Source: Ferruginibacter sp.
GTDB taxonomy: Bacteria; Bacteroidota; Bacteroidia; Chitinophagales; Chitinophagaceae
Assembly: GCA_030157685.1 (NCBI GenBank)
Contig: JAOAUI010000406.1
Location: forward strand, 1 to 39,659
Direction: 5' to 3'
DNA length: 39,659 nucleotides
Below, in pieces: positions 1 to 39,659 of this stretch. The position numbers were made by a program, and so were the translations under genes. The number at the start of each line of letters is the position of its first letter. The first letter of the stretch is position 1. A model generated the notes under the pieces. The model was given only the letters and a program-made list of their open reading frames with translations. It searched no databases and had not been told where the DNA came from.

Positions 1-666
1 GGTAAAATACCGGTTGATGTTAATAAAGATGGTATTGACCTGATGGCTTTTACTGCACATAAAATGTACGGTCCTAAAGGTGTTGGTGCATTATATGTGC
101 GCCGTAAAAACCCAAGGGTAAAAGTTACTGCACAAATGGATGGCGGCGGCCACGAACGTGGTATGCGTAGCGGAACATTGAATGTACCAGGCATTGTAGG
201 TTTTGGTAAGGCATGCGAAATTTGTATGCTGGATATGGAAGAAGATACCAAACGCATCAGTAAGATGAGAGATCACCTGGAGACAGAATTATTAAAACTG
301 GAAGAAGCTTATGTAAACGGTAGCCGTGAGCACCGTTTGCCACATGTTGCCAATATTTCTTTTAAACATGTAGAGGGAGAAGGTTTGCTGATGGGCTTCA
401 ATAAAAATATTGCACTGAGCAGCGGATCGGCCTGTACATCTGCGTCATTAGAACCAAGCTACGTGTTAAAAGCGCTGGGCCTGGGCGATGATCTGGCGCA
501 CTCTTCGCTTCGTTTTGGATTGGGAAGATTTACAACCGATGAGCAGATTGAATACACCATCAAAGCAATCAGCGAAACAGTTTTGAAGTTAAGGGAAATG
601 AGCCCGCTTTGGGAAATGTATAAAGAAGGAATTGATTTGAGTACGATTGAGTGGGCAGCACATTAA
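1..666 (+). CDS. iscS: Cysteine desulfurase IscS, C-terminal part (5' truncated by window edge)
   Basis: Frame open from base 1; PLP-lysine motif [19 protein letters not shown] and active-site cysteine loop [17 protein letters not shown]; followed by iscU and iscA. Confidence 0.95.
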
Positions 667-770
667 TCAATTTGATTATTCGCTAATTTGAAGATTTGAA
701 GATGGCTTCAATTTAGTGTTCGGTTCTCATCTTCAAATTAACTAATTTTCAAATTTTCAAATCAATAAAA

Positions 771-1187
771 ATGGCATATTCAGAAAAAGTAATTGACCAC
801 TACCAGAATCCAAAAAATGTTGGCACGCTGGATAAAAGTGCAAAAAATGTTGGTACCGGCCTGGTAGGCGCACCCGAGTGCGGCGACGTAATGCGACTGC
901 AAATACAGGTTGATGATGCAGGAATGATAACCGACGCCAAATTTAAAACCTTTGGATGCGGCTCTGCCATCGCTTCTTCTTCTTTGGCTACCGAGTGGCT
1001 TAAAGGAAAAAGTGTTGATGATGCATTGAAGATTGATAACATGGACATCGTGGAAGAATTAAACCTTCCTCCTGTAAAAATACATTGCAGTGTTTTGGCA
1101 GAAGATGCGATCAAATCGGCCATCAACGACTACCGTGTTAAAAACGGTATGGAAGAAATTAAGTTTGAAGAGAGTGTTGTTCACTAA
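771..1187 (+). CDS. iscU: Fe-S cluster scaffold protein IscU
   Basis: MAYSEKVIDHYQNPKNVGTLD, GAPECGDVMRLQI, KTFGCGSAIASSS and PPVKIHCSVLAEDAIK; the three conserved cysteines are present. Confidence 0.97.
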   Translation: MAYSEKVIDHYQNPKNVGTLDKSAKNVGTGLVGAPECGDVMRLQIQVDDAGMITDAKFKTFGCGSAIASSSLATEWLKGKSVDDALKIDNMDIVEELNLPPVKIHCSVLAEDAIKSAINDYRVKNGMEEIKFEESVVH

Positions 1188-1199
1188 AATTGAATAAAG

Positions 1200-1556
1200 A
1201 TGAGTGCAGTTGCAACAGAAAACTCAATTTTTATAAGCGATAAAGCAAAAGCCAAGGTTATTAAACTGATGGAAGAAGCCGGCGTTGCCGGTGATGACTC
1301 TCATTTTTTAAGAGTGGGTGTTGTGGGCGGCGGTTGCAGTGGATTGAGTTATAAAATGGATTTTGATAACGAAGTAAAACCAATGGACCAGGTTTTTGAG
1401 GATAAGGGAATAAAGATCGTTTGTGATCTGAAGAGTTTTTTATACCTGGTGAATACCGAGCTGGAATTTAGTGATGGATTGAATGGCAAAGGGTTTTATT
1501 TCAACAATCCAAATGCCAGCCGCAGTTGTGGTTGTGGCGAAAGTTTTGCAGTTTAA
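1200..1556 (+). CDS. iscA: Iron-sulfur cluster assembly accessory protein IscA/HesB family
   Basis: A-type carrier motif VGVVGGGCSGLSYKMDF with C-terminal SRSCGCGESF. Confidence 0.93.
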   Translation: MSAVATENSIFISDKAKAKVIKLMEEAGVAGDDSHFLRVGVVGGGCSGLSYKMDFDNEVKPMDQVFEDKGIKIVCDLKSFLYLVNTELEFSDGLNGKGFYFNNPNASRSCGCGESFAV

Positions 1557-1578
1557 AACAGCAATTTTAAAATATTTA

Positions 1579-1611
1579 AATGCCTCCCGTTTTTTCAGGA
1601 GGCATTTTTTA
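1579..1611 (+). terminator. Intrinsic terminator downstream of iscA
   Basis: aatgcctcc-cgttttttca-ggaggcatt followed by T run (9-bp stem). Confidence 0.85.
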
Positions 1612-1615
1612 TTGG

Positions 1616-2077
1616 TTAATTTTCAGCGGGTGTAGGTGGTATAGGCGGAGCCGGTGGTGCTTTTGGAGCTGCCGGCGGTGGAGGAGGAGGAGGAGGAGGT
1701 GGCGGTAATTTGCCATACTTTTTTTCATAGTAAGAATGATCGGCATTCCACTTTGCCATTGAAATTTTTTCAGTCACTCCATTCTTTTTTGCATACACCG
1801 TATTGGTTCCGTTGTTGTAATGAACCGACAGATCGTATCCCTGGTCATTTACAATAACCGGGGGTGTAAATTCCACTTCACCAGGTTTCTCAGGTGCTGG
1901 TGGCGGCGGAGGAGGTGGTGGCGGCGGCGGCGGAGGTGGTGGTGGAACTTCCATTGCCATTAAATCTGTTGGCGGAGGAGGTGGTGGTGGCGGAGCACTT
2001 TTACCTGTCTTGTTTTTTTGGGCCATTATGGATGTTGAAAGACAACATACCAATAGCAGCAGCAGTAATTTTTTCAT
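1616..2077 (-). CDS. Secreted proline-rich protein with three polyproline tracts
   Basis: Signal-peptide-like MKKLLLLLLVCCLSTSIMAQ; P9, P16 and P11 runs around a small non-repetitive core (FTPPVIVNDQGYDLSVHYNNGTNTVYAKKNGVTEKISMAKWNADHSYYEKKYGKL). Confidence 0.8.
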   Translation of the reverse strand: MKKLLLLLLVCCLSTSIMAQKNKTGKSAPPPPPPPPTDLMAMEVPPPPPPPPPPPPPPPPAPEKPGEVEFTPPVIVNDQGYDLSVHYNNGTNTVYAKKNGVTEKISMAKWNADHSYYEKKYGKLPPPPPPPPPPPAAPKAPPAPPIPPTPAEN

Positions 2078-2123
2078 GATTATATTTTTGGGTTAGATTC
2101 AAACTCTTAAAAATTCCATAAAA

Positions 2124-2153
2124 AAATAAAAAACCCCGCCTTTGCAGGCAGGG
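2124..2153 (-). terminator. Terminator-like hairpin on minus strand upstream of the proline-rich gene
   Basis: Minus strand CCCTGCC-TGCAAA-GGCGGGG followed by TTTTTTATTTTTTT. Confidence 0.65.
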
Positions 2154-2373
2154 TATGCACTTGGTATTGGTAAACAACAAATTTTGCCCAAAGGCATATT
2201 GAAGTAAGGAAATAGACGGGTTTATATATTAAACTGCTTTAAACAGATAAATTCCTGTTTACAAATACATGACAATCGGGTGCAACAAAATGCTGCATGG
2301 ACTCATTTGAGTAAACAACCAATTGGTTTATATTAGCCTGTTATATAGTAAATTGCAGCAATTCTAAAAATTC

Positions 2374-3096
2374 ATGTGGAGCATTTGTAAAAAAGAACTC
2401 AACCAGTTTTTCAGCAGCCTTACCGGCTACATTGCCATAATACTGTTTTTATTAATAAACGGGGTATTCCTGTTTGTTTTAAACGACAGCAGCATTTTTG
2501 AATTTGGTTATGCATCACTGGATAAATTTTTTGAACTGGCACCCTGGGTTTTAATGTTCCTCGTTCCCGCCATAACTATGCGCTCGCTTTCTGAAGAATT
2601 CAGAGCCGGTACATTTGAGATACTGAAAACAAAACCGCTTTCTTCCTGGCAGATCGTTTTGGGTAAATATTTTTCTATCCTAATCGTTTTGTTTCTGGCT
2701 CTTCTTCCTACAATAATCTATATCATTACCATAAAGGCTTTAAGTGCACAGGGCGGTATTGATGGTGGCGGAATACTGGGAAGTTATATCGGCCTGTTTT
2801 TCCTGGTGGCTGTGTTTGCAGCCATTGGCCTGTGTTGCAGCGGGTTTACCAGTAATGCTGTTGTAGCATTTTTGATAAGTGCTTTCAGCTGCCTCATTTT
2901 GTATTTTGGATTTAATGCATTGAGTAAGTTGCCTTTTTTTGAAAACGGTGCAGACTACTATATTGAAATGCTGGGGATTGATTTTCATTACCTCAGCATC
3001 AGCCGGGGTGTGCTCGATACCAGGGACCTGGTTTATTTTATCAGCATAATTTTTATTTTCTTATTAACCACGGTAAAAAATCTACATAAAAAATAA
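2374..3096 (+). CDS. gldF: Gliding motility-associated ABC transporter permease GldF
   Basis: ABC-2 permease beginning MWSICKKELNQFFSSLTGYIAIILFLLINGVFLFV, with SLSEEFRAGTFEILKTKPLSSWQIVLGKY; followed by gldG. Confidence 0.92.
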   Translation: MWSICKKELNQFFSSLTGYIAIILFLLINGVFLFVLNDSSIFEFGYASLDKFFELAPWVLMFLVPAITMRSLSEEFRAGTFEILKTKPLSSWQIVLGKYFSILIVLFLALLPTIIYIITIKALSAQGGIDGGGILGSYIGLFFLVAVFAAIGLCCSGFTSNAVVAFLISAFSCLILYFGFNALSKLPFFENGADYYIEMLGIDFHYLSISRGVLDTRDLVYFISIIFIFLLTTVKNLHKK

Positions 3097-3150
3097 GCTC
3101 ACCCCATCCCTCTCCAAAAAGGAGAGGGTGTTGCGAAGAATAAAGCGAAA

Positions 3151-4866
3151 ATGAACAAACTGTTTAATAAAATATGGAAAAGTAAAGGTTGGTTTCTAAT
3201 AACCATTGCTGCGTTGGCTGCTATCAACTGGCTGGCTTCCATGTATCATACCCGTATAGATTTTACCAATGAAAAAAGATTCACCCTTTCTGAACCCACA
3301 AAAAAAGTTTTGCAAAAACTGGATGATATGGTGCAGGTTGATGTTTTTTTAAAAGGCGATTTCCCCAGCGGGTTTAAAAAACTGGCGAACAGTACCACTG
3401 AGCTTTTACAGGAATTTAAAGAGGTTGCCGGTAAAAAACTGCAATACCGTTTTATTAGTCCCGATGAAAATGTAGAAGGCACAAATGTGCTGTGGGCAGA
3501 TACTTTAGGTGCTTTGGGATTTTATCCCATCAATCTTACATCGCAGATAAAAGAAGGGCAGCAGCAGCAAAATATTTACCCGGTTGCTTTTGTGCATTAC
3601 AAAGAAAGTATTTTACCGGTGATGATTTACCAGGGTAAAACAAAAGCAATCACCTATCCCGAGATAAACAGTGCGGAAGCCATGATGGAATTTAATTTCA
3701 TCAATGCAATTGATAAATTGTTGCAAAAAGAAAAACCGGTTGTGGGTTATACAGTTGGTAATGGTGAGCCAACGGGTTATTCTGTTGAAGACCTGGTTAA
3801 AAATACCTTGCAGCAGGAGTATAAGTTTTATACTATCAACCCCAATACACAACCTGCAATTCCAAAGGAATTTAATGTATTGTTTATTGTAAAACCAACG
3901 CAGCCATTTACAGATGAAGCAAAACTAAAGCTTGATCAGTATGTAATGAACGGCGGGAAGATCATTTTCTTTCTTGATAAATTAAATGCCGAACTGGACA
4001 GCCTGAAGGGTGAAAAAGGCGAAGTGGTTGCATACGACCGTGGATTGGAATTGAATGATCTGCTTTTTAAATACGGCGCAAGAATTAATCCCGACCTGGT
4101 GATGGACCTGCAATGCGATTTTCTGCCTTTTGATGTAAGTGGTAATGGCCAGTTTGAATTGTTGCCCTGGAATTATTTCCCGGTTTTTGAAACAAAAGCA
4201 AATCATATCATTAATAAAAACCTGGGTTTTGTAAGCGGCAGGTTTGTAAACTCAATAGATACGGTAGAAGCAGAGGGTATTAAAAAAACTATTTTATTAA
4301 GCTCGTCACCCAATTCCCGAACTATTGCCACGCCTGCATTGATAAGCGTTTTAGAAAATGTAAATGCACCTGAGAATGAGAAATTTAAAAAAACAAACAT
4401 CCCAACAGCAGTGTTGCTGGAGGGAAAATTCAAATCACTTTTTGCAAACCGTTTATCTGAGACAATGAATGACTCTTTGCAAAGTATTGGTGCCATTTTT
4501 ATGCCGCAATGCATGGCCGATAATAAAATGATTGTTGTTGCCGATGGTGATATTGTTTTAAACTCGGTAGTAAAAGGCAACCAGGCAATACCCATGGGTA
4601 TGAATCCTTTTACTTTTGGATCACAACGTGAATTTGCATTTGCCAATAAAGATTTTTTACAAAACTGCCTCGATTATCTCATCAACACTTCCAATCTTTC
4701 AGAAGCAAAAGCAAAAGATTATACAATGCGCCTGCTGGATAAGAAAAAAGTAGAAGCTGAAAAGAACTTTTGGAAACTGGTCAATATTCTGGTACCGGTG
4801 GCTGTAATAGTTTTATTTGCACTGCTCTATCAGTTTATAAGACGAAGAAAATATACCCTTACTTAA
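3151..4866 (+). CDS. gldG: Gliding motility-associated ABC transporter substrate-binding protein GldG
   Basis: N-terminal TM, RIDFTNEKRFTLSEPTKKVLQKLDDMVQVDVFLKGDFPSGFKKL, C-terminal TM; downstream of gldF. Confidence 0.92.
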   Translation: MNKLFNKIWKSKGWFLITIAALAAINWLASMYHTRIDFTNEKRFTLSEPTKKVLQKLDDMVQVDVFLKGDFPSGFKKLANSTTELLQEFKEVAGKKLQYRFISPDENVEGTNVLWADTLGALGFYPINLTSQIKEGQQQQNIYPVAFVHYKESILPVMIYQGKTKAITYPEINSAEAMMEFNFINAIDKLLQKEKPVVGYTVGNGEPTGYSVEDLVKNTLQQEYKFYTINPNTQPAIPKEFNVLFIVKPTQPFTDEAKLKLDQYVMNGGKIIFFLDKLNAELDSLKGEKGEVVAYDRGLELNDLLFKYGARINPDLVMDLQCDFLPFDVSGNGQFELLPWNYFPVFETKANHIINKNLGFVSGRFVNSIDTVEAEGIKKTILLSSSPNSRTIATPALISVLENVNAPENEKFKKTNIPTAVLLEGKFKSLFANRLSETMNDSLQSIGAIFMPQCMADNKMIVVADGDIVLNSVVKGNQAIPMGMNPFTFGSQREFAFANKDFLQNCLDYLINTSNLSEAKAKDYTMRLLDKKKVEAEKNFWKLVNILVPVAVIVLFALLYQFIRRRKYTLT

Positions 4867-4867
4867 C

Positions 4868-5869
4868 ATGAACAAAACACAATTGATATATCTGGTTTTC
4901 GGCGTAATAATTTTAATCTCACTTGTTGTGGATCTTGGCCTGATGAGTAAAAAAAACCAGAAGGTTTCTATAAAACAGGCTTTGTACCAAACCTTTTTTT
5001 GGGTAGGCCTTGCACTGGCATTTTGTATTTTTTTATGGATTGAACAAGGGCAAAAACCTGCACTGGAATACCTGAGTGCCTACCTGATGGAGTGGAGCCT
5101 GAGCATAGATAATATTTTTGTTTTCATACTTATTTTTGCAGCCTTTAGCGTAAAAGAAAAAAACTATGGCCGGGTATTATTGATAGGGATATTGATGGCC
5201 ATTGTGTTCAGGATTATATTTATTACAGTAGGTGTGGTACTGGTAGAAAAATTTCACTGGTTGTTGTATGTGTTTGGTGTCTTCCTGGTGTACACAGGCT
5301 ACAAAATGTTTATATCTGTTGAGGAGGATAAAGATTTTGATCCGCAGAAAAGTAAAGTTTATATTTTTTTAAAAAGATTTTTACCCCTTGCACCACATGA
5401 TGGTAATGGCAAGTTTGCAGTAATAGAAAATGGTAAAAAAAAGTACACCACTTTATTTGTAGTAGTGATTATGCTGGCAGCGATTGACTTGGTCTTTGCA
5501 TTAGATTCTATACCTGCTGTAATGGGCATTGTTGATACCAAGACGCATAGCTATCAGCCCACAGCAAGACTGGTAATTTACACGTCTAATATTTTTGCAG
5601 TGCTGGGCCTTCGTTCTTTATTCTTTCTGTTAAGGAACGCTGTAAATAAATTTGATTACCTGCCACAGGGTATTGCCATCGTATTAATATTTATAGGTGT
5701 AAAAATGCTGGGCGAGTACTGGATAAACCAATGGATAGATAAAACCATACAGGTATTTATTTCGCTGGCCTTTATATTGGTTTGCCTGGCAACATCTGTA
5801 GTGTATTCTATTTTTATTGACAGGGCAGCTGATAATGAGAAGCCGCTGGATGATGACCAGGCACATTAA
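4868..5869 (+). CDS. TerC/Alx family integral membrane protein
   Basis: Polytopic; AYLMEWSLSIDNIFVFILIF and AAIDLVFALDSIPAVMGI TerC motifs. Starts 1 nt after the gldG stop. Confidence 0.92.
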   Translation: MNKTQLIYLVFGVIILISLVVDLGLMSKKNQKVSIKQALYQTFFWVGLALAFCIFLWIEQGQKPALEYLSAYLMEWSLSIDNIFVFILIFAAFSVKEKNYGRVLLIGILMAIVFRIIFITVGVVLVEKFHWLLYVFGVFLVYTGYKMFISVEEDKDFDPQKSKVYIFLKRFLPLAPHDGNGKFAVIENGKKKYTTLFVVVIMLAAIDLVFALDSIPAVMGIVDTKTHSYQPTARLVIYTSNIFAVLGLRSLFFLLRNAVNKFDYLPQGIAIVLIFIGVKMLGEYWINQWIDKTIQVFISLAFILVCLATSVVYSIFIDRAADNEKPLDDDQAH

Positions 5870-5920
5870 CCGGCTCAAAAATGGCAACAGCAAATAAAAC
5901 TGTCGTCTGATAATTAATCA

Positions 5921-8425
5921 TTGATGTATACCATTGCAGACATAGAAAAAATAACTGGCGCTAAATTTTTATTAAGCAACAATCCTGCTGCTGTAATAGA
6001 ACACCTGCTTATTGACAGTCGAAAATTATTATTTCCTGCTTCCAGTTTGTTTTTTTCCTTGCCCGGCCCACGCAGGCAGGGTAGTACTTTTGTAAAAGAT
6101 TTGTATAATAAAGGTGTTCGCAATTTTATAGTAGATACTTCTTTCACCTTTTTACCGCAGGATTTTGAAGCAGCAAATATTATACAGGTAAAAAATGTAT
6201 TGCAGGCTTTGCAGGAGTTAACAGCAAAGCATCGCAGTCAATTTAATTTTCCGGTAATGGGTATAACCGGCAGCAATGGCAAAACCATTGTAAAAGAATG
6301 GCTTTACCAGTTGTTGCATCTCGATTTTAATATTGTGAGAAGCCCCAAAAGTTACAATTCGCAAATTGGAGTTCCCTTGAGTGTTTGGCAGATGAATGAA
6401 CAACATACACTCGGTATTTTTGAAGCAGGCATCTCTATGCCAGGCGAAATGGAAAGACTTGAAAAAGTTATTAAACCCGGCATTGGCATTTTTACCAATA
6501 TTGGCGAGGCACACAGCGAGGGATTTGAAAATATTGCCGGTAAAATAAATGAAAAAGTAAAACTCTTTGCAAACAGCGGTACAGTTATTTATTGTAAAGA
6601 TGAAGTGCTGGTTGATGATGCTTTGCGGTTGTTTCAGCAAAAAAACAATTCGCTTTTATTTACCTGGGGTTATCATAAAGATGCAACGCTTTGCATCAGC
6701 AGCATACAAATTCAGCCATTTAACACGGTTATAAAAGCGGTTTACAAAGAAAAAAAGATTAGCATCTCTATACCATTTACAAATGATGCTGCTGTAAAAA
6801 ATGCCATTACCTGTTGGTGTTTATTATTGCTTTTAAATACCTGCCTGCCGGCAGGCAGGTTGAATGATGAATTGATACAGGAACGTATGCTGCAGTTAAA
6901 ACCTGTGGAAATGAGGCTGGAACTAAAGCAGGGCATCAACAACTGCTCTGTAATTAATGACAGTTACAGTGCAGATATTACTTCTTTATCCATTGCACTT
7001 GATTTTTTGCAGCAGCAACAGCAGCATCCCAAACGCACTGTTATCATCAGCGATATTTTGCAAAGTGGTAAAACAAATAAAGAGTTGTACCAGCAAGTGG
7101 CAGACATTCTGCAACAAAAAAATATTAACCGCCTTATTGGTGTAGGAACAGAAATTGTAAAGTACAGCGATGCATTTACCGGAATACCGGAAACAGCATT
7201 TTTTAATTCAACTGCCGAATTTTTGCAGAAGTTTCCGGCCATGCATTTTTACAATGAAAGCATTTTATTAAAAGGTGCCAGGCTTTTTGAGTTTGAACAG
7301 ATCAGTCATTTGCTGGAAGAAAAAGTTCACCAGACCGTATTGGAAATAAACCTGAATGCCATTACCTATAATTTAAACACTTACCAGCAACTGCTGAACC
7401 CAGGTGTTAAATTAATGGCCATGGTAAAAGCTTTCAGCTATGGAAGCGGCGGTTTTGAAATTGCCAACCTGCTACAGTTTCACAAAGTAGATTACCTGGC
7501 TGTTGCCTATGCAGATGAGGGTGTTGAATTACGCAAAGCCGGTATTACATTGCCCATTATGGTGATGAATGCAGAGGAAGTTACTTACGATGTTTTGGTA
7601 CAGCATAACCTGGAGCCAGAGCTTTTTTCGTTTGGCATCTTATCTACTTTTGAAGATTATTTAATGCGCAACGGTATACAAAATTACCCGGTGCATATAA
7701 AACTGGATACCGGCATGCGCCGCCTTGGATTTGAACAAAAAGATATTGCTGAATTATGCAGCAGGTTACAATCAGGTTCGGTTTTTAAAATACAATCCGT
7801 TTTTTCTCACCTGGCTGCAAGCGATTCGGCTTTGCATGATGCCTTTACCAATGCGCAGGCAAAAGCATTTCTGGTAGGTTGTGAGCAGATTCAAAAAATT
7901 ACCGGATACACATTCATCAGGCATATTGCAAACACATCTGCCATTCACCGGCATAAAAATATGCAGTTTGATATGATACGGCTGGGAATTGGTTTGTATG
8001 GTGTTGATGCCGAACCCACCATTCAGCAACAATTAAAAAATGTAACCACTTTAAAAACCACCATCTCTCAAATAAAAAAAATAAAAGCCGGCGAAAGTAT
8101 TGGCTACAGCCGTAAAGGAGTGGCCGTCAAAGATTCGGTAATTGCCACTGTAAGGATTGGCTATGCCGATGGATACCCACGATTATTAAGTAATGGTGCT
8201 GGAACTATGTTTGTGAATGGTAGATTAGCACCTGTTATTGGAAATGTGTGCATGGATATGACCATGCTTGACATAACCGGTATTGATGCACAGGAAGGCG
8301 ATGAAGTGATAGTGTTTGGTGCAGCATTGCCGGTAAGCGAACTGGCAGCTTCAGCCCAAAGCATTCCTTACGAAATTTTGACCGGTATTTCTCAAAGGGT
8401 TAAGCGGGTATATTTTGAGGAATGA
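5921..8425 (+). CDS. Bifunctional MurF-like / alanine racemase fusion protein
   Basis: N-terminal Mur ligase half (MGITGSNGKTIVKEW) and C-terminal alanine racemase (LEINLNAITYNLNTYQQLLNPGVKLMAMVKAFSYGSG; GNVCMDMTMLDI). Confidence 0.93.
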   Translation: MMYTIADIEKITGAKFLLSNNPAAVIEHLLIDSRKLLFPASSLFFSLPGPRRQGSTFVKDLYNKGVRNFIVDTSFTFLPQDFEAANIIQVKNVLQALQELTAKHRSQFNFPVMGITGSNGKTIVKEWLYQLLHLDFNIVRSPKSYNSQIGVPLSVWQMNEQHTLGIFEAGISMPGEMERLEKVIKPGIGIFTNIGEAHSEGFENIAGKINEKVKLFANSGTVIYCKDEVLVDDALRLFQQKNNSLLFTWGYHKDATLCISSIQIQPFNTVIKAVYKEKKISISIPFTNDAAVKNAITCWCLLLLLNTCLPAGRLNDELIQERMLQLKPVEMRLELKQGINNCSVINDSYSADITSLSIALDFLQQQQQHPKRTVIISDILQSGKTNKELYQQVADILQQKNINRLIGVGTEIVKYSDAFTGIPETAFFNSTAEFLQKFPAMHFYNESILLKGARLFEFEQISHLLEEKVHQTVLEINLNAITYNLNTYQQLLNPGVKLMAMVKAFSYGSGGFEIANLLQFHKVDYLAVAYADEGVELRKAGITLPIMVMNAEEVTYDVLVQHNLEPELFSFGILSTFEDYLMRNGIQNYPVHIKLDTGMRRLGFEQKDIAELCSRLQSGSVFKIQSVFSHLAASDSALHDAFTNAQAKAFLVGCEQIQKITGYTFIRHIANTSAIHRHKNMQFDMIRLGIGLYGVDAEPTIQQQLKNVTTLKTTISQIKKIKAGESIGYSRKGVAVKDSVIATVRIGYADGYPRLLSNGAGTMFVNGRLAPVIGNVCMDMTMLDITGIDAQEGDEVIVFGAALPVSELAASAQSIPYEILTGISQRVKRVYFEE
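6839..6860. repeat. 22-bp perfect palindrome ACCTGCCTGCCGGCAGGCAGGT inside the murF/alr coding sequence
   Basis: Reads identically on both strands; in frame as ..NTCLPAGRLN.. Confidence 0.9.
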
Positions 8426-8428
8426 GTT

Positions 8429-8520
8429 GTGAGTCGTGAGTCGTCAGTCATGAGTCGTGAGGCGTGTGTAGGGAATGCTCTTCAATCTAAAATCGCCAAT
8501 CTGCAATCTAAAATCCCCAA
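8429..8520. repeat. Intergenic short direct repeats (GTGAGTC-like heptamers, then CAATCTaAAATC units)
   Basis: gtgagtc gtgagtc gtcagtc atgagtc gtgaggc, followed by caatctaaaatcgccaatctgcaatctaaaatcccc. Confidence 0.75.
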
Positions 8521-8525
8521 ACGCT

Positions 8526-8533
8526 TATCTTTG
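8526..8533 (+). promoter_or_regulatory. Bacteroidota -7-like box TATCTTTG, 9 nt before lspA ATG
   Basis: Match to TAnnTTTG; -33 element unclear. Confidence 0.45.
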
Positions 8534-8542
8534 CCACTTATT

Positions 8543-9241
8543 ATGAAAGCAAGACACGTAACATTTATAATCTTATTGATAATAATTGCCGACCAGGCGC
8601 TTAAGCTGTGGATTAAAACACATTATCACCTTAACGAATCGCACCAGGTAATTGGCAGTGGATTTCAACTTTATTTTGTTGAAAATCCCGGCATGGCTTA
8701 CGGGTGGAAATTTGGGGGTAACTGGGGAAAGATGGCGCTTACTATTTTTAGAATGCTGGCTGTTGTATTTGGCACCTGGTATTTGGGAAAGATCATCAGG
8801 GAAAAGCAGCATGCCGGATTTATTTTTTGTGCTTCGTTGGTTTACGCTGGCGCATTGGGTAACCTGATAGATTCTTCATTTTATGGATTGATATTTGATA
8901 AAGGGATGACCGTTGATCCGGCCATAAAAGAATATGTTGGCTATAGCGGACTGGCTCAATTTTCGTCAAAGGGGTATGCATCTTTCTTACATGGCAATGT
9001 GGTAGACATGTTATACTTTCCTGTAATTAAGGGCCATTACCCAAGCTGGGTGCCTGTTTTTGGTGGTGATGATTTTGAATTTTTCCGGCCTATATTTAAT
9101 ATTGCCGATGCATCCATCACAACCGGTGTGCTCAGCATTTTGGTTTTTCAAAAGCGGTTCTTTAAGCAGCGTAACCAACAGGAAACGCATCCAACTGTGG
9201 AAACCAATGCATTGGTTAATGATGAGTCGCAGGTTTCGTAA
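8543..9241 (+). CDS. lspA: Lipoprotein signal peptidase (signal peptidase II)
   Basis: MKARHVTFIILLIIIADQALKLWIK, VENPGMAYGWKFGG, GALGNLIDSSFYG, HGNVVDMLYF, FNIADASITTGV. Start moved to 8543 because the longer ORF reads through intergenic repeats. Confidence 0.92.
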   Translation: MKARHVTFIILLIIIADQALKLWIKTHYHLNESHQVIGSGFQLYFVENPGMAYGWKFGGNWGKMALTIFRMLAVVFGTWYLGKIIREKQHAGFIFCASLVYAGALGNLIDSSFYGLIFDKGMTVDPAIKEYVGYSGLAQFSSKGYASFLHGNVVDMLYFPVIKGHYPSWVPVFGGDDFEFFRPIFNIADASITTGVLSILVFQKRFFKQRNQQETHPTVETNALVNDESQVS

Positions 9242-9277
9242 AATGCATATCTTTAAAGCATAAAATTTTCCCGGTTC

Positions 9278-10333
9278 ATGAAATTAAATAGTCTTATAAC
9301 AGCTTTTTTAGCGCTTATATTATTTGTAACAGCCTGTAAAAAAAATGACGACCCGGGCGGTGCATCTACCGGAAAATTACTAAGTGCAATAACCGGAGAT
9401 TGTACGCCGGTAACTGTAAATGGCATATTTAAGGTTGACAGTGTTTTAACCGATGATAATTATGTGGATGTTAAGATAGATGTTGCTATTGGCGGGAGCT
9501 TCACTATAAAATCTGACAGTCTTAACGGCTATTCCTTTAAAAAAACAGGCACGGTAGGTACAGGGGTAAATACAATTCGCCTGTATGCCAGTGGAAAACC
9601 ACTTGCCACAGGAACTAATACATTTACCATTGTTTACGGAGGTACAGCCTGTAATTTTTCAATTACTGTTTTTGGTGCCGGTGGTGGATTTGGAACAGCA
9701 TTGTATACTTTAGGCGGCTCGCCGGGCAATTGTTCTGTATCGGCAATTACAGGTAATTACATTGTTGGTCAGGCAATGACAGCAGTCAATAAAGTAGAGA
9801 TGACAGTAAATGTTAATGGCCCCGGAACCTATAACATAGCAACGGCAGTAATTAACGGTGTAACTTTTAGCGCCAGCGGCATATTTACCAATCCCGGCAT
9901 ACAAAATATCTTTTTATCTGCCTCGGGAATCCCAACTTCAGCCGGCACATTTAATTACCCGGTAACCAATGGAGCAACAAACTGTAATTTTTCAATAACC
10001 TGTAACACCGTTATTACCAGTGCAACTTATGCATTAAGTGGTGCACCGGGTAATTGTACAGCAGCTGTGGTAAATGGTACATACACTGCTGGTACAGCTT
10101 TAACGGCATCTAATACTGCCGTAATTAATGTAAATGTAACATCACCCGGTATTTACAATATTGCCACTACCACTGTAAATGGAATAAGTTTTTCAGCATC
10201 GGGTACATTTAATATTACCGGCCCTCAACAGGTTACATTAATTGGCACCGGTACTCCAGCTATGGCCGGGCCTTTTAACTACCCGGTTTCCGGCGCAGCA
10301 AATACCTGTGGAATTTCTGTTACAGTTTTATGA
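9278..10333 (+). CDS. Lipoprotein with three tandem ~95-100 aa repeat domains
   Basis: Lipobox ..LILFVTACKKNDD; repeats at about aa 34-131, 143-242 and 251-351 sharing GxC...G.Y...NxVxxxVxxxGxYxIxTxxxNGxxFxxSG and a C-terminal C[NG][FI]S[IV]. Confidence 0.8.
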   Translation: MKLNSLITAFLALILFVTACKKNDDPGGASTGKLLSAITGDCTPVTVNGIFKVDSVLTDDNYVDVKIDVAIGGSFTIKSDSLNGYSFKKTGTVGTGVNTIRLYASGKPLATGTNTFTIVYGGTACNFSITVFGAGGGFGTALYTLGGSPGNCSVSAITGNYIVGQAMTAVNKVEMTVNVNGPGTYNIATAVINGVTFSASGIFTNPGIQNIFLSASGIPTSAGTFNYPVTNGATNCNFSITCNTVITSATYALSGAPGNCTAAVVNGTYTAGTALTASNTAVINVNVTSPGIYNIATTTVNGISFSASGTFNITGPQQVTLIGTGTPAMAGPFNYPVSGAANTCGISVTVL

Positions 10334-10513
10334 TCAAATAAAAATATCACCTGATTTTATATTAACCAACGTTAATTTAAGAACAGGATAAAGCAGCAAA
10401 ACTCCATTTTTCTTACTCTTAAAAAGACATTAACAAACTAAGGCTTAATCTTTAAAAAAAAATACGGAACTTTATCAATAGTACCCATTGGGTGAAAAGA
10501 CAAAAAACGATCA

Positions 10514-11392
10514 ATGAATAAATTACGTCCTCTATTATTTGCGGCCTTATTAATTTCTCTTTTTTCCTGCGAAAAAGAATACAGTACTGAAAACAGCGGG
10601 AATACTGATAACGAATTTATAGTTGGTATAGATTGCCGTATCAGCAAAATTGTATACATAGATACAGCCGGTACAGCAGCTGGTGGCACCGGAACAGGCC
10701 TCGGTTCAATTGAGTCAGAAATTAACAACCAAGATATTGATACCTTGATAAACGTGTATGACAGCCTGTCGGCCACTTTGGAATTTTACCTTAAGCCCGT
10801 TTACAGAAATGATAGCATTTATATTAATGCCGATGAGTATTTTATTATAGATGCCAATAAAAGGATATTAAAAATGCATGGGTTACTTGACCCTACTGAT
10901 CCTCTTTCTTTACAGTTTGATGTGTTGTATGCGTACAATGCCACAGGGTACCTGGTTACTAAAACTTATTATTTAACCATCACCCCAACTATACCTTATT
11001 TAAAAATTGATTATACTTATGCAGGAGCCGGTAACCTTACACGCATGACAGCTGTTAACCTTCCAGGTGGCGATCTGCATATGGATGCAGACCTTACTTA
11101 CTACAGCCTTACAGTGCCCAAGCGCTTTATTTATATTTTCCCCGATGAGATAAACTATGCTCAGTTTACACAGTTTTTTAATTTTGGATCAAGAAATTTT
11201 AATGCTGTTAAGGATATGAAAGTGCGTAATTATGATCCGGGCAATGTGGTAAGAGATTCTATTGTTTCTACTTTCAGCAATTACAGAATGAGCAATGACA
11301 CTTATATCTTAAGTGTACAAATGGGAGGAGATGATCAGCCAAGCATACCGGCTTTGGCAGGTAAGCTTAATTTTAAGTATCATTGCAGATAA
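10514..11392 (+). CDS. Hypothetical lipoprotein
   Basis: Lipobox MNKLRPLLFAALLISLFSCEKE; no recognised domain. Confidence 0.75.
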   Translation: MNKLRPLLFAALLISLFSCEKEYSTENSGNTDNEFIVGIDCRISKIVYIDTAGTAAGGTGTGLGSIESEINNQDIDTLINVYDSLSATLEFYLKPVYRNDSIYINADEYFIIDANKRILKMHGLLDPTDPLSLQFDVLYAYNATGYLVTKTYYLTITPTIPYLKIDYTYAGAGNLTRMTAVNLPGGDLHMDADLTYYSLTVPKRFIYIFPDEINYAQFTQFFNFGSRNFNAVKDMKVRNYDPGNVVRDSIVSTFSNYRMSNDTYILSVQMGGDDQPSIPALAGKLNFKYHCR

Positions 11393-11410
11393 GATATTCT
11401 ATATAAATAA

Positions 11411-11445
11411 AAAGAGGTTGTCAGAAATGGCAACCTCTTTTATTT
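11411..11445. terminator. Bidirectional intrinsic terminator between convergent genes
   Basis: aaagaggttg-tcagaaatgg-caacctcttt, perfect 10-bp stem with T/A-rich flanks on both sides. Confidence 0.85.
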
Positions 11446-11543
11446 ATGTATCTGGACACTGTAAATTCTTTTCACTTTAAAAATTTATCCGGAATTCAGC
11501 AGTCTTCTTAATCAGGGTTCCTTCATAGTAGGCCTGATAGCAG

Positions 11544-12941
11544 CTAAATCTTTCCAACCATATTCGCCGGTATCACCCATTCATCAAATTCTTTTGCAGT
11601 AACATAACCCAGTTTAACCGCCATCTCTTTTAAAGTGGTTCCCTCTTTGTGCGCTTTTTGCGCAATCTCAGCCGATTTGTAATAACCAATCTTTGTATTT
11701 AAAGAAGTTACCAGCATCAGCGAATTGTCTACATGTTTTTTGATATTCGCTTTTATCGGTTCTAAGCCAATGGCACATTTATCATTAAAAGAAACGCAGC
11801 CATCGCCAATCAGCCTGGCGCTGTGCAGGAAATTGTAGATCATCACCGGTTTAAAAACATTCAGTTCAAAATGGCCGTTGCTGCCACCAATACCAATGGT
11901 AACATCATTACCCATTACCTGTGCGGCAATCATGGTTAATGCTTCGCATTGGGTTGGGTTTACTTTGCCTGGCATAATGGATGATCCCGGTTCATTATCA
12001 GGAATAAAAATTTCACCAATACCACTGCGTGGGCCCGATGACAACATGCGAATATCATTGGCAATCTTCATCAAACTAACCGCCACAACTTTTAATGCTG
12101 CATGCGACTCTACAATAGCATCATGTGCAGCCAGCGCTTCAAATTTATTTTCAGCAGTTTTAAATGGCAGTTTGGTTAGTTTGGCAATATGTTTTGCAAC
12201 ATTCACATCGTATTTCGGAGGTGTGTTAATTCCTGTGCCAACAGCAGTGCCGCCCAACGCCAGTTCACTTAAATGCGCCAGTGTATTTTTAATAGCTCTT
12301 AATCCATGATCCAGCTGAGAAACATAGCCGCTGAATTCCTGGCCAACAGTTAAGGGCGTAGCATCCATAAAATGCGTACGGCCAATCTTAACCACTTTCA
12401 TGTAAGCCTTTGCCTTTTTATCTAAAGTGTTACGCAGTTTGGTAATGCCGGGTATGGTTGTTTCCATTAAAATTTTATATGCCGCAATATGCATGGCAGT
12501 GGGGAAAGTATCATTGCTGCTCTGGCTTTTATTTACATCATCATTGGGGTGTAAATATTTTTCTTTATCGCTTAGGTTGCCGCCATTTAAAACATGGCCA
12601 CGGTAAGCAACTACTTCATTTACATTCATGTTGCTTTGGGTGCCGCTGCCGGTTTGCCAAACTACCAGCGGAAAATAAGCATCAAGTTTTCCATCCAGTA
12701 TTTCTTTACAAACCTTGCCAATCAGGCCGGCTTTTTTCTTTGTTAATACACCCGCCTCGTTATTGGTAATGGCGGCGGCATGTTTTAAATAAGCAAATGC
12801 CCTGATGATCTCTTTGGGCATTTTATTGATATCCTGCGCAATTTTAAAGTTATCAATACTACGTTGGGTTTGTGCGCCGTAATAGGCATCTGCAGGCACT
12901 TTTACCTCGCCCATGGTGTCTTTTTCTATTCTGTATTCCAT
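11544..12941 (-). CDS. fumC: Class II fumarate hydratase
   Basis: [33 protein letters not shown], signature [15 protein letters not shown]. Confidence 0.97.
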
Positions 12942-12972
12942 ATAAATTTGATTAAAAATTTGAGAGTGAGTA

Positions 12973-12980
12973 CAAAGGTA
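12973..12980 (-). promoter_or_regulatory. -7-like box TACCTTTG upstream of fumC
   Basis: Minus strand TACCTTTG about 31 nt before the fumC ATG. Confidence 0.4.
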
Positions 12981-13115
12981 ATTGATAAAAGGGAGGTAAA
13001 AATACTAAGTAAGATGCATCAAAAAAGATATTAACATTAGAATATTTACTATTTTTTTGTTATAATAATAAACATACATTTACTTTCATTCATTTTTTAA
13101 ATAAATACTTCTATT

Positions 13116-16100
13116 ATGAAAAAAGGTTTACAACTAACATTCGTGTTGGCAATGATTACCACTTTAGGGTTTTCGCAGTCGGACAAATTCTGGTCTGCAA
13201 ACAAAGAAGACAAGGCTGGTATTGTAACAGATAAAGCTGTTGCAAGATTAACTTATCCAAAGGAATTCAAATTATTCAATTTGAATACTGCGTCTTTAAG
13301 AGCAGTATTATTTTCTATCACAGGTAATAGTGCAGTCCGTCAATCCACAGTTATTTCTTTACCAAATGCTGATGGTGGTTTTGAGCAGTTTGAAGTTTTT
13401 GAAGCTTCAAATTTCGAACCTGAACTGCAGGCCAGATTTCCTGAGATCAGGGCATATTCGGGCCGGGGCATTACAGATAAATATGCCACTTTAAAGTTGA
13501 GCATCTCTCCACAGGGTGTACAAACCATGGTTTTCAGAACTGATAAAGAAAACGAATTTATTGAGCCTTATTCTAAAGACCATGCAGTCTATTCTGTTTA
13601 CAAATCTCATAGAAATAAAGGACAGTTGCCATGGACCTGCTCTACTGATGAAAAAAATACATTTTTTGATATTAATTCAAAAATTGAAAATACAAGCAGC
13701 TTAACCGGCAGTTCAACAGGCCAGTTAAAAACCATGCGCCTGGCTCAGTCATGCAATGGTGAGTATGCAAACTATTTTGGCGCAACAAGCGCTGCGCAGG
13801 TGTCTTTGGTTTTAGCAGCTTTTAATGCAACCCTTACCCGCTGTAACGGTGTGTACGAAAAAGACCTGGCATTGCATTTAAATCTTATTGCAAATACAAC
13901 AGCAGTTATTTACTATAGTCCTGCAACCGATCCGTATTCTACAACATTAAGCCAGTGGAATGCACAATTGCAATCTACTTTAACAGCAAATATCGGAGAA
14001 GCCAATTATGATATTGGCCACATGTTTGGCGCATCAGGTGGTGGTGGAAACGCAGGTTGTATTGGTTGTGTTTGTGTAAATGGTTCAAAAGGAAGCGGCA
14101 TCACTTCACCCAATGATGGAATTCCGCAGGGCGATAATTTTGATATAGATTATGTAGCGCATGAAGTAGGCCACCAATTGGGCGGTAATCATACTTTCTC
14201 CATGTCGCTTGAAGGTACAGGTGTAAACAAAGAAGTTGGTTCGGGCATTACCATCATGGGTTATGCCGGTATCACATCACAGGATGTGGCACCGCATTCC
14301 ATTGATATATTTCATGAAGCATCTATTGCACAGATACAGGCTAACCTGGCAACAAAAACCTGCCCGGTATCTGTTACAATGACAGCTAACCATGCTCCGG
14401 TTATTGCTGCTGTTAGCAATTATACAATTCCAATCAGCACGCCGTTTGCATTAACAGGTTCTGCTACCGATGCAGAAAATGATCCATTAACTTATTGCTG
14501 GGAGCAAAATGATAATTCAACTGTATCAGGCGCAAGCAGTGTGGCATCACCAACCAAGGCATCAGGTCCAAACTGGTTATCATTTCCGGCTACCGTATCA
14601 GGCACAAGAACATTTCCAAAATTATCAACCATCCTGGCTGGCTTAAATGTTACACCACCATTACCCGGCGGCGATGCAGGTGCGAATATTGAAGCCTTAA
14701 GTTCTGTTTCAAGAACATTAAACTTCAGGGTAACTGTAAGAGACAATAACCCTTACGTTGCTGGTTCAACTATCGGTCAAACAGCATTTACAGATGCGGT
14801 AGTAACTGTCAGCAATACATCTGGTCCATTTGCGGTTACTGCACCAAACACAGCAGTAACATGGGCTGGCGGTTCGGCACAAACAATTACCTGGAGTGTA
14901 AATAATACTACTGCAGCACCGGTTAGTTGTGCCAATGTAAAAATTTCATTAAGTACAGATGGCGGACAAACTTTCCCAACGGTATTGGCTGCAAGTACGC
15001 CCAATGATGGTACAGAGTCGCTGGTGATTCCTGTAGGAGCATCAACAACAGCAAGAATAAAAGTTGAAGCAGTTGGCAATATCTTCTTCGATATCAGCAA
15101 TACCAACTTTACCATTGGTGGTGCAGTTTCCTGCGGCGATGCTACAGGGTTAACATCTTCAGCAATAGGTGATAATACCGCCACCATAAGCTGGAACACT
15201 GTTGCAAATGCAATCAGCTATGCAGTGGATTACAAATTGAATTCATCTGGTACCTGGATAAGTTTTGCAACCGCACAAACAGGAACATCTGCAAATCTTA
15301 CAGGATTAACACAGGGTTCTTTATACGACTGGAGAGTGCAGGCAACCTGCAGTGCAGGAAGCGGAAATTTTGTAGCGGCACAGTTTACAACAACTGCTCC
15401 GTTTATTTGTAATGCACCCGGCGGTTTAAGTTCTTCAGCCATCACTTCATCTGGCGCAACTGTTAGCTGGACTGCTGTCAGCGGTGCAGTTAGTTATGAT
15501 GTAGATTATAAACTGGCAAGTGCCGGTACCTGGACAAACTCAATTACCGGTACAACGTCTACCTCAAGAAGCATTACGGGTTTAGCCGCCACTTCATTAT
15601 ACGACTGGAGGGTAAGAACAAATTGTACTGCCGGCAGCAGTGCATACGCACAGGCACAGTTTACAACTGCAGCTGTAAGTACCTGTCCTGGTATTTATGA
15701 TGTAAGTACCAATGGTTCGGCAAGTGGTGCTGCCTTAATTCCTTTTAATACAGATATTAAAGGTTTGATAAGCCCATCTGGTGATAACGATTATTACAGG
15801 TTTGTAATTACAACCGGCGGTACAGCCACAGTTACACTGTCTACTTTACCGGCCGATTACGATTTGCGTATTTACAGGAGTAACGGTACTTCTCAGGTTG
15901 CTGCATCATCTAACGGCGGAACAACCAGTGAAACCATTACCCGTACTTATACCGCAGGCACTTATTATGCAAGGGTATTTGGATATCAGAATGCAAATAA
16001 TGCAACCAACTGCTACACTTTAAGAGTTCAATTGGGTACGGCAAGCAGAGGAGCAGAAGAACTGTTTGTGAATAACGATTTCTCTGTATCGCCAAATCCT

Positions 16101-16325
16101 GCAGGCAATACAACCAATCTTGTTTTCAAATCAGCTGCAAAAGGTACAGCCGATGTAACAGTTACTGACAGAGTTGGAAACATTGTGTTACAAAACAAAG
16201 TAACAGTTGTTGAAGGAGATAACAGAAGACAACTGGATGTGAGTAAATTACCGGCAGGAATGTATTTTGTAAAAATACAGAACGGTGATAAGACACAGGT
16301 AGCTAGGATTGTTGTGATGAAGTAA
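13116..16325 (+). CDS. Secreted reprolysin-like zinc metalloprotease with two Fn3 domains, PPC domain and T9SS C-terminal sorting domain
   Basis: HEVGHQLGGNHTF zinc motif with SGITIMGYAG Met-turn; two Fn3-like repeats (ATISWNTVANAISYAVDYK.. / ATVSWTAVSGAVSYDVDYK..); PPC-like DNDYYRFVITTGGTATVTLSTLPADYDLRIY; type A sorting tail FSVSPNPAGNTT..LPAGMYFVKIQNGDKTQVARIVVMK. Confidence 0.92.
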   Translation: MKKGLQLTFVLAMITTLGFSQSDKFWSANKEDKAGIVTDKAVARLTYPKEFKLFNLNTASLRAVLFSITGNSAVRQSTVISLPNADGGFEQFEVFEASNFEPELQARFPEIRAYSGRGITDKYATLKLSISPQGVQTMVFRTDKENEFIEPYSKDHAVYSVYKSHRNKGQLPWTCSTDEKNTFFDINSKIENTSSLTGSSTGQLKTMRLAQSCNGEYANYFGATSAAQVSLVLAAFNATLTRCNGVYEKDLALHLNLIANTTAVIYYSPATDPYSTTLSQWNAQLQSTLTANIGEANYDIGHMFGASGGGGNAGCIGCVCVNGSKGSGITSPNDGIPQGDNFDIDYVAHEVGHQLGGNHTFSMSLEGTGVNKEVGSGITIMGYAGITSQDVAPHSIDIFHEASIAQIQANLATKTCPVSVTMTANHAPVIAAVSNYTIPISTPFALTGSATDAENDPLTYCWEQNDNSTVSGASSVASPTKASGPNWLSFPATVSGTRTFPKLSTILAGLNVTPPLPGGDAGANIEALSSVSRTLNFRVTVRDNNPYVAGSTIGQTAFTDAVVTVSNTSGPFAVTAPNTAVTWAGGSAQTITWSVNNTTAAPVSCANVKISLSTDGGQTFPTVLAASTPNDGTESLVIPVGASTTARIKVEAVGNIFFDISNTNFTIGGAVSCGDATGLTSSAIGDNTATISWNTVANAISYAVDYKLNSSGTWISFATAQTGTSANLTGLTQGSLYDWRVQATCSAGSGNFVAAQFTTTAPFICNAPGGLSSSAITSSGATVSWTAVSGAVSYDVDYKLASAGTWTNSITGTTSTSRSITGLAATSLYDWRVRTNCTAGSSAYAQAQFTTAAVSTCPGIYDVSTNGSASGAALIPFNTDIKGLISPSGDNDYYRFVITTGGTATVTLSTLPADYDLRIYRSNGTSQVAASSNGGTTSETITRTYTAGTYYARVFGYQNANNATNCYTLRVQLGTASRGAEELFVNNDFSVSPNPAGNTTNLVFKSAAKGTADVTVTDRVGNIVLQNKVTVVEGDNRRQLDVSKLPAGMYFVKIQNGDKTQVARIVVMK

Positions 16326-16344
16326 TAATAAGCTAATGCTTAAT

Positions 16345-16377
16345 AAAAGGGGTTGCAATTTTGCAGCCCCTTTTTTT
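16345..16377 (+). terminator. Intrinsic terminator after the metalloprotease gene
   Basis: ggggttgca-att-ttgcagcccc followed by ttttttt. Confidence 0.85.
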
Positions 16378-16412
16378 GTAATTTACAGAAGGATATAAAA
16401 ATTAAAAGACAA

Positions 16413-17876
16413 ATGACTTCATCTGAAAAAATTATAGTAAGCACTTTTTTATGTTTGATTTTTATTCTCAATACTAAAAAAATAACGGCACAGCAACAGG
16501 CCTATTTTCCTGATCCTGATACAGCCATCCAACACCGGCTGGAAGAATGGCAAGACCTCAAATTCGGTTTACTGGTGCATTGGGGAACTTACAGCCAATG
16601 GGGCATTGTAGAAAGCTGGAGCATTTGCCCGGAAGACTTAAGCTGGGCCACAGGAGCCAGGAAAGCAGGTGTAGCAGATAATTATACTGATTATGTAAAG
16701 GCCTACGAAAATCTTAAAACAACTTTTAACCCGGTAAAGTTCGATCCTGAAAAATGGGCAGCAGCAGCTAAAGATGCCGGGATGAAATATGTTGTGTTCA
16801 CCACCAAACACCATGATGGGTTTTGTATGTTCGACAGCAAATACACCGATTATAAGATCACTGATAAGAATTGTCCTTTCTCAACCAACCCAAAAGCTAA
16901 TGTTGCCAAAGAGATTTTTTCTGCATTCAGAAAAGAAAATTTCTGGGTGGGTGCATACTTTTCCAAACCCGACTGGCATTCGGATACTTACTGGTGGAAA
17001 CAGTTTCCGGTGAGCGATCGTAATGCCAACTACGCCATTCAAAAATATCCTGAGCAATGGAAAAAGTTTACCGACTATACCCATAACCAGGTTAATGAAC
17101 TGGTTAGTGATTATGGAAAGATTGATATACTCTGGCTGGATGGGGGATGGGTACGTAAAAAAACTGAGGAGGAAGTAAAGAATGAATTATTTGAAACTTA
17201 TGAGGGTAGTCGCTGGACCCGTAACCCGCAGAGCCAGGATATTGATATGCGCCGTTTGGTAAAGGAAGCAAGAGCAAAACAACCAAAGATGATCGTTGTT
17301 GACCGGGCAGTGCCGGGCGAGCAACAAAATTATCTTACACCCGAGCAACACATACCTGATACAGGTTTGCCCTATCCATGGGAAACCTGTATGACGATGG
17401 CCACCAGCTGGAGTTATGTGCCCAATGATGTTTATAAACCAACCAATGAGATCATTGAAAAATTAGTTGACATTGTAAGTAAAGGAGGTAATTATTTGCT
17501 GAATATTGGCCCGGGACCTGATGGAGAACTGGATGCAGTTGCTTATCAACGATTGAAAGAGATCGGCAGCTGGATGAAAACAAATGGAGAAGCGATCTAT
17601 AGCAGCAGGATGTTTACTGTTTTCAGCGAAGGAGAAAAAATACGCTTCACACAATCGAAAGATGAAAAAACCCGGTACGTATTTCTTTTTGATTTTCCGG
17701 AAGATAAAATAACACTTACAAAAATCCCATTTTCTAAAACTGATAAAGTACAGTTGTTGGGAAGTAATAAGCAACTTGCCTGGAAACAAACTGCGGCAGG
17801 CATTGATATAATAATTCCTGCGGCATTAAAAACAACTACTGATCATGTGTGGGTTTTAAAGGTTAAATCCAATTGA
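16413..17876 (+). CDS. Alpha-L-fucosidase, GH29 family
   Basis: LKFGLLVHWGTYSQWG, TTKHHDGFCMFDSKYTDY, IDILWLDGGW. Start placed at ATG 16413 with signal-like MTSSEKIIVSTFLCLIFILN; the longer ORF starts inside the terminator. Confidence 0.9.
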   Translation: MTSSEKIIVSTFLCLIFILNTKKITAQQQAYFPDPDTAIQHRLEEWQDLKFGLLVHWGTYSQWGIVESWSICPEDLSWATGARKAGVADNYTDYVKAYENLKTTFNPVKFDPEKWAAAAKDAGMKYVVFTTKHHDGFCMFDSKYTDYKITDKNCPFSTNPKANVAKEIFSAFRKENFWVGAYFSKPDWHSDTYWWKQFPVSDRNANYAIQKYPEQWKKFTDYTHNQVNELVSDYGKIDILWLDGGWVRKKTEEEVKNELFETYEGSRWTRNPQSQDIDMRRLVKEARAKQPKMIVVDRAVPGEQQNYLTPEQHIPDTGLPYPWETCMTMATSWSYVPNDVYKPTNEIIEKLVDIVSKGGNYLLNIGPGPDGELDAVAYQRLKEIGSWMKTNGEAIYSSRMFTVFSEGEKIRFTQSKDEKTRYVFLFDFPEDKITLTKIPFSKTDKVQLLGSNKQLAWKQTAAGIDIIIPAALKTTTDHVWVLKVKSN

Positions 17877-17892
17877 TAAAATAAATGTCATT

Positions 17893-20052
17893 TTGAAAAA
17901 GAGTTTTATTTTTTATTTGCTGTTGTTTTCTGCGACCAGATTATTGGCTCAATCTCCTGCCTATCTTAATTTATCATTGCCTTTGGAAACCCGTGTGCAG
18001 GATCTTTTGAAGCAGATGACTATTGAAGAAAAAGCGTCTCAAATAAATAATACTTCACCGGCAATCAGCCGTTTAAAAATCCCTGCATATAATTGGTGGA
18101 ACGAAGCCCTGCATGGCGTTGCCCGTGCAGGCCTGGCCACATCTTTTCCGCAACCAATAGGTTTGGCGGCAACATTTAATGATAAAGCCATTTATAAAAT
18201 GGGTGTTATGGTCAGTGATGAAGCCAGGGCAAAGTACAACCAGTTTCAGCGTGAAGGAAAACATGGTTTGTATGAGGGCCTGACTTTTTATTCGCCCAAC
18301 ATTAATATTTTTCGAGATCCACGCTGGGGGCGTGGCCATGAAACATTTGGTGAAGATACTTATCTAACCGGTACCATGGGTGTTGCTTTTGTAAAAGCTA
18401 TGCAGGGCGATGATCCGAATTATTTTAAAACCATTTGTACGGCTAAACATTTTGCGGTACACAGTGGCCCCGAACCTACCCGCCATGAGCTTGATGTTAA
18501 ACCACTTAAAAAAGATTTATGGGAAACTTATTTACCTGCTTTTAAAATGCTGGCGCAGCAGGGAAAGGTTTATTCATTTATGTGTGCCTACAACAGGCTG
18601 TATGGTGAGCCTTGCTGCAGCGATCCTTTTTTATTGACTGAGATACTGAGAAAAAAATGGGGCTTCAACGGTTTTGTTGCAACAGATTGTGGTGCAGTTT
18701 GGGATATGTTTATGTATCATCACACCGCAAAAGATTCTGTTGAAGGGATGGCAAAAGCTATCAGGGCCGGGGTTGATAATCATTGCATGGGTTATGTGGG
18801 TGCTGTTATTCCTGCAATAAAACAAGGTCTGTTAAAAGAATCGGAATTAGATACGGCTGTAGCAAGATTATTAAGGGCAAGATTTAAGCTGGGGATGTTT
18901 GATGCAGAAAAATTAAATCCTTACGCCTCAATACCATACAGCGTTGTAAATAATGAAGAGCACAGAAAATATGCACTGGAACTGGCTAAGCAATCAATAG
19001 TGTTGCTGAAAAACAGAAACAATATTCTTCCTTTATCAAAAAAAATAAAAACAATAGCTGTTATTGGCCCCAATGCAGCTGATGCAGAAATTGCTTTGGG
19101 AAATTATAATGGAGAACCGGCGCATGTAAGTACCGTGCTGGAAGGAATAAAAAATGTGTTGGGAAAAAATGCAGTGGTTAATTATCAGAAAGGCTGTTAC
19201 ATTGTTGATACAATAAACTATAACCGTGAAAAAGATTTTAAGCCTGCAATAGAGGCTGCTGCCGGTGCTGATGTAATTGTTTTTGTTGGGGGTATTTCGC
19301 CAAGATTGGAAGGCGAGGCATTGCAGGTTAGCATTGATGGATTTAATGGGGGAGATAAAACAAATCTTGATTTGCCGGCTGTGCAAACGGCTTTATTAAA
19401 AGAGTTGAAAAAAACTGGTAAGCCTATTATATTGGTTTTAATGAACGGCAGTGCGCTTTCCATTAACTGGGAAAATGAGAATATAGAAGGCATTATTGAA
19501 GCATGGTACGGTGGAGAAGCTGCAGGGCAGGCTGTAGCTAATGTGTTGTTTGGAGATTATAATCCTTCGGGAAGGTTACCGGTTACTTTTTATAAATCCA
19601 TTAATGATATACCGGCTTTTGATGATTATGCCATGAAAGGAAAAACATATCGCTATTGCGAAAAACCGGTTTTGTATCCTTTTGGTTTTGGGTTGAGCTA
19701 TACAAAATTTACCTACACCAAATTGCAATTATCATCGCCCATATTGAATAAAAAAATAGCCATAACTGCCACGCTGAAAAATACCGGCAACCGGGATGGA
19801 GATGAAGTTGTGCAGCTATATATTCATCAACAGGGCCAGGAAGCCATTAAAGAACTGAAAGGGTATCAGCGGGTGCATTTAAAGAAAGGCGAGATAAAGG
19901 ACGTACTATTTTTTTTGAACCCGGATGATGTGTTACATTATAATCCTGTTAAAGATCAACAGGAAGCCTTGCCAGGAAAAGTAGACCTGATGATCGGATC
20001 TTCTTCACAGGATATAAGACTGAAGTTTTATGTTATGCTAAAAAATAACTGA
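17893..20052 (+). CDS. Glycoside hydrolase family 3 (beta-glucosidase/xylosidase-like), TTG start
   Basis: Signal peptide; YNWWNEALHGVAR, DPRWGRGHETFGEDTYLTG, KHFAVHSGPEPTRH, nucleophile region FVATDCGAVWDM, C-terminal Fn3-like domain. Confidence 0.92.
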   Translation: MKKSFIFYLLLFSATRLLAQSPAYLNLSLPLETRVQDLLKQMTIEEKASQINNTSPAISRLKIPAYNWWNEALHGVARAGLATSFPQPIGLAATFNDKAIYKMGVMVSDEARAKYNQFQREGKHGLYEGLTFYSPNINIFRDPRWGRGHETFGEDTYLTGTMGVAFVKAMQGDDPNYFKTICTAKHFAVHSGPEPTRHELDVKPLKKDLWETYLPAFKMLAQQGKVYSFMCAYNRLYGEPCCSDPFLLTEILRKKWGFNGFVATDCGAVWDMFMYHHTAKDSVEGMAKAIRAGVDNHCMGYVGAVIPAIKQGLLKESELDTAVARLLRARFKLGMFDAEKLNPYASIPYSVVNNEEHRKYALELAKQSIVLLKNRNNILPLSKKIKTIAVIGPNAADAEIALGNYNGEPAHVSTVLEGIKNVLGKNAVVNYQKGCYIVDTINYNREKDFKPAIEAAAGADVIVFVGGISPRLEGEALQVSIDGFNGGDKTNLDLPAVQTALLKELKKTGKPIILVLMNGSALSINWENENIEGIIEAWYGGEAAGQAVANVLFGDYNPSGRLPVTFYKSINDIPAFDDYAMKGKTYRYCEKPVLYPFGFGLSYTKFTYTKLQLSSPILNKKIAITATLKNTGNRDGDEVVQLYIHQQGQEAIKELKGYQRVHLKKGEIKDVLFFLNPDDVLHYNPVKDQQEALPGKVDLMIGSSSQDIRLKFYVMLKNN

Positions 20053-21473
20053 TGAAAAAAGTGTTGATTTTGATAACGTGCCTGAGCCCTTTTTTTTTGC
20101 TGGCACAGAAGGAGGTTCCCAGGCCCACCAAAGCCCAACTTGCCTGGCATGACATGGAATTTTATCTCTTCATGCATTTTGGCCCCAATACTTTTACCGA
20201 CCTGGAATGGGGAAAGGGAAATGAAAAGGAGGAAGTCTTTAACCCCACTGATTTAGATTGTGAACAATGGTGCCGCATTGCAAAGGCGTCTGGTGCAAAA
20301 GGAATTATCATCACTGCCAAGCACCACGATGGCTTTTGTTTGTGGCCGAGTAAATTTTCAAGACACACAGTTAGAGAAAGCAAATGGAAGGATGGAAAAG
20401 GAGATGTGCTTAAAGAATTATCTGCAGCCTGTAAAAAATATGGCTTGAAATTCGGTGTATATATTTCTCCCTGGGATCGGAATCATCCTGATTACGGAAC
20501 TTCAACATACAACAATGTTTTTGTAAACATGATGAAGGAGATATTTACGAATTACGGACCCATTTGGGAGCTTTGGTGGGATGGTGCAAATGGCGAAGGG
20601 CCAAATGGGAAAAGGCAAGTTTATGATTGGCATCGTTTTGAAAAAACTGTTCATGAACTTTCACCCAATACAGTTGTGTTCAGCGATATTGGTCCCGACA
20701 TCCGCTGGGTAGGAAATGAACAGGGCTTTGCAGGAAAGACTAACTGGAATTTATTAGACACAGCCGGATTTACAAGGGGTGCAGGCGCACCATCACAGGA
20801 TACTTTGAACAGTGGGAACGTAAATGGCAAGAGCTGGATACCGGCCGAATGCGACGTAAGCATCAGGCCGGGATGGTTTTACCACAAGGCAGAAGACAGT
20901 AAAGTAAAAACACCGGAACAATTATTCAGTCTTTATTTAAAAAGCGTTGGGCGTGGTGCCAATTTATTATTGAATGTACCGCCGGATGGGAGAGGTTTGA
21001 TAACTGATTATGATTCGGCAGCGTTGGTGGGGTTTAATAAATTACGTTCGGAAAATTTAATTAATAACCTCTTCAAAAAAGCAACCACCTATCATCTTTT
21101 TCATGGAATTTTAAAAAAGGCACCAGCATTAAGTGATGGTAATTATAAAACAGTTGAGCCTGTTACGGAAGCTGTTCAGGAGTCGGTAGGCGTTGAGCTT
21201 AAAATGAAACAAAACAAGAAAGTAAATTGTATTGTGTTGAATGAGGATATTTCAAATGGCCAGCATTGCAGTAAATTTAAATTGCTGCTGTTTAATAGCA
21301 AGGATGAATTGGTGAAAGAAATTTATGGAACGACTATTGGTAAAAAACGGATCATCACATTTCCGGCAGTTTCTATCAATACTATCGAATTGACTATTGA
21401 ACAACAAAACAATTCAACCGGTATAAGTGAGATAGAGGCTTATTTAATTGATGAGAAGTTGATTGAAAAATAA
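20052..21473 (+). CDS. Alpha-L-fucosidase, GH29 family (second, divergent)
   Basis: LFMHFGPNTFTDLEWG, TAKHHDGFCLWPSKFSRH, IWELWWDGANGEG; start overlaps the GH3 stop (TGATG). Confidence 0.9.
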   Translation: MKKVLILITCLSPFFLLAQKEVPRPTKAQLAWHDMEFYLFMHFGPNTFTDLEWGKGNEKEEVFNPTDLDCEQWCRIAKASGAKGIIITAKHHDGFCLWPSKFSRHTVRESKWKDGKGDVLKELSAACKKYGLKFGVYISPWDRNHPDYGTSTYNNVFVNMMKEIFTNYGPIWELWWDGANGEGPNGKRQVYDWHRFEKTVHELSPNTVVFSDIGPDIRWVGNEQGFAGKTNWNLLDTAGFTRGAGAPSQDTLNSGNVNGKSWIPAECDVSIRPGWFYHKAEDSKVKTPEQLFSLYLKSVGRGANLLLNVPPDGRGLITDYDSAALVGFNKLRSENLINNLFKKATTYHLFHGILKKAPALSDGNYKTVEPVTEAVQESVGVELKMKQNKKVNCIVLNEDISNGQHCSKFKLLLFNSKDELVKEIYGTTIGKKRIITFPAVSINTIELTIEQQNNSTGISEIEAYLIDEKLIEK

Positions 21474-21474
21474 A

Positions 21475-22272
21475 TTACCTGCCTTTAAATTCGGCTTTTC
21501 TTTTTTCCAGAAATGCTGTAGTACCTTCTTTCATATCTTCTGTAATAAAGCAATCGCCAAAGGCTTCCACTTCTTTGTCGTAACCACTTTTGCCATTGGT
21601 GTAGGCACTGTCGCTAACAACGGCTACATTAACACACTCTATAATTTTGCCAATGGCAATGGGAGCTTTGCTCATAATAACATTCAAAATATCTTTTGTT
21701 CTTTCCAGCAAACTTTCAGCTGTACAAACATGATTAACTAAACCCAATTGCAATGCTTCATTGGCATCAATTAAATGAGCTGTCATTTGCAGTTCCATAC
21801 TTTTTCCCTTTCCAACCAGTTGGGTGAGGCGCTGCGTACCGCCGTAGCCGGGTATCAATCCTAAATTAACTTCTGGTTGGCCAAACTTTGCATTTTCGCT
21901 GCACAGCCTGAAGTGGCAGGCCATGGCCAGTTCGCAACCGCCGCCCAGTGCAAAACCATTTACAGCAGCAACAATTGGTTTTTTACAATTCTCTATTTTA
22001 AAAAAAACATCCTGCCCTCTTTTAGCAAGTGCCATTGCTTCATCTTTATTCAATCCGCTAAACTCGGTAATATCTGCACCGGCAACAAATGCTTTGGGGC
22101 CGGCGCCGGTAATAACAGCACATTTAATTTGAGGATTGCTGCTAATCTCGTTAACTGCATTATCAAGGTCGGTAAAAACCTGTTTATTTAAGGCGTTTAA
22201 TTTGTCGGGCCGGTTGATAGTGATGGTATATATTCCGTTTTCTAAATCGGCAAGCAATGTTTGATAAGACAT
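21475..22272 (-). CDS. Enoyl-CoA hydratase/isomerase family protein
   Basis: ITINRPDKLNALN, AFVAGADI, ALGGGCELAMACHFRLCSENAKFGQPEVNLGLIPGYGGTQRL. Confidence 0.95.
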   Translation of the reverse strand: MSYQTLLADLENGIYTITINRPDKLNALNKQVFTDLDNAVNEISSNPQIKCAVITGAGPKAFVAGADITEFSGLNKDEAMALAKRGQDVFFKIENCKKPIVAAVNGFALGGGCELAMACHFRLCSENAKFGQPEVNLGLIPGYGGTQRLTQLVGKGKSMELQMTAHLIDANEALQLGLVNHVCTAESLLERTKDILNVIMSKAPIAIGKIIECVNVAVVSDSAYTNGKSGYDKEVEAFGDCFITEDMKEGTTAFLEKRKAEFKGR

Positions 22273-22324
22273 AATTTATTTTTTGTAAAAATAATAATAA
22301 GACCCGAACATGCATTGGGCTTTT

Positions 22325-23287
22325 TTACTGCTGCTGTTGCTGCATTTCCAGGAAACGCTGGTATGAGTTATTGGTTACTGCAGGATTTTTAGAAGTATAA
22401 CTAAAGGTTGGCGCCGCATCACTTTCTTCCGGCGATTTTTGATTGCCATTGTTAATTACTACCGACACTTCTAATGTATGCTCCGATGAGCCTTTATATG
22501 TTCCTTTCACCGGTGTGCAATCAGAAAAATTTCTTCCAATGGCAAGACGTACGTGGCGATCGCTAACAATGCAATTGTTTGTGGGGTCAAGGCCAAGCCA
22601 GCCAAAAAATGGAATGTAAGCTTCCACCCATGCATGCGTTGCACCTTCGCCACGCATTTCCCGGTCTTTGGGGCATATATAGCCGCTTACATATCTTGCC
22701 GGAATACTGATCATGTGTAACATCACCAGCAGTACATGTGCAAAATCCTGGCAAACACCGGCCTTTAATTTCAATATCTCATCCACTTTGGTTTCAATAT
22801 TGGTAACTCCTTTCTTGTACTCAAAATTATTGTACACGTATTCCGATAAAATATTTGCATTTACCAGAGGAGATTTTGAAGTATCAACAATACCTGAAAG
22901 AAATTTTTGTATTTCTTCATCGGCAGCAAATTTTTCACGATACATAAAATCCATGTATGGAAAAATGCCGCACATTTTGCTTAGTTCTTCCCATTGCAGT
23001 GCGGGGGCAATGTCATCAATCGGAGTAATAACAGGTGTTGTACTTACAACTATATCCGATTGTATGGTTAATTCATTATGTGGTGCCACAACAGAAAAAA
23101 CGCCAATCTTATTTTCAAAGAAATCTGTAAATACTTCAATAGCAGGATCATTGGTTACTTTTAGCTCATGACTTTTTACTATTTGCAAACTGTCGTTGAT
23201 AGGATAGAGCATGATCTGGTTGCTGCAGTCAATAACTGTAGAAGTGTAGGTGTAACGGGTAATATGTTTAATGTGATAATCAGCCAT
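22325..23287 (-). CDS. Transglutaminase-like cysteine protease family protein (COG1305-type)
   Basis: KAGVCQDFAHVLLVMLHMISIPARYVSGYI ... THAWVEAYIPFFGWLGLDPTNN catalytic Cys/His/Asp blocks. Confidence 0.9.
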   Translation of the reverse strand: MADYHIKHITRYTYTSTVIDCSNQIMLYPINDSLQIVKSHELKVTNDPAIEVFTDFFENKIGVFSVVAPHNELTIQSDIVVSTTPVITPIDDIAPALQWEELSKMCGIFPYMDFMYREKFAADEEIQKFLSGIVDTSKSPLVNANILSEYVYNNFEYKKGVTNIETKVDEILKLKAGVCQDFAHVLLVMLHMISIPARYVSGYICPKDREMRGEGATHAWVEAYIPFFGWLGLDPTNNCIVSDRHVRLAIGRNFSDCTPVKGTYKGSSEHTLEVSVVINNGNQKSPEESDAAPTFSYTSKNPAVTNNSYQRFLEMQQQQQ

Positions 23288-23293
23288 AATTTT

Positions 23294-24226
23294 TTATGTA
23301 TTTCCGAAATATGATTTGTTGAATGTTGAAGCAATTTCTAAAAGCTCATTTCTGGTTTGGGGTAAAAATTCTTTAAGCAGTTTACTGTTGTTTGTAAGAT
23401 TACTATATTTAATATTGTTACTGCACCGCCCAATTAAAAATTCAAGTTGTGCAAAATTTTCCGGCTTGCTTTCTGTTTTTAATCTTTCAAAATAGCGTGA
23501 TAACCTGTTTAGAGAATATAATAAGGAATGTGGAAAATCTGTATTGTACAAAACGTGTTGTATCACCAGGCCTGCATCCAGCGTGCCCCTGTTTCTTTTA
23601 TTGTATAATTCGTAGCCGGATAAAGAATATAATAAAAAACGCCAGCTTGGATCATCAGCATATTTCTCCAGGTCGTAATCGTATTCTTTTAGTTTGATGG
23701 TGAGCAGGTCGATGGTGATGATTGCTCTTGAAAGAAAGCGCCCGATATTTAAGAAATTAAAACTCTGTTCACGGGCCATGGTAATGTCAACTGTACCATT
23801 GTATAACATGCCATGTCGTATCAGCAGATCCAGCGATGTAATGGGATCGCCGCTGCGGATATTTTTTTCAATATCGGCTTCCCGTATCAGGTGATAATAT
23901 TCATTCAGGCAAAGCCAAACTTCTTTGGTAATATGGTCCTGAACCGATCTTGCGTTTTCTCTTGCACGGGTAATATTATTGATGATGGAAGCATTGTTAT
24001 CTCTGTCAATAATTAAATGTTCCAGCACTTTGGGCGAATCTCTTTCAATAAGTTTGTATTCTGCTTCGGGTTTATCGCTGTAAATCTGTAAAACAGAATT
24101 CCAGCTAAAATCATTTATCTCATCCTGCGAAGAAACGTACTTGGTATGCAACATGCGTAACATGCGGTTGGTGCGTTCCATATATCTTGCCATCCAGAAA
24201 ATTGATTCGGCTACTCTACTCAGCAT
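23294..24226 (-). CDS. Alpha-E domain protein (COG2307/DUF403-type)
   Basis: MLSRVAESIFWMARYMERTNRMLRMLHTKY start; placed between ATP-grasp and transglutaminase genes. Confidence 0.88.
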   Translation of the reverse strand: MLSRVAESIFWMARYMERTNRMLRMLHTKYVSSQDEINDFSWNSVLQIYSDKPEAEYKLIERDSPKVLEHLIIDRDNNASIINNITRARENARSVQDHITKEVWLCLNEYYHLIREADIEKNIRSGDPITSLDLLIRHGMLYNGTVDITMAREQSFNFLNIGRFLSRAIITIDLLTIKLKEYDYDLEKYADDPSWRFLLYSLSGYELYNKRNRGTLDAGLVIQHVLYNTDFPHSLLYSLNRLSRYFERLKTESKPENFAQLEFLIGRCSNNIKYSNLTNNSKLLKEFLPQTRNELLEIASTFNKSYFGNT

Positions 24227-24256
24227 TTTTATTCAGTTAGTTTTGTATTTCTAAAT

Positions 24257-25705
24257 TTAACTTCCCAATACCCATGTATCTTTACTTCCTCCACCTTGTG
24301 ATGAATTAACCACAAGAGAGCCTTCTCTTAACGCAACTCTTGTCAATCCTCCGGGAACGATATCAACTCCATCGGGTCCATACAAAGCATAGGGCCTTAA
24401 GTCAACTCTTCTTGGTTGTAATTCTCCATCAATGTAACATGGAGACGATGATAAGTTGATAATTGGCTGTGCAATAAAACTTCTTGGATCGGCCTCAATG
24501 GCAATTTTAAAATTATCCATTTCTTTTTTTGTTGCAGCGCTGCCGATCAACATGCCATATCCACCCGATTCATTTGTTTTTTTAATTACCATCTTGCTCA
24601 TGTTGGCAAAAACCATTTTGCGGTTATCGGCATCTGCCAATTGGTAAGTAGGTACATTTTTAAGAATGGGTTCTTCGTTTAAATAATAACGAATCATATC
24701 CGGCACATAAGCATACACGGCTTTATCATCTGCCACGCCATTGCCCATGGCATTTACGATTGATACATTGCCTTTGCGATAGGCCCAATAAATGCCCGGC
24801 ACGCCCAACATACTGTCTGGCCTGAAAACAAGCGGGTCAATAAATTCATCATCCACACGTCGGTAAATCACATCCACTTTTTCCAGCCCTTTGGTTGTTT
24901 TCATATACACATGATGATTCTCTACAACAAGGTCACGGCCTTCAACCAATTCAATACCCATCAGCCTTGCAAGGGTTGTATGTTCAAAATAGGCAGAGTT
25001 AAACATGCCCGGTGTAAGCAATACAACCGTTGGGTTACTTTTTTGAGTATTTGATAAAGACAGGAGGTTTTTTAATAGGCGATCTGGATAATCTTTTACC
25101 GGAAGAACATTATTCTTAGGTATCAGATCAGGAAAAATTCTGTAGGTAATGCTTCTGTTCTCCAGCATATAAGAAACACCGGAAGGTGTACGCAGGTTAT
25201 CTTCCAGCACATAAAACTGTCCGTCGTAATCACGTATCAGGTCTACACCGGATATATGTGTGTAAATGTCAAAGGGCACATCCACATGCATCATCTCTCT
25301 TAAAAAATTAGGGCATGAGTAAATGAGTTTTGCAGGAATAATACCATCTTTAATAATGAATTGCTGATGATAAATATCTTTCAGGAAAATGTTTAAGGCT
25401 TTGAGGCGTTGTTTGATACCATTCTCAATATGTATCCATTCAGGTGCTGTAATGATACGGGGCACTACATCAAATGGAAATATTTTTTCAATGCCTTCGC
25501 CACTGTTGTAAACGGTAAATGTAACGCCCTGGCTCATGAACAGTTTTTTAGCCTGCTCATCTTTACGGGTAATTTCTTCGGAGGAGAGATTTTCTATGGC
25601 AGAAACAAAATTTTTGTAGTGAGGCCTGATGTCGCCATTGCCAAACATTTCATCCCAAATTTCAGGATGCTCAAAATATTTTCCCAATAATGGATGTCCT
25701 TCCAT
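24257..25705 (-). CDS. Circularly permuted ATP-grasp type 2 protein (COG2308-type)
   Basis: MEGHPLLGKYFEHPEIWDEMF, DLIRDYDGQFYVLEDNLRTPSGVSYMLENR, YRRVDDEFIDPLVFRPDSMLGVPG, VVNSSQGGGSKDTWVL. Confidence 0.9.
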   Translation of the reverse strand: MEGHPLLGKYFEHPEIWDEMFGNGDIRPHYKNFVSAIENLSSEEITRKDEQAKKLFMSQGVTFTVYNSGEGIEKIFPFDVVPRIITAPEWIHIENGIKQRLKALNIFLKDIYHQQFIIKDGIIPAKLIYSCPNFLREMMHVDVPFDIYTHISGVDLIRDYDGQFYVLEDNLRTPSGVSYMLENRSITYRIFPDLIPKNNVLPVKDYPDRLLKNLLSLSNTQKSNPTVVLLTPGMFNSAYFEHTTLARLMGIELVEGRDLVVENHHVYMKTTKGLEKVDVIYRRVDDEFIDPLVFRPDSMLGVPGIYWAYRKGNVSIVNAMGNGVADDKAVYAYVPDMIRYYLNEEPILKNVPTYQLADADNRKMVFANMSKMVIKKTNESGGYGMLIGSAATKKEMDNFKIAIEADPRSFIAQPIINLSSSPCYIDGELQPRRVDLRPYALYGPDGVDIVPGGLTRVALREGSLVVNSSQGGGSKDTWVLGS

Positions 25706-25770
25706 AAAACTGAATTTACGAATAATGTTGTTGTAAATAAAAATTTAAGGAAGCAACCGTTGGTATAAAT

Positions 25771-26184
25771 TTAAAAACTTCTGTTCAATTTTACCCAATC
25801 TTTTATGTAATCTGCAATTTCGGATGTGGTGGCACCGGGTGCAAAAAGTTTTCCAACACCCATTTTGTTCAGTTCTGCCATATCTTCTTCCGGTATAATG
25901 CCGCCGCCGGTAAGCAGTACATCATTCATTTCTTTGGCCTTCATCAAGGCTATAATCTTAGGGAACACCGTATTGTGAGCACCGCTGAGAATGCTTACGC
26001 CAATAGCATCCACATCTTCCTGTAATGCAGCATTAACAACCATTTCGGGGGTTTGTCTTAGCCCGGTGTAAATCACTTCCATGCCGGCATCACGCAGAGC
26101 AGTAGCAATTACTTTGGCGCCCCGGTCGTGGCCATCCAATCCTACTTTGGCAACTAAAACTCTTACAGGTCTGTTTTTCTCCAT
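25771..26184 (-). CDS. Stand-alone cobalamin-binding domain protein (methylmalonyl-CoA mutase small/C-terminal type)
   Basis: [40 protein letters not shown]; DxHxxG B12 motif. Confidence 0.92.
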
Positions 26185-26280
26185 AATGAATTGTATAAAA
26201 CTTTTGTAAAAGTAACTCTATTCAATAAATATCACTAATAGTTCGCTATTTTGTGTTATACATGCTCAATCAATAATTGT

Positions 26281-27426
26281 ATGAATAATTCTGCTGCCGA
26301 AATTTCATCTTACTTAAAACACGGCGACTACTCAGTTGCTGTAAGAAGAACCCTTGACCTTTGCCTGGATTCGGGCAATGATGCATTGATTGAAAAAGCC
26401 ATTGGCTGGAGCCGGCAATATCATGCAATTGAAAACGGAGAAGCCGGAAAAACATTGCCTTCGGACTTTAGTGAAGAAGCCGAAAGCATTTTGCAGGAAG
26501 CATCAGCAACAGGTGCTGGAAGCACTGAGCAACATAAGCATCTTATCAGTGCTGAAAATATTTCGAAAAAATACAACAACGGAAGCTTTAGCCTGAAGCC
26601 TATCAACCTTTCTGTTAACACTGGCGATGTGTTGGGTGTTGTTGGCGAAAATGGAAATGGAAAAACAACTTTACTGCGTTGCCTGGCCGGTCAGCTGGGT
26701 TTAAACAACGGGGTTATCAGATATCATTTGTTGGAGAACCCGGATGCATATGCCATCAAAAATCATATTGCTTTTATTCCGCAGCGCATTCCCAAATGGT
26801 ATGGTATGCTTAAGGATAATCTGCATTTTAGCGCTGCCATTGCAGGTATTAATGGCGATAAAAATAATTTGATGGTAAACTTTATGCTGGAGCGGCTAAG
26901 CCTCAGCAGCTATGCTCATCTAACCTGGGACCAGATAAGCAGCGGCTACCGCACCCGGTTTGAAATTGCCCGGATACTTTTACAAAAACCACGCTTATTA
27001 ATTTTAGATGAACCATTGGCTAACCTGGATATTAATGCACAGCAAACCATTTTAACCGATCTGATCTTTATGGCCAAGGGTGCCCACAATCCAATGGGCA
27101 TTATTTTAAGCTCCCAGCAATTGCATGAAGTGGAGAAAGTTGCCGACTCAGTAATTTTCATTAAGCAGGGAAATTGCATTTACAAAAGCAGTGACGATGA
27201 AGGAAAAATTACAAGCAATGCGGTTGAGTTTGAAACCAAAGCCGGCAGAGAAAGTATTATCAGTTTATTTGGAGAAGGAAATATTGAACTGCAGTTTAAT
27301 GGTGGTTTTTATACCATTATTTCTGCTTCATTATCATCGCAGGAAATTATAGGTAAGATGATTGATGCAAAAATTCCGATAACCTATTTCAGGGATATTA
27401 CTTACAGCACCAAACGATTTTTTTAA
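26281..27426 (+). CDS. ABC transporter ATP-binding protein with helical N-terminal extension
   Basis: Walker A GENGNGKTT, Walker B RLLILDEPLANLD, non-canonical signature ISSGYRTRF; ~85-aa N-terminal extension. Start set at ATG 26281. Confidence 0.85.
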   Translation: MNNSAAEISSYLKHGDYSVAVRRTLDLCLDSGNDALIEKAIGWSRQYHAIENGEAGKTLPSDFSEEAESILQEASATGAGSTEQHKHLISAENISKKYNNGSFSLKPINLSVNTGDVLGVVGENGNGKTTLLRCLAGQLGLNNGVIRYHLLENPDAYAIKNHIAFIPQRIPKWYGMLKDNLHFSAAIAGINGDKNNLMVNFMLERLSLSSYAHLTWDQISSGYRTRFEIARILLQKPRLLILDEPLANLDINAQQTILTDLIFMAKGAHNPMGIILSSQQLHEVEKVADSVIFIKQGNCIYKSSDDEGKITSNAVEFETKAGRESIISLFGEGNIELQFNGGFYTIISASLSSQEIIGKMIDAKIPITYFRDITYSTKRFF

Positions 27427-27445
27427 ACACTGCAATATTTTATAA

Positions 27446-28948
27446 ATGAGTAAAAGGCCATTAGTTCCGTCGTTTTTACAAAAGATTGATGATAAGCTGC
27501 TACGCAACAAGCCCGGTGCCTGGGCCAGCAGGGCGCACCTGGTTCTTTATTTTGCCGCCGCATTTGCATTGCTGCTGTTTGTTTTTTGCTATGCTGCTTT
27601 TTTTGATGCAAAACAATACAGCAATATTGGAAGCTGGAATGTATTTACAGGGCTGATAGCTTTTGTAGGCTTTGTTTTCTGGCTCATTTATTTGCTGCGC
27701 TTTAATGTTTTTAAGCGTTATGGTAACTGGTCGGCCATGGATGGCTTGCGGGACTTTGCTTTATATTTTATAAGCATTGGTGCCATGGTAGCTGTTTGTT
27801 TTATACCATCGGCAGTTGAAACCATGCGGGCCAACCAGCAATTTGGTAACGAAGAAATTGTAAAAGACATCAATGAGCTAAATATAAATGCCTGCAGGCT
27901 GGAGTATAAAATACTGCCGTTGGAGTGGAGAGCCGATACTACCAGAATTGTTAACAATAAATATGTACCGGCCCCCGGTGATGAAGTAGTCTCTGACACT
28001 GCAACTGTTGTTACACCAATAAAAGTTGCGCCTGAAACAATAAGCTATGCCACTGTTATAGACACTTCGGAACTTAGAAGTAAGTTAGCATCTGCCGATA
28101 GTCTTTTAAAAATCAATGATTCGCTCTACGTATTTTATGAATGCCCTAATTACCGGTTTGTAAGTTCTTACAGTGCTGATGATTATTCGGCAGTAAAAAT
28201 GTTTAGCTCTGCAGATATTTATAACAACACGATTAAAAATTTTAAAAAACCCGACCGGACTGCTTTAATGAAGCGTATGCTTGAATTACAAACCAAATAC
28301 GCAGCAAATAGCCCATATTATTATGGTGAGTATAACACTATTGATGAAAATGATAATTATGAAACCCGGATCAATAAAACATATGACCTAACCAGAATTG
28401 GGAATGGCATTGATAATGCTGTTAGGAAAAAGCAGGCCTGGATAACAGCCTGGCCCATCTACCTGCGGGTATTTTACTATATAGCATTGCTGCTTACCAT
28501 GTTGGTATTTATTTTCAGGCACAGCACAGTAAAAACATTTTTCTTATCGGTTTTGGCTGCTGTGTTATTAGCCATTCTTACAGGTTTACTGATGGTTGTT
28601 AGCCATGGAGATGAAGTAACTGCACTTTCTTTTATGATCGTTTATTATGTTGTATTTGCTATACTGGGCTTATCAATTTTTAAAACTGATATACGGAAAG
28701 CGATACAGGGGATTGGTTTAAACCTGTTTTTATTTTCCACTCCTTTTGTACCCTTAATATTTGTAGCGCTTAACGAGGCAAGGAAGTATAACTTTTACCC
28801 GGATAAAGTTTACGAGGAAAGAGACCCGGCACAAACGGCATATTATTTTTTAATAGCTGAAATTGTGGGCTCCGTTATCCTGGTTATCTTAATACAACCT
28901 TTATTTAAAAAATTATACCGCAAATGGTATTCGGCTCCGGAGGAGTAA
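27446..28948 (+). CDS. Polytopic membrane protein, likely partner of the upstream ABC ATPase
   Basis: About 3 N-terminal and 4-5 C-terminal hydrophobic segments flanking a ~215-aa hydrophilic region; 19-nt gap from the ABC gene. Confidence 0.75.
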   Translation: MSKRPLVPSFLQKIDDKLLRNKPGAWASRAHLVLYFAAAFALLLFVFCYAAFFDAKQYSNIGSWNVFTGLIAFVGFVFWLIYLLRFNVFKRYGNWSAMDGLRDFALYFISIGAMVAVCFIPSAVETMRANQQFGNEEIVKDINELNINACRLEYKILPLEWRADTTRIVNNKYVPAPGDEVVSDTATVVTPIKVAPETISYATVIDTSELRSKLASADSLLKINDSLYVFYECPNYRFVSSYSADDYSAVKMFSSADIYNNTIKNFKKPDRTALMKRMLELQTKYAANSPYYYGEYNTIDENDNYETRINKTYDLTRIGNGIDNAVRKKQAWITAWPIYLRVFYYIALLLTMLVFIFRHSTVKTFFLSVLAAVLLAILTGLLMVVSHGDEVTALSFMIVYYVVFAILGLSIFKTDIRKAIQGIGLNLFLFSTPFVPLIFVALNEARKYNFYPDKVYEERDPAQTAYYFLIAEIVGSVILVILIQPLFKKLYRKWYSAPEE

Positions 28949-28953
28949 ATCAA

Positions 28954-30180
28954 TTACAGGCACTGGGTATTAAAAAACTTAATTGTTGCTTTGTTATAAT
29001 CACTGTACATCTGGTGATCTGAAACAGACAGATCTATCTGCTCCACAACAAAAAGTTTTTGTAAAGGAGTTAAACTGTTGAGTTCGGGAAAAGATGTTGG
29101 AGCAGCCTGGTATGCAGTTACCAGCGAATCTGAAAAGCCGATAAAATAATTTTTATTGTTGAGATAGCCTTTCGTTTTTAATTCATAAAAAACAGCGGCA
29201 GATTTAGATAGTGTAATATCGCCTCTGCGGGCAAAGCGCTCGGGGTATAAAGGTGAACGCTCTTTAATTAGATATTTACTGCAAACACCACGGCTGTTAA
29301 TTGTTTGTGAGTTGGATAAAGCGGCTGCATTTCCGGCAGCTCCTACGTTCTCATTATTATCGAACCGGGCCATACAAAACTGCAGTGGAGTAGTGGTAGT
29401 TAGCGCAACAGCTCCGGCCTGGGCACAATAACTTACGCCGGCTTTGTGCTTGTAATAAGCCGAAAGGTATGCTGAATAATTGCCACCATTGCTCATACCG
29501 GCGCAATAGCGAAGTTTACTGCGATTGGTTACACCACGATTATAAAAAGTATCGGTGATTATTTTGATGTTAGCATAATCAATATTGGTAACAGAATCGG
29601 CAGGAGCTACAAGCCACCTTAGTTTGCCATCAGCATTGGCATCAACGCCGGTTGTAGCTTCTTCAGCTTCAGTAACAATCACACCAAAATTATCATTGAT
29701 CAGTTCTTTGTACAACTGCTTGAATTCGTAATTGCTTACTGTATTCAATGCGCTTCCTCCGGTACCATGCAACAGGTAAACAAATCCTTTGTGACCTGCG
29801 GGGAAATAAGAATACACGGGCTTCATCCTGTCCCTTCCTCTTATCTGCTCAAAATTTAATGCAACGGGAGTAATGGTTTTTACACTGCCGGTAAATGAAA
29901 CATTCCTGTTGGGCATAATAAACCAGGTATGCCATTCTTCAAATCCATTTAAAAGTGCAGTTTCACTGCTGCTCCATTTATCAAATATCTGGTTATCTGC
30001 AATAGCAAGGCTGAATATATCTACGGTATCGCCAATTTTATATTTTCCGGCACCATAGCCATTGTATACAGTTACTGTAAAGCTGTCAACAACCGGTAGT
30101 ATGGGTACAATTGGGTCGGTTGATGATTTATCGCAGGAGAGGAAACTGATTACAACAAGAGCAAAGAGCAGTTTTTTCAT
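28954..30180 (-). CDS. Lipoprotein with C-terminal alpha/beta-hydrolase fold
   Basis: Lipobox MKKLLFALVVISFLSCDKS; FVYLLHGTGGSALN, nucleophile elbow CAGMSNGGNYS, late SDHQMYSDY. Confidence 0.75.
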   Translation of the reverse strand: MKKLLFALVVISFLSCDKSSTDPIVPILPVVDSFTVTVYNGYGAGKYKIGDTVDIFSLAIADNQIFDKWSSSETALLNGFEEWHTWFIMPNRNVSFTGSVKTITPVALNFEQIRGRDRMKPVYSYFPAGHKGFVYLLHGTGGSALNTVSNYEFKQLYKELINDNFGVIVTEAEEATTGVDANADGKLRWLVAPADSVTNIDYANIKIITDTFYNRGVTNRSKLRYCAGMSNGGNYSAYLSAYYKHKAGVSYCAQAGAVALTTTTPLQFCMARFDNNENVGAAGNAAALSNSQTINSRGVCSKYLIKERSPLYPERFARRGDITLSKSAAVFYELKTKGYLNNKNYFIGFSDSLVTAYQAAPTSFPELNSLTPLQKLFVVEQIDLSVSDHQMYSDYNKATIKFFNTQCL

Positions 30181-30219
30181 AAAAAATTTTGTGATTAGAC
30201 TTTCAAGATAAGATTAAGT

Positions 30220-31746
30220 TTAATGCGCAGAGAAAAAAGCCCGTGCTTTTTCTATCCTGTTCATTGTTTCATTGTTACCAATTGCTTCGGCTATAACAAA
30301 AACACCAGGCCCCATTTTAGTGCCAACAAGCATCACCCGCAATATCATTTGTAATTCACCCACCTTAATGTTTTTTTCTGTTGCAAGGGTTTTAAATTCA
30401 GTTTCTATTGAACTGATATTCCAATCAGCAGTGCGATTATATCTTGCGGTCAATTCTGCAAAAAAATCATTCTTTTCATTATCCCATTTGGGTTTAACTG
30501 ATGCTTCATCATACGAAGCAGGAGTTACATAAAAGAAAACAGCCTGGTCAAAAAAGTCGGTTAATAAGGGGCAGCGTTCCTTTACCAACTCAAGTACTTT
30601 GGTAAAATACGTTTCATCTTTTATTTCTATTCCTTTCGATTCGAAAATTTCTTTAACCATTGACTGGTAATTTGTAACGGGTAATTTTTTTATCCATTCA
30701 TGATTAAACCATTTGGCTTTTTCAAAATCGAACTTGGCGCCTGCTGCATGCACACGGTCCATGCTGAAATTTTCAATCAATTCCTGCATGCTGTATAATT
30801 CCTGCTCGGTACCGTCATTCCAGCCCAATACAGCAAGCAGGTTGATGAAGGCCTCCGGTAAAAACCCTCTTTCCTTAAAGCCTTCTGTAAGTTCATTGGT
30901 CTTCGGATCTGTCCAGTTCATAGCAAATACCGGAAAACCATATTTTGCGCCATCACGTTTGCTAAGCTTGCCGCTGGGGCCCATTATCAGGGGAAGATGT
31001 GCCCATTGAGGCATATTATCCAAACCAAAAAGATATTTCCAGAGCAAGACATGCACCGGAGCACTGCTAAGCCATTCTTCTCCACGGAAAGCGTGTGTTA
31101 TTTTCATTAAATAATCATCTACCACCACTGCCAGGTGGTAAGTGGGCATGCCATCTGCTTTCAGCAAAACCTTATCATCTACCAGCGATGAATCAAAACT
31201 TACTTCATGATGAATCATATCAGTAAATGAAATTGTTTCGTCTGCGGGCATTTTTATACGCACCACGTGGCGGGCATTTTCGGCCAGTAATTTTTTTACT
31301 TCTTCTTCCGGCAATGTCAGCGAGTTTTTCATCTGCATACGCAGATTGCCATCATATTGAGGAGACGGATTTTCGGCAGTTTTAAAATCATTCCTCATTT
31401 TTTCCAGGTCTTCAGGCGTATCAAAAGCATAATACGCAAAACCATCGTTAATCAATTGCTCAGCATATGTTCTGTAGTTTTCTTTTCTTTCGCTTTGGCG
31501 ATATGGGGCATAGGGTCCTCCGTGCAAAGGACTTTCATCAGGCTCCATGCGACACCATTTCAGGCAGTTGAAAATGTAATCCTCGGCACCTGCTACAAAC
31601 CTGGTCTGGTCTGTATCTTCAATACGAACAATAAAATCGCCTCCTTGTTTTTTGGCGAACAGGTAATTATATAAAACAGTACGAACACCACCTAAATGCA
31701 GACCACCGGTTGGGCTGGGTGCAAAACGAACTCTTACTTTACTCAT
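30220..31746 (-). CDS. gltX: Glutamyl-tRNA synthetase
   Basis: VRVRFAPSPTGGLHLGGVRTVLYNYLFAKK (HIGH region), GKLSKRDGAKYG (KMSKS-type). Confidence 0.97.
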   Translation of the reverse strand: MSKVRVRFAPSPTGGLHLGGVRTVLYNYLFAKKQGGDFIVRIEDTDQTRFVAGAEDYIFNCLKWCRMEPDESPLHGGPYAPYRQSERKENYRTYAEQLINDGFAYYAFDTPEDLEKMRNDFKTAENPSPQYDGNLRMQMKNSLTLPEEEVKKLLAENARHVVRIKMPADETISFTDMIHHEVSFDSSLVDDKVLLKADGMPTYHLAVVVDDYLMKITHAFRGEEWLSSAPVHVLLWKYLFGLDNMPQWAHLPLIMGPSGKLSKRDGAKYGFPVFAMNWTDPKTNELTEGFKERGFLPEAFINLLAVLGWNDGTEQELYSMQELIENFSMDRVHAAGAKFDFEKAKWFNHEWIKKLPVTNYQSMVKEIFESKGIEIKDETYFTKVLELVKERCPLLTDFFDQAVFFYVTPASYDEASVKPKWDNEKNDFFAELTARYNRTADWNISSIETEFKTLATEKNIKVGELQMILRVMLVGTKMGPGVFVIAEAIGNNETMNRIEKARAFFSAH

Positions 31747-31750
31747 GGCG

Positions 31751-31758
31751 CAAAGATA
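31751..31758 (-). promoter_or_regulatory. -7-like box TATCTTTG, 4 nt before gltX ATG
   Basis: Minus strand ..cttatctttg-cgcc-ATGAGT. Confidence 0.5.
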
Positions 31759-31784
31759 AGCCAGCGGGATGTTTAAAACAGAGA

Positions 31785-31819
31785 TACAAAAAAACCGTCC
31801 CTACACTATGTAGAGACGG
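31785..31819 (-). terminator. Intrinsic terminator of the 31844-32683 lipoprotein gene
   Basis: Minus strand ccgtctctaca-tag-tgtagggacgg followed by tttttttt. Confidence 0.85.
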
Positions 31820-31843
31820 CTGTATAGGAATATTATATGAGAA

Positions 31844-32683
31844 TTAGCGTAAAACGATAGTTCTTGGCGTTCTGCCATCAATTGACAACGAAGCTAAATT
31901 GTCGCAGGGTGTGCCATATCCAAAATCAATAGTTGCATAATGATTTGGCCCCTGTACTTTTATTTTACCAGCATCAATATTTGGGCAGGCAACTTTCCTT
32001 TGCAAAGCTTCCAGAATAGTGCAGGTTCTGCTGATGTTAGATGAATTGGTAACTGTGTGTGTACCAGGGAAAACAGAAAAAACATCATCTGTTGGTGTTG
32101 GAGTACCAACACCTGCAGTTTGTGTTACAGTCCTGCTGCCTTCGTGCAACCAGTATCTTGCATCAGGTGCTGTTATTTTTCCGCCAGCAGTTGTTCTTGT
32201 CCAGCTTCTTGTATTAGCAGTGCTTGTATTGAGCCAGGTGTATGTTCCCTCTACCTTATACAGGTTAACAAAATAATTGGTAAAAGTCATGGTTGCCTGG
32301 CTGCCGGCTTTTCTTACAGAATCGGTAAGTATAATATTTATTTTACCGCTGCGGGTTATATTATTGTGGGTGCAAGATGCTCCAAAGTCAATTACAATTG
32401 TTTTAGGAAAACCGCTGGCAGGAGTAATGGTAACAGTAGCACAAGGAATAACGTTATTTACAGGCTCCGGTGCAAAATTACCGGCAATGCTGTAGTCCTG
32501 TGCAATTTCCAAAAACACATCTTCAGCATCCTGAGACAGGTTGTTGGTAACAGCCTGATTGGCGCTTGCTTCAAAAGTGTTTTCAAATTCTTCGACAACG
32601 GTTTCGTTGTTTTTCTTACATGAATTAAAGCCAATGGCTAATGAGAGCATGGCAAATGCAAACAGAAATTGTTTAATTTTCAT
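31844..32683 (-). CDS. Hypothetical lipoprotein, paralogue of 33552-34457
   Basis: Lipobox ..SLAIGFNSCKKNNE; shared blocks FPKTIVIDFGASC, KVEGTYTWLNTST, GKI..ATIDFGYGTPCDN. Confidence 0.8.
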   Translation of the reverse strand: MKIKQFLFAFAMLSLAIGFNSCKKNNETVVEEFENTFEASANQAVTNNLSQDAEDVFLEIAQDYSIAGNFAPEPVNNVIPCATVTITPASGFPKTIVIDFGASCTHNNITRSGKINIILTDSVRKAGSQATMTFTNYFVNLYKVEGTYTWLNTSTANTRSWTRTTAGGKITAPDARYWLHEGSRTVTQTAGVGTPTPTDDVFSVFPGTHTVTNSSNISRTCTILEALQRKVACPNIDAGKIKVQGPNHYATIDFGYGTPCDNLASLSIDGRTPRTIVLR

Positions 32684-32779
32684 AAATTTTGATTTTGAGT
32701 GGTTGATTTTTAAGATTTGTTCAGGTAAGACTGTATCTATATAAAATGGTTTAATCGGGTTAAAAATATAATTTGCGGT

Positions 32780-33412
32780 ATGTTTTATTTAGCAAAAACG
32801 CCAAAATGGGTTAGTAAATTGTTTCCCGGTAGTATTTGGGAGATACCCTCAAAAGAAAAAACTATTTACCTGACTTTTGATGATGGCCCACACCCGCTAA
32901 TTACCCCATTTGTGCTGGATGAATTGGACAAATACGGTGCCAAAGCCACTTTTTTTTGCATAGGTAAAAACGTAGCGGAGCATAAGGGTGTTTATAAAAG
33001 CATATTGGAGAAGGGGCATGCCGTTGGAAACCACACTTTTGACCACTTAAATGGCTGGAAAACCGGTAATGTGAAATATTTGCAAAATATACTGGAAGCC
33101 AGAAACTACATCAATTCTAATTTGTTTAGACCACCTTACGGAAGAATTACCCGGAACCAAAGAAAGCTTATAATGCAGTTGAATGAGCCCTTTAAAGTAA
33201 TTATGTGGAATGTACTAAGTGGAGATTTTGATGTAAATATTACTCCCGAGAAATGTTTGGGCAATGTATTGAAAAACTCGAGAAGTGGCTCTGTTATTGT
33301 GTTTCATGATAGTGAGAAGGCTTATGAAAGATTGCGGTACGCTTTGCCTGCAGTACTAAAATATTTTTCTGAACAAGGATGCCTGTTTGAAAAAATTGTT
33401 ACTAAATTGTAA
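32780..33412 (+). CDS. Polysaccharide deacetylase family protein (NodB/CE4-like)
   Basis: KTIYLTFDDGPHPLITPFVLDEL, ATFFCIGKNV, VGNHTFDHLNGW, LFRPPYGRI. Confidence 0.93.
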   Translation: MFYLAKTPKWVSKLFPGSIWEIPSKEKTIYLTFDDGPHPLITPFVLDELDKYGAKATFFCIGKNVAEHKGVYKSILEKGHAVGNHTFDHLNGWKTGNVKYLQNILEARNYINSNLFRPPYGRITRNQRKLIMQLNEPFKVIMWNVLSGDFDVNITPEKCLGNVLKNSRSGSVIVFHDSEKAYERLRYALPAVLKYFSEQGCLFEKIVTKL

Positions 33413-33446
33413 CATTTTCTGTACAGGGGTTGACTTAAAAAAAATT

Positions 33447-33476
33447 GGGCCGGGGTAGAAACCCTGGCCCGTTTTT
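33447..33476 (+). terminator. Intrinsic terminator after the deacetylase gene
   Basis: gggccggggt-agaa-accctggccc followed by gttttt. Confidence 0.85.
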
Positions 33477-33551
33477 AATCCGTACCCTATGAAAACTGGG
33501 TTAAATGTACATTGTTGTTGTTAAATTAGCAACAATTTTTTTAACAGTTTT

Positions 33552-34457
33552 TTACAGGGTTATAATATGAGGCACTCCATTAATATAAATGATGGCCTGG
33601 TTATCGCAGTTTCCGTTGCCATAATCCAGTAGTGCAGTCCTGCCATCTCTGTTCAGCCTTACCTTTCCCTGAACTATCCACGGGCAGCTAAATTTCTTAA
33701 TTAAAGATTCAGTTATAAGTGATGACCAGGTATGTCCACCTGAATTAGAACCGGTTGCAGCTCCGTCAATTTTGTAAATATCATCCAGCGGAAAATTAGG
33801 TGTGCCATTACCTGCTACCTGCAATACATCTTTTACACTGTTCCATTTTCTCCAGCGGTTGGTGTTGGTATTGGTTATTTTTCCATCAATAACCTTAACC
33901 TTCCAGCCCTGCATGTTGGATGTGCTGGTGTTTTCCGTAATGTGGGTGCCTTCAATCTTAAAGCTGTCAACATGATAACCGATAAAAGTAGTAGATACTT
34001 TTGCGGTGGGTACAATCATTGGTTTGGTGTAAATGGATACGATCTTTCCTTTTCTGTATTTCCCGTCGCGGCCAAGGCAACCGGTACCAAAATCAATGGT
34101 TACGGTTTTAGGAAAAACATGCGGAATGTTTGGAACAACTGTGATGGTGAAACAACGGGCAGTGTTTGCAGTGGTGCTTCCAAGTTCAGATAAACCGGAT
34201 ACATTGGCGCTTACGCCCAGGTCTTCGCCAACTTCGCTTTTATTCATGCTGGCGGTAATGTTAAATACATCATCAAACTGGGCTTCTGTTGCAGCTTCCT
34301 CTGCGGTAGCTTCCTGTGTAGCCGCTAATTCAACAGGATCTGTTTCTGTTGCCGTAATCGGGGTAAGGCTTTCTTCTTTTTTACAACTTGAAAATGTGAT
34401 GGCTCCTATAAGGCTGAATGCCAGAAGCCACTTGGTGGTGATTAAAGTCTTTTTCAT
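33552..34457 (-). CDS. Hypothetical lipoprotein, paralogue of 31844-32683
   Basis: Lipobox ..IGAITFSSCKKEES; FPKTVTIDFGTGC, KIEGTHITENTSTSN, GKVRLNRDGRTALLDYGNGNCDN. Confidence 0.8.
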   Translation of the reverse strand: MKKTLITTKWLLAFSLIGAITFSSCKKEESLTPITATETDPVELAATQEATAEEAATEAQFDDVFNITASMNKSEVGEDLGVSANVSGLSELGSTTANTARCFTITVVPNIPHVFPKTVTIDFGTGCLGRDGKYRKGKIVSIYTKPMIVPTAKVSTTFIGYHVDSFKIEGTHITENTSTSNMQGWKVKVIDGKITNTNTNRWRKWNSVKDVLQVAGNGTPNFPLDDIYKIDGAATGSNSGGHTWSSLITESLIKKFSCPWIVQGKVRLNRDGRTALLDYGNGNCDNQAIIYINGVPHIITL

Positions 34458-34578
34458 AAAAATAAATTTTTAAAATTAAAGGTGAATAAAACGAACAGGT
34501 GTATGACTGTTGACAAAATGCATAGTTTAAAGAATCGTTAAATTATTTTTCGGCATTTTTGCAAAGCAAACCGAAAAT

Positions 34579-35343
34579 ATGATTGTAGATACACACTGCC
34601 ATTTATACCTGGATGAGTTTAAGAACGATATAACTGAAGTAATTAAAAGGGCAGAATATGAAGGCGTAAATAAATTTTACCTGCCAGGAATTGACAGCAC
34701 TGAAATTGAAAATATGATATTGCTGGAAACTAAGTTTCCAGGAAAATGTATTGCCATGATGGGGCTGCACCCATGTTATGTAAAAGAAAATTACCAGCAG
34801 GAACTGGCTGTGCTTAAAAATTGGCTGGCAAAAAGAAAATTTGCAGCCGTGGGAGAAATTGGCCTTGATTTTTATTGGGATAAAACCTTTGTAACGCAGC
34901 AGTACGAGGCATTCAGGCTACAGATTGAATTATCGTTACAATATAATTTACCCATTGTTATTCATACAAGAAATGCTATGCAGGAAACGATTAATGTAGT
35001 AAAGGAATTTGTTCCCGCAGGCGTAAAAGGTATTTTTCATTGCTTTGGCGGAACGGTAGAAAATGCAAATGAAATAATTGATGCAGGATTTTATTTGGGA
35101 ATAGGAGGGGTGCTTACCTATAAAAAATCGGGCCTGGCTGAAGTGCTTGATAAAATTGATTTAAAGCATATTGTTCTGGAAACAGACTCGCCGTATTTAA
35201 CACCAGTACCATTTAGAGGAAAACGCAATGAAAGTAGCTATTTAAAATATGTGATAGAAAAACTGGCAGAGATTAAAAAAGTTTCAATTGAAGAAATAGC
35301 TATTGTTACAACTGCAAATGCTGAAAAAATATTCGGGTTATAG
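34579..35343 (+). CDS. tatD: TatD family deoxyribonuclease/hydrolase
   Basis: MIVDTHCHLYLDEF, AVGEIGLDFYWDKT, PIVIHTRNA, GIFHCFGG, LETDSPYLTPVPFRGKRNE. Confidence 0.95.
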   Translation: MIVDTHCHLYLDEFKNDITEVIKRAEYEGVNKFYLPGIDSTEIENMILLETKFPGKCIAMMGLHPCYVKENYQQELAVLKNWLAKRKFAAVGEIGLDFYWDKTFVTQQYEAFRLQIELSLQYNLPIVIHTRNAMQETINVVKEFVPAGVKGIFHCFGGTVENANEIIDAGFYLGIGGVLTYKKSGLAEVLDKIDLKHIVLETDSPYLTPVPFRGKRNESSYLKYVIEKLAEIKKVSIEEIAIVTTANAEKIFGL

Positions 35344-35378
35344 TTATTGAAACTGTATTTTTGCCACCCGGTAAAAAT

Positions 35379-35465
35379 GGAGACTTGTCCGAGTGGCTGA
35401 AGGAGCACGCTTGGAAAGCGTGTGTAGGGGCAACTCTACCGAGGGTTCGAATCCCTCAGTCTCCG
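35379..35465 (+). tRNA. tRNA-Ser(GGA)
   Basis: Acceptor GGAGACT/AGTCTCC, anticodon arm CACGC-TTGGAAA-GCGTG, long variable arm, T arm GAGGGTTCGAATCCCTC; CCA not encoded. Confidence 0.95.
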
Positions 35466-35469
35466 CACT

Positions 35470-35500
35470 AACCTCCATTGTAAAACAACGGAGGTTTTTT
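35470..35500 (+). terminator. Intrinsic terminator after tRNA-Ser, overlapping the 3' end of convergent murF
   Basis: aacctcc-attgtaaaacaac-ggaggtttttt. Confidence 0.8.
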
Positions 35501-36797
35501 ATTCCAGCACTTTTTCCATTTGCGTACTTCTGGATCCCTTTATTAAAATGGCAGCATGGCTATATTGCTGATTTTTAAACCACTCTTTTGCCTCCGCAGA
35601 GTTTCGGAAATATAAGAAGCTGTGGTTTATTTTACTAAAGTCACCCCCAACCAAAACTACATCTTTCCATGCGTATCTGGCAATCAGGTCAACCAGAGCC
35701 TGATGCTCTTTCAGGCTTTCTGAACCCAATTCCATCATACCGCCAAGTATTAAAACCTTATCACTACCTTCCATCTTTACAAAATTTTCAATAGCGGCTT
35801 TCATGCTTGTTGGGTTTGCATTATAGGCATCTAAAATAATTTTGTTGCTATGTTTTTCTATTAACTGCGAGCGGCTGTTTGATGGAATATAGTTTTCCAA
35901 AGCCAGTTTTATTTTTTCATCCGGCACGTTAAAATATTTACCAATTGCAACCGCCAGTAAAATGTTAGGCAGGTTATACTCTCCAACCAGGTTTGTTTTT
36001 ATTGAATCTATATTAGCTCCTGCAGTTATTGAGACTTCCAATAAGCCAGTACTGTTTTTTACAAAGCCGGTAATGCCGGCACCCTTTGTTCCGTAGGTAA
36101 TAACCTGCGGTATTCCTTTACTCATTTTCTGCAAATAATCGTAATCCCACATTACAAAGGCAGAACCATTGTGATGCCTTAAATAATCGTAAAGTTCCCC
36201 TTTTCCTTTGCGTATACCTTCTTCGCCGCCAAAGCCCTCTAAATGGGCTTTACCGCAGTTTGTAATAACACCATGCGTGGGCATAGTGTATGCACAATAC
36301 GCTTCAATTTCTTTTTGATGATTGGCACCCATTTCTATGATGGCAACTTCTGCATCGGGTTTTATTTTCAAGATGGTTAACGGTATTCCGATGTGGTTGT
36401 TAAGATTGCCTTCGGTAGTATATGTTTTATAGGCGGCTGACAAAACTGCATGCACTAACTCTTTGGAAGTGGTTTTACCATTACTGCCTGTGATTGCAAT
36501 AAACGGTATTTGTTTGCCAGCAGCAGATACAATAAACTGTCTGCGGTGATGTAATGCTAAATCCTGCAAGGTTTTTAAAACATCGGCAACCTGTATTATT
36601 CTTTCGTCTTCAGTCTCAGGGGCTTCATCTACAACTGCATAAGCAGCGCCTTTAGCTAATGCTTCCCCGGCAAATAAATTCCCATTAAAATTTGGCCCCT
36701 TAAGGGCAAAAAACAGATCGGCTTCCTTCACCTTTCTGGTATCGGTTTGAATGGAGGGGAACTGTCGATATAATTTATATAGCGCTGACATTTGCAT
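35499..36797 (-). CDS. murF: UDP-N-acetylmuramoyl-tripeptide-D-alanyl-D-alanine ligase (stand-alone)
   Basis: FIAITGSNGKTTSKELVHAVL, NLNNHIGIPLTIL, EMGANHQKEI, LDAYNANPTSM. Confidence 0.95.
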   Translation of the reverse strand: MQMSALYKLYRQFPSIQTDTRKVKEADLFFALKGPNFNGNLFAGEALAKGAAYAVVDEAPETEDERIIQVADVLKTLQDLALHHRRQFIVSAAGKQIPFIAITGSNGKTTSKELVHAVLSAAYKTYTTEGNLNNHIGIPLTILKIKPDAEVAIIEMGANHQKEIEAYCAYTMPTHGVITNCGKAHLEGFGGEEGIRKGKGELYDYLRHHNGSAFVMWDYDYLQKMSKGIPQVITYGTKGAGITGFVKNSTGLLEVSITAGANIDSIKTNLVGEYNLPNILLAVAIGKYFNVPDEKIKLALENYIPSNSRSQLIEKHSNKIILDAYNANPTSMKAAIENFVKMEGSDKVLILGGMMELGSESLKEHQALVDLIARYAWKDVVLVGGDFSKINHSFLYFRNSAEAKEWFKNQQYSHAAILIKGSRSTQMEKVLE

Positions 36798-36801
36798 AGG
36801 T

Positions 36802-36809
36802 CAAAATTA
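36802..36809 (-). promoter_or_regulatory. -7-like box TAATTTTG, 4 nt before murF ATG
   Basis: Minus strand ..tttaattttg-acct-ATGCAA. Confidence 0.45.
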
Positions 36810-36830
36810 AAGGAGAAGCTTTAAATAAAG

Positions 36831-36870
36831 GCATAAAAAAAGCCTCACCGAAGGGGAGACTTTTTTATGC
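36831..36870. terminator. Bidirectional terminator-like hairpin between gldJ and murF
   Basis: gcataaaaaaagcctcaccgaaggggagacttttttatgc; A/T arms pair (GCATAAAAAA/TTTTTTATGC) around a GC core. Confidence 0.8.
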
Positions 36871-36887
36871 ATATCATTGTAAAAAAT

Positions 36888-38462
36888 TTATTTCTTTTTC
36901 TTACGTGAGTTTTGCTTACGCTTGCCAAAAATATTACCTTCTTTAAATCCTGGTCCTTCCGGAGGTCCAAGGTAAGTTTGTGCACAACGGAAACCAACTG
37001 TGCTTGCAGATTGGGTTTCCTGCATAAACCTGCGGGTACCTGGTGATAACCAATAAGGCCTGTCATTCCAGCTTCCACCCTTAATAACCCTTGATGAATC
37101 GTTTATTAAAGAAGTAATACCATAACCGTAAAATACGCCACTTGATGAATCACCATCAAGATAATTGATTACATCATTTTTCTGATAGTTTGCACGGTTT
37201 TTAACTTCCTCATCAGAAATATCTACTTTCTTCAAACGTCCCATACTGTCTCTTTCATATTCACCACCGGAGTTCTTATAATATTTTTGAAATTTATTAC
37301 CACGGAAGTAGTTGAAATCTTCAGCATCTGTTGAAGTCATTGGTCTGTAAACATCACCTACCCACTCACTAACGTTTCCACTCATGTTATATAAACCAAA
37401 TGCATTGGGATAAAAAGATTTGATATTACCAGGTATAGCTGCACGGTCATTTAAACCACCTGCAATACCCATATTATCACCACCGCCCCTTTTAAAGTTA
37501 GCTAAGAACTTACCTTGCCAGCTTCCACGGCGGTTATCACGTAAACCATTCGGGTTATTACTCCATGAATATATCTGCTGGTTTGAAAACAATTCCTCAC
37601 CGGATTTTTTTTCTTTGGTACGTGGGCTTGGGTTTTGCGACAACATACCATAAGCGGCATATTCCCACTCTGCTTCGGTTGGCAGGCGATAGCCCATATT
37701 CAGAATGCCATCATCCATGCGTACGGTTGAACGGGGTTTTCCGTTAACGTCTTTTAAAGCAGATTTTTTAGGCTTATTTCTACCCTGGATCATATCAGGA
37801 GCCATCAAATAGGTTTCTGTGTTGAAAGAACCGTCAGCACCGGCGCCTTTCATTTCTCTTTTAATGGCATCTTTTTTAAGGTATCCTTTGCTTTGCAGAT
37901 TCAATTCATTTACACGGTCTGTCCTCCAGATACAAAAATCGTGTGCCTGGCGCCAGTTTACACCAACAACCGGGTAATAGTTATAAGAAGGAAAACGGAA
38001 ATAATATTCTACATAAGGCTCATTGTATGCCAATTCCTCACGCCATACCAATGTATCGGGCAGTGCTTTGTTAAGAATATTGGTGTCGCCCGAGAATGTA
38101 TTTTCAAGCCAGTATAAATATTCACGATAGTGAACATTGGCTACTTCTGTTTCATCAATAAAAAATGATGGTACTGTAATACGGCGGGGTACATTATTCC
38201 AGTCGCCCATTACATCTTCATCCTTAGCACCCATTACAAATGAGCCTCCCTGAACAAAAACCAGACCTGGCCCTGCTTTTGGATATTTTACCTTGGAAAC
38301 ATGAAAATTACCCATGTTTTTATCATCGTAGTTCCAGCCGGTTGCGGATGATTTGCTTTGTTTTTTGCCAAAAAGGCCACCTTTTTTACAGGCACTTAAA
38401 GAGATTGCTGCTATTACAAGGATCATAGCGCTCTTACCAGAAAGTAATTTAGTCATATTCAT
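36888..38462 (-). CDS. gldJ: Gliding motility lipoprotein GldJ (formylglycine-generating-enzyme/SUMF1 fold)
   Basis: Lipobox ISLSACKKG; GPGLVFVQGGSFVMGAKDEDVMGDWNNVPRRITVPSFFIDETEVANVHYREYLYW; GNVSEWVGDVYRP; VIKGGSWNDRPYWLSPGTRRFM..VGFRCA. Confidence 0.9.
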   Translation of the reverse strand: MNMTKLLSGKSAMILVIAAISLSACKKGGLFGKKQSKSSATGWNYDDKNMGNFHVSKVKYPKAGPGLVFVQGGSFVMGAKDEDVMGDWNNVPRRITVPSFFIDETEVANVHYREYLYWLENTFSGDTNILNKALPDTLVWREELAYNEPYVEYYFRFPSYNYYPVVGVNWRQAHDFCIWRTDRVNELNLQSKGYLKKDAIKREMKGAGADGSFNTETYLMAPDMIQGRNKPKKSALKDVNGKPRSTVRMDDGILNMGYRLPTEAEWEYAAYGMLSQNPSPRTKEKKSGEELFSNQQIYSWSNNPNGLRDNRRGSWQGKFLANFKRGGGDNMGIAGGLNDRAAIPGNIKSFYPNAFGLYNMSGNVSEWVGDVYRPMTSTDAEDFNYFRGNKFQKYYKNSGGEYERDSMGRLKKVDISDEEVKNRANYQKNDVINYLDGDSSSGVFYGYGITSLINDSSRVIKGGSWNDRPYWLSPGTRRFMQETQSASTVGFRCAQTYLGPPEGPGFKEGNIFGKRKQNSRKKKK

Positions 38463-38961
38463 TCGTTTGTCGTATTGTTTAACGAAGGGTTTTCTTAATT
38501 ATTGTATATGAGGTTGTACTGGCTGCGAATATAAAGACTTTGGGTGAATTTGAAATATTTCTAACTCTTTTTTTAAAGTTAAATGTTAACATGCCATTTG
38601 TTAAAACCTGCAGGATAATTTTTAAAACCAAAAATTACTGCTTAAAGCCCGGGCCCGCCTTGTTGCAGTGCATTTACATGCAAATTAAATTTCAGTTAAA
38701 TCAGGCGTTATAAATACAGGATTAATTTTAATGCAGTCCTTTTCCGGACATTGAATCTCTCACTTGTATGGCAATAAAAGCGGGCAGGGCGTTTAATTTT
38801 TTTATACTATGGTTAACAATAGAAATTTCTTTAAGCAAATATCCTGCACCTTTTTGAATTATCATAAAACCCTTTACAGGCAATGGTTTCAGTATATTTA
38901 AACCAGTCGTTTTGCTTTATGTTTTATTTTTTATGGTTCGGTTATTTTAATTTTTAATTGC

Positions 38962-38995
38962 TAACCAAAAAAAATATTTTTATTTTTTTTGGTTA
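38962..38995. repeat. Perfect 15-bp inverted repeat with TTTT loop in the gldJ-porV intergenic region
   Basis: taaccaaaaaaaata-tttt-tattttttttggtta. Confidence 0.85.
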
Positions 38996-39273
38996 ATATA
39001 AACAAGTGTTATAAACTTGCACACAATAAGGATTAAACGATTTGTAATTATTGAATTGTTAATTTCTTACAAAAATAAAAGTGCTCAAAGGTTTTTTTTA
39101 TCTTGTGATTGGTTGCATAAATCCGTATTTTTGATAATTACCCAAAAGCGAAAATACACGAAGCAGCAATAAACAGCATCACATCTCGTTATTGTGACTG
39201 CATAATTGAGGAAATTGAAAATTTTTTGAGTTAAAATCCATGTTAACACACAAAATATTATAAAATAGTAGTA

Positions 39274-39303
39274 TTGTTGTGTAGAAAAAAGCCTTTATCT
39301 TTG
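39274..39303 (+). promoter_or_regulatory. Candidate porV promoter (TTG..TATCTTTG)
   Basis: ttgttgtgtagaaaaaagcctttatctttg; -7 TATCTTTG at 39296-39303 with upstream TTG at about 19-bp spacing. Confidence 0.5.
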
Positions 39304-39450
39304 AAATTCGTCTGTTTTTTAGTTTTTTTTAACAAGATTTTATAATTTAGTTGTTCATTTAAATAAAACTATTATTTTTACAACACAATACAACCATTAA
39401 ACTTAACGCTTATAGAGGTAAGTCTACCTAACCAAGACAAATCAAAACGC

Positions 39451-39659
39451 ATGAAAAAAGTAACTTTGAAACTAACTGCCTTAGTTATGTTACTGGGAGG
39501 AACAATAACTGTATCTTATGCCCAGAACAAAATAAACGTTGTAACAACTGCTGTTCCGTTTTTACGTATTTCACCTGATGCCCGCAGCGGCGGTATGGGA
39601 GATGTAGGTATTGCAACTGCACCTGATGCTAACGCGGCTTTTGCTAACATAGCCAGAAC
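39451..39659 (+). CDS. porV: Type IX secretion system outer membrane protein PorV/LptO, N-terminal part (truncated by window edge)
   Basis: MKKVTLKLTALVMLLGGTITVSYAQNKINVVTTAVPFLRISPDARSGGMGDVGIATAPDANAAFANIA. Confidence 0.9.
   Translation, partial: MKKVTLKLTALVMLLGGTITVSYAQNKINVVTTAVPFLRISPDARSGGMGDVGIATAPDANAAFANIAR

Follow-up and report, generated by a model that had tools for sequence, protein, structure and literature searches.

A conserved ATPase and membrane protein pair of Bacteroidota as a candidate envelope ABC system with a glutamine at the switch position

Two adjacent genes on a 39,659-nucleotide stretch of DNA from Ferruginibacter sp., referred to here as the window, encode an ABC system, recognizable as such by its ATPase, that constitutes a distinct and unstudied branch of ABC machines in some Bacteroidota. 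We consider the branch distinct because its ATPase is missing the switch histidine and carries an extra N-terminal domain resembling a bacterial protein-docking module. The explanation we favor, with our confidence about evenly divided for and against it, is that of a dedicated, ATP-driven, two-subunit Bacteroidota ABC machine with a periplasmic working domain that performs envelope work; its role may lie in mechanotransmission or in export. A search of the openly accessible literature returned no paper on the pair.

The ATPase gene (26281..27426, plus strand; 381 aa) begins with the ATG at 26281, a start shared by its orthologues, and the list of open reading frames extends the same frame to a TTG at 26251. 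The gene for the membrane partner (27446..28948, plus strand; 500 aa) encodes eight predicted transmembrane (TM) helices, as judged from hydropathy of the protein and of an alignment, and follows after a gap of 19 nt (27427–27445), the spacing reported in the preliminary description. Because the protein sequences of both frames are conserved in many species, we take them to be genes and not chance open reading frames. The next gene downstream of the partner is unrelated and convergent.

Linkage of the two genes was examined in loci with sufficiently long flanks, which amounted to 28 rows, three of them being second entries for a genome already included. In every one of the 25 distinct loci with a readable ATPase, the window not counted, the ATPase lies directly upstream of the partner on the same strand, at gaps of −83 to +30 nt with one exception of 138 nt (L004 = L010). 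The genome represented by these two entries has an intact ATPase and a partner disrupted close to its start by a frameshift and a stop. Gene order is kept in Chitinophagales and in another family of the class (f25), members of which also carry the partner. When profiles were run against 60 relatives, six had both ATPase and partner and none had the partner alone, so that the co-occurrence in other genomes on which the preliminary description had staked its reading was borne out. A seventh relative (G012) encodes a more divergent ATPase with the partner next door, and the profile of the ATPase N-terminal domain found these same six genomes plus G012. Overall, the partner profile matched at least 6 of the 60 relatives and at least 15 of 299 genomes across the order. 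The count for the relatives leaves out a match in G041 (E 4e-4), which adjoins ATP-synthase-like genes and was taken as chance. Pairwise distances between family members are correlated for the NBD and the partner (Mantel r = 0.95) and for the N-terminal domain and the partner (r = 0.90), values to which shared descent alone contributes. Inheritance is patchy, reaching about 10% of genus relatives. Within the genus, the pair is mostly found at one fixed place beside gltX, and repeated loss from that site would therefore explain the patchiness better than mobility.

The ATPase matched PF00005 with 84.5 bits against a cut-off of 25. Aligned motifs place Walker A (GENGNGKTT; aa 122–130, 26644..26670, plus strand), the Q-loop, an S-x-G signature, the D-loop and Walker B with its catalytic glutamate (LLILDEP; aa 239–245, 26995..27015, plus strand) in the protein, in agreement with an initial reading of both Walker motifs as intact, and the Walker B glutamate is invariant across the family. 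The same reading had treated the signature ISSGYRTRF (aa 219–227, 26935..26961, plus strand) as aberrant, and here it has to be corrected: the S-x-G core is kept, and GldA-type ATPases read LSKGYKQR (in the same genome) or LSKGYRQR (in relatives), which makes this an ordinary S-x-G-Y variant. Distant members of the family have LSGGY or LSGGF. The nearest NCBIfam classes were DrrA (110.7 bits) and GldA (105.4 bits), both far below the family cut-offs (402.6 bits for the GldA equivalog TIGR03522), and scores against FtsE and LptB models were lower than that against DrrA. In an AF2 model, some confidence was reached only in the N-terminal bundle and in a portion of the C-terminal region, and its Foldseek matches identified it only as an ABC ATPase. 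With DrrA, GldA and NosF, the ABC-A/DRA-type ATPases of ABC-2 exporters, the protein shares its NBD class, a C-terminal extension after the NBD and a gene position upstream of the membrane subunit, and with GldA in particular the S-x-G-Y signature. It differs from them in its N-terminal helical domain, in the residue at the switch position and in scoring far below cut-offs. The best scores, against DrrA and GldA, together with matches to ABCA-type PDB chains, bring in the main rival to an envelope machine. Since such ATPases normally pair with ABC-2 permeases, the system could be a conventional exporter of a lipid, peptide or small molecule, in which the partner is a very diverged ABC-2-type permease and its periplasmic part a substrate-handling insert.

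The real oddity of the ATPase, which the first reading missed, is the replacement of the switch histidine by glutamine. Gln279 (27115..27117, plus strand; LSSQQLHEVE) occupies the H-loop position, the sole ATP-site motif that is not kept. Glutamine is present there in 26 of 26 family ATPases (25 of 25 distinct sequences and G012), whereas an alignment of ABC-2-linked ATPases from related genomes gave histidine in 15 of 15; by eye, the 21 readable ABC domains of the window's own genome comprise 19 with histidine, one with asparagine and one, the family ATPase, with glutamine. A CcmA-like ABC ATPase of that genome (L148, G000:C359:20428-20847) has asparagine at the switch position (VSSNVKEE), and since histidine is thus typical and not universal, membership of the family in the PF00005 superfamily stands.

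Published substitutions at this position point in two directions. In HlyB, loss of the switch histidine abolishes hydrolysis, the His-to-Ala mutant retaining <0.1% of activity (PMC6222333), which leaves room for a weak or non-hydrolysing ATPase. According to a review, MRP1 mutants with Gln or Asn as the catalytic switch residue retain wild-type-like transport (PMC7756269), so glutamine can work at the switch. If the first precedent applied, the protein would bind ATP, hardly hydrolyse it, and gate the partner, which would serve as a channel or in signalling. The presence of glutamine in all members is consistent with such a non-transporting ATP sensor, but the invariant Walker B glutamate, which sets the family apart from most degenerate sites, and the tolerance of His-to-Gln in MRP1 argue against it, and we judge it improbable. 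A working ATPase in which glutamine takes the role of histidine seems likelier, because the Walker B glutamate is kept.

The partner consists of three TM helices, a hydrophilic segment of ~217 aa and five further TM helices, close to the ~3 helices, ~215-aa segment and 4–5 helices of the preliminary description. Hydropathy profiles computed for the protein and for a 23-row alignment place the helices at residues ~33–50, 68–82 and 106–120, and then at ~340–357, 364–386, 396–408, 426–438 and 470–484. The hydrophilic segment between TM3 and TM4 (aa 122–338, 27809..28459, plus strand) is a predicted periplasmic domain, and basic loops fall mostly on the predicted cytoplasmic side. Among the latter is the conserved TM2–TM3 loop (LLRFNVFKRYG; aa 83–93, 27692..27724, plus strand), which contains the most constant stretch of the protein, LLRFNVFKR, nearly invariant in our alignment A1; an xRxNxFK pattern is kept in most of the distant members. 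A coupling helix would be expected at this loop, and we treat it as a candidate for that function. An AF2 model of the partner, built with 5 sequences, had a pLDDT of 46 and gave meaningless Foldseek matches.

Comparison of the partner with Pfam, NCBIfam and PDB sequences gave no match. Across 26 partner members, Pfam yielded no widely common match and none to ABC-2 families (PF12698 and relatives), and a PDB profile search with the 26 partners returned chance matches only. The FtsX/MacB-type family (PF02687) was not among the Pfam matches listed for the 26 members, and LptF/LptG (PF03739) gave neither a Pfam match in them nor a profile match. Matches of Acyl_transf_3 and 7TMR-DISM to single members were below cut-off and not widely common, and we attribute them to TM composition. 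In hhalign comparisons the partner gave E 0.016–0.7 against ABC2_membrane_3 and GldF-type sets, and E 0.007–0.7 over short stretches against ABC2_membrane_3, GldF-type and LptF/G profiles, whereas ABC2_membrane_3 and GldF-type profiles, as a positive control, found each other at E 1e-10. The comparison profiles were built from relatives and form a small panel, so the partner may still have a very remote ABC-2 origin. The suggestion that the partner does not read as a standard ABC-2 permease therefore holds up in the search for a known ABC-2 family, and it bears directly on the conventional exporter introduced above. Partner termini and a TM2–TM3 loop that are predicted to be cytoplasmic, like those of ABC-2, agree with that explanation, but eight TM helices in place of six, an insert positioned after TM3 and the profile results all count against it, and we consider it unlikely. 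Unlike the membrane subunits of DrrA, GldA and NosF systems, the partner is not ABC-2 by profile, and it is best read, from its sequence, as a new membrane-subunit family.

Systems with an ATPase and a membrane subunit bearing a large periplasmic domain, as here, include the mechanotransmission ABC systems MacB, FtsEX, LolCDE and BceAB, as well as LptB2FG, and in LptF/G the periplasmic domain also lies between TM3 and TM4. The partner differs from FtsX and LptF_LptG systems in having neither Pfam family among its listed matches and in its eight TM helices. Relatives of the partner exist in a family of ~390-aa proteins that keep TM1–3, the periplasmic region and one C-terminal TM helix (hhalign E 3e-11 to the partner). 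No ABC gene was found in the flanks of these standalone proteins (L072 982–2148, L073 1024–2190, L074 811–2013 and L077 3–548). Since a relative exists that has no ATPase gene, the periplasmic part may act without the pump, and this leads us to lean, short of proof, toward mechanical or signalling work by that part.

For an envelope machine, these features suggest the following sequence of events. Two ATPases and two membrane subunits would assemble into a 2:2 complex, in which ATP closes the ATPase dimer. The resulting movement could pass via the TM2–TM3 loop (LRFNVFKR), given the predicted in/out topology and the putative coupling role of this loop, into the partner bundle and the periplasmic domain. 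The latter, between TM3 and TM4, would then carry out the envelope work, either as mechanotransmission or by lifting a substrate out. Hydrolysis would depend on the Walker B glutamate, with Gln279 standing in for the switch histidine, and the N-terminal helical domain, either a derivative or a relative of an EAD11 adaptor, may act as a regulatory or docking module.

The N-terminal extension (aa 1–86, 26281..26538, plus strand), put at a helical ~85 aa before, comprises 86 residues with four helices predicted by AF2 (5–13, 17–30, 34–51 and 63–76; pLDDT ~66–87). The extension of one distant orthologue (L025) is Pfam EAD11 (PF19964; 43.9 bits, cut-off 26, E 2.3e-11), and that of another (L023) gave a weaker match (21.3 bits, cut-off 26); the window protein had no match to EAD11 at E up to 1. 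In profile-profile comparisons, EAD11 matched three distant ATPases jointly at E 1.5e-13, the window group matched the three distant EAD11-type ATPases at E 6.7e-6, and the window group matched EAD11 directly at E 1.1e-4 (prob 57), with only ~43 columns aligned. In controls, the best of 100 column shuffles gave 4e-3 and 5.7e-3 (the latter for the window group against EAD11) and reversed profiles gave 0.1–0.2. When the EAD11 HMM was searched against 1,363 ORFs and reversed versions of them, the window-type L017 scored E 0.0045 and the best reversed decoy 0.064. The first helices of EAD11 align with the extension, and distant orthologues carry a full EAD11, whereas the domain in the window scores under the Pfam threshold and its later helices have diverged. 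On these profile comparisons we think a common origin of the first helices of the extension and EAD11 probable. A second match of the N-terminal profile, to an 835-aa helicase-like protein in G002 (E 3e-4), was treated as chance.

EADs are described as adaptors of conflict systems, with homotypic docking predicted (PMC7159879, PMC8195603), and the main texts of the two papers that define them nowhere use the word ABC. The pair could conceivably be a conflict or defence device: an effector or sensor bearing an EAD would dock onto the EAD-like domain, and the target of the partner would be the membrane of its own cell. EAD11 in L025, and more weakly in L023, fits with this, as does the distant genome G036, in which a TIR ORF is followed by an EAD11 fragment in another frame (L167 2073–2811) ~0.65 kb from the pair (3462–6204). 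The change of frame may be a frameshift or an assembly error, and this single case is suggestive only. Against a conflict device, the window genome holds no EAD11 match, no second carrier of the N-terminal domain and no effector with a further copy of this EAD, and so offers no candidate docking partner, although at 77% completeness of the assembly these absences are not final. PADLOC yielded generic ATPase matches only, and the usual location of the pair in the genus, fixed beside gltX, is not that of mobile islands. Taken together, we find this the least credible of the explanations weighed here, and highly improbable. Because the features tested for were lacking in the window, we do not file the pair under ABC-2, LptFG, MacB/FtsX or EAD conflict systems. 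Elsewhere in the order, families f13 and f19 (L035–L064) are rich in proteins that join EAD11 to TIR, caspase-like, trypsin-like or NACHT-like regions, with up to 11 EAD11 matches per genome.

A bolder version of the envelope machine would make the pair a separate ABC class, with an unrelated 8-TM fold, a periplasmic working domain, a Gln-switch ATPase, a Death-like, EAD11-derived adaptor for steering and a tie to the EAD signalling network; this combination we regard as decidedly doubtful. If our reading is true, the pair would add a new membrane-subunit family to the ABC superfamily, its uniformly glutamine-bearing switch would offer a natural and direct way to probe what the switch histidine does in catalysis, and its N-terminal domain would link ABC machines to EAD adaptor domains for the first time. 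Deletion or co-expression should be easy, since the pair is compact and linked.

Other genes of the window include a GldF-type permease (240 aa, partial PF12698 match) followed by a GldG-like ORF at 2374–3999, which are ABC genes of the gliding-motility type. Adjoining the pair is a three-gene cluster on the minus strand (22325–25705), whose products we take to be transglutaminase-like, alpha-E-like and circularly permuted ATP-grasp-like proteins, and a similar pair, presumably ATP-grasp-like and alpha-E-like, occurs at L164 3507–5500.
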